Translations under genes and position numbers: made by a program
Notes under the pieces: generated by a model
Told to the model about the DNA's origin: nothing
Seen by the model: the letters and a program-made list of their open reading frames with translations, nothing else
The model's database searches: none
NCBI RefSeq assembly: GCF_015711475.1
Contig: NZ_CP065027.1
Location: forward strand, 310,001-374,000
From: Actinomyces trachealis
Lineage (GTDB): Bacteria > Actinomycetota > Actinomycetes > Actinomycetales > Actinomycetaceae
Reading direction: 5' to 3'
DNA length: 64,000 bases
Part shown: piece after piece, positions 1 through 64,000 of the stretch
Layout: each line of letters opens with the position of its first letter
Numbering within the stretch: position 1 is the first letter of the stretch

Positions 1-1
1 C

Positions 2-349
2 GGTTACGCGGCCAGCCCCTACGCCGCTGGGGTGGCCCCCAAATCCAAGACCACCGCCGCCCTGCTCGCCTTCTTCCTGGGGGGTTTCGGGGCGCACAAC
101 TTCTACCGGGGTCAGAAGGGGCGCGGCATCGGCCACATTGTCCTCGCTGCCGTCGGCTTCATCATCATGATTATCGCGATCGTCGGTGCTGCCTCCCAGA
201 TTGACGCAGCAGGCGACATCTCGGACAGCGCTGCTGCTAGCGTAGGCCTAGGCGTTATGGTGGGTTACTTCTTCCTCATCGTCAACGGTATCTGGGCCTT
301 CGTTGAGTTCATCATGATCCTGATGTCTAACGACGGCTCCCTGCGCTGA
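2..349 (+). CDS. TM2-domain membrane protein (5' end outside window)
   Basis: C-terminal 115 residues of a small membrane protein. A GTG lies at 32, but the frame stays open to base 2 and reads Gly/Ala/Tyr/Pro-rich residues (GYAASPYAAG). This is typical of the low-complexity N-terminus of TM2 proteins, so the true start is probably upstream of the window. The TM2 signature is clear: a first helix beginning TTAALLAFFLGGFGAHNFY, then a short GQKGRG turn, then a second helix. A third hydrophobic stretch precedes the C-terminus. TM2 proteins are inner-membrane proteins of unknown biochemical role. A strong hairpin terminator follows directly. Confidence 0.8.
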   Translation, partial: GYAASPYAAGVAPKSKTTAALLAFFLGGFGAHNFYRGQKGRGIGHIVLAAVGFIIMIIAIVGAASQIDAAGDISDSAAASVGLGVMVGYFFLIVNGIWAFVEFIMILMSNDGSLR

Positions 350-367
350 GCTAGCGCACAGGCTCCT

Positions 368-401
368 CCGGTCGGCGTCACCTTTGGTTGACGCCGACCG
401 G
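368..401 (+). terminator. Intrinsic-type terminator after TM2 gene
   Basis: A perfect 13-bp inverted repeat (arm CCGGTCGGCGTCA at 368-380, complement at 389-401) with an 8-nt loop. It is followed by GCCGTTTTG, a short T run. It separates the TM2 gene from purL. Confidence 0.75.
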
Positions 402-463
402 GCCGTTTTGCCCGGGTATCCTCGGCAACGGCCCCCTCCCCTCCGAGCCACAGGAGCCGCCGC

Positions 464-2851
464 ATGGCCACCGAGCCGCTTGAGTCAAGCAACCTCACCA
501 GCACCGATGCCCCCCAGCCGGTGGAGCATCCGGACACGATCCAGGAAGCCGCCGCGACCCCCGACCAGGAGATGCCCTACCGCCAGCTCGGCCTCAAGGA
601 CGACGAGTACGCCTCCATCAAGGAACTCCTGGGCCGCCGCCCCACCAACGCCGAGCTCGCCATGTACTCCGTCATGTGGTCCGAGCACTGCTCCTACAAG
701 TCCTCCAAGATCCACCTCAAGCAGTTTGGCACCAAGGTGACCCCCGAGATGAAGCAGCACCTGCTCGTCGGCATGGGGGAGAACGCTGGCGTCGTCGACA
801 TCGGAGACGGCTGGGCCGTCACCTACAAGGTCGAGTCCCACAACCACCCCAGCTTCGTTGAGCCCTACCAGGGCGCCGCCACCGGCGTCGGCGGCATCGT
901 GCGCGACATCATCTCCATGGGTGCGCGCCCCGTCGCCGTCATGGACCAGCTGCGCTTCGGGGCCGTGGATCACCCAGACACTGCGCGCGTCGTGCACGGC
1001 GTGGTGGCCGGTGTGGGTGGCTACGGCAACTGCCTGGGCCTGCCCAACATCGGCGGCGAGACCGAGTTCGACCCCTCCTACCAGGAGAACCCCCTCGTCA
1101 ACGCCCTATGCGTAGGCGTGCTGCGCCACGACGCCATCCACCTGGCCAACGCCACCGGCACCGGCAACAAGGTGGTGCTCTTCGGCGCGCGCACCGGCGG
1201 TGACGGCATCGGCGGCGCCTCCATCCTCGCCTCGGAGTCCTTCGAGGACGGCATGCCCGCCAAGCGCCCCAGCGTGCAGGTCGGTGACCCCTTCATGGAA
1301 AAGGTCCTCATCGAGTGCTGCCTGGACCTGTTCAACGCGGACCTAGTGCTCGGCATCCAGGACCTGGGCGCCGCCGGCATCTCCTGCGCCACCAGCGAGC
1401 TGGCCTCCAACGGCGACGGCGGCATGCACGTGGACCTGGAAAAGGTCCTCCTGCGCGACCCCACCCTCACCGCTGGCGAGATCCTCATGAGCGAGTCCCA
1501 GGAGCGCATGATGGCCGTCGTCGCCCCCGACAGGCTCGACGCTTTCATGGAGATCATTCGCAAGTGGGACGTGGAGGCCGCCGTCATCGGGGAGGTCAAC
1601 GGCTCCGGCCGCCTGACCATCGACCACTTCGGGGAGCGGATCGTGGACGTGGACCCCAAGACGGTCGCCCACGAGGGCCCCACGTACCAGCGCCCCTACG
1701 CCCGGCCCGCCTGGCAGGACGCGCTCAACGCGGACTCCTCCGACCGCCTGGCGCGCCCGGCCACGGCAGCCGAGCTCACCGAGCAGGTGCGTGCCGTCGT
1801 CACTAGCCCCAACCAGGCCTCCAGCGCCTGGGTCACCAACCAGTACGACCGCTTCGTGCGCGGCGACACCGCCCTGGCCCAGCCCGACGACGCCGGTGTC
1901 ATCCGCGTCGATGAGACCACCGGCCGCGGCGTGGCCATCTCCACGGACGCCAACGGCCGCTTCACCAAGCTCGACCCGGCCACCGGGGCCGCCCAAGCCC
2001 TGGCCGAGTCCTACCGCAACGTCTGCACCGTGGGCGCGACCCCCCGGGCCGTGACCGACTGCCTCAACTTCGGCTCCCCGGAGGACCCGGACGCCATGTG
2101 GCAGCTCGTGCAGGCCATCACCGGCCTGGCGGACGCCTGCCAGCAGATGGGTGTGCCCGTCACCGGCGGCAACGTCTCCCTGTACAACTCACACGGCAAG
2201 GTCAAGGGGCTCATCGACTCCTCCATCAACCCCACGCCCGTCGTCGGCGTGCTGGGTGTCATGGAGGACGTGCGCCGCGCCAACCCCTCCGGCTGGATCG
2301 AGGAGGGCCTGGCGATCATCGCCCTGGGCGCCACCGCCGACGAGCTGGACGGCTCGGCCTGGACGCGTGTGGTCCACGACCACCTCGGTGGTCTGCCCCC
2401 GAAGGTGGACCTGGAGGCAGAGATGGCCCTCGGGCGCGTGCTGCTGGCCCTGTCCGAGGCGGACCTGCCCGAGGGCGCTGGCCGCGTGGTGCGCGCCGCC
2501 CACGACCTGTCCACCGGTGGCCTCATCCAGAGCCTCGTTGATGCCGTGCTGCGTCACGGCGTGGGCGCCAGCGTGGACCTGGCCCCCATCGAGAGCCGCG
2601 ACGGCGTGGACGACTTCACCACTCTGTTCTCCGAGACTGGGGCCCGGGTCCTGGTGGCTGTGCCCGAGGCGGCGCTGCCAATGGTAGCTGCCGCCGCAGA
2701 AGCCGAGGGCGTGGCCTGGGCGCGGATCGGCACCAGCGGCGGGGACATGCTGGTGGTCAGTGGCACCGGCCTGCTGGCCGAGGCGCCGCTGGTCCTAGAG
2801 CTGGACGCGCTGCGTGAAGGTGTGGAGGCGACCCTCCCCGCGCGGTTCTAA
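464..2851 (+). CDS. purL: Phosphoribosylformylglycinamidine synthase subunit PurL
   Basis: The 795-aa protein is the small-type PurL, the ATP-dependent synthetase subunit that works with PurQ and PurS in step four of de novo purine synthesis (FGAR to FGAM). The catalytic-His segment [18 protein letters not shown] lies near residue 125. It is followed by [14 protein letters not shown], the ATP-binding NIGGETEF segment and the second AIRS-like half with [10 protein letters not shown]. Length suits the small PurL family plus a short variable N-terminus of about 40 residues. The ATG at 464 has CAGGAG upstream. purS and purQ are not in the window, and purF and purM lie about 13 kb downstream, so the pathway is scattered here. 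Confidence 0.97.
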
Positions 2852-2901
2852 GGCCCTTACCTAGCCGTTTTCACCAGCCCAGTGTGAGGTGACGGCGAGG
2901 C

Positions 2902-3531
2902 TCAGACCAGCAGGGGCAGCAGATCCGTGAGACTCGCTACCACCAGGGCGCCAGGGGCGTCGTCGGGAAGCGTGAGCGAGGTGCCGGGGCGCACCAGCAG
3001 CGCAGCGGCCATCCCAGCCGCGCGGGCGGCGGTGACGTCGATCAGCCGGTCGCCTACGCAGAGTACCTCGGTGGGGTCCAGATGGTGGCGTTCGGCCAGC
3101 AGCAGGTTCATGGCGGGGCTGGGTTTGCGGGCGACGCCGTCGGGCGCGCAGACCATGTCATCCACCCGCAGACCCAAGGCCTCAAGGAGATACGTGGCGC
3201 TGGTGCGGTCGCGGTGCGTGGCCACCAGGTTAAGGCCGCCGTTCGCGCTCACGCGGGCCATGACCGCTCTAGCACCCTCCATGACCGGCGCGGGGTGCTC
3301 CTGCCAGCGGCACTTGAGGTCGTCATAGGCGGCAGTAAGGCGCTCGGCCGGGAGCTTGTGGGTGGCGGCGAGTGTAGCGACGGCTTCAGCAATGGAACGG
3401 CGGGTCAGGGTGGTGACCTCACGCAGGTGGGCGGGAGAGGTATCGCCGAAGGCCGCCTGGCACAGGGTACGGTCTACCTCCGGGTAAGTGTCGATGAGGG
3501 TTCCACCCATGTCCCAAATGACGTGCCGCAT
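2902..3531 (-). CDS. HAD-superfamily hydrolase with variant motif I
   Basis: The 209-aa protein is a haloacid-dehalogenase-type hydrolase. Motif I is IWDMGGTLID at residues 4-13, motif II is in VATHRD, and the distal motif is LCVGDRLIDVTAARAAG. The usual DxD of HAD phosphatases is DxG here, so the second Asp, the general acid/base of phosphatases, is replaced by Gly. A 'DxGGTL' form also occurs in some Gram-positive HAD-IA proteins, so this is a subfamily trait rather than obvious decay. I chose the ATG at 3531 because motif I must sit near the N-terminus; an upstream GTG at 3576 would add 15 unrelated residues. It is convergent with purL. The substrate cannot be predicted. Confidence 0.85.
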   Translation of the reverse strand: MRHVIWDMGGTLIDTYPEVDRTLCQAAFGDTSPAHLREVTTLTRRSIAEAVATLAATHKLPAERLTAAYDDLKCRWQEHPAPVMEGARAVMARVSANGGLNLVATHRDRTSATYLLEALGLRVDDMVCAPDGVARKPSPAMNLLLAERHHLDPTEVLCVGDRLIDVTAARAAGMAAALLVRPGTSLTLPDDAPGALVVASLTDLLPLLV

Positions 3532-3641
3532 GTCCTGATTGTCCCAGGTGACGGGCTTGCGCAAGCCAGTTTGCACACGGCAACGCCGTAGACATCAGCT
3601 TCGTCGCAGCGCTCCCACAGCCGCAATGCGATGATGGCGGC

Positions 3642-5978
3642 ATGGCTACACCTACAGCAATTAAAGAATCCACCTGGGCCGCCGCCACCTGGCCCCTGGG
3701 CGCCCACCTTGGCACCGACGGCGCCACCACCTTCGCCGTCTACGCCCCTGCCGCTACCCGCCTCCAGCTGGAGATCTACCCCGAGGCCCTGGGGGCCAGT
3801 GCCACCGCCACCTACCTGCCTGCCAAGGGCACCGACGGCGTCTGGCGCGCCCGCCTAGCAGACGCCCCCGCAGGCACCCTCTTCGGGTACCGCGCCTGGG
3901 GCTCCAACTGGCCCTATGAGGAGGGCTGGGCCCCCGGCTCCGCCACCGGCTTCATCGCCGACCTGGACAAGCAGGGCAACCGCTTCAACCCTAACAAGGT
4001 CCTCTTTGACCCCTACGCCCGTGAGGTCTCCCACAACGTTTACACCGACGCCCTGGCCGAGCTGGGCGTGGACGACGGCGTACTTGGCACCGGCGGCGAG
4101 CTGGTAGACGGCGTACCTCGCCGCCAGATCGACACCGCCCCCTACGCGCCCAAGAGCGTCGTCATCGACGACCACACGCCCGTGGCCCCTAAACCTGAAC
4201 TGTCCCAAGAGCAGGCCATCATCTACGAGGCCTCCGTCAAACAGATCAGCGGCCATCCCTCCGCCGCCCACCTGGCCGACCTCCTGGCCGGGCAGTACGG
4301 CTTCGAGGGCCTAGTCAACGTCCCCACCGAGTACCTGGGCACCTACAAGGGCGCCGGGATGCTAGCCCCCTACCTAAAGTCCATCGGCGTGAGCACCATC
4401 GAGCTGCTGCCCGTCCACGAGACCAACAGCTCTGAGTCCTGCCAGCCCGGCAAAACCAACGCCTGGGGCTACATGACCCTGTCCTTCTTTGCCCCCAACC
4501 GGAGTTACTCCTCGGACCAATCCTGGGGCGGCCCCACCCGTGAGTTCAAGGAAATGGTCTCCGCTTTCCACGAGGCCGGGCTGGAGGTCTACCTGGACGT
4601 CGTCTACAACCACACCGCTGAGGGCGGCAATTGGGGTGGGGACGTCAACACCACCGGATTCACCAGCCTGGGAGGCCTGGCCACCGCCGAGTACTACCAG
4701 ATGACCGACGGGAAGATCCTCGTCGACGGTGCCACCGGCACCTCCAACCAGATGAACTACTCCTCCCCAGTGGCCCGCCAACTCGTGCTGGACTCCCTGG
4801 GCTACTGGTGCCGCGAGATGGGCGTGGACGGTTTCCGTTTTGACCTGGCTACCGTGCTAGGCCGCAAGCCCGCCGACGCCGCCGCCGAGGACTGGGGTGC
4901 CCAGAAACGCTTCTTCACCGACCACCCACTACTCACCGCTATCGCGGACTTGGCCGCCCAGGAGAACATTGAAGTCATCGCTGAGGCCTGGGACCTGTGG
5001 GGCTACGAAGTTGGCAACTTCCCGCGCGGCTGGGGCGAGTGGAACGGACGCTACCGCGACGCCGTACGCCGCTTCTCCAAGGGTGACGGCAACACCGTCT
5101 CCTTCATGGACATGCTTAACGGCGACTACCACCACTTCGCGGACAATGGCGGCCCCCAGAAGTCCGTGAACTTCCTGGTGGCCCACGACGGCTTCAACCT
5201 GGCTGACCTGGTCTCCTACCAGAACAAGAACAATGACCAGCCCGCCCCCTTCGGCCCCTCCGACGGCGGTAATGACAACAACTTGTCCTGGGACTGCGGC
5301 GGGGACCACGCCCTGCGTCGCGTGCGCCTGCGCAACCTGTGGACCATCCTCATGTTCTCGCGCGGCGTGCCCTTGGTGGTGGCCGGTGACGAGTTGGGCC
5401 GCACCCAGAACGGCAACAACAACCCCTGGGCCATCGACACCGTGGCCATGCGCAACAACTACGCTATGGCGGCCACCAACGCCCCCCAGCGGGTCCCCGT
5501 GGCCGCAGGCGTGGACGCCGCCTACCACGACAACTTGGGTGAGTTCCCGTCCACGGATCCCCAGGTCAACCCGCTGTTGCGCTTCGCCAGTTTCCTAATG
5601 CACTTGCGCCGCGAGCACGCCGCCCTGCACCAAGCCGCCTGGGGAGACATGATCGCCGTCAACGAGGACGTCTCCTACCTGTTCCACACCCCCACCACGG
5701 AGGGCTACCCGCAGGAAGGTGATCGTGCTCTCGCCGTCAACATTGCCGCGCCCGGTGAGTCTTTCTGGCTGATGATCAACATGACCGGCGAGCAGATCGG
5801 CTTCCGCGTGCCCGACGCGCGCACCGGTCGCCGGTGGCGCCGTCTGGTGGATACCTCCACTGCGGCGGAGACAGCTGGCAACTTCTGGCCCGTCGGTGAG
5901 GGTGAGGTGGTCACCGGAGGTACCCCGGTAGAGCCATGGTCGATCGTGGTTTGGCACGAGGAGCCGACGGCTAGCTGA
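3642..5978 (+). CDS. glgX: Glycogen debranching enzyme GlgX (GH13 isoamylase type)
   Basis: The 778-aa cytoplasmic enzyme hydrolyses alpha-1,6 branch linkages of glycogen or limit dextrins. An N-terminal CBM48/isoamylase-N domain (about residues 15-120) precedes the GH13 barrel. Conserved GH13 regions are visible: region I YLDVVYNHTAEGG, region II GFRFDLATV (Asp nucleophile), region III IAEAWD (Glu acid/base) and region IV NFLVAHDG. The length is slightly above the usual 700-ish residues because of an insert around residues 130-200, between the N-terminal domain and the barrel. The ATG at 3642 gives a natural N-terminus, and the HAD gene is divergent from it. A GC-rich hairpin lies about 25 bp after the stop. 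No other glycogen genes are adjacent. Confidence 0.93.
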   Translation: MATPTAIKESTWAAATWPLGAHLGTDGATTFAVYAPAATRLQLEIYPEALGASATATYLPAKGTDGVWRARLADAPAGTLFGYRAWGSNWPYEEGWAPGSATGFIADLDKQGNRFNPNKVLFDPYAREVSHNVYTDALAELGVDDGVLGTGGELVDGVPRRQIDTAPYAPKSVVIDDHTPVAPKPELSQEQAIIYEASVKQISGHPSAAHLADLLAGQYGFEGLVNVPTEYLGTYKGAGMLAPYLKSIGVSTIELLPVHETNSSESCQPGKTNAWGYMTLSFFAPNRSYSSDQSWGGPTREFKEMVSAFHEAGLEVYLDVVYNHTAEGGNWGGDVNTTGFTSLGGLATAEYYQMTDGKILVDGATGTSNQMNYSSPVARQLVLDSLGYWCREMGVDGFRFDLATVLGRKPADAAAEDWGAQKRFFTDHPLLTAIADLAAQENIEVIAEAWDLWGYEVGNFPRGWGEWNGRYRDAVRRFSKGDGNTVSFMDMLNGDYHHFADNGGPQKSVNFLVAHDGFNLADLVSYQNKNNDQPAPFGPSDGGNDNNLSWDCGGDHALRRVRLRNLWTILMFSRGVPLVVAGDELGRTQNGNNNPWAIDTVAMRNNYAMAATNAPQRVPVAAGVDAAYHDNLGEFPSTDPQVNPLLRFASFLMHLRREHAALHQAAWGDMIAVNEDVSYLFHTPTTEGYPQEGDRALAVNIAAPGESFWLMINMTGEQIGFRVPDARTGRRWRRLVDTSTAAETAGNFWPVGEGEVVTGGTPVEPWSIVVWHEEPTAS

Positions 5979-6001
5979 GGCCGGAAAAGCACTGCGACGG
6001 C

Positions 6002-6039
6002 GGGGCGCCGAGGGGCCTGCAAGGGCTGCCCGGCGCCCC
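6002..6039 (+). terminator. Terminator-like hairpin after glgX
   Basis: Inverted repeat GGGGCGCCG (6002-6010) / CGGCGCCCC (6031-6039) with a GC-rich 20-nt loop that can fold further. There is no T run. Confidence 0.5.
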
Positions 6040-6166
6040 TGTGCCACTCGGTCGACGTGAAACTGCGCCAAGTCCAACTCTGCTTGAGGGGGACCTGTGG
6101 GCGGTGGAAAAGCCAGGGACCTGCCATAGGATGCAGCAGACCGCCTGCCCCAAACGAAGGTACATC

Positions 6167-6973
6167 GTGGCCACTGCCCCTCATGCCCAGCCCACTGTTG
6201 CCCCTACCGGGAGTCCTGTACCGCCAGGTGGCTCCCCTGCTATTAGGTCCAGCCGCAACCAAGTTCTGGCTGGCTGGGCCGTGCACGCCTTCACCATGTC
6301 TGGGCTCGTGTGGGCCAGTCTGGCGCTGCTCGCCCTGTACAATGGCTCCCTGAAGTTGATGTGGCTTTGGCTCATCGTCGCACTTGTGGTGGACGGGGTG
6401 GACGGCACCCTGGCCCGCCGGGTGCGTATCAAGGAGGCCGTGCCGTGGTTTGACGGCTCTGTCACCGACATCATCATCGACTACCTGACTTGGACCTTTA
6501 TCCCAGGCGTCTTCATGTACCTGTATCTGCCGCTGGGCCCAAAGCCGCTGGCGGGGGTGCTGGTGCTGGTGGCGCTGGTCTCATCTCTGTTCTGCTACGC
6601 CAACGAAGGCGAGAAGTCCGCCGACAACTACTTTGTGGGGTTCCCTGCCGCCTGGAACGTGGTGGCGGTGATGATGTGGGTGCTGCACACCCCGGCGCTA
6701 GCGAACATCATCTGCACCGTCGTGCTGGCTATCTTGACGCTAGTGCCCACCCACTATGCCCATCCCATGCGAGTGGTAAAACGCCGCTCCCTGCTGATCG
6801 TCCTGGTGTTGGCCTGGATAGCGGGCACCGTCTGGCTGTTGGCGGTCTACCCGAGCCAACCCTTGCCCGCAATGCTGTTGTCAGTGGTTTGCGGTGGCTG
6901 GTTCCTGGCTATTGGTGTGCTGCGTACCCTCCAGGGTCGTCCCGACGAGGTCGAGGGGGCCTTGGAGAGCTGA
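6167..6973 (+). CDS. pcs: CDP-alcohol phosphatidyltransferase, phosphatidylcholine synthase-like
   Basis: The 268-aa integral membrane protein carries the CDP-alcohol phosphatidyltransferase signature, seen as VDGVDGTLARR followed about 12 residues later by FDGSVTDIIIDY. Its order and spacing, with the FDG...D...D second half, resemble Pcs-type phosphatidylcholine synthases, which condense CDP-diacylglycerol with choline. Seven to eight hydrophobic helices are visible. I chose the GTG at 6167 because CGAAGG sits 6 nt upstream; the frame is open to 6041, but those residues look non-protein-like. It is adjacent to and convergent with the orphan membrane protein at 6981-7925. Choline specificity is inferred from signature resemblance only; another CDP-alcohol acceptor is possible. 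Confidence 0.8.
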   Translation: MATAPHAQPTVAPTGSPVPPGGSPAIRSSRNQVLAGWAVHAFTMSGLVWASLALLALYNGSLKLMWLWLIVALVVDGVDGTLARRVRIKEAVPWFDGSVTDIIIDYLTWTFIPGVFMYLYLPLGPKPLAGVLVLVALVSSLFCYANEGEKSADNYFVGFPAAWNVVAVMMWVLHTPALANIICTVVLAILTLVPTHYAHPMRVVKRRSLLIVLVLAWIAGTVWLLAVYPSQPLPAMLLSVVCGGWFLAIGVLRTLQGRPDEVEGALES

Positions 6974-6980
6974 GAGGCGG

Positions 6981-7925
6981 CTAGGCCTCGCGCAGACCCC
7001 TGGCCACGACGACGTCGCGCAGCCAGCGCAGGCCCTCCAGCGCCGCCGCTCCCAGAATCATGGTGACCACTGCGGCCACCACCCCGTGCGGATAGTCCCG
7101 GCCCTGCATCCAGAAGTACACGTAGGGTGACATGAAGGTCACCACCGTGGTCAGCAGACCCAGCACGCGTACGCGCAGGCGACGGCCTGAGACCATCGCC
7201 AGGATGCCCCAGGTGTAGGGGATGGCCGTGAGTACGTCGATGGCCCACAGCACCCAGACCTGCCCGGTGAAGCCCGGCACGAAGGCCACTGGCAGGGCCC
7301 GCAGTGAGGAGTAGGTGAACACGGCCACGTAGGCCAGGAATACCGGGTTGGACATGGCGCGGCGCGCCAGCGTGCGCTCGGTGAAGGCCACCTGGGCGCG
7401 GCGCATGGCCGCCAGGGTCCGGCGGGAGCAGCGGGTCGTATCCGTTCCCTCCAAGCACTTGCGCAGAAAGCCCTGCCCGGCTTCTCCCCGATCCGAGAGG
7501 GACACAATGACGTCTGCCGGGTGCACGCCCACGACTACCTTGCCGTTGGCGTCGGCGGGGCCAACCTGGTGCACCAGGTCCGCGCCCAGGACGTGCCGGA
7601 GGCGCTCCATGGCGCCTGCGGGCAGGTGGGCGAGCCACAGGCGGGTGCGTTGTTCGACGGCGTGGTCCAGGGCGTTGCCCAGTTGCCAGCCAAGGTTGTC
7701 TGGTTGAAGGAGGAGGGTGGGGTCGGCGTGGGCCAGTTCGGCCAGCAGTGGCCGCTCGACGACGTCGTTGGCGGAGCCCAGGTCACCGATGCGGCCCGCT
7801 CCGCTGGCGGTCAGCAGGGCCTGTGGCTCCAGCACGGTGCGCTGCACCAGGGGGACCGAGAGCATGGAGCGGAGGGCCAAAAGGCGCCCCAGGGGGCCGA
7901 GGTGATGGGGAGCGGACGGGGTCAT
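6981..7925 (-). CDS. Uncharacterised membrane protein with soluble N-terminal half
   Basis: The 314-aa protein was not recognised. Residues 1-180 are soluble-looking, with charged segments and leucine-rich stretches. About four hydrophobic helices follow (roughly residues 193-213, 222-240, 260-280 and 283-300), and the protein ends in an Arg-rich tail. Its ATG at 7925 is 7 bp from convergence with the pcs-like gene. There are no signal peptide, catalytic motif or Cys cluster. Codon use matches the surrounding genes, so it looks like a resident gene. Confidence 0.6.
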   Translation of the reverse strand: MTPSAPHHLGPLGRLLALRSMLSVPLVQRTVLEPQALLTASGAGRIGDLGSANDVVERPLLAELAHADPTLLLQPDNLGWQLGNALDHAVEQRTRLWLAHLPAGAMERLRHVLGADLVHQVGPADANGKVVVGVHPADVIVSLSDRGEAGQGFLRKCLEGTDTTRCSRRTLAAMRRAQVAFTERTLARRAMSNPVFLAYVAVFTYSSLRALPVAFVPGFTGQVWVLWAIDVLTAIPYTWGILAMVSGRRLRVRVLGLLTTVVTFMSPYVYFWMQGRDYPHGVVAAVVTMILGAAALEGLRWLRDVVVARGLREA

Positions 7926-9630
<1,705 letters not shown>

Positions 9631-9666
9631 GCTGCGTTCAAAGACTGACACTGATCAGCCGCATCA

Positions 9667-9701
9667 GCCGCCCAGCTGCTCTCCGAGAGCAGCTGGGCGG
9701 C
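9667..9701 (+). terminator. gdhA terminator hairpin
   Basis: A perfect 16-bp stem (left arm GCCGCCCAGCTGCTCT at 9667-9682, right arm 9686-9701) with a CCG loop. There is no T run. The decayed nucleotidase pseudogene begins immediately after it. Confidence 0.7.
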
Positions 9702-9703
9702 CC

Positions 9704-10417
9704 GTCACGCCCAAGTTGGCAGGCCTCACCGCCGCTCTAGCGCTAGCACTGCTCGGTGCTACCCCCGCCACCGCGCTCGTTTCCAATGGAGGCAATGTGG
9801 GCGGCTCGGCCTACATCTCCTCCATACTCCACGACCAGTCCACCATTGATGTCCTAAACGCGATGGGTCTGGATGTCACCAGCGCTGGCAACCACGAGTT
9901 CGACCAGGGGGTCTCCGACCTAGGTGGACGCCTGACAGCCGCTTTCAACGCCCCGATTCTGTCCGCTAATGTCACAGGCAATGCCGCTCTGGGCTCGGAG
10001 GGCGACAGCAAAGGCGTGTTCATTAAGGAGGTAAAGGGACTGAAGGTCGGCTTCATGGGGGTAGTCACTGACGAGCTGCTCAGCCTCGTGGCCAAGTCCA
10101 CGCTGGAGGGCTTGAGTATTGCGAACGCCCTGGAGACCGCCAACGCCCGGGCCTCCGGCCTCAAGGACAGCAACCAGATCGCCGTCATCCAGCCGGACCA
10201 CTATGGTCTTAAGGTCGGCCAGATCTCCCTCAGTTACGACTCCGCTACCAAGAAGGTCACCCCATGACCGTCAAGAACCTGGACCTGGCCACGGAAGCCT
10301 GCTAAAAAGACTGGGCTTGCTGCCACTGGTGTGAATGCCGTAGTGGGACTGCTTGGTGCCAGATTGCTGGTGATTGGCGGGCTGGTGCTTACTCGACGTA
10401 AGCGCATCGCAGCATGA
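9704..10417 (+). pseudogene. Remnant of a cell-wall-anchored 5'-nucleotidase/metallophosphatase
   Basis: A decayed gene of which three pieces survive in one frame. The first is the end of a signal peptide (LTAALALALLGATPATA) with no good start codon; only a TTG at 9716 is available. The second is the metallophosphatase part, with VSNGGNVGGSAYISSIL, then the metal-site motif SAGNHEFDQG and VGFMGVVTDE. It then jumps to a substrate-domain piece (GLKVGQISLSYDSATKKV). An in-frame TGA at 10265 follows. After it the same frame encodes a sortase-type tail at 10304-10414: a degenerate LAATG box, a hydrophobic helix and RRKR. Intact relatives are several hundred residues longer and start with a DxHG motif, which is missing. 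I infer at least two internal deletions plus loss of the start. Confidence 0.8.
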
Positions 10418-10452
10418 GCTGTAGCACCCGTTCTTGATGGGGTTGCCACTTC

Positions 10453-10489
10453 CAGATGGGTTCGCCTGCGTTGCGGGCGAACCCATCTG
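10453..10489 (+). terminator. Hairpin terminator after nucleotidase remnant
   Basis: A perfect 14-bp stem (CAGATGGGTTCGCC at 10453-10466, complement at 10476-10489) with a 9-nt loop. It is probably the retained terminator of the ancestral surface-protein gene. Confidence 0.65.
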
Positions 10490-10607
10490 AGCGAGCTCAT
10501 CAGTCTTGAGTGAGGCGGAGAGGGCTTGCGCTGGTGTGGCTGGGTGACGTCGGCACCAGCTGGTAGACAGGGTGCGCCGTCTGGCCACGTCCGGCTATGG
10601 TCCAGCC

Positions 10608-11057
10608 ATGCCTGCACGACGCCGCATTGACCTTGCTCAGGGGGCGCAGGCTGTGCGCGCCTGGGCTGGCGCAGTTAGTGCCAATAGAGAGACTGCTAGT
10701 GCAGCTGCTGTAGCTGAGGTTGCCACCGCCACGGCTGCCGCCCACCCCGGCGCCTTAGCGCGCCTGGATCGTACCACCGTGGCCACCGCCGTCCGTTTCA
10801 CCCTGGAAGAGCTCGCTGCCTGTGCCCCGGGCCGTAGCGTGGAGGTGCGTGTACCGCCCTACGGCGTTACCCAGGCCGTAGCAGGCACGGTACATCGGCG
10901 TGGCACCCCGCCGTCGGTGGTGGAGACCGACGCCGACACCTGGCTGGCCCTGGCCACCGGCCGTCTTGCCTGGGCTGAGGCCCTGGAGCGCGGCTGTCTG
11001 GACGCTTCTGGTGAGCGCTGTGATCTGTCTGCCTATCTCCCTCTCCTGCGTGTCTGA
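10608..11057 (+). CDS. Sterol-carrier-family (SCP2-like) protein
   Basis: The 149-aa Ala-rich protein resembles the actinobacterial 'sterol carrier family protein' group, small cytoplasmic proteins with an SCP2-like C-terminal fold. The recognisable part is VEVRVPPYGVTQAV, followed by VVETDADTWLALATGRLAWAEA, typical of the SCP2 end with its Trp and the 'LATGRLAW' helix. I chose the ATG at 10608; the frame continues to 10572 without a better start. In related genomes this family is often found close to purF, and here purF lies 4.4 kb downstream past the fructose operon. The biochemical role is unknown. Confidence 0.7.
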   Translation: MPARRRIDLAQGAQAVRAWAGAVSANRETASAAAVAEVATATAAAHPGALARLDRTTVATAVRFTLEELAACAPGRSVEVRVPPYGVTQAVAGTVHRRGTPPSVVETDADTWLALATGRLAWAEALERGCLDASGERCDLSAYLPLLRV

Positions 11058-11154
11058 CTACTTCGCGGCCGCCATAAGGAACCTGCTGTGAGGGGATGTT
11101 TCCAGCACTGGCATGTGGAAACGGGCGTCGGTGGGGCTGCGTATAACCTTTAGG

Positions 11155-11211
11155 TGCCCGAATAGACGCAATCCCTATTGACTGAATGTCCGAACGGGCA
11201 TACCCTATGGG
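11155..11211. promoter_or_regulatory. Candidate operator region upstream of fruR
   Basis: In the 281-bp gap before fruR, TGCCCG (11155-11160) and CGGGCA (11195-11200) form widely spaced inverted half-sites. They are followed by the small palindrome ACCCTATGGGT around 11201-11211. DeoR-type regulators often control their own operon, so this is a plausible site. A TTGACA at 11299-11304 could be a -35 box, but no good -10 follows at the usual distance. Confidence 0.25.
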
Positions 11212-11338
11212 TGCGGGCAACACAGGCGCAGGGGACAGCCGTTCCAACAAGCCTCTTGTGGAGGCGTGAGGTCATCCCTGACAGCGTCCTAGTAATGCTT
11301 GACAACACGCCGGACTACACAGCGTCAAGGAGGACTCC

Positions 11339-12106
11339 ATGAACGCAGATGCACGCCACGCAGCCATCGTCGCGGCCCTGCACCAGCGGGGACGCGTCAA
11401 CGTTAACGAGCTGGCAGAGGCGCATGGCGTCACCGTGGAGACGATTCGTCGTGACCTCACTGCGCTAGACCAGGCGGGCGCGCTGCGCAAAGTCCACGGT
11501 GGGGCCGTACCCGCCGTCTCTCCCGCACCCGAGTCCGCTGCCGACGAGCGTGAGCACACCAATGCCGCCGCCAAACTTGCAATCGCCAATGCTGCCTTGA
11601 AGGCATTAGAGCTGAAAACCGGTGCCACGCTGCTCCTCGACGCAGGCAGCTCGGTGGCAGCCCTCGCCCGCCTGCTGCCAGAGGACCAGGACCTGACCGT
11701 CATCACCAACTCCGTGCTGATCGCGGCAGAGGCAGCAACTCACCAAGGTGTGCGGGTCCACATCCTAGGTGGTCAGGTACGCGGCATCACCCAGGCCGCG
11801 GTTGGCGCCCAGACCGTTGCCACACTCTCCCGACTACGCGCTGACGTCGCCGTCCTGGGCGCAAACGGGCTCAGCCTCAACCACGGACTATCCACGCCGG
11901 AGCAGGAGGAAGCTGCCGTCAAAATGGCGATCACGGCCGCAGGACGCAAGGTCGTGGCCCTGGTTGACGCCACCAAGTTCGGGCAGGAGCACCTCGTGTC
12001 CTTCGCACGCCTGGACGACGTCGACCTGCTGGTCACCGATGCCAACCCACCTGAGCCGCTACGCCAACAACTAGCCAGTACCGGATGCGAGGTGCTCCAA
12101 GCATGA
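11339..12106 (+). CDS. fruR: DeoR-family transcriptional regulator of the fructose operon
   Basis: The 255-aa DNA-binding repressor has an N-terminal HTH (residues 1-57: ARHAAIVAALHQRGRVNVNE, then VTVETIRRDLTALDQAGAL). The C-terminal DeoR sensor domain senses a sugar phosphate; typical motifs are LLLDAGSSVAALA, VITNSVLIA, VLGANGLS and VALVDATKFG. The start is firm: AAGGAGGA lies 6 nt before the ATG. It overlaps fruK by 4 bp (ATGA), so the two are translationally coupled. From its position as first gene of fruR-fruK-fruA I infer it represses the operon and responds to fructose-1-phosphate or a related metabolite. Confidence 0.92.
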   Translation: MNADARHAAIVAALHQRGRVNVNELAEAHGVTVETIRRDLTALDQAGALRKVHGGAVPAVSPAPESAADEREHTNAAAKLAIANAALKALELKTGATLLLDAGSSVAALARLLPEDQDLTVITNSVLIAAEAATHQGVRVHILGGQVRGITQAAVGAQTVATLSRLRADVAVLGANGLSLNHGLSTPEQEEAAVKMAITAAGRKVVALVDATKFGQEHLVSFARLDDVDLLVTDANPPEPLRQQLASTGCEVLQA

Positions 12107-13113
12107 TCACCACCCTTACCCCCAATCCCTCCCTGGACCGCACCGTCTCACTCAACGGCCCACTCCAACGCGGAGGCGTGAACCGGTTGTGTGACGTGCG
12201 GGTGGAACCCGGTGGAAAGGGGATAAACGTCGCGCGGGTACTGGCCTGGGCAGGGCTGCCTGCCAAAGCCTTGTTCCCGGCCTCAGCCACGGACCCACTG
12301 GTCCGCGCCCTCAATGCCTTGCCCACGCCAGCGCCACAGGTCATTCCCGTTCAGGTGCGTAACGCGGTCCGCGTAAACACGGCGGTCACTGAGCCAGACG
12401 GGACCACGACCAAACTCAATGAGCCCGGGCAGGCGCTGGATCACACGGAGGTCGCGGCCCTGGAACTGGCTCTGCTTGAGGCCGCAGCCACCGGCGGAGG
12501 CTCCGCTGCGGGCGCTGGCAACCACTGGGCCGTACTCTCCGGCTCCCTGCCACCTGGTGCCCCAGAAGACTGGTATCCACGGCTTGTGCAGGCTTTGCGT
12601 GCGGCGTGCCCAGGGCTGTACATCGCTGTAGACACCTCGGACGCGCCGCTCGCCGCCCTAGCCCACGAGCTGCCAGAGCTTGCCCCCGACCTCATCAAGC
12701 CCAATGGTGAGGAACTCGGCCAGCTCGCCGGGCTGGGGCAGGAGGCGGCAACCAGTCTGGAAGAACGCGCCCTGAAAGGGGACCTAAGCCTCGTCGTGCA
12801 GGCAGGCCAGACCCTGGTCAGTCAGGGCATTAACACGGTGTTGGCAAGCCTCGGGCCCGCCGGTGCCGTACTGGTCACGCCAGCAGGTGCATGGCATGCG
12901 AGCGCACCGGAAGTCACCGTCGTCTCCACCGTTGGCGCGGGCGACTCCAGCTTGGCTGGCTACGTGCTGGCACACGTCCAAGGCGGAGACGAGGCCACGT
13001 GCTTAACCACAGCCATGGCCTACGGTGCAGCTGCCGCGTCGCTGCCCGGAACCACCTTGCCTACCCCGGCGGATCTGCCCGAGCAGCCCGCCAGCGTTAC
13101 CCGGCTCCGCTGA
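12103..13113 (+). CDS. fruK: 1-Phosphofructokinase
   Basis: The 336-aa PfkB-family kinase phosphorylates fructose-1-phosphate, the product of the fructose PTS, to fructose-1,6-bisphosphate. The N-terminus MITTLTPNPSLDRTV is diagnostic. The PfkB N-signature region is seen in VEPGGKGINVARVLAWAG. Near the C-terminus VSTVGAGDSSLAGYV is PfkB signature 2, with the catalytic Asp in GAGDS. The ATG at 12103 overlaps the fruR stop (ATGA). The family usually has 305-320 residues; the extra residues sit in an Ala/Gly-rich loop around 140. A 141-bp gap precedes fruA. Confidence 0.95.
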   Translation: MITTLTPNPSLDRTVSLNGPLQRGGVNRLCDVRVEPGGKGINVARVLAWAGLPAKALFPASATDPLVRALNALPTPAPQVIPVQVRNAVRVNTAVTEPDGTTTKLNEPGQALDHTEVAALELALLEAAATGGGSAAGAGNHWAVLSGSLPPGAPEDWYPRLVQALRAACPGLYIAVDTSDAPLAALAHELPELAPDLIKPNGEELGQLAGLGQEAATSLEERALKGDLSLVVQAGQTLVSQGINTVLASLGPAGAVLVTPAGAWHASAPEVTVVSTVGAGDSSLAGYVLAHVQGGDEATCLTTAMAYGAAAASLPGTTLPTPADLPEQPASVTRLR

Positions 13114-13254
13114 GCCCGTTCCAGCGCCAAGGCCTGCCCCTGGCGTCCTCCAGCAGCCACGAACCCTGTCCGCACAGCGAGACGGGGTGTCAGACACACC
13201 CGCAAACAACCCCCCCAGCAGCCCCCAGGTAGCCAGAACAACAAGGAGTCCCCA

Positions 13255-15351
13255 ATGCCTGACCAAGAACAACAACAGACTCTATTGATCGAGCCTTCAC
13301 TGGTACGACTGGACGCGACCCCCGGTACCACCAAGGCGGAGGTAATCAACTACCTAGCGCAAGTGGTGGCTGAGGCTGAGCGCGCGGACACACCACAGGG
13401 GCTGGCCGAGGACGCCCTGGCCCGCGAGGCCAAATCCGCCACCGGTATCCCTGGGGGCATTGCCATCCCCCACTGCCGCAGCTCACATGTACTCCAAGCC
13501 TCACTTGGCTTCGCCCGGCTGCAGCATCCGGTGGACTTCGGAGCCGCAGACGGACAGGCCGCAGACCTGGTCTTTATGATCGCTGCCCCCGATGGTGCAG
13601 ACGACCTCCATCTGCAGCTCCTCGCCAAACTGGCACGCGGGTTGATGCGCAAGGAGTTCACGGAGGTGCTGCGATCAGCGGCGACCCCCCAGGAGGTGGC
13701 GCGCCTAGTGACGGAGCAGGTCCAGCCCGAACTGCTGAACGGTGCCGTTGCGCAGACGGGATCAGCCAGCGTGCCCCCAGCTGCTACGGCCGCAGCAGCA
13801 CAGTCAGCACAGGCACCCGAGGGTACGAGCAGGCTCATTGTTGGCGTCACGTCTTGCCCCACGGGGATCGCGCACACCTTCATGGCGGCAGAGGCTCTAG
13901 AGCAGGCAGGTAGAGAACGCGGAGTCACCGTCCACATTGAGGGACAAGGGTCCGGTCGAATCGACTGGCTGGACCCGGCACTCGTGGAACGCGCCGACGC
14001 GGTCATTTTCGCGCACGACCTACCCGTAAAAGACCGGAGGCGATTCGCTGGCAAACCGGTTGTAGACGTGGGCGTGAAGGCCGCAGTCAACGACGCCGGA
14101 GCACTGGTTGACCGGGCCCTTGCCGCCATAGAAGACCCGGATGCCACCCGGGTGCGGGCTGAGTCCGCGAACCAGGCAGATGGCGCAGAAAGCACCGACG
14201 AGGAACAAGTCCACTGGGCCAAGCGCCTACAGCGGGCCGTTATGACCGGCGTGTCCTACATGATCCCCTTCGTGGCTGCAGGCGGCCTGCTGATCGCCTT
14301 GGGCTTCCTCTTTGGCGGCTATGACATCACCACCAACGGAACAAATATCGTCAAAGAATCCAGTCTGTGGAACCTGCCGGACCTGGCTAACCCAGACCTG
14401 GCCGCGCCGCACGCCTTAGGTGGATCGCCGCTAGCCGCCTACATTGGCGCCGTCCTGTTCACCCTGGGAAACGCTGCGATGGGCTTCCTGGTGCCTGCGC
14501 TCGCAGGCTACACAGCTTTCGGCCTGGCAGGACGCCCCGGCATCGCACCTGGCTTCGTCATGGGTGTAGTAGCTGTGGCTGTAGATGCAGGCTTCATCGG
14601 AGGCCTGGTGGGGGGTCTGCTGGCAGGCTTTATGGCGGCCTGGTTGGTCAGCCTGCGCACGCCACGCTGGCTGCGTAGCCTCATGCCGGTGGTGGTTATC
14701 CCGCTGACGACGACGCTGGTAGTCGGTTCCCTGATGTACATGGTCCTAGGCCGTCCGCTGGCCGCCTTCATGATCTGGCTCTCTGAGTCCCTGACCAGCA
14801 TGGCGGGCAATGGTTCCGCAGTGCTCCTTGGCGTGATCCTGGGCCTCATGATGTGCTTTGACCTGGGAGGGCCGGTCAACAAAGCGGCATATCTCTTTGC
14901 CACCGCTGGCCTTTCGGCTGCGACCACCGCCTCCTTCGAGATCATGGCAGCCGTGATGGCAGCTGGCATGGTGCCGCCGCTGGCCCTGGCCCTAGCAACC
15001 ACCGTCCGGCCCAACATCTTCACCGAGATCGAACGAGACAACGGTCGTGCAGCTTGGCTGCTGGGCGCCTCCTTCATCTCAGAGGGTGCTATCCCCTTCG
15101 CTGCGGCGGACCCCCTGCGTATCATCCCGCCTTCAATGCTGGGGGGTGCGGTGACCGGGGCACTGTCCATGGCATTGCATGTGGGCTCACGGGCACCGCA
15201 CGGTGGCATCTTCGTGTTCTTCGCGATCGACAACGTGCTGGGCTTCCTCCTCGCGATCCTAGTGGGCACGCTCGTCTCTAGCTTCGGGGTTGTGATGTTG
15301 AAGAGTGTGGCAGCACGCAGCAAACAGGTGCAGGCGGTTCAAGTAGCCTGA
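13255..15351 (+). CDS. fruA: PTS fructose transporter, fused EIIA-EIIB-EIIC
   Basis: The 698-aa membrane protein imports fructose and phosphorylates it to fructose-1-phosphate. Domains in order: EIIA (about residues 8-155, phospho-His73 in AIPHCR), an Ala/Pro linker, EIIB (about 193-290, phospho-Cys201 in VTSCPTGIAHTF), then EIIC (about 315-690) with nine or so hydrophobic segments. EIIC includes GFIGGLVGGLLAG, a DLGGPVNKAAY motif and EGAIPFAAADP. The ATG has AAGGAG 8 nt upstream. HPr and enzyme I are not in the window and must be supplied from elsewhere. The operon ends at a 21-bp perfect hairpin. Confidence 0.96.
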   Translation: MPDQEQQQTLLIEPSLVRLDATPGTTKAEVINYLAQVVAEAERADTPQGLAEDALAREAKSATGIPGGIAIPHCRSSHVLQASLGFARLQHPVDFGAADGQAADLVFMIAAPDGADDLHLQLLAKLARGLMRKEFTEVLRSAATPQEVARLVTEQVQPELLNGAVAQTGSASVPPAATAAAAQSAQAPEGTSRLIVGVTSCPTGIAHTFMAAEALEQAGRERGVTVHIEGQGSGRIDWLDPALVERADAVIFAHDLPVKDRRRFAGKPVVDVGVKAAVNDAGALVDRALAAIEDPDATRVRAESANQADGAESTDEEQVHWAKRLQRAVMTGVSYMIPFVAAGGLLIALGFLFGGYDITTNGTNIVKESSLWNLPDLANPDLAAPHALGGSPLAAYIGAVLFTLGNAAMGFLVPALAGYTAFGLAGRPGIAPGFVMGVVAVAVDAGFIGGLVGGLLAGFMAAWLVSLRTPRWLRSLMPVVVIPLTTTLVVGSLMYMVLGRPLAAFMIWLSESLTSMAGNGSAVLLGVILGLMMCFDLGGPVNKAAYLFATAGLSAATTASFEIMAAVMAAGMVPPLALALATTVRPNIFTEIERDNGRAAWLLGASFISEGAIPFAAADPLRIIPPSMLGGAVTGALSMALHVGSRAPHGGIFVFFAIDNVLGFLLAILVGTLVSSFGVVMLKSVAARSKQVQAVQVA

Positions 15352-15355
15352 ACCT

Positions 15356-15400
15356 GGGCGGGTCGGGGCCAGGAGCTAAGCTCCTGGCCCCGACCCGCCC
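15356..15400 (+). terminator. fruA terminator, 21-bp perfect hairpin
   Basis: The left arm (15356-15376) and right arm (15380-15400) are exact complements with a TAA loop. The stem is extremely GC-rich and has no T run. It begins 5 nt after the fruA stop and closes the fructose operon ahead of purF. Confidence 0.8.
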
Positions 15401-15470
15401 AGCCTCGATCTCAGCTCGACCGTGCCAACACGTGTCAAGCGTGTGACGGCCACCGTGACACACTTAGCCC

Positions 15471-17333
15471 GTGAGATCAGGCGTAGCCAGAACCGCCACA
15501 GCCCACAGCCCACAGCAGCACCGCACCGCCCCCGGCGTCGGAGCGGTGCCACGGTGCACCAGCAGCCCTGAGCCCATCACAGACCTTGAGGCCAGTCCCC
15601 GCGAGGAGTGCGGGGTCTTTGGTCTGTGGGCTCCCGGCGAGGATGTCTCCCGCCTGAGCTACTTCGGTCTGTACGCCCTGCAGCACCGCGGCCAGGAGTC
15701 TGCTGGCATCGCCACCTCCAACGGCAAGCAGATCCTCGTCTACAAGGACCTTGGCCTGGTATCCCAAGTCTTCGATGATCACACGCTGGGTAACCTCACC
15801 GGCCACATGGCCGTGGCCCACGTGCGCTACTCCACCACCGGCGCCACCACCTGGGAGAACGCCCAGCCCATGCTTGGGCCCGTGGCTGGCTCCACCTTGG
15901 CCCTAGCCCACAACGGCAACCTCACCAACACCCGCGAACTCATGCAGGCTATCGAGCGCACCAGCGGGGAGGACCTCACCGGTGAGCTGGGACGTGGATC
16001 CTCCACAGACACCGCCGTCATGGCCGCCCTGCTCAGCCTCATGTGCGAACGTGCCCACCTGGAAGGCTGGGACGAGGCCGTCGACCGAGCGGCCAGCGGC
16101 GTCGGCACCGACGCCAGCACCACAGACCCTGATACCGGTGGCACCACCCCAGACGCCACCCCCACCAAGCCGCCGCTGACCCTCTCCCAGGCCGCTCACC
16201 GCGTCCTACCCATGCTGCGCGGCGCCTTCTCCCTGGTCTTCATGGACGAGCACACTCTCTACGCCGCCCGCGACCCCCAAGGCGTGCGGCCCCTAGTCCT
16301 AGGCCGCCTGGAACGCGGCTGGGTGGTAGCCTCCGAGACCGCCGCCCTAGACATCGTGGGCGCCGCCTTCGTACGGGAGGTCGAGCCCGGCGAACTCCTC
16401 CAGATTGACGCCGACGGCCTGCGCTCTAGCCGCTTCGCCCAGGTAAAGCGCGCTGGCTGCGTCTTTGAGTACGTGTACCTGGCCCGGCCGGACACACGCA
16501 TTGCTGGGCGCTCTGTTAACGCCGCCCGCAACGCGATGGGGGCCGCGCTCGCCCGCGAGCACCCGGTAGAGGCCGACCTAGTGATCGCCACCCCCGAGTC
16601 AGGCACCCCCGCCGCCATCGGCTACGCCCAGGCTTCCGGCATCCCATACGGCCAAGGCCTGGTCAAGAACGCCTACGTGGGACGCACCTTCATCCAACCC
16701 ACCCAGACCCTGCGCCAGCTCGGCATCCGCCTCAAGCTCAACCCCCTGCGTGAGGTCATCAACTGCAAGCGCCTAGTGGTGGTGGACGACTCCATCGTGC
16801 GCGGCAACACCCAACGAGCCCTGGTGCGCATGCTGCGCGAAGCTGGGGCCGCCGAAGTGCACATTCGCATCTCCTCCCCGCCAGTGCTGTGGCCCTGCTT
16901 CTACGGAATCGACTTCGCGACCCGCGCCGAGCTGATCGCCAACGGCATGAGCATTGAGGAAATCCGTGAGTCCATTGGCGCGGACACGCTCGGCTACCTG
17001 TCTGTTGATGGCATGGTGGATGCCTCCGGGCAGCCGCGCGAGGAGCTGTGCATGGCCTGCTTCACCGGCGACTACCCGGTGCCGCCGCCGGTTGAGGGCA
17101 TGCTGATCGGCACCCTGCCAGTCTCCCGCGTGCCCTCCGTCTACCGCAAGCGCGCCGACCACATCACCCCGCCACCCGGGCAGCTGACCGTCACCCGCCC
17201 GAACCTGGCCGCAGGTAGCCCGCCCACAGTGAGTCCGGCATCCACCGGCGCCAGCGTCGCGACGGCGTCGCCTGCCGCGGTCCCCACCAGTGACTCACCC
17301 ACCAGCCCCATCCCCGAAGGAGACCACCAGTGA
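15471..17333 (+). CDS. purF: Amidophosphoribosyltransferase
   Basis: First committed enzyme of purine synthesis: it transfers glutamine amide nitrogen to PRPP. The N-terminal nucleophile Cys lies in EECGVFG after a propeptide-like stretch, and LYALQHRGQESAGIA follows. The PRPP-binding motif VVVDDSIVRGNT sits in the C-terminal domain. Cysteines in RAGCVFEY, INCKR and CMACFTGDYP match the Fe-S-type PurF. At 620 aa it exceeds the usual 500-530. There is an Asp/Thr/Pro-rich insert of about 35 residues near residue 205-240 and a C-terminal Thr/Ser/Ala/Pro tail of about 60 residues. The start is uncertain: GTG 15471 gives a 50-residue leader, and an in-frame GTG at 15546 is an alternative. It overlaps purM by 4 bp. 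Confidence 0.93.
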   Translation: MRSGVARTATAHSPQQHRTAPGVGAVPRCTSSPEPITDLEASPREECGVFGLWAPGEDVSRLSYFGLYALQHRGQESAGIATSNGKQILVYKDLGLVSQVFDDHTLGNLTGHMAVAHVRYSTTGATTWENAQPMLGPVAGSTLALAHNGNLTNTRELMQAIERTSGEDLTGELGRGSSTDTAVMAALLSLMCERAHLEGWDEAVDRAASGVGTDASTTDPDTGGTTPDATPTKPPLTLSQAAHRVLPMLRGAFSLVFMDEHTLYAARDPQGVRPLVLGRLERGWVVASETAALDIVGAAFVREVEPGELLQIDADGLRSSRFAQVKRAGCVFEYVYLARPDTRIAGRSVNAARNAMGAALAREHPVEADLVIATPESGTPAAIGYAQASGIPYGQGLVKNAYVGRTFIQPTQTLRQLGIRLKLNPLREVINCKRLVVVDDSIVRGNTQRALVRMLREAGAAEVHIRISSPPVLWPCFYGIDFATRAELIANGMSIEEIRESIGADTLGYLSVDGMVDASGQPREELCMACFTGDYPVPPPVEGMLIGTLPVSRVPSVYRKRADHITPPPGQLTVTRPNLAAGSPPTVSPASTGASVATASPAAVPTSDSPTSPIPEGDHQ

Positions 17334-18508
17334 GCAGCGCGCACCCCACCACCTCGGCACCCCAGGGCATCACCTACGCATCTGCGGGTGTGGATACCAC
17401 CGCTGGGGACCGCGCCGTCGAACTCATGAAGGTCTCCGTGGCCGCCACCATGACCCCAGCCGTCGTCGGAGGAGTGGGAGGCTTCGCAGGCATGGTGGAC
17501 GTCTCTGAGCTGCGCAGCTACCGCCGCCCACTGCTGGCCACCTCCACCGACGGCGTCGGCACCAAGGTAGCCATCGCACAGGCCCTGGACGTGCACGACA
17601 CGATCGGCCAGGACCTGGTGGGCATGGTGGTGGACGACATTGCTGTCACCGGTGCCCGCCCACTGTTCATGACTGACTACATCGCCTGCGGGCACGTGGT
17701 CCCCGAGCGGATCGCCGACATTGTGCGCGGCGTCGCCAAAGCTTGCGCCGCCGTGCGCACCCCCCTGCTGGGTGGGGAGACCGCCGAGCACCCCGGCCTT
17801 ATGGAGCCCGACGAATACGATGTTGCTGGCGCCGCCACCGGCGTGGTGGAGGCCGACCGCATGCTTGGTGCCGAGCGGGTCCGCCCCGGGGACGTGCTGG
17901 TGGCCTTGGCCGCCTCCGGCCTGCACTCCAACGGCTACTCCCTGGTGCGGCGCGTAGTGGAGCACGCTGGCTGGGGCCTGGAGCGGCAGGTGCCCGAGTT
18001 CGAGCGCACCCTCGGTGAGGAGCTGCTGGAGCCCACCCGCCTGTACTCCGCCCTGTGCCTGGACCTGGTGGACGCTGTTGATCCCGTCGATTCCGATTCC
18101 GATACCGACGCCGACCCGGCCGCCCTGCGCCTGCACGCCTTCTCCCACATCACCGGTGGGGGCCTAGCCGCCAACCTGGCGCGCGTGCTGCCCGCCGGGC
18201 TGGTGGCCGACGTCGACCGCTCCACCTGGGAGGTGCCCGCAGTGTTCAACGTGGTGCGCCAGCTCGGAGCTGTGCCGTGGGACGATCTGGAGCGCACCCT
18301 CAACCTGGGTGTGGGGATGGTGGCCGTGGTGGCCCCCGAGGCGGTGGAGACCGTGGTGCGTGTGGTGCAGGCCGCGGGCATCCCAGCCTGGCTGCTGGGC
18401 CGGGTGCACCAGGGTGCTGGTTATCAAGCGCGTGGTTGCGTGGTTTCTGGCACGAAGGGCGTCAACGGCGGGGCCGTGGACATCTTTGGCACGTATCGCA
18501 CTGCTTGA
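17330..18508 (+). CDS. purM: Phosphoribosylformylglycinamidine cyclo-ligase (AIR synthetase)
   Basis: The 392-aa enzyme catalyses ATP-dependent cyclisation of FGAM to AIR. The N-terminal ITYASAGVDTTAGDRAVELMK, the ATP-site STDGVGTKVAIA, MVVDDIAVTGARPLFMTDY, GGETAEHPG and HITGGGLAANL are all PurM hallmarks. The GTG at 17330 overlaps the purF stop (GTGA) and has GAAGGAG 7 nt upstream, so it is translationally coupled to purF. The family norm is about 345-360 residues. The excess is an acidic insert near residues 245-262 (VDPVDSDSDTDADPAA) encoded by repeated GATTCC-like hexamers, plus a short C-terminal tail. Confidence 0.96.
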   Translation: MSSAHPTTSAPQGITYASAGVDTTAGDRAVELMKVSVAATMTPAVVGGVGGFAGMVDVSELRSYRRPLLATSTDGVGTKVAIAQALDVHDTIGQDLVGMVVDDIAVTGARPLFMTDYIACGHVVPERIADIVRGVAKACAAVRTPLLGGETAEHPGLMEPDEYDVAGAATGVVEADRMLGAERVRPGDVLVALAASGLHSNGYSLVRRVVEHAGWGLERQVPEFERTLGEELLEPTRLYSALCLDLVDAVDPVDSDSDTDADPAALRLHAFSHITGGGLAANLARVLPAGLVADVDRSTWEVPAVFNVVRQLGAVPWDDLERTLNLGVGMVAVVAPEAVETVVRVVQAAGIPAWLLGRVHQGAGYQARGCVVSGTKGVNGGAVDIFGTYRTA

Positions 18509-18516
18509 TTTTTCTC

Positions 18517-18579
18517 ACTTGCGCATTCCGGCGTGACAGGTGCGGTTTCCTGGCACCAGGCGAGCTGAAATGCGCAAGT
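18517..18579. repeat. Inverted repeat downstream of purM
   Basis: ACTTGCGCATT (18517-18527) and AATGCGCAAGT (18569-18579) are exact 11-bp complements separated by 41 nt. It begins 8 nt after the purM stop, so it may be a bulky terminator for purF-purM, but a protein-binding site is equally possible. Confidence 0.45.
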
Positions 18580-18694
18580 CAGGCGGGGCTGTGCGGCGGT
18601 AGCCCTGATAACCCCCGCCCGCAGCATCCTGCGCACGCGAAAAGGCCGCGGGCACTGGCGAACCCACGGCCCTCAGCCGTTGTCAAAGCGACGT

Positions 18695-18907
18695 TTAGAC
18701 CTCGTCCTCGTTGTCCTCGTTCCAGTCCTCATCGTCTCCGGCGACGTTGTACTTAGAGGCTAACGCCTCATAGTCCATCTCGTCACCGGAGCCGGAGGAC
18801 GAGGCGGAGAGCTCACGCTCCAGTGCCGCGTAATCCGTGTCCGGGGTGAAGTACTTGAGCTTCCGTGCGACCTTGGTCGCCTTGGCCTTCTGACGGCCGC
18901 GCCCCAT
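18695..18907 (-). CDS. DUF3073 small protein
   Basis: The 70-aa highly charged protein starts MGRGRQKAKATKVARKLKYF, the diagnostic N-terminus of the actinobacterial DUF3073 family. A Ser/Asp/Glu-rich tail ending DEDWNEDNEDEV follows. The ATG at 18907 is preferred over a start at 18925 because the family begins exactly there. The basic N-terminus and acidic C-terminus suggest a nucleic-acid-associated or intrinsically disordered protein, but the function is unknown. It is convergent with purM, the usual neighbourhood of this family in actinobacteria. Confidence 0.9.
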   Translation of the reverse strand: MGRGRQKAKATKVARKLKYFTPDTDYAALERELSASSSGSGDEMDYEALASKYNVAGDDEDWNEDNEDEV

Positions 18908-19075
18908 AGGCTCGACCCCCTCCAACGTCTCTGGGCGCGCTAGGCGCGCATCTCATGGGCAAAATGTGTCGTGGCGCTACCGTACATCGTCACAGTGCAA
19001 CTAGGCCATTCGTGACGCGACCTGCTTGGGTGGGGAGGCCCACCCAAGCCCCTTCGCAGGCAGCGCACAAGCACC

Positions 19076-19417
19076 TCAGTGTCGTGCTAAGCGTGTGCCA
19101 ATAGCGAGCGCAGCCAGCAGCACGGCAGCGGAGCCGACGGCGGCCCCCACCAGACGCTGGGCCTCGCCGTCGCCGTCCTGGGCACGCCGGACCATCGCAG
19201 TCGCCCCACGCAACCCCCCTTCGGCCTGCTCAACCAACGGGCTAAAGGTCTCCTGGATGCGGGAGCGCGCCCGCATCCCAGCCTGCTTGGCCTGCTCCTT
19301 GGGGCTGAAACGCGCCGCCAGGGCATCGACGTCGGCCGCCAAAGCCTCACGGGAGGCACGCAACCGCTCCTCGATCTCAGCCGGGTCCTCCCGGTTCGTC
19401 TTCTCCGTCGCACTCAT
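19076..19417 (-). CDS. DUF3618-like envelope protein, short paralogue
   Basis: The 113-aa protein has an N-terminal DUF3618-type segment (DPAEIEERLRASREALAADVDAL), a charged helical middle, and one C-terminal transmembrane helix (about residues 88-108). It starts with an ATG at 19417 that overlaps the stop of the upstream gene (ATGA), so it is the third gene of a tightly coupled holin-DUF3618-DUF3618 operon. The family is actinobacterial, membrane-anchored and of unknown function. The clustered heptad-like Leu/Ala pattern suggests a coiled coil that could pair with its longer paralogue. Confidence 0.75.
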   Translation of the reverse strand: MSATEKTNREDPAEIEERLRASREALAADVDALAARFSPKEQAKQAGMRARSRIQETFSPLVEQAEGGLRGATAMVRRAQDGDGEAQRLVGAAVGSAAVLLAALAIGTRLARH

Positions 19418-20109
19418 CGGCGAATCGCCCGCCTCAAAGCCACCGCGGCGATCCCGGTCAGGCACAGGGTGGCGCCGGTCGCTACCGCCAGGGCGGTCGG
19501 GTCGCCGTCGCGTGCGTCGTCCAGGAGGTGGTGCAGACGCGTGGGCAGGTCCTCGACGGCGGCTGCGGCACTGGGGTCCGGATTCTTGGCGGACTCGGCA
19601 GCCTCCGCGTAGAGGCCATAGGCAGCGGGCTGTTCAGCCTTGTGTCCCACCAGCCCCTTGGCGCGTGAACTCAACTTGCCTAGCGCATCGGTGGCGCGCT
19701 TGCGGCTGCTACAGCAGTCCGAGCCACCGCAGCAGTCGGCGTCGCCGCGAAGGATCTGGCTGGCGCGGGTGCGAATATCGGCCAGGGGGGAGTCGGCGAC
19801 GGCATCGTCCCCACCTTTGGGTTCGAGCATGTCGGCTGCCCGGTCGCGCAGTTGCGTGAGCTTGCCAGACAGGCTTTTACTGGCCACGTCGACGCCGTAG
19901 TCAGCATTGCTGCCGTCCCGCAGCGAGGCGGCGCGGCCGCGCAGGGACGCCAGGGTGCTGGTGACCTGGTCGCGGGCCTGGGTCTTGATGGACTCAGGGG
20001 CGAGGCGGGCGCCTAGGGTCTCTAGGTCGTAGGCCAGCGACTCGCGCTGGCGGGCTAGGCGGGCCTCCAAATCAGCGATGGAAGGGACGGGGGCGTTAGC
20101 GTCACTCAT
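19414..20109 (-). CDS. DUF3618-like envelope protein with Cys-rich insert
   Basis: The 231-aa protein has an N-terminal DUF3618-like helix (IADLEARLARQRESLAYDLE), a long amphipathic helical region, a Cys cluster (DCCGGSDCCS, about residue 125), and a C-terminal transmembrane helix at about residues 206-224 followed by Arg-rich residues. ATG 20109 overlaps the end of the holin-like gene by 8 bp, and the 3' end overlaps the short paralogue by 4 bp. The paired vicinal cysteines are unusual for this family. They could bind metal or be redox-active, or may just be a lineage-specific insertion. Confidence 0.75.
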   Translation of the reverse strand: MSDANAPVPSIADLEARLARQRESLAYDLETLGARLAPESIKTQARDQVTSTLASLRGRAASLRDGSNADYGVDVASKSLSGKLTQLRDRAADMLEPKGGDDAVADSPLADIRTRASQILRGDADCCGGSDCCSSRKRATDALGKLSSRAKGLVGHKAEQPAAYGLYAEAAESAKNPDPSAAAAVEDLPTRLHHLLDDARDGDPTALAVATGATLCLTGIAAVALRRAIRR

Positions 20110-20536
20110 GGTTCTGAGCCTTCTGGAAACCGGAGACAATAGAGGACTTGAGGGTCTCAGCGCTGGTCTTTAGGCCCTCCTGCGGGGCAGGCATGGACGC
20201 CTTACCCGCCTTGAGCCTCTTAGAGCCGATCAGGCCCAGGATCGCCGCAATGACCAGCAGCACAACAGCGACGATGAGTTTGCCTGCCCACAGCGGTAGG
20301 AACTCGCCAATGCCTTGGGCGGCGGAATCAAACAGGAACCCGAGGGCATACAGGGCAACGACGGCGGCGCCTGCCAGGAGACCTGCGCCCAGGCCCATCT
20401 GGATGCCCATGACCTTGGCTTTGGCTTTGGCAAGGTCAAGCTCGCCGTGAATCAGGCCGGAGATGTTTTCAGAGATTCGGGCAACCAACTCACCAAGTGT
20501 CGGCTGGGGGGTGGGGGGAGTGGTGTGATGTGACAC
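20102..20536 (-). CDS. Phage-holin-3-like family membrane protein (not phage)
   Basis: The 144-aa protein shows the Phage_holin_3_6-like pattern: an N-terminal amphipathic helix (TLGELVARISENISGLIHGE, then LDLAKAK), two adjacent transmembrane helices (about residues 48-73 and 83-103), and a Lys-rich C-terminus. In actinobacteria this family is chromosomal and usually sits with DUF3618 proteins, as here. The name reflects sequence similarity, not lytic function. I chose the GTG at 20536 because the conserved N-helix begins a few residues later; the frame runs open to 20644 with unlikely residues. It is the first gene of the three-gene operon. Confidence 0.75.
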   Translation of the reverse strand: MSHHTTPPTPQPTLGELVARISENISGLIHGELDLAKAKAKVMGIQMGLGAGLLAGAAVVALYALGFLFDSAAQGIGEFLPLWAGKLIVAVVLLVIAAILGLIGSKRLKAGKASMPAPQEGLKTSAETLKSSIVSGFQKAQNHE

Positions 20537-20716
20537 GATCTCGACTTTCTTGGGAGACGCGTTGACGGCGCAATGGGGGCCGGGCAACAGAATCTCACAC
20601 GCCCGGCCGCTTTGGCAGCGCAACCAGGCTACCCGTGCGGGCAATTTCCCGCTGAGCGAGAACGAGCACTTTCGGTGCGTGCTGAGAGGGGGGAGCAGGT
20701 GGTCAGGGCTGCGGCG

Positions 20717-21979
20717 TCAGTTAGTCAGCTGGGCTTTCAGGGCGAGGACGCGCGCGACTGCCGTGTCCACCTGCGCTGCGAAATCCGTGTCCGCCTGCGC
20801 GGCCGCCACCAAGGCAGCGGCCATCTCACTTATCTGCCACGGCGCCCCGGAGGCCAGCACGATGTCGCAGCCAGCCCGCACCGCCGCCACAGTCCGCTCC
20901 CCGGGTGGCCAGCCGGAGAGCTGCGCCGCAGCGGAGACGTCATCGGTGATAACCACGCCGCTGAAACCGAGCTTGCCGCGCAGCAGGTCAGTGACCACCG
21001 CCTTGGAGAACGCCGCCGGTAAGGAACCGTCAATCAGCGTGTAGTAGGCGGAGGAAACCATCACCACCCGCCTGCTGGAAGCCTTGGCCAACTCCGCGAA
21101 CAACGCCACCGCTGGGTCCTCCGGGCCAGTCACAGAGTCGGTCACCCCCGAGGACACGTCCGTGTTATCAATCACGCGTCCCAGGCCCGGGAAATGTTTG
21201 AGCGTGGGGATGACCCCACCTTGCTCCATGCCAGAAGCAAAAGCCTCCACGCCAGCCCGGACGGTTGTCAAGTCGTGCCCGTACTCGCGCCCAAAGGCCC
21301 CAATTGGTGCGTTGGTGCCCGGGTCGGCCAGGTCCACCAGGTCTGCTGTAGGCGCCAGGTTCATATTCACCCCGGCGGCCGCCAGCTCCTGCGCCCAACC
21401 GGCTGCCGTCGCGGTCAACCCCACTCCCTGCGCGCCTTGGTCAACTGCAGCGGGCATCCGGGAGAAACCAGCGCCGCGCAGCACCTGCACCGTCCCACCC
21501 TCCTGGTCGGTGGAGACCAGCAGCGGCGTCGAGCGTGCAGGTTCCAGACCTGCCAGCGCCTGCAGAGAGTCGACGACGCTGCGTGTGGCCGCCGCCCCCG
21601 CCTCCGAGCGCCCGGAGAGGAACACGCCACCCACATGCAAGTCAGTAATCGCGGAGGTGACGATCCCCGAGGCCGCAGTCGCATCCGTGCCCACCATCAA
21701 CAGCTGGCCGACCTTCCGCTCCAGACTCCAACCCGCCAAAGCCGTGGCGGCGGTCGGGGTGGGGCTGGGCAGGGATGACGGCGTCGGGACGGAGGTGCTT
21801 GCAGCCACTGTGGGGCTGGGTTGCGAGGTGGTGGGCGCCGTCGTCGTGGGGGCGGAGGCGGCGGCGCCCGCCCCAGCCGAACCGTCAGCCTTGCCGCAGG
21901 CCGCCAGTGCGGCCGAACTCAAGGAGACGGCCAGGAGCGTGCGGCGGGAAGGGTGTACAACTCGGCGAGGCGGGCGCAT
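20717..21979 (-). CDS. GH3-family lipoprotein, beta-N-acetylhexosaminidase-like
   Basis: The 420-aa exported protein has a twin-Arg-containing signal (PSRRTLLAVSLSSAALAAC) with an LAAC lipobox, so it is probably a lipoprotein. A Thr/Ser/Pro-rich linker (about residues 35-80) precedes the GH3 N-terminal barrel. Motifs include VGQLLMVG, VSTDQEGG, NLAPTADLVD, TLKHFPGLGR and GVVITDDVSA (the Asp nucleophile is expected in TDD). NagZ-type enzymes use an Asp-His dyad in the loop after KHFPG. The equivalent loop here (IDNTDVSSGVTD) has no His, so catalysis may differ. It is probably a peptidoglycan or muropeptide glycosidase. It is encoded between the MacB-like ABC genes and the holin operon. Confidence 0.85.
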   Translation of the reverse strand: MRPPRRVVHPSRRTLLAVSLSSAALAACGKADGSAGAGAAASAPTTTAPTTSQPSPTVAASTSVPTPSSLPSPTPTAATALAGWSLERKVGQLLMVGTDATAASGIVTSAITDLHVGGVFLSGRSEAGAAATRSVVDSLQALAGLEPARSTPLLVSTDQEGGTVQVLRGAGFSRMPAAVDQGAQGVGLTATAAGWAQELAAAGVNMNLAPTADLVDLADPGTNAPIGAFGREYGHDLTTVRAGVEAFASGMEQGGVIPTLKHFPGLGRVIDNTDVSSGVTDSVTGPEDPAVALFAELAKASSRRVVMVSSAYYTLIDGSLPAAFSKAVVTDLLRGKLGFSGVVITDDVSAAAQLSGWPPGERTVAAVRAGCDIVLASGAPWQISEMAAALVAAAQADTDFAAQVDTAVARVLALKAQLTN

Positions 21980-22034
21980 GAGTACCTCAATTTTCGCTTG
22001 GCGTCAGGGACAGGCCACCGGGCACAGAGGTGGC

Positions 22035-24620
22035 TCACTCAGTGGCGATCGCCTCCAGCACGGGCAGGCGCGTGGCCCTCAGGGCGGGCCACAAGGCAGC
22101 CAGCACACCCACCACCACGGAGGTGATGACCATGCCGATCAACTGGCCCCAGGGGATCACGAGCACGCTCAAACCCTGGTCTGCCAGGTACGAGCGTAAC
22201 GCCGACGCCAGCAGGAGCCCAGTACCCGCACCCAGCACCGTGCCATAAACCGCCGTGAGCACCGACTCGATCATGATGACCCCCGCCAACTGGGAACGGC
22301 CCAGACCCACAGCACGCATGAGCCCGATCTCCCGGGTCCGCTCAGATACGGAGAGCACCAGCGTGTTCACGATCCCCAGGATCGCGATGGCGATGGACAG
22401 GCCCAGCAGCGCGTAGAGCACGGCGAGCATCTGGTTGGCCTGCTGCCCGGCCTGGCTGGAAATCTCCTTGGAGTCGCGCACCTGGTAGATGAAGGACGGG
22501 GCCACAATCTCTTGGGCCTCCTTGCGCACCCGCTCCAAGTCCGCCTGGCTGGAACCGTCCTTGAGAGTCAGCAGCATGCCGTGCGGGTTGGCCAGGACCT
22601 GGGCGGGGTCAGCAATGCTGGAGCCCGTCAGGTCACCGACCTTTGCGGACACGCCAGCGGACACGTAGAAGCTTGCTAGCACGCCTTTGGGATCGGCCAC
22701 GCCGCACACCGTCACGGTGGTGCTGCCGCCAGGGCCGGTGAGGTTGATCTGGTCGCCTTCCTTGAAACCAGTGGTCTTCAGGGCGACGGCGTGCGTGTCA
22801 TCGACGCAGGTCATGGCACCGGACACAAACTTGGCGTCCCACGCCCGTTGGTACCTGGGCGGGTCAATGGCCGCCAGGACCGTGCGAGCCTGCTTCCCGT
22901 CCGGGCCGGTGCCACCGACGACGCTCACGTGGAACGGGCTGACCTCAGCGACGCCGTCGAGCTTGCTGATCTTCTCCACGTACTCGGGAGGGATCGCGAT
23001 CGTCTGCGTATTGCTGGCGGAGGTCACCATCAGATCAGCCTTCATGGAGGAGTTGACGATGTCCTTGATGGACTCCTGCATGGAGGCGGCCACCGTGGCG
23101 CCAGCGCTGACCAGGGCCACACCAATGAGCAGCGCCGCAGAGGTCGCGGCGGTACGGCGCGGCGCCGCCACCACGTTGCGCGTGCCCAGGCGCCCGGAGG
23201 GGCGCAACAGCCGCAGCGGCAGCCCCAGCACGGTCACCACCGGTCTGGACAGGGCGGGGGAGGACACCAGCAGCCCCAGCAGCAAAAGGCCAGCACCGGC
23301 GCCCAACACCGGCCCACGCCGGTCCAGGTCCTCCAGCTTCCAGGCGGCGATCACGCCCGCCAGGCCAGCAGCCGTCAGCAGCAGTCCCAGTACGGTGCGT
23401 AGCACCAAGGACTGCTCGCGGGCGCCAGAGACCTGCCGCATGGCCTCCACCGGCGCGGTCAGAGCGGCGTCGCGGGCGGGCAGCAGCGCCCCCACGACCG
23501 TAACCAGCACACCCACCGCGATCGACGTCGTGATGATGGTGCTGGTCATGGGCACGCCGCCGGGCAGGGGCATACCGCCAGCCTCCAGGACCGCCACCAG
23601 CAGGCGCGTCAGGCCCGCACCGCACAACACCCCCAGCGCCGAGCCCAGCAGCCCGATAACCACAGCCTGCAGCAGCACCGTGAGGAACACGGAGAGAGTG
23701 GATGCCCCCACGGCCCGCAGCAGCGCGAACTCCTTCTGCCGCTGCCGCACGCTCATGGCGAAGGTGTTCATGATGATGAAGGAGCCCACGAACATGGCCA
23801 ACACCACGAAGACCAGCAGGAAGGTCTGCACGTAGCCGAGAATCTGCTCGATGAGCTGATTTTGCTCATCGACCTCCTCGACGCGGGTGCGCACCTGCGT
23901 GCCAGAGGGCACAGCGGCGGACACAGCCTCCTTCACCTTAGCGACCTCGTAGCCTTCAGCCACCTGGACCTCTACCGAGTCGATCTTGCCGTCCGGGGCA
24001 GCAACCGGGACGAGCCACTCCGGGTCCATGCCCACCAGCACAGCCCCCGCCATCGAGGTGCCATAGTTGAACTCGCCAACCACCTCAACCTCACGGGGCG
24101 TGCCCAGGGCGACGATATGCGTCTTGTCCCCCACCTTCAGGCCGGAGCGGCGCAGAGCCTCAGACTCCAAGGCGATCTGGTCCCCACCCTGGGGATTGGT
24201 GCCCGAGACCGTAGTTCTGCCACGCTGTCCCGCAAAGAGAGGCATGGCAATGGAAGGGGCACCCGTGGTTGAGACCGGCGCCTTGTCAGCGCCCACAAGG
24301 GTCACGTTCAGGCTGACAAAGGGGTGCGCGACTGCCACGCCCTCAACCTGCTTGAGCTGGTCCACCAGTGAGGCGTCCACGGGGTTGCGCAGCACCCCGC
24401 CCACGGAGCTGTCCTGGTTCGAGTTACTCTGCACCTTGGGGCCGGAGACGTACAGGTCTGCGGTCATGGTGGAGGCGGTCAAGGCGGAGAAGGTGTCAGA
24501 CAGGACCCCGCGCAGCGCCAGCGTGCCTGAGAGGAAGGTCACCCCCAGCACCACCGCCAAGGCGGTAAGGAGGAACTGCCTCAGGTGCGTCCGCAGTGAG
24601 CGCAGGGCGACCCGGGTCAT
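22035..24620 (-). CDS. MacB/LolC-type ABC transporter permease (two FtsX domains)
   Basis: The 861-aa integral membrane protein has an N-terminal helix (about residues 15-37), a large extracytoplasmic MacB-like domain (to about 260), and a first FtsX domain with three helices. Two further mid-protein helices, a second extracellular domain and a C-terminal FtsX domain of three helices follow. Its FtsX segments include NTFAMSVRQRQKEFALLRAVGA and NTLVLSVSERTREIGLMRAVG. The layout matches Gram-positive lipoprotein, antimicrobial-peptide or drug transporters that act mechanically rather than as classical pumps. The start overlaps the ATPase stop (ATGA). The substrate cannot be inferred. Confidence 0.9.
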   Translation of the reverse strand: MTRVALRSLRTHLRQFLLTALAVVLGVTFLSGTLALRGVLSDTFSALTASTMTADLYVSGPKVQSNSNQDSSVGGVLRNPVDASLVDQLKQVEGVAVAHPFVSLNVTLVGADKAPVSTTGAPSIAMPLFAGQRGRTTVSGTNPQGGDQIALESEALRRSGLKVGDKTHIVALGTPREVEVVGEFNYGTSMAGAVLVGMDPEWLVPVAAPDGKIDSVEVQVAEGYEVAKVKEAVSAAVPSGTQVRTRVEEVDEQNQLIEQILGYVQTFLLVFVVLAMFVGSFIIMNTFAMSVRQRQKEFALLRAVGASTLSVFLTVLLQAVVIGLLGSALGVLCGAGLTRLLVAVLEAGGMPLPGGVPMTSTIITTSIAVGVLVTVVGALLPARDAALTAPVEAMRQVSGAREQSLVLRTVLGLLLTAAGLAGVIAAWKLEDLDRRGPVLGAGAGLLLLGLLVSSPALSRPVVTVLGLPLRLLRPSGRLGTRNVVAAPRRTAATSAALLIGVALVSAGATVAASMQESIKDIVNSSMKADLMVTSASNTQTIAIPPEYVEKISKLDGVAEVSPFHVSVVGGTGPDGKQARTVLAAIDPPRYQRAWDAKFVSGAMTCVDDTHAVALKTTGFKEGDQINLTGPGGSTTVTVCGVADPKGVLASFYVSAGVSAKVGDLTGSSIADPAQVLANPHGMLLTLKDGSSQADLERVRKEAQEIVAPSFIYQVRDSKEISSQAGQQANQMLAVLYALLGLSIAIAILGIVNTLVLSVSERTREIGLMRAVGLGRSQLAGVIMIESVLTAVYGTVLGAGTGLLLASALRSYLADQGLSVLVIPWGQLIGMVITSVVVGVLAALWPALRATRLPVLEAIATE

Positions 24621-25540
24621 GCCTGCCGCCCAGTGTTCGTGCTGTTGGGGGCGGCGTCGTTCACGACGCTGGCGGGGGACTGGCGAGTGGCGGTGTGGTT
24701 ACCCACAGGGCTTGCACCCTCCTGTGCCTCAGCAACCGACGCCGTCGGCTCTGCCAACGCACGCAGGGCGTCCAGCACCCGGTCCTGGTCCGGGCTATCC
24801 ATCTGCGCCACCACCTTGCCGTCCCGCAGGAACAACACCGTGTCCGCCCAGGCGGCAGCCTCCGGCTCGTGAGTCACCATGACCACCGACTGCCCCAGCT
24901 GGTCCACGCTCTCACGCAGCACGCGCAGCACCTGCCGGGTGGCGTGGGAGTCCAGGTTGCCGGTGGGCTCGTCCGCGAACACCACCGCCGGTTTGCCCAC
25001 CAGGGCGCGAGCACAGGCCACGCGCTGAACCTGGCCACCGGATAGCTCAGCGGGCCGGTGGCTTAACCGCTCACGCAGACCGACGGCGTCGATCACGCGG
25101 TCAAAATGGGTGCTGTCTACCTTGCGGCGGGCAATGTCTAGCGGGAGTGTGATGTTCTCCTCAGCGGTCAGGGAGGGCACCAGGTTGAATGCCTGGAACA
25201 CGAAGCCGATGCGCTCGCGGCGCAGCTTGGTCAGGCGACGCTGGCTCATGGAGGAGATGACGTCCCCGTCCAGGTCGATGGTGCCTGAGGTGGCGGTTTC
25301 CAGGCCAGCCAGGCAGTGCATGAGGGTGGATTTGCCGGAGCCGGAGGGGCCCATGATGGCGGTGAAGTGGCCGCGTTCTAGGCTCACGTCCACGCTGTCC
25401 AGGGCCTTGACGGCGTTGTCCCCACGCCCGTAGACCTTGGTCAGGTTTCTGGCGGTGACGACGGCGTCAGCGGCGGGGGTGTGAGCGGTCAACCCTTGGG
25501 GTCGGGGACTAGGGGTGACAGCGGCAGCAGTAGTAGGCAT
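24617..25540 (-). CDS. ABC transporter ATP-binding protein (MacB/LolD type)
   Basis: The 307-aa ATPase partner of the 861-aa permease. Walker A is GPSGSGKST, the Q-loop lies in FVFQAFNLVPSLTAEEN, the signature is LSGGQVQRVACARAL, Walker B is VVFADEPTGNLD, and the H-loop is MVTHEPEAA. Both termini carry Ala/Thr/Pro-rich extensions (30 residues before TKVYG and about 35 at the end). The core is therefore a normal 220-residue domain. ATG 25540 is the first start. The 4-bp overlap with the permease indicates a two-gene operon. The intergenic region with the zincin gene upstream is only 89 bp. Confidence 0.92.
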   Translation of the reverse strand: MPTTAAAVTPSPRPQGLTAHTPAADAVVTARNLTKVYGRGDNAVKALDSVDVSLERGHFTAIMGPSGSGKSTLMHCLAGLETATSGTIDLDGDVISSMSQRRLTKLRRERIGFVFQAFNLVPSLTAEENITLPLDIARRKVDSTHFDRVIDAVGLRERLSHRPAELSGGQVQRVACARALVGKPAVVFADEPTGNLDSHATRQVLRVLRESVDQLGQSVVMVTHEPEAAAWADTVLFLRDGKVVAQMDSPDQDRVLDALRALAEPTASVAEAQEGASPVGNHTATRQSPASVVNDAAPNSTNTGRQA

Positions 25541-25629
25541 GCGGTCAGTGTGGCATGGGGGTCTGACATGCTGCTATCCGGGAAGGCCCCTAGGTGAGGT
25601 GGGGGTAGTTGGGGCGGCGCCTGCGCTAC

Positions 25630-26022
25630 CTACTCCCAGCCGAGTTCGTGCAGGCGGGCGTCGTCCACACCAAAGTGGTGCGCCACCTCATGGATGACGG
25701 TCACCGCGATCTCGTCAATGAGTTCCTCGTGCGTGCGGCACCAGCGGGAGAGTGGACCCACGAAGATCAGTACCCGGTCAGGCAGGACCAGGTTCCAGGA
25801 CTCGTCCCGTTCGGTCAGCGGTGTGCCCTCGTACAGGCCTAGGAGGGTGGGTAGGCCGTCCTCGTCGTAGTCCTCCTCCGTGAGCTGGTCAGGCTCCGGC
25901 TCGTCCTGGACCACAAAGACCACGTTGTCCATCGCCTGCGCCAGCTCGTCTGGGATGAGGGCCAGGGCGTCGCTGACGGCGGCGTCGAACTCAGCCTCTG
26001 TGAGGTGTACGGGTGGGGTCAT
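25630..26022 (-). CDS. Zincin-like metallopeptidase family protein
   Basis: The 130-aa small metalloprotease-like protein (zincin, formerly DUF1025) has its zinc motif HEVAHHFG near the C-terminus (about residues 112-119). This is preceded by the typical LPDRVLIFVGPL segment and an acidic stretch EEDYDEDGLPTLLGLYEG. The HEVAHH motif with downstream Asp is standard for the family. No signal peptide is present, so it is cytoplasmic. The substrate is unknown. The ATG at 26022 follows a short leader region before the tRNA cluster. Confidence 0.9.
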   Translation of the reverse strand: MTPPVHLTEAEFDAAVSDALALIPDELAQAMDNVVFVVQDEPEPDQLTEEDYDEDGLPTLLGLYEGTPLTERDESWNLVLPDRVLIFVGPLSRWCRTHEELIDEIAVTVIHEVAHHFGVDDARLHELGWE

Positions 26023-26157
26023 GGGGCCAGCCTGCCACGAGTCAGGTGCACTAAGTGGCCACGCCAGAAGGATTGTGGCTGTTGGGGCCTGGGTTGCCGC
26101 CGTCAGTTGCGCTGGTCTGGTGAGTTGGCCTGGTGAGTAGGGTCACGCGCGAGCGAT

Positions 26158-26187
26158 TTGCGTGCCTTGCGTTAGGGCCAATATGGT
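26158..26187 (+). promoter_or_regulatory. Candidate promoter of tRNA-Glu
   Basis: TTGCGT (26158-26163) and TATGGT (26182-26187) are spaced by 18 nt and end 40 bp upstream of the tRNA-Glu gene. The match to the sigma-70 consensus is moderate. Confidence 0.35.
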
Positions 26188-26227
26188 TCTTTCTGGTTCG
26201 AGGCGCGACGACGCCAAGGCCTGAGGG

Positions 26228-26300
26228 GCCCCCATCGTCTAGCGGCCCAGGACCCCGCCCTTTCACGGCGGTAGCACGGGTTCGAATCCCGTTGGGGGTA
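26228..26300 (+). tRNA. tRNA-Glu (anticodon TTC)
   Basis: A 73-nt cloverleaf. Acceptor GCCCCCA (26228-26234) pairs with TGGGGGT (26293-26299), discriminator A. Anticodon loop CTTTCAC gives TTC. T-arm GGGTTCGAATCCC is canonical. CCA is not encoded. Confidence 0.95.
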
Positions 26301-26340
26301 CGGATCATGCAGGTGATCCCGGCAGTTTGCCGAACAGTAT

Positions 26341-26414
26341 GGCCTTGTGGCGCAGTTGGTTAGCGCGCCGCCCTGTCACGGCGGAGGTCGCGGGTTCAAG
26401 TCCCGTCAAGGTCG
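26341..26414 (+). tRNA. tRNA-Asp (anticodon GTC), copy 1
   Basis: A 74-nt cloverleaf with acceptor GGCCTTG / CAAGGTC, anticodon loop CTGTCAC giving GTC, T-arm GGGTTCAAGTCCC and discriminator G. It is identical to copy 2 at 26753-26826. Confidence 0.95.
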
Positions 26415-26465
26415 CGGATCACGGCCCGGTCGGTTCCTATGAGCTGGTCGGGCCGGATACTCCCA

Positions 26466-26538
26466 GGCTCTGTAGCTCAGTTGGTAGAGCGTTCGACTGA
26501 AAATCGAAAGGTCACCGGATCGACGCCGGTCGGAGCCA
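26466..26538 (+). tRNA. tRNA-Phe (anticodon GAA), copy 1
   Basis: A 73-nt cloverleaf with acceptor GGCTCTG / CGGAGCC, anticodon GAA in CTGAAAATC, and discriminator A. It is identical to copy 2 at 26875-26947. Confidence 0.95.
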
Positions 26539-26545
26539 CGACGTA

Positions 26546-26572
26546 GGACCCGCACCCATAAGGTGCGGGTCC
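26546..26572 (+). terminator. Terminator after first tRNA group
   Basis: GGACCCGCACC (26546-26556) / GGTGCGGGTCC (26562-26572), a perfect 11-bp stem with a 5-nt loop, 7 nt after tRNA-Phe copy 1. Confidence 0.7.
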
Positions 26573-26707
26573 TCGTCACGTCTGGGGGTTGGGGTGTCCA
26601 GGCCAGGCAGTGCTGGATGGGGGTGCCGGGTCAGGGGGTGCTCTTGAGTGCGCCTGCGGCAGTGCGGACAGCGTGGTTGTGCTCCAGTTCGTGTGACGCA
26701 CTCCTGA

Positions 26708-26735
26708 TTGACTCGCAGCGCCGGTCCGGTAAAGT
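26708..26735 (+). promoter_or_regulatory. Promoter of second tRNA-Asp/Phe pair
   Basis: TTGACT (26708-26713) and TAAAGT (26730-26735) with a 16-nt spacer end 17 bp before tRNA-Asp copy 2. This is a good sigma-70-type match and implies the second pair is transcribed independently. Confidence 0.6.
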
Positions 26736-26752
26736 CAGCGCTTGCTGAACAT

Positions 26753-26826
26753 GGCCTTGTGGCGCAGTTGGTTAGCGCGCCGCCCTGTCACGGCGGAGGT
26801 CGCGGGTTCAAGTCCCGTCAAGGTCG
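26753..26826 (+). tRNA. tRNA-Asp (anticodon GTC), copy 2
   Basis: Identical in all 74 positions to copy 1. It has its own promoter upstream and is followed after 48 bp by tRNA-Phe copy 2. Confidence 0.95.
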
Positions 26827-26874
26827 CGGAAGCAGATCGGCTCGGTCAGCAATGGCCGGGCCGAGTGTGTCCAC

Positions 26875-26947
26875 GGCTCTGTAGCTCAGTTGGTAGAGCG
26901 TTCGACTGAAAATCGAAAGGTCACCGGATCGACGCCGGTCGGAGCCA
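26875..26947 (+). tRNA. tRNA-Phe (anticodon GAA), copy 2
   Basis: Identical to copy 1 (acceptor GGCTCTG / CGGAGCC, anticodon GAA). A terminator hairpin follows. Confidence 0.95.
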
Positions 26948-26953
26948 CTGCGA

Positions 26954-26984
26954 AAGGCCCGGGTCCCACAAGGACCCGGGCCTT
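26954..26984 (+). terminator. Terminator after second tRNA group
   Basis: AAGGCCCGGGTCC (26954-26966) / GGACCCGGGCCTT (26972-26984), a perfect 13-bp stem with a 5-nt loop, followed by CGCTCGTCC. Confidence 0.75.
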
Positions 26985-27022
26985 CGCTCGTCCTCGGCGC
27001 CGTGGCCTAGCGCCGTGCGGGG

Positions 27023-28075
27023 TCAGCGCCCCTGGTTGCGGCGCATCTGCGCGATCGTCGAGATGACGGCAGCGATCCCGCCGAAGAGGACACCTGCCAC
27101 CGGCCAGACCACCCAGCTTGTCGTCCACGCGTCGAGGGTGAAGGACCAGACGAGGTAGATGACAATGGTGAGTGGCCAGTAGGCGGAGGCGATGATGCCT
27201 ATGACGTCGTCCGTGTTGTGCCAGTTCTCTGGGGCGTTGCCGGGCCGCCCCTGCTCGACCAGTGCCGCGTGGGTCGAGGCCGCCCAGTTCGTTGGCAGGA
27301 AGATCCACAGGCCCAGCGCGACAAGCGCCAGCGTGAGGGCCGCACCGAAGGACGAGTAGTCGTGGTGTCCGGGCATCTCGGACAGGATGCCGGTGCTCAC
27401 CAGCGGGATCGCGGCGATGATCCACAGGCCGACGGCCGTTGCCAGGGCGCGCGTGCGCGGGCCCTCGTGCTCCATACGCAGGCGCACCGCCCATGCTGAG
27501 ACGATCGGGTCCTGGGTGAAGTGACCGCTGAGCAGGTGCTGGATGCCCATGAAGGCCCGTCTGCGCCGGATGAGGATGAGCACGCCTGCCGCGATGAGGA
27601 CCAGCATGACTGGCAGCCCGATGAGGGTGGCTTCGGCCTCCGTGATGGCAAGCGGGCCCGCGCCTGCGGCCGCACCGGTCAGCGCGATGTGCGGGGCGGC
27701 AGCCAGGACGAGCAGGGCCACGGCATTGCCCAGGGGGCGGGCGGTGGTGCGTTTGGCCTCGGCCAGGGCCTGGGCCTCGGGCAGGGTGACGACGGGGAGG
27801 CCCGCGGTTCCTGCGCTGTTGGGCGTCGTGGAGCTCACTGCTGCCTGTGACTGATGAATGTCGGCAACAATGCCGAGGGTGGGCGCCAGCTCCTCGAGGT
27901 TTCCGAAGTCGGTGATGACGAGGCCGACGGCCTCGTTGTGGGTTTTGCCGGCGCTGATCGCGTCGGCGTAGGCGTCTTCCATCATGGCGCGCAGCTCGGC
28001 TTTTGCCTCGGCCAGGCGCGCTGTGTCGGGGTAGGGGGCGAACATGGCCTGCAGGAAGGTGTCGATGGCGTCCAT
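27023..28075 (-). CDS. Permease-prefix-domain membrane protein paired with PadR
   Basis: The 350-aa protein has an N-terminal helical 'permease prefix'-type domain (about residues 1-65), with the typical DAYADAISAGKTHNEAVGLV and DFGNLEELAP. A linker and then six or so transmembrane helices follow (clusters near 115-135, 145-165, 215-232, 245-268, 298-315 and 320-340). It overlaps the PadR gene by one base (TAATG), so the two are cotranscribed and translationally coupled. PadR-controlled genes of this type often respond to envelope or antimicrobial stress, but no substrate-binding or ATPase motif is present here. Confidence 0.75.
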   Translation of the reverse strand: MDAIDTFLQAMFAPYPDTARLAEAKAELRAMMEDAYADAISAGKTHNEAVGLVITDFGNLEELAPTLGIVADIHQSQAAVSSTTPNSAGTAGLPVVTLPEAQALAEAKRTTARPLGNAVALLVLAAAPHIALTGAAAGAGPLAITEAEATLIGLPVMLVLIAAGVLILIRRRRAFMGIQHLLSGHFTQDPIVSAWAVRLRMEHEGPRTRALATAVGLWIIAAIPLVSTGILSEMPGHHDYSSFGAALTLALVALGLWIFLPTNWAASTHAALVEQGRPGNAPENWHNTDDVIGIIASAYWPLTIVIYLVWSFTLDAWTTSWVVWPVAGVLFGGIAAVISTIAQMRRNQGR

Positions 28076-28413
28076 TAGGAGCGTCCTTTCTGGGGGAAAG
28101 CAAAGCGGTCAACGAGGTTCTTGGTGTCCTCCCACTCGGCGAGCTTGTCGCCCAGGTGGGTGGCTCCCTGGGAGGTCAGGCGGTAATAGGTGCGGGGCTT
28201 GCCGGAGCCGGAGACGTCCGCGAAGGTCTCAGTCAATCCGGCTGCCTCCAGCCGTTTGAGGGCGGTGTAGAGGGTGGTCTGCTTGATGCTGTAGGCCTCC
28301 CCGGAGACCTCTGAGATGGTCTTGGCCAGCTCGTAGGCGTAGGAGGGGTGACGCTGCAGCAAGGACAGGACGATCAGGTCGATGTACCCGCGTATGGCGT
28401 CTGCGCTGATCAT
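28075..28413 (-). CDS. PadR-family transcriptional regulator
   Basis: The 112-aa PadR-type winged-helix regulator has IDLIVLSLLQRHPSYAYELAK (recognition N-helix region), then IKQTTLYTALKRLEAAGL and KPRTYYRLTSQGATHL (wing). The short C-terminal part suits subfamily 2 PadR proteins. ATG 28413 has AGGAG 5 nt upstream on the coding strand. It is the first gene of a two-gene operon with the membrane protein, and an extended perfect palindrome sits 37 bp upstream of its start. Autoregulation through that site is the likely control. Confidence 0.92.
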   Translation of the reverse strand: MISADAIRGYIDLIVLSLLQRHPSYAYELAKTISEVSGEAYSIKQTTLYTALKRLEAAGLTETFADVSGSGKPRTYYRLTSQGATHLGDKLAEWEDTKNLVDRFAFPQKGRS

Positions 28414-28449
28414 CGGGGCTCCTGTCTGTCGAAGTTTCTTACGCCAAGC

Positions 28450-28470
28450 GTACTACGGCTGCCGTAGTAC
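28450..28470. promoter_or_regulatory. Probable PadR operator palindrome
   Basis: A perfect inverted repeat with 9-bp arms GTACTACGG / CCGTAGTAC and a 3-nt CTG centre. It lies 37 bp upstream of the PadR start, where the promoter of the PadR operon is expected. It matches the size of operators bound by PadR dimers. Confidence 0.7.
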
Positions 28471-28630
28471 GGCAAACGTGTTAATCCCCAAGGCTCTCGA
28501 TGGCGAGACCCGGTCTGGACCAGGATTACGGCCCATGCCTGCACGGCTGAGCCGCAGACCACTCAAGCGACCCTGTTCCCACAGCTGTCCAGCGGCACCG
28601 TCTTATGTCCCCAGGCCCTAACCTGTGGGC

Positions 28631-29767
28631 ATGCTGCCTACCACCACCCCCACCCCCACGCCCAGCCCCGGCCCGGTAGAGGGGGCCGCAGAGGTGGTGG
28701 TGCAGGCAGGCCTCAGCTTCCTGTACGTGGCCTGGCGCGTCGGTGCCGGGGTGCTGGCAGGCCTGGCCGCCGCCGTAGCCCTGGCTCTGGTGCTATCTGT
28801 CCTGGGGCGCCGCCGCGCCCTCCTGGTCGAGTTCCGCAAGTACTCCCGCAACACCCTCTACCTGGGTGGGGCACTTGCCGGTGCCTGGGTGGGCCTGCAG
28901 TACGCCTACCTGGACCACCAGGTGCCCGACTGGGTGACCCTGGCCTCCCGCCTCCTGCTGGCAGGCGTGGTACTGGCCGGGGCGGGCGTCGTCGTCGCTC
29001 TAGTAAAGGCCGTGGAGGCCAGCATCGTCACCGCCGTGGAGGACGGCGGCGACCCGCGCCGCGCCAACCGCATCAAGACCCAGGCCCAGGTGCTGCGCCG
29101 CGTGATCCAGGTGGTGATCGTCGTGTGCGGCCTGGCAGGTGCGGCCATGGTCTTCCCCAGCGCCCGCCTGGCCATGGGCTCCCTGCTAGCCTCCGCCGGA
29201 CTGGTCTCCGTGATCGCGGGCCTGGCCGCCCAATCCACCCTGGGCAACGTGTTCGCGGGCCTGCAGCTGGCCGCCACCGACGCGATCCGGGTAGGGGACG
29301 TGGTCAAGTTGGACCTGGACCAGGGCACTGTGGAGGAGATCACCCTGACCTACGTCGTGGTGCGCATCTGGGACGACCGGCGCGTGATCTACCCCTCCAG
29401 CCACTTCACCACCAATCCCTTCTCCAACCTCTCCCGCCGCGGCACCCAGCTCACCGGCACCATCAACATGCAGCTGGACTTCCGGGTGCCGGTGGACCGC
29501 CTGCGCGGCGAGCTGGAACGCGTGGTTGAGCAGGCTCCCGGCTGGGACGGGCGGGAGGCCAGCCTACAGGTCACCGACGCCGTCGCCGGAGTGGTAACCG
29601 TGCGGATCGTGCTCTCCGGGCGAGATGCCAGCAGCGTCTTCAACCTGCAGTGCTACGTGCGCGAGCAGCTGCTCACCTGGCTGCAGACCAAGGTGCCGGA
29701 AGCCCTGCCCCGCACCCGAGTGGTGGTGGAGGCCGCCCCAGGTGTGGACGCCCCCGAGGCCCGGTAG
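28631..29767 (+). CDS. Small-conductance mechanosensitive channel (MscS family)
   Basis: The 378-aa membrane channel opens under turgor stress to release solutes. A Thr/Pro-rich N-terminus precedes three or four N-terminal helices (about residues 30-60, 75-90, 98-125 and 155-178). The pore helix follows, with LASAGLVSVIAGLAAQSTLGN. The MscS beta domain comes next, with GDVVKLDLDQGTVEEITLTYVV, then RVIYPSSHFTTNPFSN and a C-terminal alpha/beta domain. ATG at 28631 is chosen over GTG 28625. It is divergent from the PadR operon and convergent with the ABC ATPase of the peptide locus. Confidence 0.92.
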   Translation: MLPTTTPTPTPSPGPVEGAAEVVVQAGLSFLYVAWRVGAGVLAGLAAAVALALVLSVLGRRRALLVEFRKYSRNTLYLGGALAGAWVGLQYAYLDHQVPDWVTLASRLLLAGVVLAGAGVVVALVKAVEASIVTAVEDGGDPRRANRIKTQAQVLRRVIQVVIVVCGLAGAAMVFPSARLAMGSLLASAGLVSVIAGLAAQSTLGNVFAGLQLAATDAIRVGDVVKLDLDQGTVEEITLTYVVVRIWDDRRVIYPSSHFTTNPFSNLSRRGTQLTGTINMQLDFRVPVDRLRGELERVVEQAPGWDGREASLQVTDAVAGVVTVRIVLSGRDASSVFNLQCYVREQLLTWLQTKVPEALPRTRVVVEAAPGVDAPEAR

Positions 29768-29793
29768 GTCGACAGCGGGGTGGCGCCGAGAAG

Positions 29794-29819
29794 CCGGTCA
29801 TGTCCGCCGCGTGGACACC
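29794..29819 (+). repeat. 26-bp intergenic repeat, copy A
   Basis: This sequence recurs in opposite orientation at 54002-54027 with one mismatch in 26. It contains the imperfect palindrome TGTCC-N7-GGACA and lies 26 bp after the mscS stop. See the findings. Confidence 0.6.
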
Positions 29820-29988
29820 TGCCCGCCCTGTGCACAGCTCCGGAGAGAAGAGCGAGTGTGCCCCCACCTTGCCCCAAGCCCTCCCTGGCTCAGTGCCGTA
29901 AAAGATTAACCTTTACGCCATACCAACGAAAAGTCCCGCCTCAACCCCGCTAACATCCAAAGTGCCAGGAGTCAGGGCAGACGGTGAC

Positions 29989-30059
29989 GCCCAGCCAGGG
30001 GCGCCAGACCACCCCCAGGCCGCGGTGGGCAGGGGCGACGGCGTCGCCTGGCTGGGGCG
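29989..30059. terminator. Terminator-like hairpin between mscS and the ABC ATPase
   Basis: CGCCCAGCCAGG (from 29989) and CCTGGCTGGGGCG (30047-30059) form a long-range stem flanking an internal GC-rich loop. It abuts the 3' end of the minus-strand ABC ATPase and may terminate both convergent transcripts. An AT-richer tract with CTTTACGCCATACC lies just before it (about 29905-29935). Confidence 0.45.
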
Positions 30060-30737
30060 TCAGGCCTCGATCAACCCGTCACTCATGTGCACCACCCGGT
30101 CGCACTGCTCGGCAACCTTCAGATCGTGAGTGGCCACCAGCACCCCACAGCCCCGCCGCGCCGAGGCCCGGAACAGGGACACGACCTCCTGGGCGGTAGC
30201 CGAGTCCAGGGCAGCGGTGGGCTCGTCAGCCAGCAGCAGCACTGGGTCATTGGCCAGGGCTCGGGCGATGGCCACGCGCTGGCGCTGCCCGCCGGACATC
30301 GCCTGGGCCCGGCTGCGGAACAAGGACTCCTCCAACCCCACCGCACGCAGCAGCTGCGCGCAACGCTCCCGGCGCACCGCCCGGGACGGCACGGGGCGGC
30401 GGTACTCCAGGGGGATAGAGACGTTGGCCAGGGCCGTTATATCCTCCACCACCGGGTACTGCTGCTGGATGAAACCGATGCTGCGGTTGCGCAGGCGGGC
30501 GCGGTCGCGTTCCACCACCGGAGCGGGTCGGCCCGCTACCTGCACCTGCCCGCAGGTGGGGCTGAGCAACAGCGCCGCCACCAGCAGGGCGGTGGATTTG
30601 CCGGAGCCGGAAGGCCCCATCAGGGCCACCATCTGCCCCGACTCGATCGCCAGGTTGATGCCGCCCAGGGCGTGGACCGTCTCCGTCCCACGGGTGTAGT
30701 CCCGGTGGACGTCTTGCAAGAGCAGTACCTCAGTCAC
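30060..30737 (-). CDS. ABC transporter ATPase of the secreted-peptide locus
   Basis: The 225-aa ATPase of the MacB/LolD type. Walker A is GPSGSGKST, the Q-loop is in FIQQQYPVVEDITALANV, the signature is MSGGQRQRVAIARAL, Walker B is LLLADEPTAALD, and the H-loop is VATHDLK. I chose GTG 30737 because it overlaps the stop of the upstream permease (GTGA) and yields a normal N-terminus; the frame is open to 30872 inside the permease gene. It is the last gene of a peptide-permease-permease-ATPase cluster. In lactococcin-972-type loci an equivalent ATPase works with a large membrane protein, with a proposed role in self-protection or export. Confidence 0.92.
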   Translation of the reverse strand: MTEVLLLQDVHRDYTRGTETVHALGGINLAIESGQMVALMGPSGSGKSTALLVAALLLSPTCGQVQVAGRPAPVVERDRARLRNRSIGFIQQQYPVVEDITALANVSIPLEYRRPVPSRAVRRERCAQLLRAVGLEESLFRSRAQAMSGGQRQRVAIARALANDPVLLLADEPTAALDSATAQEVVSLFRASARRGCGVLVATHDLKVAEQCDRVVHMSDGLIEA

Positions 30738-31813
30738 AGTGCCAGTCCATCCTTTCTGAGCAGGTACCGGCGTGCGCTCCAGAAGACCACTCCGAAGCAG
30801 GCCAACACGCATACGGCGGCCACCCGCGCCCCGCCGTTCACGGGGTAGCCAAACAGGAGGAGCAGGCCGCACATAAGCAGCGGCAGCACCAGCATCACGC
30901 AGCCGGTAAAGCCAGCTAGCCGCAGGCTGATCATGGTGGGTGTGGCGCCACAGGTGCGGCGGATCACCAACTCCGGCATCTCGTGGTCCACAATCGCACG
31001 GGAGGTGGCGGAGAAGGCGTAGCCCGTGAGCAGGCAGAAGGCACTGATCGCCACGATATACATACCTGCGGCAACCATAAGCGATTTGAATTGCTTTGGT
31101 TGTTGGAGCGACAACTGTTGCGGCACCAGGTAAAGTCTATCGCCAGCTGTGTTCTGGACTAGGGCCTCGACTTGTTGGGCGGATTGGCCGATGTAAACGG
31201 TGCGTGAAACGGCCTCTTCAAGCTCGAACTCGTCCAGGTAGGTTAGTTGTTCCGGTGTTATTCGGACAACTAGGTGGTCTTCAAGGTTCTTGCCTGCCGC
31301 ATGTGGGTCGAACCAGTTCATCCCGGCTGGATGCTCGCCAACTACTGGTACCTGGAGGCCGTGCAAGTCCACCGCAGTGGGGTAACTACTAGCCTGGGGC
31401 CCGAGCGTGGCACAGGGCGGGGAACCACATAGGGACAAGCCGGGCAGCACTTCAGGGGCTAAGTCGCCGACGATAACAATCGCGGGGACTCCGTCTGCGA
31501 AGTCTGGGGCTTGGGAGCTAACGTTGTATATTACGGAAGTGTAGGCCCGGCCTGCGGCAATGTCCTGCGTCAGGATATCGCGCGTTTTGGTTGAGACGTT
31601 TGTGACCCCAAGGTTGCCGTAATATGTGCTGAAGATTGTGGCCTGTTCCTGCCGGAGTCGGCTACCAGCGCGCAGCGCCGTCCACTGGACCAGGACGTCA
31701 GAGAGCACGAGGGCCAGCACTAGGCATGCCATGGCGAAAATCAAGGCAACTGCCCCCACTGATCGCCCGCGCTTCAGGGCGATCCGTGCTCCTGCCAACA
31801 ACTCCCTACGCAT
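30734..31813 (-). CDS. MacB-like half-permease of the peptide locus (B)
   Basis: The 359-aa membrane protein has one N-terminal helix (about residues 18-42) and a roughly 200-residue extracytoplasmic domain with two Cys (SLCGSPPCA). Three C-terminal helices follow (about residues 245-270, 295-320 and 328-345). This is the topology of one FtsX/MacB half-permease. The C-terminal part 'LVIRRTCGATPTMI' is the FtsX-like coupling segment (compare RRAxGA). It overlaps the ATPase start by 4 bp and the upstream permease by 8 bp, so the three genes are translationally coupled. Codons are more AT-rich than neighbouring genes. I infer it forms an ABC complex with the 329-aa protein and the ATPase. Confidence 0.8.
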   Translation of the reverse strand: MRRELLAGARIALKRGRSVGAVALIFAMACLVLALVLSDVLVQWTALRAGSRLRQEQATIFSTYYGNLGVTNVSTKTRDILTQDIAAGRAYTSVIYNVSSQAPDFADGVPAIVIVGDLAPEVLPGLSLCGSPPCATLGPQASSYPTAVDLHGLQVPVVGEHPAGMNWFDPHAAGKNLEDHLVVRITPEQLTYLDEFELEEAVSRTVYIGQSAQQVEALVQNTAGDRLYLVPQQLSLQQPKQFKSLMVAAGMYIVAISAFCLLTGYAFSATSRAIVDHEMPELVIRRTCGATPTMISLRLAGFTGCVMLVLPLLMCGLLLLFGYPVNGGARVAAVCVLACFGVVFWSARRYLLRKDGLAL

Positions 31814-32795
31814 GAGCGATCTCCTTGAACGTGAGTACCGCTTGGCGGTGAATGAGCGTGCCCAACAGGGCCACCAGAAGTAGCGCGGTGAGCGGAACCG
31901 CCAGGGCCAACCACCACAGGACTCCTGGGGGCAGAGAGGTCTGTGCTAAGCCGCTGGTAAGCAGCAGTGCCGCAGCCGCACCACATAATGTTCCCAACGC
32001 AGGCTCCCAGGCAGAGCGGCTTAAGGTCTGCTTGGTAATCTGGGTGGCAGTGCCGCCGGACAGGACATGTACCTGAAATGCCGTGACTCTTCCCCGGAGT
32101 GCCGCCCGCCAGTAGATGCCTGCAGCAACGATCCCACCTAGGGAAAGAAGTGCGGACATATCTATCAACGGATTGAATATCAAATCGAGCCATGTAGGCG
32201 CTTGTTGATCTCCGGTTCGGTATCCGTGAGTGGAGAGTAGCTCAATTAACTCACGGGTTCTGGCTGAGTCTCGGGAGTTAAGTGTGTAGCGGCCTTTAGG
32301 TAAGGGGGTCTCCTGTGAGGGCGTGTAGATGTACTGTAGCGTGTCTGTGTCGAAGCCCGGAGAAAGTGTGCCAACCAGCTGGGTGTTCTCTGGGGTTAAC
32401 GGGCAATGCGTGGGACCTGTAGAGAACTCGGCGCAGTAGGAGTCTTTAAAGACCATTAGCTGCGAGTGGTCCTTGGGTTCAAGTGGGGTGTCTATCCAAG
32501 GTATCGCCCCAGTCGGGTCGATAACTGTCAGGCCGGGAAGTCCTTCTTTCTCGGGGGCGATCAGCAGGGCCAGGCTGTTGCGTCGCAGTAGCTCGGTTAC
32601 CTCGGTGGTTAAGTTGTTATCGGCGATCTCTCTGGGAGGGGACGCCGAGAAAGACGAGTGATCCGCGCCAATCTGGTAGCTGATTGCGGCCCTACTCTGG
32701 AGGGTCCATCCGATGGACCAGACAAAGAAGGCCATGAGCACTCCCGCCAGGAGGCTCGGCACAAACATTTGTCCGCGGATGAACCCCCCGGTCAC
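31806..32795 (-). CDS. MacB-like half-permease of the peptide locus (A)
   Basis: The 329-aa membrane protein has the same order as its downstream partner: one N-terminal helix (about residues 11-32), a roughly 170-residue outside domain with two Cys (YCAEF and HCPL), then three C-terminal helices (about 213-230, 263-285 and 290-312). The segment LSGGTATQITKQTL before the penultimate helix resembles the coupling region of FtsX-type permeases. Together the two half-permeases total about 690 residues. That is the size of the single 'bacteriocin-associated integral membrane protein' found beside lactococcin-972-like peptides, so this may be a split form. The start lies 31 bp after the peptide gene's stop. 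Confidence 0.78.
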   Translation of the reverse strand: MTGGFIRGQMFVPSLLAGVLMAFFVWSIGWTLQSRAAISYQIGADHSSFSASPPREIADNNLTTEVTELLRRNSLALLIAPEKEGLPGLTVIDPTGAIPWIDTPLEPKDHSQLMVFKDSYCAEFSTGPTHCPLTPENTQLVGTLSPGFDTDTLQYIYTPSQETPLPKGRYTLNSRDSARTRELIELLSTHGYRTGDQQAPTWLDLIFNPLIDMSALLSLGGIVAAGIYWRAALRGRVTAFQVHVLSGGTATQITKQTLSRSAWEPALGTLCGAAAALLLTSGLAQTSLPPGVLWWLALAVPLTALLLVALLGTLIHRQAVLTFKEIAHA

Positions 32796-32826
32796 AGGCG
32801 ACCCTCCTCTCGGAGGCTAGCAGTTG

Positions 32827-33189
32827 TCAGCATGACAGGCCCCAGTAATACTGGGTCACATATCGGTCTCCCCAAAGAGGCGAATCCCAAACCCAGTCGT
32901 GACGGGACTGCACGTCATTCCAACTTGACGCGGATGTGTAGAGCCTGCCGGTATCTAGGCTCGGTCCTGCTTCTCGAACAAATCGCTGGTAGGCCCATCT
33001 TGGGTAGCAACCGTATTCTGGCTCCCAGTGTGAACGCTGGACCTGTACGTATCCATTGCGAACTGCTCCGCCCAAGGATTCCCAGGTGGAACCGTAATTC
33101 GGTCCTGAGGCGTAAGCGACAACTGGAGCAGCCGCCGCTGCGGCGCCGATCAGAGCGGTTGTAACAACCTTCCTGAGTGTGTGTGCCAT
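32827..33189 (-). CDS. Secreted Trp/Tyr-rich peptide, candidate bacteriocin
   Basis: The 120-aa precursor has a Sec signal: basic MAHTLRK, a hydrophobic Ala-rich core and an AYA cleavage site, predicted after residue 27. The mature part is 93 residues with 8 Trp, 9 Tyr and two Cys, one internal (EYGCYPRW) and one at the very C-terminus (GLSC), so a disulfide is possible. The ATG at 33189 has a strong AAGGAGGA 7 nt upstream, much better than neighbouring genes; a start at 33228 would add 13 unlikely residues. Context (peptide, large membrane protein, ABC ATPase) recalls lactococcin 972. The C-terminal YYW echoes that peptide's aromatic end, but residue-level similarity is too weak for a family call. 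Antimicrobial activity is inferred, not shown. Confidence 0.75.
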   Translation of the reverse strand: MAHTLRKVVTTALIGAAAAAAPVVAYASGPNYGSTWESLGGAVRNGYVQVQRSHWEPEYGCYPRWAYQRFVREAGPSLDTGRLYTSASSWNDVQSRHDWVWDSPLWGDRYVTQYYWGLSC

Positions 33190-33255
33190 GACAGTGTCCT
33201 CCTTTTCCTGAACTGGTTGTGATGGCAACAGATCACGGCATGTGGCGTATAAATT

Positions 33256-33285
33256 AGATTAGTTCCCTCCTAATGCGACCAGCAA
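33256..33285 (-). promoter_or_regulatory. Candidate promoter of the secreted-peptide gene
   Basis: On the minus strand, TTGCTG (33280-33285) and TAATCT (33256-33261) are spaced by 18 nt, about 65 bp upstream of the peptide start. This stretch is the most AT-rich DNA of the neighbourhood. A second TTAGATT copy lies at 33313-33319. Confidence 0.45.
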
Positions 33286-33429
33286 TAGGCTGATCGAATG
33301 AGGCTCTAATAGTTAGATTTGCTGTGTGCGTTTGCTGTGGAGTGGTGTACAATATTCGCCTTTCGGGCCGCGTACTGCTCCCTGGGGCCTCCGCGCAGAA
33401 GTCGGGCGGGCAGGTGACACACTGGGGGC

Positions 33430-33977
<548 letters not shown>

Positions 33978-33978
<1 letters not shown>

Positions 33979-34922
33979 TGCTGCGCGTCCTCAGCCTCAA
34001 CCTCCAGCACGGGGCCATCGGGGAGGGAACCGCACAGGCCTCGGCGCTCTCCCACCAGGCCCTGGCTGGGCAAGACGTCGCCCACCCGTCCACCGCCCAG
34101 GCGGCCCTGGAGGCCCTGGCTGAGCAGGTCAGCGAGCTGACCCCCGACGTCCTGGTACTCCAGGAGGTAGACCACCACCAGCGCCGCTCAGCGGGGCTGG
34201 ACCAGACCGCAGTCCTGGCCAGGCTGCTGGGCATGCGCTACCACCGCTTCGCCGCCGCCTGGGCCGGGCCGGTGGCCGGGCTACGCCGTCGCCCCCACGG
34301 CAGTGCCCTGCGCGACCCCAGTGACGAGCCGCTCGGGCCCCTGCGGGCCGCCGTGGGCCTGCCCCTGCAGGGCTTCGGCAACGCCATCATCAGCCGCCAC
34401 CCGGTGGAGGCCTGGCGCGTGCAGCGCCTTGGGCGCGGCGCCCCATCCTGGACCCTGCGCGGCCCCGCCTGGGACCCCCGCAGCTACCGGCTGTGGACCG
34501 CCTCCGCCCGGGTCCTGCTGGCCGCCACTATCCGGCTCGGCGACGGCGCGGACCAGCAGATTACGGTCGGGGCGACCCACCTGGCCACCAACACCACCAC
34601 CGCCCGCCGTCAGTTGGCTGACGCCTGGCGGGCCCTGGTCGGCCTGCCCGGCCCGCACGTCCTGGCCGGGGACATGAACCTGCGTGAGCACCAGGTGGCG
34701 GCCCTGGGGCTGGCCCGGCTGGTCGGCACCGGGCACACCTACCCGGTAGGCAAACCGGACCACCGGATCGACCACTTCCTCACCGACCCCTGGCCCACCG
34801 GGCCCGACGGCCTCCCCGACCCAACGGGCCAGGACATCCTGCGGGTGGTCGGCTGGGGGACGCGCAGTTTTGTCCTGTCTGACCACGCAGGTACCTGGGT
34901 AGACCTGGAGCCCCTGGCCTGA
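33978..34922 (+). CDS. Endonuclease/exonuclease/phosphatase-family protein
   Basis: The 314-aa metal-dependent hydrolase has the EEP (DNase I-like) fold. Motifs in order: VLSLNLQHG, VLVLQEVDHHQ (metal-binding Glu), GNAIISRHPV, VGATHLATN, LAGDMNLREHQ, RIDHFLTDP and VLSDHAGTW (catalytic Asp-His). Start ATG 33978 overlaps the msrB stop (TGATG), so the pair is an operon. There is no signal peptide. The substrate could be a nucleic acid, phosphoinositide-like lipid or other phosphodiester. Confidence 0.9.
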
Positions 34923-35063
34923 GCGGCGCGGGTACGGGGCCTGGCGTGAGGACCTGCTGCTTGTGCTTGACCCTGGTACGGCCACGTCGGCCTGTTGCTG
35001 CCCGGCATTGGCGCAGCTGGCCCGCGTCCGGGGCAGCGGGGTGGAGCGCGCACAATTGGCCCC

Positions 35064-35425
35064 ATGCCCGCCCCGCCCCAACTCTCACCGGCCGCGTGCG
35101 CGGCGTGCTCGACCGTCTGCCCGCACCCCTGCTGTTCATCGCCTCCGGAGGCTCATCGGGGCGGGCTTCGCCGTCACCCTCTTCACCCTCATGCCATCCA
35201 CCACCGTGGCCTGGTGGCGGGTGAGCATCGGCGCCGCGGTCCTCATGGCCTGGCACCGACCCTGGCGCCGCCCCTGGACCCGGCGGACCCTGGCCACCGC
35301 CGCGCTGTTCGGCGCTGCCAGCCACCAGCCTGGCGGTGGGGGTGCTGATGCTCCGGCAGATGCCCAACACCTGGGAGCTGCTCGGGCTGGTACTGGTATC
35401 GGTAGCCGTGGCCCTGTCCCGCTGA
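35064..35425 (+). pseudogene. EamA/RhtA-type transporter remnant
   Basis: Broken gene. After ATG 35064 a +1-shifted frame reads LTGRVRGVLDRLPAPLLFIASG, the N-terminus and first helix of an EamA/RhtA-type exporter. Another frame continues GAGFAVTLFTLMPSTTVAWWR and then the RPWRRPWTRR loop typical of this family. The next piece, from about 35320, is the C-terminal helix ending MPNTWELLGLVLVSVAVALSR before TGA 35423. Most of the ten-helix protein is missing, so a frameshift plus one large internal deletion explain the locus. Confidence 0.7.
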
Positions 35426-35567
35426 GGTTGGGGCGACTGCTGCTAAGGCGGGGAACAGAAGGTCAGCGGATACCTGGCATACTATCGAGTGACTCTGAAC
35501 GTGACACTCTGAAAGTGACTCTGCCAGCCCACCCGGTGAGGTGGGCATCCCTGATCTGGAGGTAACG

Positions 35568-36185
35568 GTGACTCACCCTGACTATCCCAACCAGCCACAG
35601 CCGCCCCTTGAACCGTCTTATCCCGATGGTGTACCTGCGCCAGCGGGTGCCCCCTTAGCTGGCAACGCACCTTACCTGCAGGACGGAACAGGATACCCAG
35701 CCGCACCGGGCTACCAGGGGGCACCAAATTATCAGGGAACCCCGTATCCGCCTAGCCTCCCGGGAACGCCGCTTGTGATGGTGCAGGACCCGGCCACCGT
35801 CAACTGTTCGGCCCCCTGGTTCCTGGGGCTGCTGGCCCTGATCCCCATTCCGTTCTTTGGGGCGCTGATTGGCGGACTGGTCCAAATGATTACGGGTCTG
35901 TCCTGGAAGGTGGAAGGTGCCGCCCGCGGGCGCACCCAGGCCCGTCAGGCTGCTAGCTGGGGGCTGACCTACCTCCTGTGCACGGTCGTACTGACGGTGG
36001 CGCACTTCTGGCTGCTCTATGCGCTCACGAAGGACGGGCCGACCAAGGAGTTCTTCCCCTTGGGTATCCCCTTGACCTTGTTCGTGCTGCTGACCCTGGT
36101 GCACTTGGTGCTCAGTGTGGTCGGAGGCGTGCGCGCCAACCAGGGCAAGACGATGCCCTTCTACGGGATCCCCTTCTTCCGCTGA
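35568..36185 (+). CDS. DUF4870-like membrane protein with Pro/Tyr-rich N-terminus
   Basis: The 205-aa protein has a low-complexity N-terminus of about 75 residues (repeats of YQGxPxY and PxxP). Four hydrophobic segments follow (about residues 84-108, 128-150, 160-178 and 184-195), as in DUF4870-type proteins. I chose GTG 35568 because GGAGG lies 6 nt upstream; the frame is open to 35541. The Tyr/Pro-rich cytosolic tail is common in actinobacterial membrane proteins and may mediate protein interactions. Function unknown. Confidence 0.7.
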   Translation: MTHPDYPNQPQPPLEPSYPDGVPAPAGAPLAGNAPYLQDGTGYPAAPGYQGAPNYQGTPYPPSLPGTPLVMVQDPATVNCSAPWFLGLLALIPIPFFGALIGGLVQMITGLSWKVEGAARGRTQARQAASWGLTYLLCTVVLTVAHFWLLYALTKDGPTKEFFPLGIPLTLFVLLTLVHLVLSVVGGVRANQGKTMPFYGIPFFR

Positions 36186-36447
36186 ACCAAGCTGGCTGTA
36201 CCAGCCCTGGCCACGGGGCCGGTGACGCAGGGGAGAGCCAGGTCATGGCGGCGGGTCCTTCGGCACGGCACAATTACGTCTGGCCCAGCAACCCGCTGCG
36301 GCCAGGCTGGTGCCCCGGCTCCGGCGTCGTCACGGGAAACCCCGGCGGTCTCCACCGCAGACGTCGTTGAGCCCCGATACCGGCATCACCGCACCGTCGC
36401 GCCCTGGGCCCGGTGCCTGGGTGCCCGGCTTAAACGACAGGACACCC

Positions 36448-37899
36448 GTGCCCACCACTTTCGCCGCGCTCGGCGTAGACCCCGACCTCACCACCAACCT
36501 CAGCAGCCGGGGCTTCACCACGCCTTTCCCCATCCAGGCTGCCACCCTTCCTGACACGCTCGCCGGACGCGACGTCCTGGGCCGCGGCCGCACCGGCAGT
36601 GGCAAGACCCTGGCATTCTCTCTGCCCCTAGTGCAGCGCCTAGCCGTCGAGGACTGTGCCCGCCCCGGCCACCCCATCGGCCTGGTCCTCGCCCCCACCC
36701 GCGAACTCGCCAACCAGATCGCGGAGGTACTCAGCCCCCTGGCCGCCGCCGTAGACATGACTGTCACCACGCTCTTCGGGGGCGTCTCCCAAAAACCTCA
36801 GGAGAAGGCCCTCAAACAGGGGGTGGACGTGGTCGTTGCCTGCCCCGGCCGCTTGCTGGACCTCATGAACCAGGGGATCGTGGCCCTGGACGAGGTCTCC
36901 GTTACCGTCATCGACGAGGCCGACCACATGGCCGACCTGGGCTTCCTGCCCTCGGTGCGCCGCATCCTGCGCGCCACCCCCGCCCGCGGCCAGCGCATGC
37001 TGTTTTCCGCCACCTTGGACAACGGTGTGGACAAGCTGGTCAAGGAGTTTCTGCACACCCCCGTGCAGCATGCCGTCGATTCCGCCGCCTCCCCGGTGGA
37101 CAGCATGGAGCACCGCGTCTGGCTGGTAGCGGACAAGACCGCTAAGGACGGCGTCATGACCCGCCTGGCCTCCGGCACCGGGCAGCGCATCCTGTTCACC
37201 CGCACAAAGCACCTGGCCCGCCGGATCGCACGCAAGCTGGTGTCCCACGGCATCCCCGCCGTCGAGCTGCAGGGCAATATGAGCCAGAACGCCCGTGAGC
37301 GGGCCATGGGGGCCTTCTCCAGCGGGCAGGTGCACGTGATGGTGGCCACCGACATTGCCGCGCGCGGCATTGACGTCTCCGGTGTGGAGCTGGTGGTGCA
37401 CGTGGACCCGCCCGCCGAACACAAGGCCTACCTGCATCGTTCCGGGCGCACGGCGCGGGCGGGGGCGGACGGCGTGGTGGTCACACTGGTGCTGCCCGAG
37501 CAGCGCAAGGACGTGGAGGTGCTGCTCAAGAAAGCCAGAATCAAGGCACAGATTGAGCGGATTCGTCCCGACGGCGACGCCGTGGCCCAACTGGTGGGCC
37601 AGGTGGCTGAGCCCGTCCCGGTGGAGCAGATGCCACTGGGTGTGGCGATCAAGGGCGGCCCGGTGGTGCCCGTGAAAGCGGGTGCGGGCCGGGGTGGTGC
37701 CGGGCGTAAGGGCACTGGCCGTGCTACCAGGAGCCGGGGCGGTGCTGGCCAGACCGGTCATGCCTCGGGTGATGCACGCGCTGCCAGAGCTGTTGCGCCC
37801 AAGGGTCACGGTGGTAAGCCCCGGGGTGCTCGCTCCGCCAACGCTCGGCGTGGTGGCGCGGGTCACCGCAGTGGCGCGGGTCACCGCGGCGCCCGCTGA
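36448..37899 (+). CDS. DEAD-box RNA helicase
   Basis: The 483-aa ATP-dependent RNA helicase carries all conserved motifs: Q-motif ([13 protein letters not shown]), I GRTGSGKT, Ia [16 protein letters not shown] ([13 protein letters not shown]), [26 protein letters not shown] and [12 protein letters not shown]. The C-terminal 100 residues form a Gly/Arg/Ala-rich RGG-like tail ([12 protein letters not shown]) likely to bind RNA. GTG 36448, with AGGA 5 nt upstream, is preferred over GTG 36310. It is probably a cold-shock or ribosome-biogenesis helicase of the RhlE type. It stands alone, with a small hairpin about 30 bp after the stop. Confidence 0.93.
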
Positions 37900-38089
37900 G
37901 CCTGGGGTGGGCTGACGGTCGCACCTGTTCTCACCGAAGCCTTTCGGTGGTGCCCAGCGCCTTCCTCTAGTGAAAGTACTGGGCGCAGTGGAGGACATTC
38001 GGCGCAAAGGAGCGCTCTGCACGCGCTTCGTCGTCGCCTCCTGGAACCTATCTTTTGACCGCTGGTCAAAGCCGCTTTAGGGTCGAGTC

Positions 38090-38857
38090 ATGACCGGGGC
38101 CTCGTCGGTGAGACTGCTGTCGATCACGATCGGCGCCGCGCCACTGAAGAATCACACTGAGCCGGTCTACTACACCCCTTGGACCCGCCTGGCGCTTGCG
38201 CTCGGAGCCCGTCCCGCAACCCTGATATTCGTGGCCACCGTCATGTGGCTGACGCGCACGCCAGACGTGTGGATGAACTTGGCGGCGGTCCCCATCGACC
38301 TGCTCACCCTCCACCTGGTGCACCGCATGATGGCGGAGGAAGGGCGGCGCCTGCGCGACCTGCTGTGGCCTTGGCACACAGCGCACCTGGCGTGGGGGCT
38401 ACTGCTGGGGATCATCGTGGCGGCCGCCTACCTCCCGGCTGAATATCTGGCCGCCCAGATCGCCTACCTGGGCACGCACAAGGGCGAGTCGACCACCTAC
38501 CCGGAGGTGCCCTTATGGCTGGGGATCTGGACGCTGACCCTAATGCCGATCACGGTGGCTCTGGCTGAGGAGAGCCTCTACCGGGCCTACATTCAGCCGC
38601 GGGTGCGCGGACACGCCGGAACGGTAGGCGCGATTCTGCTGGCTTCTGTGTTCTACGGCCTTCAGCACGTGTCCATGGGGATACCCCTGACTCCCGACTG
38701 TGTGCACGCGGTGCTGCGCAGCTTCCTGCTGGGGCTGGTGTACGCCCTGATCGTCCAGTGGCAGCGGCGGGTGGCACCTGCGGTGGTGGCGCATTGGGTT
38801 GCGGCCCTGCTGGGGGTGGGAATGCCAGTGCTCATCGAGAGTCTGGGGGGCCGCTGA
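38090..38857 (+). CDS. CPBP-family intramembrane metalloprotease
   Basis: The 255-aa membrane protein has about seven helices. The CPBP (CAAX protease / bacteriocin-processing) motifs are present: motif 1 AEESLYRAYIQP (EExxxR), motif 2 FYGLQH (FxxxH, with the His metal ligand) and motif 3 VAHWVAAL with a further His. Family members process prenylated or bacteriocin-related peptides, or confer self-immunity in Gram-positives. This one is 4.9 kb from the secreted-peptide locus, so a link is only speculative. The ATG at 38090 fits the first helix. Confidence 0.88.
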   Translation: MTGASSVRLLSITIGAAPLKNHTEPVYYTPWTRLALALGARPATLIFVATVMWLTRTPDVWMNLAAVPIDLLTLHLVHRMMAEEGRRLRDLLWPWHTAHLAWGLLLGIIVAAAYLPAEYLAAQIAYLGTHKGESTTYPEVPLWLGIWTLTLMPITVALAEESLYRAYIQPRVRGHAGTVGAILLASVFYGLQHVSMGIPLTPDCVHAVLRSFLLGLVYALIVQWQRRVAPAVVAHWVAALLGVGMPVLIESLGGR

Positions 38858-39066
38858 GGACGTACTCCCGGGGTCTTCATCGACGAGCTGTGGCTGGCCC
38901 AGCGCACCACCGCCGCCCAGTACAAGGACTGGGTGTCGGGAAATGCAGTACTTTGAGTGCACGCTGGAGCAGCCAGCTTAGGGAAAGTTGATATTCCGCG
39001 AATCTGACCCCGTGACCAGCCAGCAACTAGCTTCAAAGTGCTGCATCTTCCGACACTTCCCGACCG
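38858..39066. other. Degraded intergenic stretch with imperfect inverted repeat
   Basis: No complete gene. A short open frame (about 38870-38960) reads GVFIDELWLAQRTTAAQYKD, protein-like but unassigned. GAAATGCAGTACTTTGAG (about 38939-38956) and an inverted near-copy near 39032-39050 (CTTCAAAGTGCTGCATCTT) bracket it, with about three mismatches. It is probably debris of a lost element. Confidence 0.4.
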
Positions 39067-39231
39067 ATGGACACCTACACCGCCACCGTCACCCGCGAGG
39101 GCAACGGTTGGCTCGCCCAGTGCGACCAGGAGCCCACCGCATACACCTGGGCCCCGACCCTCACCGCACTTCGCCGCGAGATCGCCTACTGGCCTGGATA
39201 CGCTCCACCTGCCGCCCACCAGCCCTGGTGA
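39067..39231 (+). CDS. Short HicB-like ORF (likely truncated)
   Basis: A 54-aa ORF below the usual annotation limit: TYTATVTREGNGWLAQCDQE, then THTWAPT-like spacing (AYTWAPTLTALRREIAYW). The pattern resembles the N-terminal strand-helix domain of HicB-type antitoxins, which normally have another 30-90 residues and a partner HicA. No HicA is visible nearby. Its 3' part overlaps the end of the minus-strand flavoprotein gene by about 70 bp. It may be a remnant or an orphan antitoxin. Confidence 0.4.
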   Translation: MDTYTATVTREGNGWLAQCDQEPTAYTWAPTLTALRREIAYWPGYAPPAAHQPW

Positions 39232-39811
39232 CTCGTACCAGGAAGGCCTTGCGGCGCTGTGGGGTGTCCGCTTTGCCCTCCATGCCGCCTTGAATGAGGC
39301 GTTGCGTGACCCGCATGCCGCAGTAGCCCAGCACGGCGCGGCCCACCCGGGACACGGAGTTGGTGGGCGCGAACTGGGTCCAGGCTGCAGGCCCGTGGGA
39401 GGTGGTGATGATCGTGGCGGTGCGACCTGCGAGCAGTTGCTCGGGCATGAGCTTGCCGACGTGGTAGCGGTAGGCGACGCCGGGGGTGAACACGCGGTCG
39501 AACCATCCCTTCAGGAGTGATGGTTCGGCGGACCACCAGGTGGGGAAGGCCAGCGCCAGGTGGTCGCAGGCCAGCAGCTCCTCCTGGGACTGGGTGATGA
39601 AGGGGCTCTCCGGCATGTGCTCGCGGTATCCGTGGCGCAACACGGGGTCGAAGTCGGCGGTGGCCAGGTCCAGCAGCGTCACCTGGGCGCCCGCCCGCCC
39701 GGCGCCGACGGCGTAGGCGCGGGCCAGGGCATGAGAGTAGGACTGCTCGTCAGGGTGCCCGGCGACTACCAGGACACGTGGCTTACCGGGCTGCGACGTC
39801 GTTGTGCTCAC
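39161..39811 (-). CDS. NAD(P)H-dependent quinone reductase-like flavoprotein
   Basis: The 216-aa flavodoxin-fold oxidoreductase of the NQO/MdaB group reduces quinones or electrophiles using FMN/FAD. The N-terminal nucleotide-binding VLVVAGHPDEQSYSHAL is diagnostic, followed by HLALAFPTWWSAEPSLLKGWFDR and the IITTSHGPA motif. I chose GTG 39811 from domain alignment; a start at 39913 would add 34 unlikely residues, and the RBS is weak. The last ~20 residues look unrelated to the family and lie opposite the HicB-like ORF, suggesting that the original 3' end was altered. Confidence 0.85.
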   Translation of the reverse strand: MSTTTSQPGKPRVLVVAGHPDEQSYSHALARAYAVGAGRAGAQVTLLDLATADFDPVLRHGYREHMPESPFITQSQEELLACDHLALAFPTWWSAEPSLLKGWFDRVFTPGVAYRYHVGKLMPEQLLAGRTATIITTSHGPAAWTQFAPTNSVSRVGRAVLGYCGMRVTQRLIQGGMEGKADTPQRRKAFLVRVTRAGGRQVERIQASRRSRGEVR

Positions 39812-39925
39812 CCAGCCAGGGTAAGTGCGGGGATGCACGCCCGCCAGCGTCAGTCGGGAGGGAGAGAGGCAGGGGCCGTGCCACCTTTCGGCAGCACCGC
39901 CCCGTTTCCGCATTATTCCAACCGG

Positions 39926-39999
39926 TACCCCCTGTGGGGCTCGAACCCACGACCTTCGGATTAAAAGTCCGCAGCTCTAACCAGCTGAGCTAAGGGGGC
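39926..39999 (-). tRNA. tRNA-Lys (anticodon TTT)
   Basis: Minus-strand cloverleaf: acceptor GCCCCCT / AGGGGGT, anticodon loop CTTTTAA giving TTT, T-arm GTGGGTTCGAGCCCCAC, discriminator A. It stands alone. Confidence 0.95.
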
Positions 40000-40223
40000 G
40001 TGCCGCAAGCGGCGGGCCCTAGCATAGCGGTACCCGCGCCCGACCGCCTCCCCGTCCACCTGCCACTGGTGGAGGCATAGAACGGACACCATCCGAACCC
40101 TGCGTAAAACCTTGCAATCACGCGGGTCGCCTGCCCCTCCACCCTCACACGACCGCTTCTAGCCTCCGCTAGTGACTAAACCCGTCCCGCTTCCGGTTCA
40201 GACGGGCACGCTTTAATTGACGT

Positions 40224-40937
40224 ATGCGCCAGTTCCACCGTCCCGCCCGCCTAGACCCAGAGGTTGCCGAGTCCATCGAGGGCACAGCCGACATCGCCAC
40301 CACCTCCGAACTCGCCCACCGCACCGCCCAGCTCCTAATCGACGCCACCGACGCCACCGGGCACGCCGATCCCACCGGCGTCGCGCACGCCACTGCCGCC
40401 ACCGCTGACGCCGACGACGAACCCCTAGCCGTCACCCGTGCGGGCGTGGTCGCCGTCGCCGCCAAGGGTGTGGACGAGGTGGCCGAGCTGTGGGCCGACT
40501 CCCCAGCCGACACCCTCCCCGGTACCCTCTGGCGCCTTTTCCTGCTGCGCGAGTGGATCCGCCGTGACCCTGAGCTGGTCGCCTCCCGCTACGCCACCAC
40601 CATCGACCTCTCCGCCCAGCCCGACGGCTCCCCGGTCCTCGCCCGCCTGGACGCCGCCCTCGGCGAGGCCCGCCGCGCCCCCGCCCCCAAGCAAGTCCGC
40701 GAGCGCATCGACGCCCTCATGCGTGGTGAGGTCAAAGGTGTGCAGGCCCTCGGCCCCGTATGCCTACTGGCCGCAGGGTTCCTGCGCGCACTCGCCGCTG
40801 GCTCAGCAGACACCTGGATCGAGGACGACGCCGACGAACTCGCTGACCGCGTCACCCGCCGCGACTCCGCCCTGCTGGCCACTGCCGCTGAGCTTTCCGA
40901 CGCCGCCCGCCGCGTACAGGTGGGTGCGCTCAGCTAG
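40224..40937 (+). CDS. Conserved actinobacterial hypothetical protein
   Basis: The 237-aa cytosolic protein was not assigned to a named family. It begins RQFHRPARLDPEVAESIEGT and has an Ala/Asp-rich middle. Conserved-looking helices follow (DTLPGTLWRLFLLREWIRRD and VQALGPVCLLAAGFLRALA). The segment RIDALMRGEVKGVQA is the kind seen in actinobacterial proteins of unknown function encoded near ppk. There are no membrane helices, Cys or catalytic motifs. The ATG at 40224 is chosen by default. It precedes ppk by 141 bp on the same strand. Confidence 0.65.
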   Translation: MRQFHRPARLDPEVAESIEGTADIATTSELAHRTAQLLIDATDATGHADPTGVAHATAATADADDEPLAVTRAGVVAVAAKGVDEVAELWADSPADTLPGTLWRLFLLREWIRRDPELVASRYATTIDLSAQPDGSPVLARLDAALGEARRAPAPKQVRERIDALMRGEVKGVQALGPVCLLAAGFLRALAAGSADTWIEDDADELADRVTRRDSALLATAAELSDAARRVQVGALS

Positions 40938-41078
40938 CACGGTTAGACGGTTAGGCCCGTGTCAACCTAGCCCGGTCAGGTCCTTGTCCCCCGGGGACCT
41001 GACCTTGATCCCGGTCTGTAAGGAACTCTGTAGGCTCCGGCCCCCAAAAACCTCGCCTGGACGTGCCACGATTGGGGC

Positions 41079-44000
41079 ATGACGAGCTCCGACGCCAACA
41101 CCACCCCCGATCTGCCTGACGCCTCAAGCTCCGCCGATAATCTGCCGGACCAGCGCATAGACGTCGCCGGTGACTGGTTGGGCGCGTACGAACGGGCAGT
41201 CAAGCAGGTCCGCTCGCCGCGCGGCGCAGAGGTTGACACGGCAGGCGATGCCCCCGCGGTGGCGCCGGAGACAGTCTCCCCGGAGACTGCTTCCCCGGAG
41301 GCCGAACTGTCCACCGACCTGCACAGTGATGCCCTGGACGGCGTTGCTGCCACGGCGGAGTCCACCGCCACGCCCACCTTCACGGAGTCGCTCTCCGACG
41401 AGCTTGTGGAGGAGGAACACATTATCGAGTCCTTCGACCCGCGTGACTTCACCGACGACTCCGGCCCCCAGTACGAGGACGAGGACTTCGAGGAGCCCAA
41501 TAGGGAGGACGACGCCGTCCGTGAGGTGGCCGGGCCCTCACCGCTCACCAGTCTGGGCGCCCCCACACCCGCCAGCAGCACACCCGCCACCAGCCGTAAC
41601 CCGCGCCCCATCCTGGCGGACAGCGCCCTGGACGACGAGCCCTTCAACCCGCGCCTGGCCTTCTCTGGCGGCGGCTCGCTGATTGTCCCCGGCCGTCCCG
41701 TGGTCTTCAGCCGCGCCTCCGCCCGCGCACAGATCACTGCTGCCGACGGTGCCGCCAGCATCGACGACGTGCTGGCTGCCGCCAGCGCTGGACTAGAGGT
41801 CCAAGCCCCGCACCAGGAGGCCCCCAAGGCTACACGCCCGAGTTTTGCCCTGGCTGAGGGCCTCCCCGCCGACTCTGACGCCGCTGAGACCTGCGAGGAG
41901 GATGTGGCTGAGCTTTACGCCCCTGCCGCCGCGACCCAAGGCACCGCGCCTAGCATGCTCACGTCCGACGGCGTAGCCGAGCCGACCGGTGCCCCCGGGA
42001 CTACTGACCTGCCTGGTGCCCCAGCCCCGCTCGGTGCCCCTGCCGTAGACGCCGTCGAGGTGCCCGCCATCGTTGACGCCGCTAGCGACGCACCCACCAC
42101 AACGGGCACCAGCCCCGCTGTCGTCGCGTCAACAACTAGTCCCGCAGCCCACACAGACCCTCCGCCCCTCCCGCCCCTAGACTCCTTCAAGCAGCGCTTC
42201 ACGGACCGCGAACTCACCTGGATGGACTTCAACGAGCGCGTCCTAGAGCAGGCCGAGGACCCCGACCTGCCGCTGCTGGAGCGGGCCTGGTTCGCCGCGA
42301 TCTTCTCCTCCAACCTGGACGAGTTCTACATGGTGCGGGTGGCCGGACTGAAGCGGCGCATCGCCGCTGGCATCACCCCCGTGCGCGCCTCGGGACTGAA
42401 CGGCCACCAAGTGCTCGCCCGGCTCACGGAGCGCGCCCAGGAACTCACCGCCCGCCAGGCCGCCCTGGTCCGTGATGACATCCGCCCCGCCCTGGCGAGC
42501 CACGGAATCATGATCGTTGGCTGGGAGGACCTGGATACTGAACAGAGCGATCGTCTTACTCGCTACTTCCGCAACCAGATCTACCCTGTCCTCACGCCCC
42601 TGGCTGTGGACCCCTCCCACCCCTTCCCCTATATCTCCGGCCTGTCCCTGAACCTGGCCGTGATCGTGCGCAACCCGCAGAGCGGCAAGGAGCACTTCGC
42701 CCGTGTGAAGGTTCCCCAGTCCCTGCCGCGCCTCATCCCCGTACCCGTCCTGGAGGGTTCCAGCGAAGTGCAGGGGCAAGTGTTCATCCCCCTAGAAGTG
42801 GTGATTGCGCAGCACCTAGACCACCTGTTCCCCGGTATGGAGGTGATCGAGCACCACACCTTCCGCGTCACTCGCAACGAGAACCTGGAGGTGGAGGAGG
42901 ATGACGCCGAGAACCTCCTCAAAGCCATGGAGAAGGAGCTGGAGCGACGCCGATTCGGTGCCGTGGTGCGCGTGGAGGTGGAGGACACGATCAGCTCCTT
43001 CGCCCGCCGCTACCTGGTGCGCGCCTTGGGGCTGAACGACTCCGACGTCTTCGCCCTGCCCGCCCCCCTGGACCTGAAATGTATGAACATCCTGCACGAC
43101 TTGGACGTCCCCGAGCTCAAGTACCCGCGCTTCGTGCCGGTGACCGCCGCTGGCCTGGCCGCCCACGAGTCTGCCACCGCAGGGGACATCTTCGCGGAGG
43201 TGCGGGAGCACGACGTCCTGCTGCACCACCCCTATGACTCCTTCTCCACCTCCGTGCAGGAGTTCATTGCGCAGGCCGCCGCCGATCCTGCTGTCCTGGC
43301 CATCAAGCAGACCCTTTACCGCACCAGCGGTGATTCCCCGATCGTTGATGCCCTCATTGAGGCCGCCGACGCAGGCAAGCAGGTGGTCGCGATCGTGGAG
43401 ATCAAGGCCCGCTTTGACGAGGAGAACAACATCGGCTGGGCGCGCAAGCTTGAGCGCGCCGGTGTGCACGTGGTCTACGGCATGGTGGGCCTCAAGACGC
43501 ACTGCAAGCTGAGCCTGGTGGTGCGTCAGGAGGCCGACGGGCTGCGCCGCTACTGTCACGTCGGCACCGGCAACTACCACCCCAAGACCGCGCGTGGTTA
43601 CGAGGACCTGGGCCTGCTCACCGCCGACCGCGCCGTCGCCCAGGACCTGACCACCCTGTTCAACCAGCTCTCCGGATACGCCCCCCGCGCCCGCTTCCGC
43701 CGCCTGCTGGTGGCGCCACGTTCCCTGCGTGACGGCCTGCTGGAGCTAATCGAACAGGAGATCGCCAATAAGCAGGCAGGCAAGGACGCTTGGGTGCGTA
43801 TCAAGGTCAACTCCATCATTGACGAGCGCCTGATCGACGCCCTTTACCGGGCCAGCCGTGCCGGGGTGCCCGTGGATATTGTGGTACGCGGCATCTGCGG
43901 CATCCGTGCCGGGGTGCCGGGGCTCAGCGAGAACATCAAGGTCCGCTCCATCCTGGGCCGCTACCTGGAGCACTCCCGTATTTACGCCTTCTGCAACGAC

Positions 44001-44273
44001 GGCGACACAACCCTCTACATAGGCTCCGCGGACCTCATGCACCGTAACCTGGACCGCCGTGTGGAGGCTCTGGTGCGCCTCACCGACCCCGCCATGATCC
44101 GTGAACTGGAGCGGTTGGTGACGCACGCCGCCTCAGATGCTGTCTCCTCTTGGCACCTGGAACCCGATGGCTCCTGGAAGCGTGTCTCCCGTGACGCCAA
44201 CGGCCAAAGCCTGGAGGACATCCAGGTGACCCTCATGTCGCAGGCGCGGGCTCGCGTCGCGGACGCCCGCTGA
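41079..44273 (+). CDS. ppk: Polyphosphate kinase with long acidic N-terminal extension
   Basis: The 1064-aa protein makes and degrades polyphosphate. A normal PPK1 of about 700 residues starts near residue 370 ([20 protein letters not shown]). Visible PPK1 features are the ATP-binding [14 protein letters not shown], the catalytic phospho-His segment [29 protein letters not shown] and, near the end, [13 protein letters not shown]. The first ~365 residues are Ala/Pro/Thr/Asp/Glu-rich and apparently disordered. The frame is open from ATG 41079 with typical codon use, so the extension looks real, although translation starting later cannot be excluded. It is followed 7 bp later by a Nudix/phosphatase gene, so the two form an operon. 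Confidence 0.92.
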
Positions 44274-44280
44274 GTTCGTT

Positions 44281-45405
44281 GTGGCTGGCAAACACAACGG
44301 GTCTAGTCCCGGTGGCGCTCAGGCGCCTGAGCCCCTTCCGGTCGCAGAGCTGCCCGGTGGCGGCCAGTTGGTACGCGCCCGCTCCGTCGTCGCCCCCGCG
44401 CCGCGCAGCAAGCAGCTAGTACTGGCCGCCGGTGCGCTCGTGTGGCGGGAGGTCGGTGAGGAGCTGGAGGTGCTGCTGGTGCACCGCCCCCGCTACCAGG
44501 ACTGGTCCTTCCCTAAAGGCAAGCTAGAGAAGCGAGAATCCCTGCGCACCTGCGCGGTACGGGAGGTGGGGGAGGAGACCGGCGCGCAGATCGTACTGGG
44601 CACGCCCCTGGACACGGTCCGCTACCCGCTGGAGGACGGACGTCGCAAAGAGGTCCGCTACTGGGCGGCTCAGGAACTTCCCGCTAACCACCCCGGCCTC
44701 CAGGCACGTGCGGCCTGCAAACCGGCCTCACCCAAGGAGATCGACGGCGTCGAGTGGATGGGGGTGAGGCAGGCCCGTGGGCGGCTCAGCCACCCTGCGG
44801 ACCGGGAGCTGCTGGGGCAGCTCGTGGACCTGTGGGAGGACTCTAAGCTCGCCACCCGCGCCCTGGTGCTGGTGCGTCACGCCCGGGCTGTGAAGCGCTC
44901 GGTGTGGAACCGCTCCAGGAAGCGGGCTGTGGGGGAGCGTGAGCCCACGCGGCCGCTGACGGAGCAGGGTGTGGAGCGGGCACGGGCCATCGTGCCGGTG
45001 CTCGCGGCCTACGGCGTCGCCCAGGTGGTCACCAGCCCCTGGAAGCGCTGCCTGGACACGGTGGCGCCCTACGTGCAGGCCGCCGGTCTGGAGGCGGTGT
45101 TGGAGGAGGCACTGACCGAGCAGGCGCACGCCGATGACCCGGAGGCGGTGCGTGCGCTGCTGGAGGGGCTGGTTGAAGGTGTGGGGGAGCCGGTGGCGGT
45201 GTGCCTGCACCGGCCTAGCCTGTCGACGGTTATGGAGGTCGTGGCTGAGCACGCCCCCAGCAGGTTGCTGCGGGCAGTGCCGGATGTGGACCCGTGGCTA
45301 AAGACCGGGGAGGTGATGGTGCTGCACCTAGCGCGCACTGCCCGGGGTCGGGTGCGCACAGTGGCGATTGAGAAGCAGCGCCCGGTGCTGCTGGAGTCCC
45401 GCTGA
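44281..45405 (+). CDS. mutT1: MutT1-type Nudix hydrolase / histidine phosphatase fusion
   Basis: The 374-aa two-domain protein. Its N-terminal Nudix domain carries the box GKLEKRESLRTCAVREVGEE (GX5EX7REUXEEXGU), about residues 80-102. The C-terminal histidine-phosphatase domain (from about residue 195) has the RHG-type motif LVRHARAVKR. In mycobacteria the MutT1 fusion hydrolyses diadenosine polyphosphates and 8-oxo-guanine nucleotides, and its gene lies next to ppk, as here; that supports the name. GTG 44281, with a 7-bp gap to ppk, suggests co-transcription. Phosphate-metabolism and nucleotide-cleansing roles are inferred from homologues. Confidence 0.85.
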   Translation: MAGKHNGSSPGGAQAPEPLPVAELPGGGQLVRARSVVAPAPRSKQLVLAAGALVWREVGEELEVLLVHRPRYQDWSFPKGKLEKRESLRTCAVREVGEETGAQIVLGTPLDTVRYPLEDGRRKEVRYWAAQELPANHPGLQARAACKPASPKEIDGVEWMGVRQARGRLSHPADRELLGQLVDLWEDSKLATRALVLVRHARAVKRSVWNRSRKRAVGEREPTRPLTEQGVERARAIVPVLAAYGVAQVVTSPWKRCLDTVAPYVQAAGLEAVLEEALTEQAHADDPEAVRALLEGLVEGVGEPVAVCLHRPSLSTVMEVVAEHAPSRLLRAVPDVDPWLKTGEVMVLHLARTARGRVRTVAIEKQRPVLLESR

Positions 45406-45644
45406 GGTGCGCTAAACACTATGAGGTGAAGCGCATCACGGTAAGTCGCGTGGGATCTGGCTTAGCTCATGAGGGAGAGCAGGACGCCGGGTCGGAGAGC
45501 GCCAGTCGGCGCGGATGCCGCTCGCGGCGGCTTGTTTTGGAGCCCGGGGCCCGTCACGACCCGACGTCGCCACCAATTGTACGGCCCGCCGCCACCACCT
45601 GTGCACCCGCTGGCCTCACCAACCGGTCTGTCCTGAAACCGCCC

Positions 45645-46313
45645 CTAGTTCCCAGGCGGATCTAGCCGGTAGCCCACGTTGCGTACAGTGCCGATCAGGT
45701 TGTGGTCCATCTCCAGTTTGGCGCGCAGCCGCCTGATGTGCACGTCCACCGTGCGCGCCCCGCCGATGTAGTCCTCACCCCACACCTCGTCCAGCAGCGT
45801 CTCGCGCGTGAGCACACGCCCCTGGTTCAACACCAGGTACTTCAGCAGCTCGAACTCCTTGTAAGTCAGGTCAATGATCTGCCCGCGCAGCCGCGCCGTG
45901 TAGGCGTTCACGTCGATCACCAGGTCCCCAACCTCTAGGCGGTCGGTGCTGGTGGGTGGCGGCTCGGCGGCGACGGCGGGGCGCAGCAGGCGCAGGCGCG
46001 CAGCCAGCTCAGCCGGCCCGGCCCCAGACATGATGAAGTCCGCCGCACCCCAGTCCATCTGCACGGCTGCTGCGCCGCCGTCGTCAAGAACCAGCAGGAT
46101 TGGCGGGCACTCGATAGGCCCAGCGAGCAGCTGGCACAGGGCGCGGGTGCGGGCCAGGTCCTGGCGGGCGTCTACCAGCACGACGTCGGCGTCCTCAGTG
46201 GCGGCGTAGGAGGAAGGAACCGGGGGCAGGCACGTGACAGGGGAGTCAAGAAAAGAGGCGGCGGGTAGGACAGAGGAGGCGTCGGCGTCACGGGTGAGCA
46301 TGATGATGCGCAC
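45645..46313 (-). CDS. GlnR-like orphan response regulator
   Basis: The 222-aa OmpR-type regulator has an N-terminal receiver-like domain with DADVVLVDARQDLARTRALC, resembling actinobacterial GlnR, then AADFIMSGAGPAELAARLR. The C-terminal winged helix has LTYKEFELLKYLVLNQGRVLTRE, DEVWGEDY and RTVDVHIRRLRAKLE. GTG 46313 has AAGGAG 6 nt upstream and is preferred over a start at 46373. No sensor kinase is adjacent, as expected for orphan GlnR proteins. Such regulators control nitrogen genes (glnA, amtB, gdhA); whether gdhA at 8293 is a target is untested. It is divergent from the membrane gene next door. Confidence 0.78.
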   Translation of the reverse strand: MRIIMLTRDADASSVLPAASFLDSPVTCLPPVPSSYAATEDADVVLVDARQDLARTRALCQLLAGPIECPPILLVLDDGGAAAVQMDWGAADFIMSGAGPAELAARLRLLRPAVAAEPPPTSTDRLEVGDLVIDVNAYTARLRGQIIDLTYKEFELLKYLVLNQGRVLTRETLLDEVWGEDYIGGARTVDVHIRRLRAKLEMDHNLIGTVRNVGYRLDPPGN

Positions 46314-46396
46314 GGCCGCTCCTTCGTCATGTTCCTTGTAGGTCCAAGCGGTTCGTGGAACAGTGAACCACAATCGTTACGTTCACGTGTGCGACC

Positions 46397-47401
46397 ATGC
46401 GTCATGTGGACATGAAGCAGCCAACCCCACCCGAGCCCGACGCCGTCGCGAAGCTAGCGCGCCGGAACGCCACCGCAACATCTCGGGCTGGCTCTCGGCC
46501 TGAGGCGCGACCAGTGGGACGAGCAGCTTCCCGCACCGCTGGCGCCTCCCGCCCCGTGACCGGGGCGGACCACGGAACCCGCCGGGGCGCGGCCCGTGCC
46601 CCCGAGCCCGGCATCGTGGACCCCGCTTGGACCCGCCTGGCCGTCGCGGGGCTGGTTCCGGTGCTCCTAGCGGTCACCTCCGCCCTGCCTGGCTGGGTCC
46701 GCTCAGCCCTGGTGGTTGTGCTGGTGCTGTTGGCTGCGCAGGGTTGGTCCGCGCTGACCCGCACGCGCCACGACCTGCGCTCAGTGGCCCTGCTGGCTGT
46801 CACCGGTGTGCTGGCCGTCGTCGCCGTGACTGTTTCTGGTGATTTTGGTATGGCTGGGCTGGTTATGGCGCTGTCGGTGTTGGCGGCCTTCGTCGCCCAG
46901 ATGACGCGAGGTGATGGCCGTGAGGAGCTGGTGGAGGACCTGTCTGCTAACGTCACGGGCTGCCTGACGGTGGTGCTTGGTGCTGGTTGGGTAGCGTTGG
47001 AGGAGGGGCTTGCCGACCCGTCGGTGATCGTGCCCTGCGCTGTCTGCCTGCTGCTGGGGGCACTGCTGACCATGCTGGAGGTGCGGGCTCTGGTGCTGGA
47101 GACCTTGACCGTGGTGGTGCCGACTATCGCGGCTGGCATTATGGGTGGAGTCTTGGCGGTCACCGGTTTCTTTGGGCCTGCGCACGTGGCCATGACTGAG
47201 GCCATGCAGACGGCGGCGGCCTGCCTGGTGGTGGGCTTCACCGCAGGCGTGCTGATGGCGGCTGCCAATCGCATCTTGTGGACGCACCGTTGGGTGCCTG
47301 GCGGGCGTGCGGCCGTGGCCAGTGCGGTGGTGCCGGTGCTGGTGACGGGAGCGCCGGCTTATGCCATAGCCCGGCTCATGGGCTCCTTTATTGCCGGTTG
47401 A
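46397..47401 (+). CDS. Polytopic membrane protein of unknown function
   Basis: The 334-aa protein has a basic Arg/Ala/Pro-rich N-terminus of about 70 residues and then about eight hydrophobic segments (from about residue 78 to 330). These include LVMALSVLAAFVAQMTRGDGRE, a charged turn that recurs in actinobacterial membrane proteins of this type. It has no catalytic or transport motif I recognise. ATG 46397 is used; ATG 46412 is an alternative. The gene is divergent from the GlnR-like regulator (83 bp), which could regulate it. An imperfect palindrome with GTGG/CCAC arms lies in that gap (about 46355-46371). Confidence 0.65.
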   Translation: MRHVDMKQPTPPEPDAVAKLARRNATATSRAGSRPEARPVGRAASRTAGASRPVTGADHGTRRGAARAPEPGIVDPAWTRLAVAGLVPVLLAVTSALPGWVRSALVVVLVLLAAQGWSALTRTRHDLRSVALLAVTGVLAVVAVTVSGDFGMAGLVMALSVLAAFVAQMTRGDGREELVEDLSANVTGCLTVVLGAGWVALEEGLADPSVIVPCAVCLLLGALLTMLEVRALVLETLTVVVPTIAAGIMGGVLAVTGFFGPAHVAMTEAMQTAAACLVVGFTAGVLMAAANRILWTHRWVPGGRAAVASAVVPVLVTGAPAYAIARLMGSFIAG

Positions 47402-47509
47402 ACTGGTGTACTGGGGCGCTACAGCGACGGCGTTATCAGGCGGTGCGATGGCTGCGCGGAGCACGCAGGAGCATTGGTTCGTGTCAGTGCCTGCCGATAG
47501 TCTGAGTGC

Positions 47510-48178
47510 ATGGCCTTCACTCTTGACACGGACCTGCCCCCGGAGATTTATCCGTTTGCCTGGCTGATCGGTGCCTGGCGTGGCTACGGCATCCTCACCT
47601 ATGGGGAGGCCGTGCCAGAGCAGGCCGTCTACCAGGAGATGGTCTTTGACCATGACGGTGGCCCCTACATGCGCCAGACCACCACCATCTGGACGGTTGA
47701 CGCCACCCGCTCAGAGAACTTGGACTTCGAGATGCCGGGCCTGGAGGGTGCGAGCAAGCTGGCACGCGCCCAGATCTGGTCTACGGAGACGGCCTACTGG
47801 CGGCCCGTCGGGCAGAGGCAGCCTGACGTGGACGACACCGACACCAAAACCCCCATCACCTCCCTGGAACTCGTGACTGCGGACCCGGCTGGGCATGTGG
47901 CCGTGTGGGAAGGATGGATCCAGGGGCCGCGCGCCCAGGTGGGCACACAGGCTGTAGGCCGTGCTCGCACTGCTGCACAGGTGCGGGAGATGACACGCAT
48001 GTTCGGGCTCGTGGCCGGGGACCTCATGTGGACGCAGGACATGGCGGCCTTCGGTACGGAGGAGCTGACCACCTACGCTTCGGGTCGCCTGGGCCGGGTG
48101 GAGGACGCTGAGGCTGGGGCTACCGGGGACAGCTTTGGGGCGGCTGGGGTTGGGGCGGGCACTGCCCCGAGTATCTGA
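47510..48178 (+). CDS. Nitrobindin/FABP-like heme-binding protein
   Basis: The 222-aa beta-barrel protein has the diagnostic N-terminal motif GAWRGYG (GxWxGxG), preceded by PFAWLI, as in nitrobindins (DUF1794, THAP4-like domain). The mid-protein strands YMRQTTTIWT and the C-terminal MTRMFGLVAGDLMWTQDMAAFG also match. Family members bind heme and can isomerise peroxynitrite. The core domain ends near residue 200, followed by a Gly-rich tail. ATG 47510. It shares a TGATG overlap with ygfZ, so expression is coupled; this gene pair is common in actinobacteria. Confidence 0.85.
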   Translation: MAFTLDTDLPPEIYPFAWLIGAWRGYGILTYGEAVPEQAVYQEMVFDHDGGPYMRQTTTIWTVDATRSENLDFEMPGLEGASKLARAQIWSTETAYWRPVGQRQPDVDDTDTKTPITSLELVTADPAGHVAVWEGWIQGPRAQVGTQAVGRARTAAQVREMTRMFGLVAGDLMWTQDMAAFGTEELTTYASGRLGRVEDAEAGATGDSFGAAGVGAGTAPSI

Positions 48179-49551
48179 TGCATCGCTCACCCCTGTTAAA
48201 ATGGCCCAGAGCCGTCGCTGCGCCTGGTGCGCAGGAGGCGGCGGACGTGGCGCAGGCGGAGGCCGCTGACGGTGCTGCTTCCCGGTCAGCACGCGCGCAA
48301 ATTCTGGTTGACGCCACCGTCCCGGCGCACTTTGGCTCCCCGCTGCGTGAGCAGGCGGCGCTGCTGGAGGGGCGTGCGGTTACCGCCCTAGCCCGCGACG
48401 TCGTCGCCGTGACTGGTCCCGACCGCCTGAGCTGGCTCACCACCTTGAGCAGCCAGGTGCACACCGCGCTCGGCCCGGCACACCCGGGTGTGGAAGCCCT
48501 GATCCTGGACGCCCAGGGGCGGATCCGTCACGCCTACGCCGCCCTGGACGACGGTGCCACCACCTACCTGCTCACCGAGGCCGGGCGGGGGCCGACTCTG
48601 GCCGAGTTCCTGGACACCATGCGCTTCATGTTGCGCGTGGAGGTCACCCTCCGCGAGGACCTGGCTGTGCTGGGCGCCATGGGGCAGGGGCGGCAGGCCC
48701 TGGAGGCTGCGGTGCGTGAGGCTGGGGCCTTGCTTGGCACTTGGCGGGACCCGTGGCCGGGCGTCGTTGCGGGCGGCACTGCCTACGACGTCGGCCTGGG
48801 CAGCGCCCAACGTCCCTTCAAACATCCCGGCGCTGGTTGGGCTGCGGGCCTGGTGCTGCTGCCCCTGGACGCCGTGCGCGAGGCGGCGCGGGCATTCTTG
48901 AGCGGCGCTGGAGCGGTGCCAGGTGGCGTGCGCGCTGACACGGCTGTTGGTGGGGAGTCATTATCGCCACGACCTACGGCGTCGAATACGGGCAAGTGCT
49001 GCCTGGCGGGAGCGCTAGCCTGGGAGGCGCTGCGGGTGGAGGCGGGGCGGCCCCGGCTGGCCCGCGAGGTTGATGAGCGTGCCATCCCCAATGAGCTGGA
49101 CTGGCTGCGCACAGCCGTGCACGTCTCTAAGGGCTGTTATCCCGGGCAAGAGACCGTGGCCCGCACCCTAAACCTGGGGCGGCCGCCGCGACGCCTTAGC
49201 ATCTTGCAGCTCGATGGCCTCAGTGGCGAGCTACCCGCACTGGGGGCCGTCGTGCGCCTAGAGAGGCGCCCCGTCGGCACCGTCACCAGCGTGGCCCAAC
49301 ATCACGAACTCGGGCCGATCGCCTTGGCTTTGCTGCGCCGCAACACGCCGGTGGACGCCAATTTGGCGGTAGAGGTGTCAGAGGAAGGTGCGGCGTCAGG
49401 CGTGGGCGCCGGTGGTGTGACTGTGCCGGTGGTGTCCGCCGCGCAAGAGCCGTTGGTCTCCCCGGAGGGCAAAGCCAGGGTCTCTCCACAGGGGCGGCCC
49501 GGCGCGGGGTTGCGTCCGATGGTCGCCCCGCGCCCCGGACTGCTGCACTGA
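48178..49551 (+). CDS. ygfZ: YgfZ/GcvT-domain Fe-S cluster protein
   Basis: The 457-aa folate-binding YgfZ-family protein has an N-terminal region with the typical VTGPDRLSWLTTLSSQ and ILDAQGRIRH segments. The signature motif is KGCYPGQETVAR near residue 320 (KGCYxGQE), and the family's C-terminal barrel follows. The protein helps maintain or assemble 4Fe-4S enzymes, probably using tetrahydrofolate. Start ATG 48178 overlaps the nitrobindin stop. The length exceeds the usual 330-380 because of a 40-residue N-terminal extension and a Gly-rich tail. Confidence 0.9.
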   Translation: MHRSPLLKWPRAVAAPGAQEAADVAQAEAADGAASRSARAQILVDATVPAHFGSPLREQAALLEGRAVTALARDVVAVTGPDRLSWLTTLSSQVHTALGPAHPGVEALILDAQGRIRHAYAALDDGATTYLLTEAGRGPTLAEFLDTMRFMLRVEVTLREDLAVLGAMGQGRQALEAAVREAGALLGTWRDPWPGVVAGGTAYDVGLGSAQRPFKHPGAGWAAGLVLLPLDAVREAARAFLSGAGAVPGGVRADTAVGGESLSPRPTASNTGKCCLAGALAWEALRVEAGRPRLAREVDERAIPNELDWLRTAVHVSKGCYPGQETVARTLNLGRPPRRLSILQLDGLSGELPALGAVVRLERRPVGTVTSVAQHHELGPIALALLRRNTPVDANLAVEVSEEGAASGVGAGGVTVPVVSAAQEPLVSPEGKARVSPQGRPGAGLRPMVAPRPGLLH

Positions 49552-49635
49552 ACCAGGCTTACGCCGTCAGCCGGGGCTGTGGTGTGTCCGGGACCTCCCT
49601 GTCCGGCCAGCGGGCACGACCGATAGAGTGGGTGC

Positions 49636-50016
49636 GTGAGCATCCTCAACCTCATTGCCTATTGGGTCGCCACACTGGTCGGCTACATCTGGGTCGGTAC
49701 TGGCTTGGTAGCGACCGGTCTGGGCTTGTGGGCGCTGGTTGACGCCGCCATGCGCCCCGCCGCGCATTATGTGGCTGCTGACAAGAAGACTAAGACCTTT
49801 TGGGTGGCGCTCACCGCAGCTGGCCTGGCGGTCTGTGTGCTGACGGGTTTCGGTTCCATGTTCGGGCTGCTTGGATGCGTTGCCTCCGCTGTCTACCTGA
49901 CCGACGTGCGCCCCGCGCTACAGTTCTATGCTCCGGTGAAAGTGCGCGGGTCGATCCGCCCGATTCGCCGTGACGGTAGCGGTTACGGCAACGACGACCG
50001 TGGTTGGCGGCGCTGA
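49636..50016 (+). CDS. DUF2516 membrane protein
   Basis: The 126-aa actinobacterial DUF2516-family protein has helices at about residues 13-38 and 53-72 plus a further hydrophobic stretch near 74-88, then a basic tail. The motif [24 protein letters not shown] between helices and the ALQFYAPVK end are typical. GTG 49636. It overlaps the dtd start by one base (TGATG), so they are translated together. The role is unknown. Confidence 0.82.
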
Positions 50017-50474
50017 TGCGCGCCGTCCTGCAGCGGGTCAACCGGGCTGCCGTACTGGTTGACGGTGAGGTGGTTGGCCAGATCACCCGCCCTGGCCTGT
50101 TGGCGCTAGTTGGTGTGACTCACGACGACGGCCCCGCCCAGGTGGGGACGGTGGCGCGCAAGATTGCGGAGCTGCGGCTTTTCGACGGGCCGGGCCCGGA
50201 CGGGGGCCAGCCTGGACATGAGGTCTCGGTGTCCGACCTGGGTGCTCCGGTAATGGTGGTCTCCCAGTTCACTCTATATGCGGACGTGCGCAAAGGGCGC
50301 CGCCCCTCCTGGAACCAGGCCGCCCCCGGACCAGTGGCTGAGCCCCTGGTGGAGTTGGTGGTCGCCGCTCTGCGCCAGCGGGGCCTGGAGGTGGCGACCG
50401 GTCGTTTCGGCGCCGACATGCGCATAGACATGGAGGCCGACGGGCCGGTGACGGTCCTGGTGGAGGCCTCCTGA
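50016..50474 (+). CDS. dtd: D-aminoacyl-tRNA deacylase
   Basis: The 152-aa proofreading enzyme removes D-amino acids (and Gly) mischarged on tRNA. It begins [13 protein letters not shown] as expected. It shows [18 protein letters not shown], which contains the substrate-pocket Ser-Gln-Phe-Thr motif, and near the C-terminus [12 protein letters not shown] with the Gly-Pro motif that ensures chiral proofreading. The length matches the family. The ATG at 50016 coincides with the DUF2516 stop. The upstream in-frame ATG at 50004 is ignored. Confidence 0.96.
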
Positions 50475-50478
50475 GCTG

Positions 50479-50886
50479 GTGAGCGTACGTCACTGGCTCC
50501 CGCCTGTTGCCCTGGCCTGTAGCGGTGCCGTCTACCTGGTTGCGCGTCTGCGCCCGCGTGGCGACGACGCCGAGCCCCTGCCTGGTGACGAGCTTCCTTC
50601 TTCCCGGGGCCATGGTTATAGACCCACGAGACCGTGTTGTATGGCCCCGGCTGAGGCCGTCTGGCCGTGGCTCGTCCAGATGGGGTACGGGCGCGGCGGC
50701 TTCTACACCTTCGACCTGCTTGAGCGTCTTGCTGGTGTAGGGATCGTCAACGCTAAGGCGATCAACCCGGACTGGCAGGACCTTTCCGTAGGTGACTGCG
50801 TGCACCTTGCTGAGGAGGTGGGTCTCGCCGTCGCCCGGCTGGAGCCCGGCCGCGCACCTCCGCCGCCGCACCCGGGCTTGAGCTAA
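50479..50886 (+). CDS. Truncated SRPBCC-like protein
   Basis: The 135-aa protein has one N-terminal hydrophobic helix (about residues 7-22), then the start of an SRPBCC/START-like domain (APAEAVWPWLVQMGYGRGG, FYTFDLLERL, then INPDWQDLSVGDCVHL). Relatives continue for about 80 further residues after the 'LEPGRAL' position; here it ends PPPPHPGLS. The gene therefore appears 3'-truncated. GTG 50479 lies 4 bp after the dtd stop. Confidence 0.5.
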   Translation: MSVRHWLPPVALACSGAVYLVARLRPRGDDAEPLPGDELPSSRGHGYRPTRPCCMAPAEAVWPWLVQMGYGRGGFYTFDLLERLAGVGIVNAKAINPDWQDLSVGDCVHLAEEVGLAVARLEPGRAPPPPHPGLS

Positions 50887-50896
50887 CTAGGCTCAA
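50878..50896. repeat. Inverted repeat between the SRPBCC gene and clpC
   Basis: TTGAGC (50878-50883) / GCTCAA (50891-50896) with a 7-nt spacer that contains the SRPBCC stop codon. It is either a weak terminator or an operator in the clpC upstream region. Confidence 0.35.
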
Positions 50897-51040
50897 CCCT
50901 GACTCACGCCCACTGCGAACAGCGGCATGGTCTAAACACCCCCACGGTTAGCCTAGGCAGCACGTGCTTAGCGGGTGCTTGGGCTCCCCAAGAGCCCTCC
51001 CCTACCCGTCCCACGGACCCCACGTGCCGAGGAGAATCCA

Positions 51041-53668
51041 GTGTTTGAACGCTTTACGGACCGCGCCCGCCGAGTAGTCGTCTTGGCCCAGGACGAGGCG
51101 CGCGCGCTGAGCCACAACTACATTGGCACAGAGCACCTCCTGCTTGGTCTCATCCACGAGGGGGAGGGCGTAGCCGCCAAGGCCCTAGAGTCCATGGACA
51201 TTTCCCTGGACGCCACCCGCGCCCAGGTCATCGAGATCATCGGTGAGGGGCAGTCGGCCCCCACCGGCCACATTCCCTTCACCCCGCGCGCCAAGAAGGT
51301 GCTGGAACTTTCCCTGCGGGAGGCCCTACAGCTCTCCCACAACTACATCGGCACGGAGCACATCCTGCTGGGCCTGCTGCGCGAGGGGGAGGGGGTGGCT
51401 GCCCAGGTCCTGACCAACCTGGGGGCGGACCTGTCCTCCGTCCGTCAGACCGTCATGCAGATGCTCTCCGGCTACGAGGGCAAGGAGACGGTTAATGCGG
51501 GCGGTCCCTCCAAGGAGGGCACCCCCTCTGGGTCTGCGATTCTGGACCAGTTCGGCCGCAACCTGACTGCCGCCGCCCGTGAGGGCAAGCTGGACCCAGT
51601 CATTGGCCGTTTTGAGGAGCGGGAACGGGTCATGCAGATCCTTTCCCGGCGCACCAAGAACAACCCGGTGCTGATTGGTGAGCCTGGTGTGGGCAAGACC
51701 GCTGTTGTCGAAGGGCTGGCGCAGGCGATCGTCCACGGTGATGTCCCTGAGACGCTGCGCGACAAGCACCTGTACTCCCTGGACATGGGTTCCCTGGTGG
51801 CAGGCTCCCGCTACCGCGGCGACTTTGAGGAGCGGCTCAAGAAGGTGCTCAAGGAGGTGCGCACCCGCGGCGACATCATCCTGTTCATTGACGAGATCCA
51901 CACCCTGGTGGGTGCTGGTGCCGCCGAGGGGGCGGTGGACGCCGCCAGCATCCTCAAGCCCATGCTGGCCCGTGGGGAGCTGCAGACGATCGGCGCCACC
52001 ACCCTGGAGGAGTACCGCAAGATTGAGAAGGACGCGGCCCTGGAGCGCCGCTTCCAGCCGGTGACCGTAGAACAACCCACTATCGAGGAGACCATCGCGA
52101 TCCTCAAGGGATTGCGCGACCGTTACGAGGCTTTCCACCGGGTGGTGATCACCGACGAGGCTATTGAGGCCGCCGCCAAGCTCGCGGACCGCTACGTCAA
52201 CGACCGTTTCCTGCCGGACAAGGCCATCGACTTGATCGACGAGGCCGGGGCCCGCCTACGTATCCGCCGCATGACCGCCCCGCCAGAGCTGCGGGAGATC
52301 GACGACCAGATCGCCGCCGTCAAGCGGGAGAAAGAGTCCGCGATCGATGACCAGGATTTCGAGCGCGCCGCCGCCCTGCGTGACGACGAGCACCGCCTGG
52401 CTGAGCAGCGTGCCGCCAAGGAGAAGGCCTGGAAGGACGGGGACCTGGACCAGGTCGCCGAGGTGGGCGAGAACCTGATTGCCGAGGTGTTGGCCATGAG
52501 CACCGGCATCCCGGTGGTCAAACTGACTGAGGCAGAGTCCGCCAAGCTGCTGAACATGGAGGCTGAGCTACATAAGCGGATCATCGGCCAGGACAAGGCT
52601 ATTGAGGCCCTGTCCAAGTCGATCCGCCGCACCCGCGCGGGTTTGAAGGACCCCAAGCGTCCCGGTGGCTCTTTCATCTTCGCTGGCCCTACCGGCGTCG
52701 GTAAGACTGAGCTGGCCAAGGCCTTAGCTGAGTTCCTATTTGACGACGAGGCTGCGCTCATCCAGCTGGACATGTCTGAGTTCGCGGAGAAGCACACCGT
52801 CTCCAGGCTCTTCGGTGCGCCCCCTGGTTACGTCGGTTATGACGAGGGCGGTCAGCTGACTGAGAAGGTGCGCCGCCGCCCCTTCTCCGTGGTGCTTTTT
52901 GACGAGGTGGAGAAGGCGCACCCGGACATTTTCAACTCGCTGTTGCAGATCCTGGAGGACGGTCACCTGTCTGACGCCCAGGGCCGCGTGGTGGATTTCA
53001 AGAACACTGTGATCATCATGACCACGAACCTTGGTTCCAAGGACATCGGCAAGTCGGTGGCCACCGGCTTCCAGTCCTCCCAGGGCGGGACCATGGACTA
53101 CGAGGAGATGAAGAACCACGTTAACCGCGAACTGAAGCAGCAGTTCCGGCCCGAGTTCCTCAACCGTGTGGATGAGCTGATCGTCTTCCCGCAGCTGACC
53201 AAGCCGGAGGTGCGTCAGATCGTCGATTTGATGATCGCCCGCCTGGACAAGCGTCTGTCCGAGCAGGACATGACCATCGCCTTGACCGACGCCGCTAAGG
53301 AGCTGCTGGCCGAGCGCGGCTTCGATCCGGTGCTCGGTGCCCGCCCGCTGCGCCGCGCTATTCAGCGCGACATTGAGGATGCCCTGAGTGAGAAGATCCT
53401 TTTCGGGGAGATCGAGCGCGGGCAGAAGGTCATGGTTGATGCCCAGGGTGAGGGCCTGTTGGGGGAGTTCACCTTCCGCGGCGAGCCTTGGACGGACCGC
53501 ATGAAGGCCGACGACGCCGCCGTCGCTGCCGCTGAAGCCACGGTCGCTGCCGTGGACGAGGCCCAGGGTGGCACAGTTGGTGCTGTGCTTGGTGGCGACG
53601 CCGAGGGTGGTGCTGACGGAGCTACTGACGCTGCTGTTGGTGACGACGCCATTGTCCGCGAGACCTGA
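51041..53668 (+). CDS. clpC: ATP-dependent Clp protease ATPase subunit ClpC
   Basis: The 875-aa AAA+ unfoldase pairs with ClpP. It has an N-terminal double Clp_N repeat ([20 protein letters not shown] and twice [13 protein letters not shown]). The first AAA domain has Walker [11 protein letters not shown] and Walker [15 protein letters not shown]-like coiled coil follows (about residues 420-460). The second AAA domain has [10 protein letters not shown] and [13 protein letters not shown]. An Ala/Asp/Gly-rich tail of about 55 residues ends the protein. GTG 51041 with AGGAG 7 nt upstream defines the start; the frame is open to 50975. It is monocistronic with a hairpin after the stop. Confidence 0.97.
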
Positions 53669-53729
53669 ATACATGGTTCGCGAGGTCTATAAGGGCCACC
53701 GAAGCTCCCGTGGATAACGGGGTTTCGGC

Positions 53730-53767
53730 GACGCCGGGTGTGGGGCTTTTAGCCTTGCCCCGGCGTC
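53730..53767 (+). terminator. clpC terminator hairpin
   Basis: GACGCCGGG (53730-53738) / CCCGGCGTC (53759-53767), with an inner GGGGC / GCCTT-GCCCC pairing around a CTTTTAG loop. It lies 62 bp after the clpC stop. Confidence 0.6.
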
Positions 53768-54001
53768 TCCCTATCCCGACGGAGGCCTTAGCGTCGTATG
53801 CCCTGTGCTGCTGCCAGCACCAGCCTTGACCAGCCTTTCCGGTGATCAAAGCGATGACGTGGATTCCTTCCTCCCTGTCCTAGGGTGGGCGAGTGTGCTG
53901 CATCGCAGTGGGTCCCTATCGGTTTCCCGCTGCACTGTTGAGACGGGAGCGTGAAACGGATACCTGGCGGTAGCCAGGTTGTTAGGGTGCGGGAGCGCGT
54001 G

Positions 54002-54027
54002 GGTGTCCACGCGGCGGACATCACCGG
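54002..54027 (-). repeat. 26-bp intergenic repeat, copy B
   Basis: Reverse-complement copy of 29794-29819, identical over 20 nt and 25 of 26 overall, with the TGTCC-N7-GGACA palindrome. Confidence 0.6.
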
Positions 54028-54040
54028 TGGCTGAACCTGT

Positions 54041-54111
54041 CCGACACCTCACCCCGTTCCCGACACCTCAGTTGCTGCAACCAGGGTGTCGCAAATGGAC
54101 TCGGGTGTCGG
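54041..54111. promoter_or_regulatory. Nested inverted repeats upstream of ppdK
   Basis: Two direct copies of CCGACACC (54041-54048 and 54060-54067) are mirrored by GGTGTCG (54085-54091) and GGTGTCGG (54104-54111). The palindrome GTTGCTGCAAC (54071-54081) sits in the centre. RNA or DNA could form two alternative nested hairpins. It lies about 180 bp upstream of ppdK. Confidence 0.5.
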
Positions 54112-54293
54112 TGTTGTCCTGAAGCCACCGTGCTGGTCCGGGCCCATCAGGCCTGGTGGGCACCTGTGGGTGAGACAAAGCGGGCCGCAAACCTTTTGGT
54201 ACTAGGACCTCTGTCACATACAGTGGTCCTGTGGGTGCCCCAGCGGCGCCATCCTGCCTGTTCCAACCAGCCGATGAGCAGAAAGGGGCAACG

Positions 54294-56999
54294 ATGCCCA
54301 AGTACGTGTACCGCTTCAGCGAGGGTGACAAGGACCAAAAAGACCTCCTGGGAGGCAAGGGGGCCAACTTGGCTGAGATGACCAAGCTTGGTCTACCCGT
54401 CCCGCCCGGCTTCACTATCACCACCGACGCTTGTCGGGCCTACCTTGCTAGCGGTGCCGTACCAGAGGAACTCAGCGTCCAGGTCACCACCGCGATGCGG
54501 CAGGTGGAGGAGGAGCTTGGCCGCCAGCTCGGCGCCGCCCAGGACCCCCTGCTCGTCTCCGTGCGCTCCGGTGCGAAGTTCTCCATGCCCGGCATGATGG
54601 AGACCGTCCTCAACATCGGCCTCAACGACGCCTCCGTCGTCGGCCTGGCCGCCGCCTCCGGGGACGAGCGCTTCGCCTGGGACTCCTACCGCCGCCTCAT
54701 CCAGATGTTCGGCAAGACCGTCCTAGATATCGAAGGCGACCACTTCTCCAACGCCCTGGAAGCCAAGAAGGCCGACCGGAGCGTTTCCATGGACTACGAG
54801 CTGCCCGTAGACGCCCTCCAGGAGCTAGTGGAGGAGTACAAGACCATCGTCAAGGAGCACGCGGGCATCGACTTCCCGCAGGACCCGCGCGCCCAGCTGG
54901 ACCTGGCCACAGAAGCCGTCTTCCGCTCCTGGAACACTGAACGCGCCCACATCTACCGCCGCCGCGAGAAGATCCCCCACGACCTAGGTACCGCCGTCAA
55001 CGTGTGCACCATGGTCTTCGGCAATATGGGGCAGACCTCTGGCACCGGCGTGTGCTTCACCCGCGACCCCTCCACTGGCCGCCCCGGCGTCTACGGCGAC
55101 TACCTGGTCAACGCCCAGGGGGAGGACGTCGTCGCCGGTATCCGCAACACCCTGTCCCTGGCGGACCTGGAAGAGTTGGACAAGACCAGCTACGACGAGC
55201 TGCGCACCGCCATGCGCCGCCTGGAGACCCACTACCGGGACCTGTGCGACATCGAGTTCACCATCGAGCGCGGCAAGCTCTGGCTGCTACAGACCCGCGT
55301 CGGCAAGCGCACCGCCGCCGCCGCCTTCCGGGTGGCCACGCAGCTGGTGGACGAGCGCCTCATCACCATGGACGAGGCCCTCACTCGCGTCACCGGCGCC
55401 CAGCTCAACCAGCTCATGTTCCCCCAGTTCGGCCAGTCCGAAGACCGTGACCTGCTCACCCGCGCCATGCCCGCCTCCCCGGGGGCCGCAGTCGGCCACA
55501 TCGCCTTCGACAACGCGGAGGCCACCCGCCGCACCGCCGCTGGCGAGTCCGTCATCCTGGTGCGCCGCGAGACCAACCCGGATGACCTGCCCGGCATGGT
55601 GGCCGCCGCTGGCGTGCTCACCGCGCGAGGCGGCAAAACCAGCCACGCCGCCGTCGTCGCCCGCGGCATGGGCAAGACCTGCGTCTGCGGGGCGGACCAG
55701 CTGGAGGTGGACGCCACCGCCAAGACCGTACGTGTGGCGGGCCGCCAGGAGGTCCTCACCTCCGACTCGGTCATCGCCATTGACGGGCAGACCGGTGAGG
55801 TGTTCCTGGGGGAGGTGCCGGTGGTGGACTCCCCAGTCATGACCTACCTGCGCGCCGGGTTGGACGAGGCACTGGCGACTGCTGCCGACGACGACACCCG
55901 CGAGCTGGTCACCGCTGTGGACCGCCTCATGAAGCACGCTGACGAACGCCGTCGTCTACACGTGCGCGCTAACGCTGACACACCGGACGACGCCCGCCAC
56001 GCCATGCACCGTGGTGCCGAGGGCATCGGCCTGTGCCGCACCGAACACATGTTCCTGGGTGAGCGCAAGCAGTTCGTGCAGAACCTGATCCTCGCGGGCT
56101 CTGAGACTGAGCGCGAGTCGGCCCTGGCCGCCCTGCTGCCGCTGCAGAAGGGCGACTTTGTGACGATGTTCGAGACGATGGACGGCAAGCCCATGACCAT
56201 CCGTCTGATCGACCCGCCGCTACACGAGTTCCTTCCCGACCTGACTGAGCTGAGTGTCAAGGTGGCCGTGGACCATGCGCGCGGCCAGCTGGACCCGGCT
56301 GACGAGGCGCTGCTGGCCGTGGTTCGCAAGAACCATGAGGCTAACCCCATGCTGGGCCTGCGCGGCGTGCGCCTGCTGCTTACCATGCCGGGACTGATCG
56401 AGTTGCAGGTCCGTGCCATCGCGGAGGCCGCTGTCGAGCGGATCCAAGCTGGCGGGGCTCCCAAGCCGGAGATCATGATCCCGCTGATCGGCTCCGTACG
56501 TGAGTTGCAGATCGCCCGCGAGCGCGCTGAGAAGGTGCTGGTGGAGGTGGGTAAGGAGTCCGGCCTGGAACTGGACTTCCCGATCGGCTGCATGATCGAG
56601 CTGCCGCGTGCCGCCGTCACCAGCGCACACGTGGCGCAGGAGGCGGACTTCTTCTCCTTCGGCACCAATGACCTGACCCAGACCACCTGGGGCTTCTCAC
56701 GCGACGACGTGGAGGGCTCCTTCGTCGGCCACTACGTAGACGAGGCGATCTTCGGTAGCTCACCCTTTGAGTCAATCGACGTCGACGGCGTAGGTGGCAT
56801 GGTCCGCCTGGGTGTTCAGGGGGGCCGGAGTATGAAACCCGATATGAAGATGGGGGTGTGTGGTGAGCACGGCGGGGACCCAGACTCCATCGCCTTTTTC
56901 CACCAGGTGGGCCTGACCTACGTGTCCTGCTCGCCGTTCCGCGTGCCGGTGGCACGCCTGGAGGCTGGCCGCGCCGCCATCATGCAGGGCGAGGGCTGA
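54294..56999 (+). CDS. ppdK: Pyruvate, phosphate dikinase
   Basis: The 901-aa enzyme interconverts pyruvate + ATP + Pi with PEP + AMP + PPi. The N-terminal nucleotide-binding domain begins YRFSEGDKDQKDLLGGKGAN, with LPVPPGFTITTDACRAY. The swivelling phosphohistidine domain has GGKTSHAAVVARGMGKTCVCG; the catalytic His is in TSH. The C-terminal PEP/pyruvate barrel has RLIDPPLHEFLPD, a GRxEHMF-like RTEHMF, and FFSFGTNDLTQTTWGFSRDD. The ATG at 54294 with AAAGGGG upstream starts the protein; the 21 codons before it are non-conserved. Length suits the family. The gene is monocistronic. Confidence 0.97.
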   Translation: MPKYVYRFSEGDKDQKDLLGGKGANLAEMTKLGLPVPPGFTITTDACRAYLASGAVPEELSVQVTTAMRQVEEELGRQLGAAQDPLLVSVRSGAKFSMPGMMETVLNIGLNDASVVGLAAASGDERFAWDSYRRLIQMFGKTVLDIEGDHFSNALEAKKADRSVSMDYELPVDALQELVEEYKTIVKEHAGIDFPQDPRAQLDLATEAVFRSWNTERAHIYRRREKIPHDLGTAVNVCTMVFGNMGQTSGTGVCFTRDPSTGRPGVYGDYLVNAQGEDVVAGIRNTLSLADLEELDKTSYDELRTAMRRLETHYRDLCDIEFTIERGKLWLLQTRVGKRTAAAAFRVATQLVDERLITMDEALTRVTGAQLNQLMFPQFGQSEDRDLLTRAMPASPGAAVGHIAFDNAEATRRTAAGESVILVRRETNPDDLPGMVAAAGVLTARGGKTSHAAVVARGMGKTCVCGADQLEVDATAKTVRVAGRQEVLTSDSVIAIDGQTGEVFLGEVPVVDSPVMTYLRAGLDEALATAADDDTRELVTAVDRLMKHADERRRLHVRANADTPDDARHAMHRGAEGIGLCRTEHMFLGERKQFVQNLILAGSETERESALAALLPLQKGDFVTMFETMDGKPMTIRLIDPPLHEFLPDLTELSVKVAVDHARGQLDPADEALLAVVRKNHEANPMLGLRGVRLLLTMPGLIELQVRAIAEAAVERIQAGGAPKPEIMIPLIGSVRELQIARERAEKVLVEVGKESGLELDFPIGCMIELPRAAVTSAHVAQEADFFSFGTNDLTQTTWGFSRDDVEGSFVGHYVDEAIFGSSPFESIDVDGVGGMVRLGVQGGRSMKPDMKMGVCGEHGGDPDSIAFFHQVGLTYVSCSPFRVPVARLEAGRAAIMQGEG

Positions 57000-57364
57000 G
57001 CCTTCAGGGTCTAGTGAGGCGACGGCGCAGGTCGGCGTCGTTCCGCTGAGGCTACGTGAACCGCGCGGGGCCTGTGGAGTAACCGCAGGTCCCGCGCGGT
57101 TTGCGTGCTGGAGCTGGAGTTGGGGCAGGTGCAGGGCAGATGGCGGCGGCTGACGCCGGGATCTGACGGAACGTTGGTCAAAATGCCACAAAATGGCGTA
57201 AAGTCCCTGAAATTCCCTGACAGATGTGAGCAGAGGGGCATTGGGGGAGCCGAGCCTCAACGCGTGCTTATGGCCGCGGCGTGAGAGTATGGGCAGGTCA
57301 CCTTTACGGTCGCCGCACTCCCTAGGCTGCCGTCGGTGAGACCGCAGACTAGGAGGATGTGGAA
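57000..57364. other. Intergenic region with ppdK terminator and downstream promoter
   Basis: Contains the strong ppdK hairpin (57059-57101). An AT-richer stretch (about 57178-57225, with CAAAATGCCACAAAATGGCG and two AATTCCCTGA-like words) may hold the promoter of the next gene, which has AGGAGG at 57351-57356. Confidence 0.4.
57059..57101 (+). terminator. ppdK terminator hairpin
   Basis: A 19-bp stem (left arm 57059-57077, right arm 57083-57101) with two G-U-type mismatches and an AGTAA loop, followed by TTGCG. It starts 59 bp after the ppdK stop. Confidence 0.75.
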
Positions 57365-58672
57365 ATGGCCCTGTTCGAGCTCCACGACGGAGGTTTGGCT
57401 CCTGCGCGCCTCGGACACGAGGCTGGAGACGCCGCCCGCCGCGAAGCCCTAGACAAGGTCCGCCATCACATCGTTGAGGTCCTCTCTGCCCCACTGTTCC
57501 CTGTCTGTTGGAACGACGCCGGAACCGTCCTGACCGCCCTGGACCCAGCTGGCCAGGTGGTGGCAGTGGAGGTCATTGAGGAGCTTGATCCCTCAGTCAT
57601 CGTCTCCTCTATGGCGCACCTGGCTACTGTGGCCGCTGCTGGCTGGGCAGAGCTGGCCAAGCGTTACCCGGGCGGCCTGCAGACCTTCCGTGAGGACTGG
57701 AACGAGTTCCGCGAGTCGATGCCCGCCCGGGTGGAGCCGGGGCCGCGCCTGATCATCGTGGCCGCCCGCATTGCCGAGTCGGTGCGCTCTTCCCTGGCCG
57801 TGCTGGCCTCCTCCGGTGTCGAGTTGCAGCTGCTGTCCGTGCGCGAGTTCTCCTCCGGTCGGCGCCTGGTAGACCTTCAGCGGGTGGAGCCGCAGATCGT
57901 TTCCCAGGCGGCCCGCCAGCTTGTCTTCCGCCGTGCTGCCCGCCCGGCGATTGCTGGTGCCACCTCCGTGGTGCACGAGGAGCCAGAGCCACCGGGCGAC
58001 GCTGTCACCCCGGTGCAGGGTGTTGAGCAGCGCCAACAAGACGGCCAGGGGCCTGCCCCGGAAGCGGCGCCGAACCCGCCCAAGCCCGCTAAGGCAGAGC
58101 CCGCTAAGTCTGTGCCAATTAAGTCGGCGCGCGTGGAACCCAGCCCGACCGCTGACGAGGCCACGGAGATCACTTTGGACGCCCCCGTCGTCTCCGTCGT
58201 GGGTGGCACCACCGGCACCTCTGCTAGCTCCCCGGAGGCCGCCCATCCGGTGGCACACAGCGCACCATCACACGGCGACGGGGACGCCCCCACCCCGGTG
58301 GACGGCTTCGCCCGCATGAGTGAGTCGGAGGCCACAGCCGCGTTGCAGATCGTCGGCACGGTGCTAGAGCGGGACACGGCGATCGTCTGGCAGCGCCTGC
58401 GTCGCGGTATCTTCCATGAGGCAGTGCTCTCTCCGCGGGGTGTCATCACCTTGGCTGACGGTCGCGCTTTCACTGACCCCAGCGCCGCCGCAGACGCGGC
58501 CCAAGGCACCCACGGCGCTGACGGCTGGCACGTGTGGCGTTTCGGGGTGCGCGGCCCGAGCTTGCGTGAGGCCCTGGATGAGGTCACCAGCGCCAAGGCT
58601 GCTGAGGGTCAGGCCTCTGGGTCCGCAGCTGGGGCCACCGGTAGCCGCCGCAGCCGCCGCGAGCAGCACTGA
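57365..58672 (+). CDS. Unrecognised actinobacterial protein, possible nuclease-like N-domain
   Basis: The 435-aa protein was not assigned. Residues 1-200 form a compact alpha/beta domain. LTALDPAGQVVAVEVIEELD resembles the D-x-n-(E)xE/K strand pair of PD-(D/E)xK folds, and later RLIIVAARIAE and VELQLLSVREF complete an alternating strand-helix pattern. Residues 210-320 are Pro/Lys/Ala/Thr-rich and disordered. Residues 325-425 form a second small domain with ATAALQIVGTVLERDTAIVW and GWHVWRFGVRGPSLREAL. It ends in a basic RRSRREQH tail. Start: ATG 57365 with AGGAGG 8 nt upstream, instead of GTG 57359. The nuclease comparison is only a fold guess. Confidence 0.65.
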   Translation: MALFELHDGGLAPARLGHEAGDAARREALDKVRHHIVEVLSAPLFPVCWNDAGTVLTALDPAGQVVAVEVIEELDPSVIVSSMAHLATVAAAGWAELAKRYPGGLQTFREDWNEFRESMPARVEPGPRLIIVAARIAESVRSSLAVLASSGVELQLLSVREFSSGRRLVDLQRVEPQIVSQAARQLVFRRAARPAIAGATSVVHEEPEPPGDAVTPVQGVEQRQQDGQGPAPEAAPNPPKPAKAEPAKSVPIKSARVEPSPTADEATEITLDAPVVSVVGGTTGTSASSPEAAHPVAHSAPSHGDGDAPTPVDGFARMSESEATAALQIVGTVLERDTAIVWQRLRRGIFHEAVLSPRGVITLADGRAFTDPSAAADAAQGTHGADGWHVWRFGVRGPSLREALDEVTSAKAAEGQASGSAAGATGSRRSRREQH

Positions 58673-58727
58673 GGTAGCGCTAAGGCAGTGCTACCTCAGC
58701 GCCTGTCTGACCTGACTTTTGACAGTG

Positions 58728-59327
58728 TTAGTGACCCATTTTGTTGGTGAGGCTGGCCAGGGTGTTGGCGGCTTGGCCTTGGGGTTGGCTGGTGGCTGTG
58801 AGTTCGTGTCCGTTGATGTTGATGGTGACGTTGATGACGGGTCGTAGGGCTTGCACGATCTTCTTGATGGAGACACCGGTCGCGGCCTGGAGGAGGCGGG
58901 CTACGGCTAGGGCGGCGGTGACCACGGTCAGGTGGGCTTCGATGGCTTGGCGGGTGTGGTGGAAGATCGGGCGGGCGCGTAGGTCGTGTTTGGACATGCG
59001 GAAGGACTGTTCCACCTTCCACAGATCGTGGTAGTCGGCCACGATCTCGCTGGCACTCATAGTGCGGGCGGGGATGTTGGTGACATAGCCCTTTAACCCT
59101 TCTAGACGCCGCGCTCTGGCCAGGGCCTTTTCATCCAGGCCTCTTCCTGAGGAGCTGGTGGTGACGAACCTGGCTGAGCGCATGGCTTTTTCCCCGGCAA
59201 CGATGGCTCTGGCCCGGTTTTCCTGGAGGGTAAGGGTCTTGCTGTCCCTGGCGGCGCGTTTACGCCAGTAGACCCAGATCGCCCGCCACGAGCCCGGGTG
59301 TGTCTGTGGGTGCCAGACGGTGGACTG
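58728..59327 (-). pseudogene. IS4/IS1634-like transposase, C-terminal fragment
   Basis: In one open minus-strand frame from the IS3 boundary to the stop at 58728, the fragment reads VWHPQTHPGSWRAIWVYWRK, then LEGLKGYVTNI, IVADYHDLWKVEQSFRMSKH and DLRARPIFHHTRQAIEAH. This is the end of the catalytic region (with the 'Y...K.EQ.FR..K' box) and the C-terminal domain of an IS1634-type DDE transposase. The N-terminal half and the other inverted repeat are missing. The break coincides exactly with the end of the IS3-like element. Confidence 0.8.
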
Positions 59328-59394
59328 CTACATGTTTTGTGGGCACCGATGAAGATTCTGATTCATTTCGAGCAGGTGGGGTAAAATCGGTGTT

Positions 59395-59682
59395 ATGGCA
59401 GGATTAAAGTACAGCGGTGAGTTTAAGGAACAGATCGTGGTGGAGGTGATCGAGAAGTTGCGTCCGGTTAGTGAGGTCGCGAAAGCGTACGGGCTGGTTC
59501 CCCAGACCGCGGGGAGCTGGGTGAACAAGTGGTGCAGGACTCATCTAGACAGCAGTGGAGAAGAACTCACTTCTGCCGAGGTGGCGGGATTGAGGAAGGT
59601 CAAGGTCTAATTGCGGGAAGCCCAGATGGAGATCGAGTTCCTGAAAAAAGCAGCGGCCTTCTTCGCCTGGGAGTCCCGGTAG
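59395..59682 (+). pseudogene. IS3-family transposase orfA, interrupted
   Basis: N-terminal HTH protein of IS3 elements: GLKYSGEFKEQIVVEVIEKL, then VPQTAGSWVNKW. It stops at TAA 59608-59610. The same frame continues LREAQMEIEFLKKAAAFFA to TAG 59680, which is the leucine-zipper/C-terminal end of a normal OrfA. The stop is thus a point lesion. The downstream orfB frame begins at the usual overlap. Confidence 0.82.
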
Positions 59683-60556
59683 CCTCAAGTACGTCTGCCT
59701 TCATCGCGAAGAAGGCAATTACCCGGTGTACCTGATGTGTAGATGGGCTGATGTGTCCAGGTCGGGCTACTACGCGTGGCGGTGTCGGGGACTCTCCGCG
59801 CAGCAGAAACGACGAGACGAACTCATCGTGCTGATCCGGCACTTCTTCGACCAGTCACAACAGGCCTACGGGTAGCGCAGGATCCACGCGATGCTGGTCC
59901 GCAACGGCATTGAGGTGGGGTCGGAGCTGGTCCGCAAGATCATGCTCCAGGAAGGACTGGTGGCCTGCCAGCCCCGTCCCCGCACCACGATCCTGGCCAC
60001 GGGCATCCAGACGCGTCCTGATCTGGTCCAGCGGGACTTCACTGCCCAGGCATCAGGACACAAGTGGGTCGGTGATATCACCTGCATCCCCACCTGGGAC
60101 GGACATGCCTACCTGGCCACGGTGATGGACTGCTACTCACGCAAGATCATCGGATACGCCATCGCGTCCTACATGCGCACCAGTTTGGTCACTCAAGCTC
60201 TCGACATGGCCACACGCAACTGCCCGACCGAACCCGGTCACACGATCTTCCATTCCGACAAAGGATCCCAGTACACCTCAGAAGAATACGCCCAAGCCAT
60301 GGCCCGACACGGCATCCAGCCATCACTGGGACGCACGGGAAGCTGTTACGACAACGCCGCCGCTGAATCCTTCAACGCCGCCCTGAAGAAAGAACTAGTC
60401 AACCGGAAAATCTACCCCACCCGCGACAAAGCAATCAAGGATGCGACACACTGGATAGAAACCTGTTACAATCAAACCAGACTCCATTCAACACTGGGCT
60501 ACAAAACCCCGAACGAAGTCCACAATGAATGGTACAGCAACCAGACAGCAGCCTAA
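59681..60556 (+). pseudogene. IS3-family transposase orfB, interrupted
   Basis: DDE transposase of the IS3/rve type: SRSGYYAWRCR, QAYG then an amber codon TAG at 59873-59875 where relatives have YR (YGYRRIHA). It continues RRIHAMLVRNGIEVGSELV, HKWVGDITCIPTWDG (first Asp), ATVMDCYSRKIIGYA (second Asp), FHSDKGSQY and GRTGSCYDNAAAESF (Glu). It ends RLHSTLGYKTPNEVH. After the TAG a shorter ORF starts at ATG 59891. The enzyme is not expressed intact unless the stop is read through. Confidence 0.85.
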
Positions 60557-60589
60557 ATCAAACATGATTTTCATCACTGTCCACAAAAC

Positions 60590-60865
60590 CTATGGCAGAC
60601 CAGAGAGACCAGATTGACGCCCTTCCCAAAGGCATTGCGGAACCAGTACTGGAGGTCGACGGGCTTAGGCACGGTCAAGATTTTGGACCTGCGCTCAAGT
60701 GCTGGCTTCATCCGCAGGGAGGAGCGGCATAAGACTGAAATCAGACCACAGCAGCACAGGTTGACGATCGCAGGGAGGTGGCAGCTGTGGTGCTGGCGTG
60801 CCCGCAGCGCCCGCCTGGGGCCGAGTGGATCCAAGCGAATCCTGCGTGGGCGGGACCTACCAGCC
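60590..60865. other. Junk-like stretch between the IS and the hydrolase gene
   Basis: About 275 bp. Both strands have short open frames (for example minus 60574-60834), but none resembles a family I know. It could be debris of the sequence disrupted by the IS elements. Nothing supported. Confidence 0.4.
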
Positions 60866-61927
60866 CTACCGCAGCACGTAGGCGCCGATCCAGCGGCGCA
60901 TGGTGGAGTACACCTGCTCGCGCACCGGCGGGGCGGAGAGGATCAGGTTGTGGACTCCGCCGTCGAAGCGCGCCACCGTGACCAGCGCACCCAGGTCCAC
61001 GGCACGGTGGGCGATCGCAGTGGCGTCCAGCACCGTGTCGGTGCTGCGAGAGTCCATGTTGTAGGTGATTCCCAGGTGGCTGCGGGCTGAGGACATGGCC
61101 AGCACGGGGCAGCGGATATCCAGGCCCGCGTTGACCCGGGCGTGGCCCGCCAGGATGGTCTGCAACCAGCCGGGGCGAATAGGCGCGGAGGGGCGGGGGC
61201 ACCACTCGGGGTTGATGGGGTAGCCGGTCACGTAGGGGTCGCCCTCCCAGCTGGGGTCCGGTATCGGGCCGTCACGCTGCTCGTCCCAGCCGTCCGAGGC
61301 GGTGAAAAGCTGCTCTGGCGGGGCGGTGGGGGTGGGGATCACCATACGCGGGTCCAGGCGCGCCAGGGTGTTGATGATCGGCTCACCCACGCTCAGCAGC
61401 AGATTGCTTCCTTGCATTTCTAGCCAGGGGGATTCCAGGATCAGGCCGGTCAGGGCGCCGGGGTGGCGGTCGGCCCACAGGGCGGCGGTGAGTCCACCGG
61501 TGGAGTGCCCCATCAGGACCAGAGGCAGGGGCTCGTCGCGCTCAGCGCGGATAATGGCCAGGGCCTGGCCGATCTCCTCGTCGTAGTCGTTAAGGTTTGT
61601 GACCCAGCCGAGCATCTGACCCTCGCGCAGTGAACGGCCGTAGCGGCGCAGGTCCAAGGCGTAAAAGGCCCCTCCCAGAGCCGCGAACTCGCGGGCCAAG
61701 CTGCACTGGAAGAAGTAGTCGTTCCAGCCGTGCAGGTACAGGCACACAAAAGTAGGGGTCGAGGGCGTCCCCCGCAGCGCGCCCGGGTCCTCCACCGGCA
61801 GGTGCCGTACCAGGGTGGCTACCGCGCCGTCGTCCTCGTCGTCAGGCAGTAGCTCGATGGTGCGGGCCTGGAAGCCGGGGCCCAACAGGTCCGGCCCCCA
61901 GCCGGTGACGGGCGCGGGCTCAGGCAT
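60866..61927 (-). CDS. Alpha/beta hydrolase
   Basis: The 353-aa serine hydrolase. The oxyanion segment is YLHGWNDYFFQ, the nucleophile elbow is LMGHSTGGL (GxSxG), and the catalytic His is probably in DGGVHNLILS near the end. ATG 61927 overlaps the metX stop (TGATG), so it is co-translated with metX on the minus strand. There is no signal peptide. The order metY-metX-hydrolase occurs in other actinobacteria, but the substrate is unknown; homologues are often annotated as lysophospholipase-like. The frame is open to 62041 within metX, a less likely start. Confidence 0.88.
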   Translation of the reverse strand: MPEPAPVTGWGPDLLGPGFQARTIELLPDDEDDGAVATLVRHLPVEDPGALRGTPSTPTFVCLYLHGWNDYFFQCSLAREFAALGGAFYALDLRRYGRSLREGQMLGWVTNLNDYDEEIGQALAIIRAERDEPLPLVLMGHSTGGLTAALWADRHPGALTGLILESPWLEMQGSNLLLSVGEPIINTLARLDPRMVIPTPTAPPEQLFTASDGWDEQRDGPIPDPSWEGDPYVTGYPINPEWCPRPSAPIRPGWLQTILAGHARVNAGLDIRCPVLAMSSARSHLGITYNMDSRSTDTVLDATAIAHRAVDLGALVTVARFDGGVHNLILSAPPVREQVYSTMRRWIGAYVLR

Positions 61928-63138
61928 CAGACCTCCTCCAGGAAGGCGGACAGGATCCGGCTCATCTGCTCGTGCTCGATCAGGAAGCCGTCGTGCCCGT
62001 ACAGCGAGTGGACCGTGGCGCGCTGTGCGCCGGGGATGCATTGCTCCAGCTGGTCGGCCTGGGCGGTCAGGAACAGGCGGTCAGAGTCCACGTCCACCAC
62101 TAGGGTGCGGGCCGTGATGCGTCCCAGGGCCGCCTCCGTGCCGCCGCGCCTGGTGCCGACGTCGTGAACCATCATGGAGTGCGTGACGATCAGGTAGGTG
62201 TTGGCATCAAAGCGGCCCAGGAGCTTGCCCGCGTGGTAGTCCAGGTAGGACTCCACCTGGTAGCGGCCCCCCACGGCGGGGTCCTCACCGCCCTGGTGGG
62301 CGCGGCCAAAGCGTGCGTCCAGCTCGGCGGCGGAGCGGTAGGTGGTGTGGGCGATGGCGCGGGCCAAGCCCAGGCCACGGATCGGGCCGGTAGGGTGGGA
62401 GTAGTAGTCCCCGCCCTGGAAAGCCGGGTCACCCACGATGGCGAGCTCTTGCAGGTGGCACCAGGCCAGCTGGTCTGCGGTGGTGGAGGCACCGGTGGCC
62501 ACCAGCACCAGGTTGCGGACGCGCTCGGGGTAGGAGACCGCCCACTCCACGGCCCGGTGCCCGCCCAGGGACGCTCCAATCACGACGGCGAAGGTCTTGA
62601 TCCCCAGGGCGTCGGCCAGGAGCCGTTCGGCCTCCACCTGGTCACGGGTTGTCAGCCAGGGGAAACGCGAGCCCCAAGGGCGCCCGTCCGGGGCAATGGA
62701 GGAGGGGCCGGTGGTGCCCTGGCAGCCACCCAGGATGTTGGCAGCCACCACGAAAAAACGGTCTGTGTCCACGGCTTTGCCCGGGCCTACGACGTCAGCC
62801 CACCAGCCGGGGGTGGGGTGGCCGGGGCCCGCCTCACCGGTGACATGGGAGTCCCCGGTCAGGGCGTGCAGGACTAGGACGGCGTTGTCGTGGGCGGGGG
62901 AGAGTACACCCCAGGTCTCAAAGGCGAGCACCGTGCCTGGCAGGGTCTCGCCGGAGGTCAGGGGCAGGTCGCCGATGTCTAGGAAGTGGCGCTGGCCGGG
63001 GTGCGCGCCGGGCCGCCAGGCACCGGTAGGGCTGCCCGCCACGCGGTCCACGAGCTTTAAGGAGGCGGAGGAGACGGCGGGCGCCGTGGAGTGCAGGTCC
63101 AGGGGGCCCACTGGCGCGGCGGTGGGACTGCTCGTCAT
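61927..63138 (-). CDS. metX: Homoserine O-acetyltransferase
   Basis: The 403-aa alpha/beta-hydrolase-fold acyltransferase makes O-acetyl-L-homoserine from homoserine and acetyl-CoA, the substrate for MetY. Family markers are FETWGVLSPAHDNAVLVLHALTG, NILGGCQGTTGPSS, and the nucleophile elbow VIGASLGGHRAVEW, where relatives have GGSMGG. GHDGFLIE carries the catalytic His, and the Asp lies in VVDVDSDRLF. ATG 63138 is preferred over 63174 because the N-terminal tail is Thr/Ser/Pro-rich either way. It lies downstream of metY and overlaps the hydrolase gene by three bases. Confidence 0.95.
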   Translation of the reverse strand: MTSSPTAAPVGPLDLHSTAPAVSSASLKLVDRVAGSPTGAWRPGAHPGQRHFLDIGDLPLTSGETLPGTVLAFETWGVLSPAHDNAVLVLHALTGDSHVTGEAGPGHPTPGWWADVVGPGKAVDTDRFFVVAANILGGCQGTTGPSSIAPDGRPWGSRFPWLTTRDQVEAERLLADALGIKTFAVVIGASLGGHRAVEWAVSYPERVRNLVLVATGASTTADQLAWCHLQELAIVGDPAFQGGDYYSHPTGPIRGLGLARAIAHTTYRSAAELDARFGRAHQGGEDPAVGGRYQVESYLDYHAGKLLGRFDANTYLIVTHSMMVHDVGTRRGGTEAALGRITARTLVVDVDSDRLFLTAQADQLEQCIPGAQRATVHSLYGHDGFLIEHEQMSRILSAFLEEV

Positions 63139-63225
63139 GGTCAGGATTCTGCCGCATTGGCCTGGGGGAGGCACAGGCGGTCTCAGGCGAGCTTGAGTCG
63201 GGTGCGGGCCGGGTGGGGGTGCCGC

Positions 63226-64000
63226 TCAGAGCTTGGCGACGGTGTCCAGGGCCTGCGCCAGGTCCGCGAGGATGTCGTCAATATGCTCGATGCCGATGCT
63301 CAGGCGCACCGTGCCGGGGCCGATACCGGCCTGGGCCAGGCTGGCGTCGTCGAGCTGGGAGTGCGTGGTGGTGGCTGGGTGGACGCACAAGGAGCGCACG
63401 TCACCGATATTCGCCAGGTGGGAGAACAGGGTGAGGTGGTCGATGAAGGCTGCCCCGGCCTGGCGCCCACCCGCCAGGTCGAAGGCGAAGACGCTGCCCG
63501 CACCCCGGGGGCAGTACTTCTGGTGCAGCTGGTAGTAGGGGCTGGACTTCAGGCCCGCGTAGCGCACCTCGGTCACTTCCGGGCGGCCCTCCAACCAGCG
63601 GGACACTGCCAGGGCGTTGTCCACATGCCGCTCCATGCGCAGCGAGAGGGTCTCTACGCCCTGGGCCACCAGGAAAGCGTTCATGGGGGAGACCGCGAAG
63701 CCTAGATCCCGCTGCCCCTCCGTGTGGGCCTTGAGAAGGAAGGCCAGGTTGGCGTCCAGGGCCCCGCCCACGCCCAGGTCGCGGGCGTAGACCAGGCCGT
63801 TGTAGGCGGGCTCGGGAGTGTTGAACTCGGGGAACCGCTCCGGGTGCTGGGCAAAGTCAAAATTCCCGGAGTCCACGATCACGCCCATGACGGAGGAGCC
63901 ATGACCACCCAGGAACTTGGTGGCGGACTCCACCACAATGTCCGCGCCCCACTCGATCGGGCGGATCAGGTAGGGGGAAGCCATGGTGTTGTCCACCACC
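63226..64000 (-). CDS. metY: O-acetylhomoserine aminocarboxypropyltransferase (5' part outside window)
   Basis: C-terminal 257 residues of a Cys/Met-metabolism PLP enzyme. The PLP-Lys motif SATKFLGGHGSSVMG is at residues 25-39 of the visible part, and MDNTMASPY-type residues are at its beginning (VDNTMASPYLIRPIEWGAD). The C-terminal half contains RMERHVDNALAVSRWLEG and LSIGIEHIDDILADL. The frame is still open at base 64000, so about 170-180 N-terminal residues lie beyond the window. With metX directly downstream it catalyses direct sulfhydrylation of O-acetylhomoserine to homocysteine in methionine synthesis. No SAM or methionine riboswitch can be judged because the upstream region is missing. 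Confidence 0.95.
   Translation of the reverse strand, partial: VVDNTMASPYLIRPIEWGADIVVESATKFLGGHGSSVMGVIVDSGNFDFAQHPERFPEFNTPEPAYNGLVYARDLGVGGALDANLAFLLKAHTEGQRDLGFAVSPMNAFLVAQGVETLSLRMERHVDNALAVSRWLEGRPEVTEVRYAGLKSSPYYQLHQKYCPRGAGSVFAFDLAGGRQAGAAFIDHLTLFSHLANIGDVRSLCVHPATTTHSQLDDASLAQAGIGPGTVRLSIGIEHIDDILADLAQALDTVAKL

Follow-up and report, generated by a model that had tools for sequence, protein, structure and literature searches.

A four-gene cassette of Actinomyces trachealis resembling lactococcin 972 loci in layout, with a putative secreted peptide and a LolCDE-like transporter

Lactococcin 972 (Lcn972) inhibits bacteria via lipid II binding and its mature form is a beta-sandwich peptide (2LGN). 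It comprises 66 residues (PMC4289311). Peptides of this type are thought to use the Sec pathway (PMC11796350), and orf2-orf3 of the Lcn972 locus are treated as immunity genes in PMC4055356. In table rows of that study, strains with the whole lcn972 cluster tolerate 800-1600 AU/mL, as against 12.5 without the cluster. According to PMC11796350, experimental verification is lacking for the ability of the ABC pair to confer immunity by itself in Lcn972 loci. Mediterrocin, with a mature form of 89 residues and 18% identity to Lcn972, is described as having a demonstrated antibacterial action (PMC12345188). As for ABC transporters of the LolCDE/MacB/BceAB type (Type VII), BceAB appears to protect the targets of cell-wall-active peptides, as presented in PMC7038271.

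The locus considered here lies in a 64,000-nucleotide stretch of the A. trachealis genome, hereafter the window. Four minus-strand genes, spanning positions 30060-33189, encode a Sec-type precursor (P0001), two four-helix membrane proteins (P0002 and P0003) and an ABC ATPase (P0004) (Table 1). The one-strand arrangement proposed in a previous sequence-only reading was confirmed, with a 31-nt gap between P0001 and P0002 and overlaps of 8 nt (P0002/P0003) and 4 nt (P0003/P0004). Ribosome-binding-like motifs, located by eye, precede the P0001 ATG (AAGGAGG, 33204-33198) and P0002 (AGGAGGG, 32808-32802). A promoter and terminator scan gave no signal beyond shuffle expectation and no own-strand site ahead of the operon. 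Judging from the sequences, the four genes are genuine rather than chance frames, since five homologous mature peptides share 37-65% identity with mature P0001 in the same frame and the gene order recurs elsewhere.

Table 1. Features of the locus (positions in the window)
Feature	Position	Strand	Remarks
Secreted-peptide gene P0001	32827..33189	-	ATG start; 120 aa
Predicted Sec signal peptide	33109..33189	-	cut between AYA and SGP; sequence inspection and hydrophobic segment
MacB/LolC-like permease half 1, P0002	31806..32795	-	GTG start; 329 aa
MacB/LolE-like permease half 2, P0003	30734..31813	-	ATG start; 359 aa
ABC ATPase P0004, MacB/LolD/DevA/FtsE-like	30060..30737	-	GTG start; 225 aa
Stretch absent from genome G047	29781..33401	.	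acquired (or lost) segment; G047 flanks 60 nt apart

The Sec-type signal peptide attributed to the precursor is supported by inspection of its N terminus, which has an n/h/c organization and ends at the predicted cut. The predicted signal covers residues 1-27, with a hydrophobic segment at residues 7-27 in the hydropathy profile, and homologues carry AMA, AYA, AHA or AFA at the equivalent predicted cut position. The predicted mature part consists of 93 residues, including 8 Trp, 9 Tyr and 2 Cys; among six representative peptides of the family, four have two Cys and two have none. P0001 gave no match in Pfam and NCBIfam (E<=10), PADLOC (E<=0.01) or PHROGs (E<=0.1), and its AlphaFold model, too unreliable for use (pLDDT 41), shows only a few strands. 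Actifensins, the defensin-like bacteriocins of Actinomyces, are also secreted peptides with ABC genes nearby. However, P0001, with its 93 residues, two Cys and four-gene operon, is not a short six-Cys peptide such as actifensin, for which 37 residues and a larger gene set, afnB-L, are described (PMC6989792).

With Lcn972 loci, the operon shares the order peptide-permease-ATPase, a signal-peptide precursor, the absence of a modification enzyme, a comparable mature size and its occurrence in the same genus. Indeed, true Lcn972 cassettes, composed of a PF09683 peptide, a membrane protein of 661-686 aa and an ATPase, are present in seven of the 49 genomes of the genus; among six complete Lcn972 frames examined there, four contain a Cys pair and the other two none. 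In contrast, the peptide of the present locus is not detectably related to Lcn972, and neither the permease halves nor the ATPase reach the Lcn972 models. P0001 matches neither PF09683 nor TIGR01653 at E<=10, and P0002 and P0003 are both missed by TIGR01654. This latter miss carries low weight because none of the 49 genus genomes reaches the cut-off of the TIGR01654/DUF1430 model, and those seven with PF09683 peptides give no match to the model at all. P0004 scores 159.5 bits against TIGR03608 (cut-off 254.85), a cut-off reached by none of the seven other ATPases scanned. No PF09683 match was found at E<=0.001 in the own genome of P0001. Membership of P0001 in the Lcn972 family was not supported when its family profile was compared with that of 25 Lcn972 sequences. 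The score, 7.85, is at shuffle level (172 of 200 column-shuffled profiles score at least as high) and below both the shuffled mean (10.1) and the reversed profile (12.0). As positive controls, six divergent Lcn972 members, chosen by eye, obtain scores of 33-74 when compared with the remaining sequences, and a second peptide of the same genome as P0001 scores 21 against the whole Lcn972 profile. The P0001 family has no detectable sequence relation to Lcn972. The sequence-only reading of an Lcn972-like locus with an unusual peptide is supported, with matching gene order and transporter type, and membership in the Lcn972 family is not. Mediterrocin is likewise a diverged secreted peptide whose gene adjoins those of a multi-TM protein and an ATPase, but, unlike P0001, it is annotated as a bacteriocin of the Lcn972 family and is accompanied by a DUF1430 permease (PMC12345188).

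According to hydropathy, P0002 has about four TM segments and an outside domain of ~175 aa, and P0003 has four TM segments and an outside domain of ~205 aa. Both proteins display the Type VII topology (TM1, large outside domain, TM2-4), the fold being read from the P0003 model alone. This AlphaFold model (pLDDT 71) matches LolCDE, MacB, BceB, HrtB, YtrF and FtsX (Foldseek, VIA-align), and P0003 is predicted to have the LolCDE/MacB/BceAB permease fold. The FtsX domain PF02687 gives 15.0 and 10.6 bits with the permeases, under its cut-off of 25.5, and is matched at E<=0.1 in one of eight P0003-family members. The P0002 family aligns with residues 60-380 of a fused homologue, L016 (hhalign probability 100). 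P0004 matches PF00005 (6.3e-30); its best NCBIfam models (MacB 183, DevA 181, LolD 178 and L_ocin_972_ABC 159.5 bits) designate a LolD/MacB-type ATPase, though all these scores are under the curated equivalog cut-offs, and its PDB matches include MacB and LolD. Two permease halves, each with four predicted TM segments and a large outside domain, together with a LolD/MacB-like ATPase and a P0003 model matching all three systems, are features shared with LolCDE, MacB and BceAB. The differences are another operon, presumably another substrate, and halves having no significant pairwise BLASTP similarity; the P0002 and P0003 profiles match weakly (34 columns, probability 36.6). The two-gene permease also departs from Lcn972 loci. 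However, this division, previously taken as an unusual trait, is not distinctive, because the permease is fused in a single frame in a relative (G001) and a TIGR01654-like permease of the same genus (G042) is likewise split over two genes, its N-terminal half being assigned by position and topology.

The P0001 family was found in 14 genomes, the window and 13 further ones, with the order peptide-permease-ATPase and predicted secretion. In all 14, both permease genes and the ATPase adjoin the peptide gene, which agrees with the proposed pairing of peptide and ABC partner; the refuting case named in the sequence-only reading, peptide homologues lacking such a partner, did not arise. The cassette is patchily distributed: 3 of 49 genomes in the genus, 5 of 213 in the family and 9 of 189 in a second family. 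The nine latter copies are near-identical and all belong to one other genus, probably Bifidobacterium; they share ~12.9 kb of synteny at 93-98.6% and therefore count as about one lineage. One of them (G411) has two tyrosine integrases in the vicinity of the cassette, within the stretch that it shares with the other eight. Conversely, 4 of the 49 genus genomes have the transporter but no recognised peptide. Two of these four transporters look decayed: in G017, the P0002 match has two in-frame stops and a transposase frame is located directly upstream (by eye), and the ATPase match of G001 is broken into two frames.

At this site, neither G047, the genome closest to the window in msrB, nor G002 carries the cassette. 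It looks acquired, since the 3.6 kb of the window correspond to 60 nt in G047; we infer the direction of gain. Positions 29977-30052 of the window match G002, itself devoid of the cassette, so that the left 270 nt of the stretch absent from G047 are not cassette-specific. As G002 retains this short segment, which G047 lacks, some sequence may have been lost from G047 at this place. Within the stretch absent from G047, the 1-kb GC falls to its minimum for the window (0.570 for a mean of 0.667), although a region around 59.75 kb comes close (0.572).

These observations lead us to consider it reasonably probable that the locus is a horizontally acquired bacteriocin-type cassette, with a LolCDE-like transporter giving the producer self-protection. 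Constant linkage, patchy distribution, the empty site, low GC and the G411 integrases fit such a cassette, as do Lcn972 cassettes of the same layout in the genus and the predicted P0003 fold. Because the profile comparison does not connect the peptide with Lcn972, function is deduced from architecture alone. The best reading is an Lcn972-like mode of working with an unrelated, undescribed peptide family. The precursor would be exported via Sec and trimmed by signal peptidase, yielding a folded Trp/Tyr-rich peptide of ~93 residues; thanks to the signal peptide, a dedicated exporter would be unnecessary. The peptide would act on neighbouring Gram-positive cells, most likely on the cell envelope. 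One P0002, one P0003 and two P0004 would form a LolCDE-like Type VII complex acting from the outer side of the membrane of the producing cell. There it would detach the peptide from its target, either the membrane or a cell-wall precursor, in the way that BceAB liberates its own target. Removal of the peptide would result in self-protection. The peptide-less transporters are what immunity-only loci would look like, although the two that look decayed lend immunity little support. A more specific proposal is that the peptides form a bacteriocin family not yet described, occurring in Actinomycetaceae and probably in Bifidobacterium and having no sequence relation to lactococcin 972. A mobile cassette of four genes would carry it, and the heteromeric LolCDE-like transporter encoded there would remove the peptide from the producer envelope. 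This proposal is tentative, its chances being slightly less than even.

P0001 might alternatively be a strongly diverged Lcn972 member, homologous by structure beyond sequence detection. The cassette layout is identical, the peptides are similar in size, aromatic content and optional Cys, and mediterrocin offers a precedent (PMC12345188). However, the profile test places the family far from the diverged members and from the second peptide of its own genome, which makes such homology somewhat unlikely. This possibility overlaps with the bacteriocin cassette and competes solely with the claim of an unrelated peptide family.

Other functions may be imagined for the transporter. The P0003 fold resembles not only LolE but also BceB and YtrF, the peptide always adjoins the transporter where it is found and transporters without peptide exist, as would be expected of an envelope-stress or drug-resistance module in which the peptide would be secreted as an accessory to a BceAB/YtrEF-like transporter, serving as sensor, adaptor or decoy, and would kill nothing. 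Such a module is unlikely: no histidine kinase or response regulator is encoded by the five neighbouring genes that were scanned in the window, and the patchy spread, the empty site and the co-occurrence in the genus with Lcn972-type cassettes fit a bacteriocin better. One of these five genes, lying beyond the channel gene, encodes a PadR-type regulator. The ABC complex could also be an export or release machine, taking up the peptide at the outer leaflet after Sec export and releasing it, as LolCDE extracts lipoproteins, with immunity located elsewhere. This is quite improbable, considering that the precursor has no lipobox on sequence inspection, that its mature part is hydrophilic (GRAVY -0.87) and that the transporter occurs without a recognised peptide.

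If the preferred reading, a bacteriocin cassette with a self-protection transporter, is true, one class of secreted peptides, present in Actinomyces and probably bifidobacteria, is overlooked when bacteriocin mining relies on Lcn972 models. If the peptide family is indeed novel, at least two unrelated families would have converged on one cassette layout. The locus would also provide a tractable system for the role of the two transporter genes of Lcn972-type loci, a question posed in PMC11796350, as the transporter occurs here with and without the peptide, fused and split, among related species.

On the minus strand of the window, a 120-aa precursor (P0001) is followed, 5′ to 3′, by membrane proteins of 329 and 359 aa (the permease halves P0002 and P0003) and a 225-aa ABC ATPase (P0004). 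The sequence-only reading had drawn attention to this same-strand order, which is confirmed by measurement: the first two genes lie 31 nt apart, and the next two junctions overlap by 8 and 4 nt. Given this spacing, translation of the three genes after the peptide gene is probably coupled. The cassette is flanked on opposite sides by mechanosensitive-channel-like and msrB-like genes. Past the channel gene, outside the cassette, lie a PadR-type regulator and then a membrane protein with no Pfam match.

Features of the window and of the compared loci
Feature	Sequence	Coordinates	Strand
PadR-type regulator and membrane protein	window	27023-28413	
Mechanosensitive-channel-like gene	window	28625-29767	+
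Cassette P0001 to P0004	window	30060-33189	-
msrB-like gene	window	33430-33978	+
Second cassette of the own genome	L036 (G000:C1:2198000-2212000)	5294-8525	-
Second cassette of G181	L045; L084	12356-12844; 2356-5249	
Integrases and AbiEii-like protein, G411	L050	4998-12510	

As judged by inspection, P0001 starts with a Sec-like signal whose last residues are AYA. The predicted mature peptide has 93 aa (10.9 kDa, pI 6.0), with 19% aromatic residues and two cysteines. At the A. israelii locus (L012/L043), ATG, GTG and TTG are all absent ahead of the signal peptide of the corresponding frame and CTG is the only start listed in its upstream part, so that this gene may use an unusual start codon or be damaged.

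The peptide family was found in 14 genomes in all (3/49 in the genus, 5/213 in the family and 9/189 in a second family). An evenly drawn order-wide sample contains it in 3/396, namely the own genome and two of the nine second-family genomes. The nine second-family cassettes count as about one lineage, because they have about 12.9 kb in common at 93-98.6% identity (relative to one of the nine). Compared with solved phosphoketolases, which come from Bifidobacterium, a phosphoketolase encoded in one of the nine genomes reaches about 1609 bits over 823 residues; the genus of the nine is thus probably Bifidobacterium. Relatives of P0001 may exist beyond the genomes searched. In one probable Bifidobacterium genome (G411), two tyrosine integrases lie near the cassette, as does an AbiEii-like protein, a weak match below cut-off.

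The ABC partner that had been proposed beside the peptide is indeed present in all 14 peptide genomes, where P0002-like, P0003-like and ATPase frames lie immediately downstream. In twelve genomes besides the window (G037, G013, G173 and the nine of the second family), all four members were found by phmmer with the four window proteins. In the most distant cassette (G181), phmmer found the peptide, P0003 and the ATPase, and the P0002-like half was recovered by profile comparison (probability 97.4). P0002 itself is present in 7/49 genus genomes. The permease occurs with no peptide match, and with upstream frames inspected by eye, in four further genus genomes. Two of these (G021, G020) retain all three transporter genes as open frames; in G017 the P0002 match is interrupted by two in-frame stops, with a transposase frame directly upstream (by eye), and in G001 the ATPase match is divided between two frames.

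The locus had been proposed as a variant of the lactococcin 972 (Lcn972) type, with an unusual peptide and a divided permease. Its layout does resemble that type: PF09683 peptides occur in 7 of the 49 genus genomes, and in every case a membrane protein of 661-686 aa and an ATPase come next. However, the resemblance does not extend to the peptide. P0001 matches none of the Lcn972 models, and a profile of six family peptides scores 7.85 against 25 Lcn972 sequences, a value reached or exceeded by 172 of 200 column-shuffled profiles (reversed profile, 12.0). By the same method, six diverged Lcn972 members, chosen by eye, score 33-74. The test therefore has the power to detect diverged members, and the peptide-permease-ATPase layout serves at least two peptide families. 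The Lcn972 models for permease and ATPase say less about membership than the peptide comparison, since they also miss genus loci whose peptides do belong to PF09683. Among the best matches in the open-access literature on Lcn972 (immunity/ABC, Actinomyces, Bifidobacterium), on Lcn972, Actinobacteria, bacteriocins and MacB in combination, and on oral Actinomyces bacteriocin gene clusters, no title or abstract opening described the P0001 family. Lcn972-like genes are already mentioned from B. longum infantis and propionibacteria in a passage of PMC4289311.

A peptide with a Sec signal needs no ABC exporter to cross the membrane, and Type VII transporters work from the outer face. Most likely, and we infer each functional step, P0001 would be a secreted, envelope-active peptide, and P0002, P0003 and P0004 would form a LolCDE-like pump for self-protection. 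BceAB appears to shield cell-wall targets from bound peptide (PMC7038271). According to passages of PMC4055356 and PMC11796350, Lcn972 binds lipid II, the two genes downstream in its locus are treated as immunity genes, their role being termed experimentally unverified, and the whole cluster raises tolerance.

How the cassette came to its site may be considered from two relatives. Of the genus genomes, G047 has the msrB gene closest to that of the window (95%). It is devoid of the peptide and P0002, and its flanks (91% and 88% identical) are separated by 60 nt, versus 3621 nt in the window. G002 is also without the cassette, its nearest matches being about 160 nt apart. Because G002 matches window 29977-30052 (78%), within a stretch absent from G047, the latter may have lost some sequence here, and the part specific to the cassette shrinks to about 30053-33401. 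Within the window, 1-kb GC reaches its minimum in the cassette (0.570 versus a mean of 0.667); GC near 59.75 kb is almost equally low (0.572). By gene, GC is 57-60% for peptide and permease and 70% for the ATPase. Loss in both relatives is possible, acquisition of the cassette being the simpler reading.

Other cassettes were observed. The second one of the own genome encodes a 97-aa peptide of secreted type that is weakly similar to Lcn972 (16.7 bits against a TIGR01653 cut-off of 32.1; 21.3 by the profile method, reached by 0/150 shuffles), a TIGR01654-like permease fused into one protein of 732 aa, and an ATPase that comes close to the Lcn972 ATPase model (227 bits). It adjoins an amidase and a phage holin and is thus possibly prophage cargo. 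About 5 kb from its first cassette, G181 encodes another secreted peptide, distinct from the first and accompanied by a separate split permease and ATPase. The C-terminal motif of this peptide is similar to the P0001 family, against which the peptide scores 29.0 (0/150 shuffles) over only 18 columns. At the seven genus loci with PF09683 peptides (L027-L033), the full peptide frame was read in six. A cysteine in a His-Pro-x-Arg-Cys-His stretch and a C-terminal one are jointly present in four (L027, L028, L030, L031), and neither occurs in the other two (L029, L033). This pattern is suggestive of an optional disulfide in Actinomyces Lcn972 peptides. Finally, two loci have separate genes for TIGR01654-like C-terminal permease halves. 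In G042 (L034) a four-helix N-terminal half lies ahead of it; in G029 (L035) the upstream frame looks interrupted and is preceded by a short signal-peptide-like frame that ends in GGGTWN and a stop and appears to encode a truncated Lcn972-like peptide.
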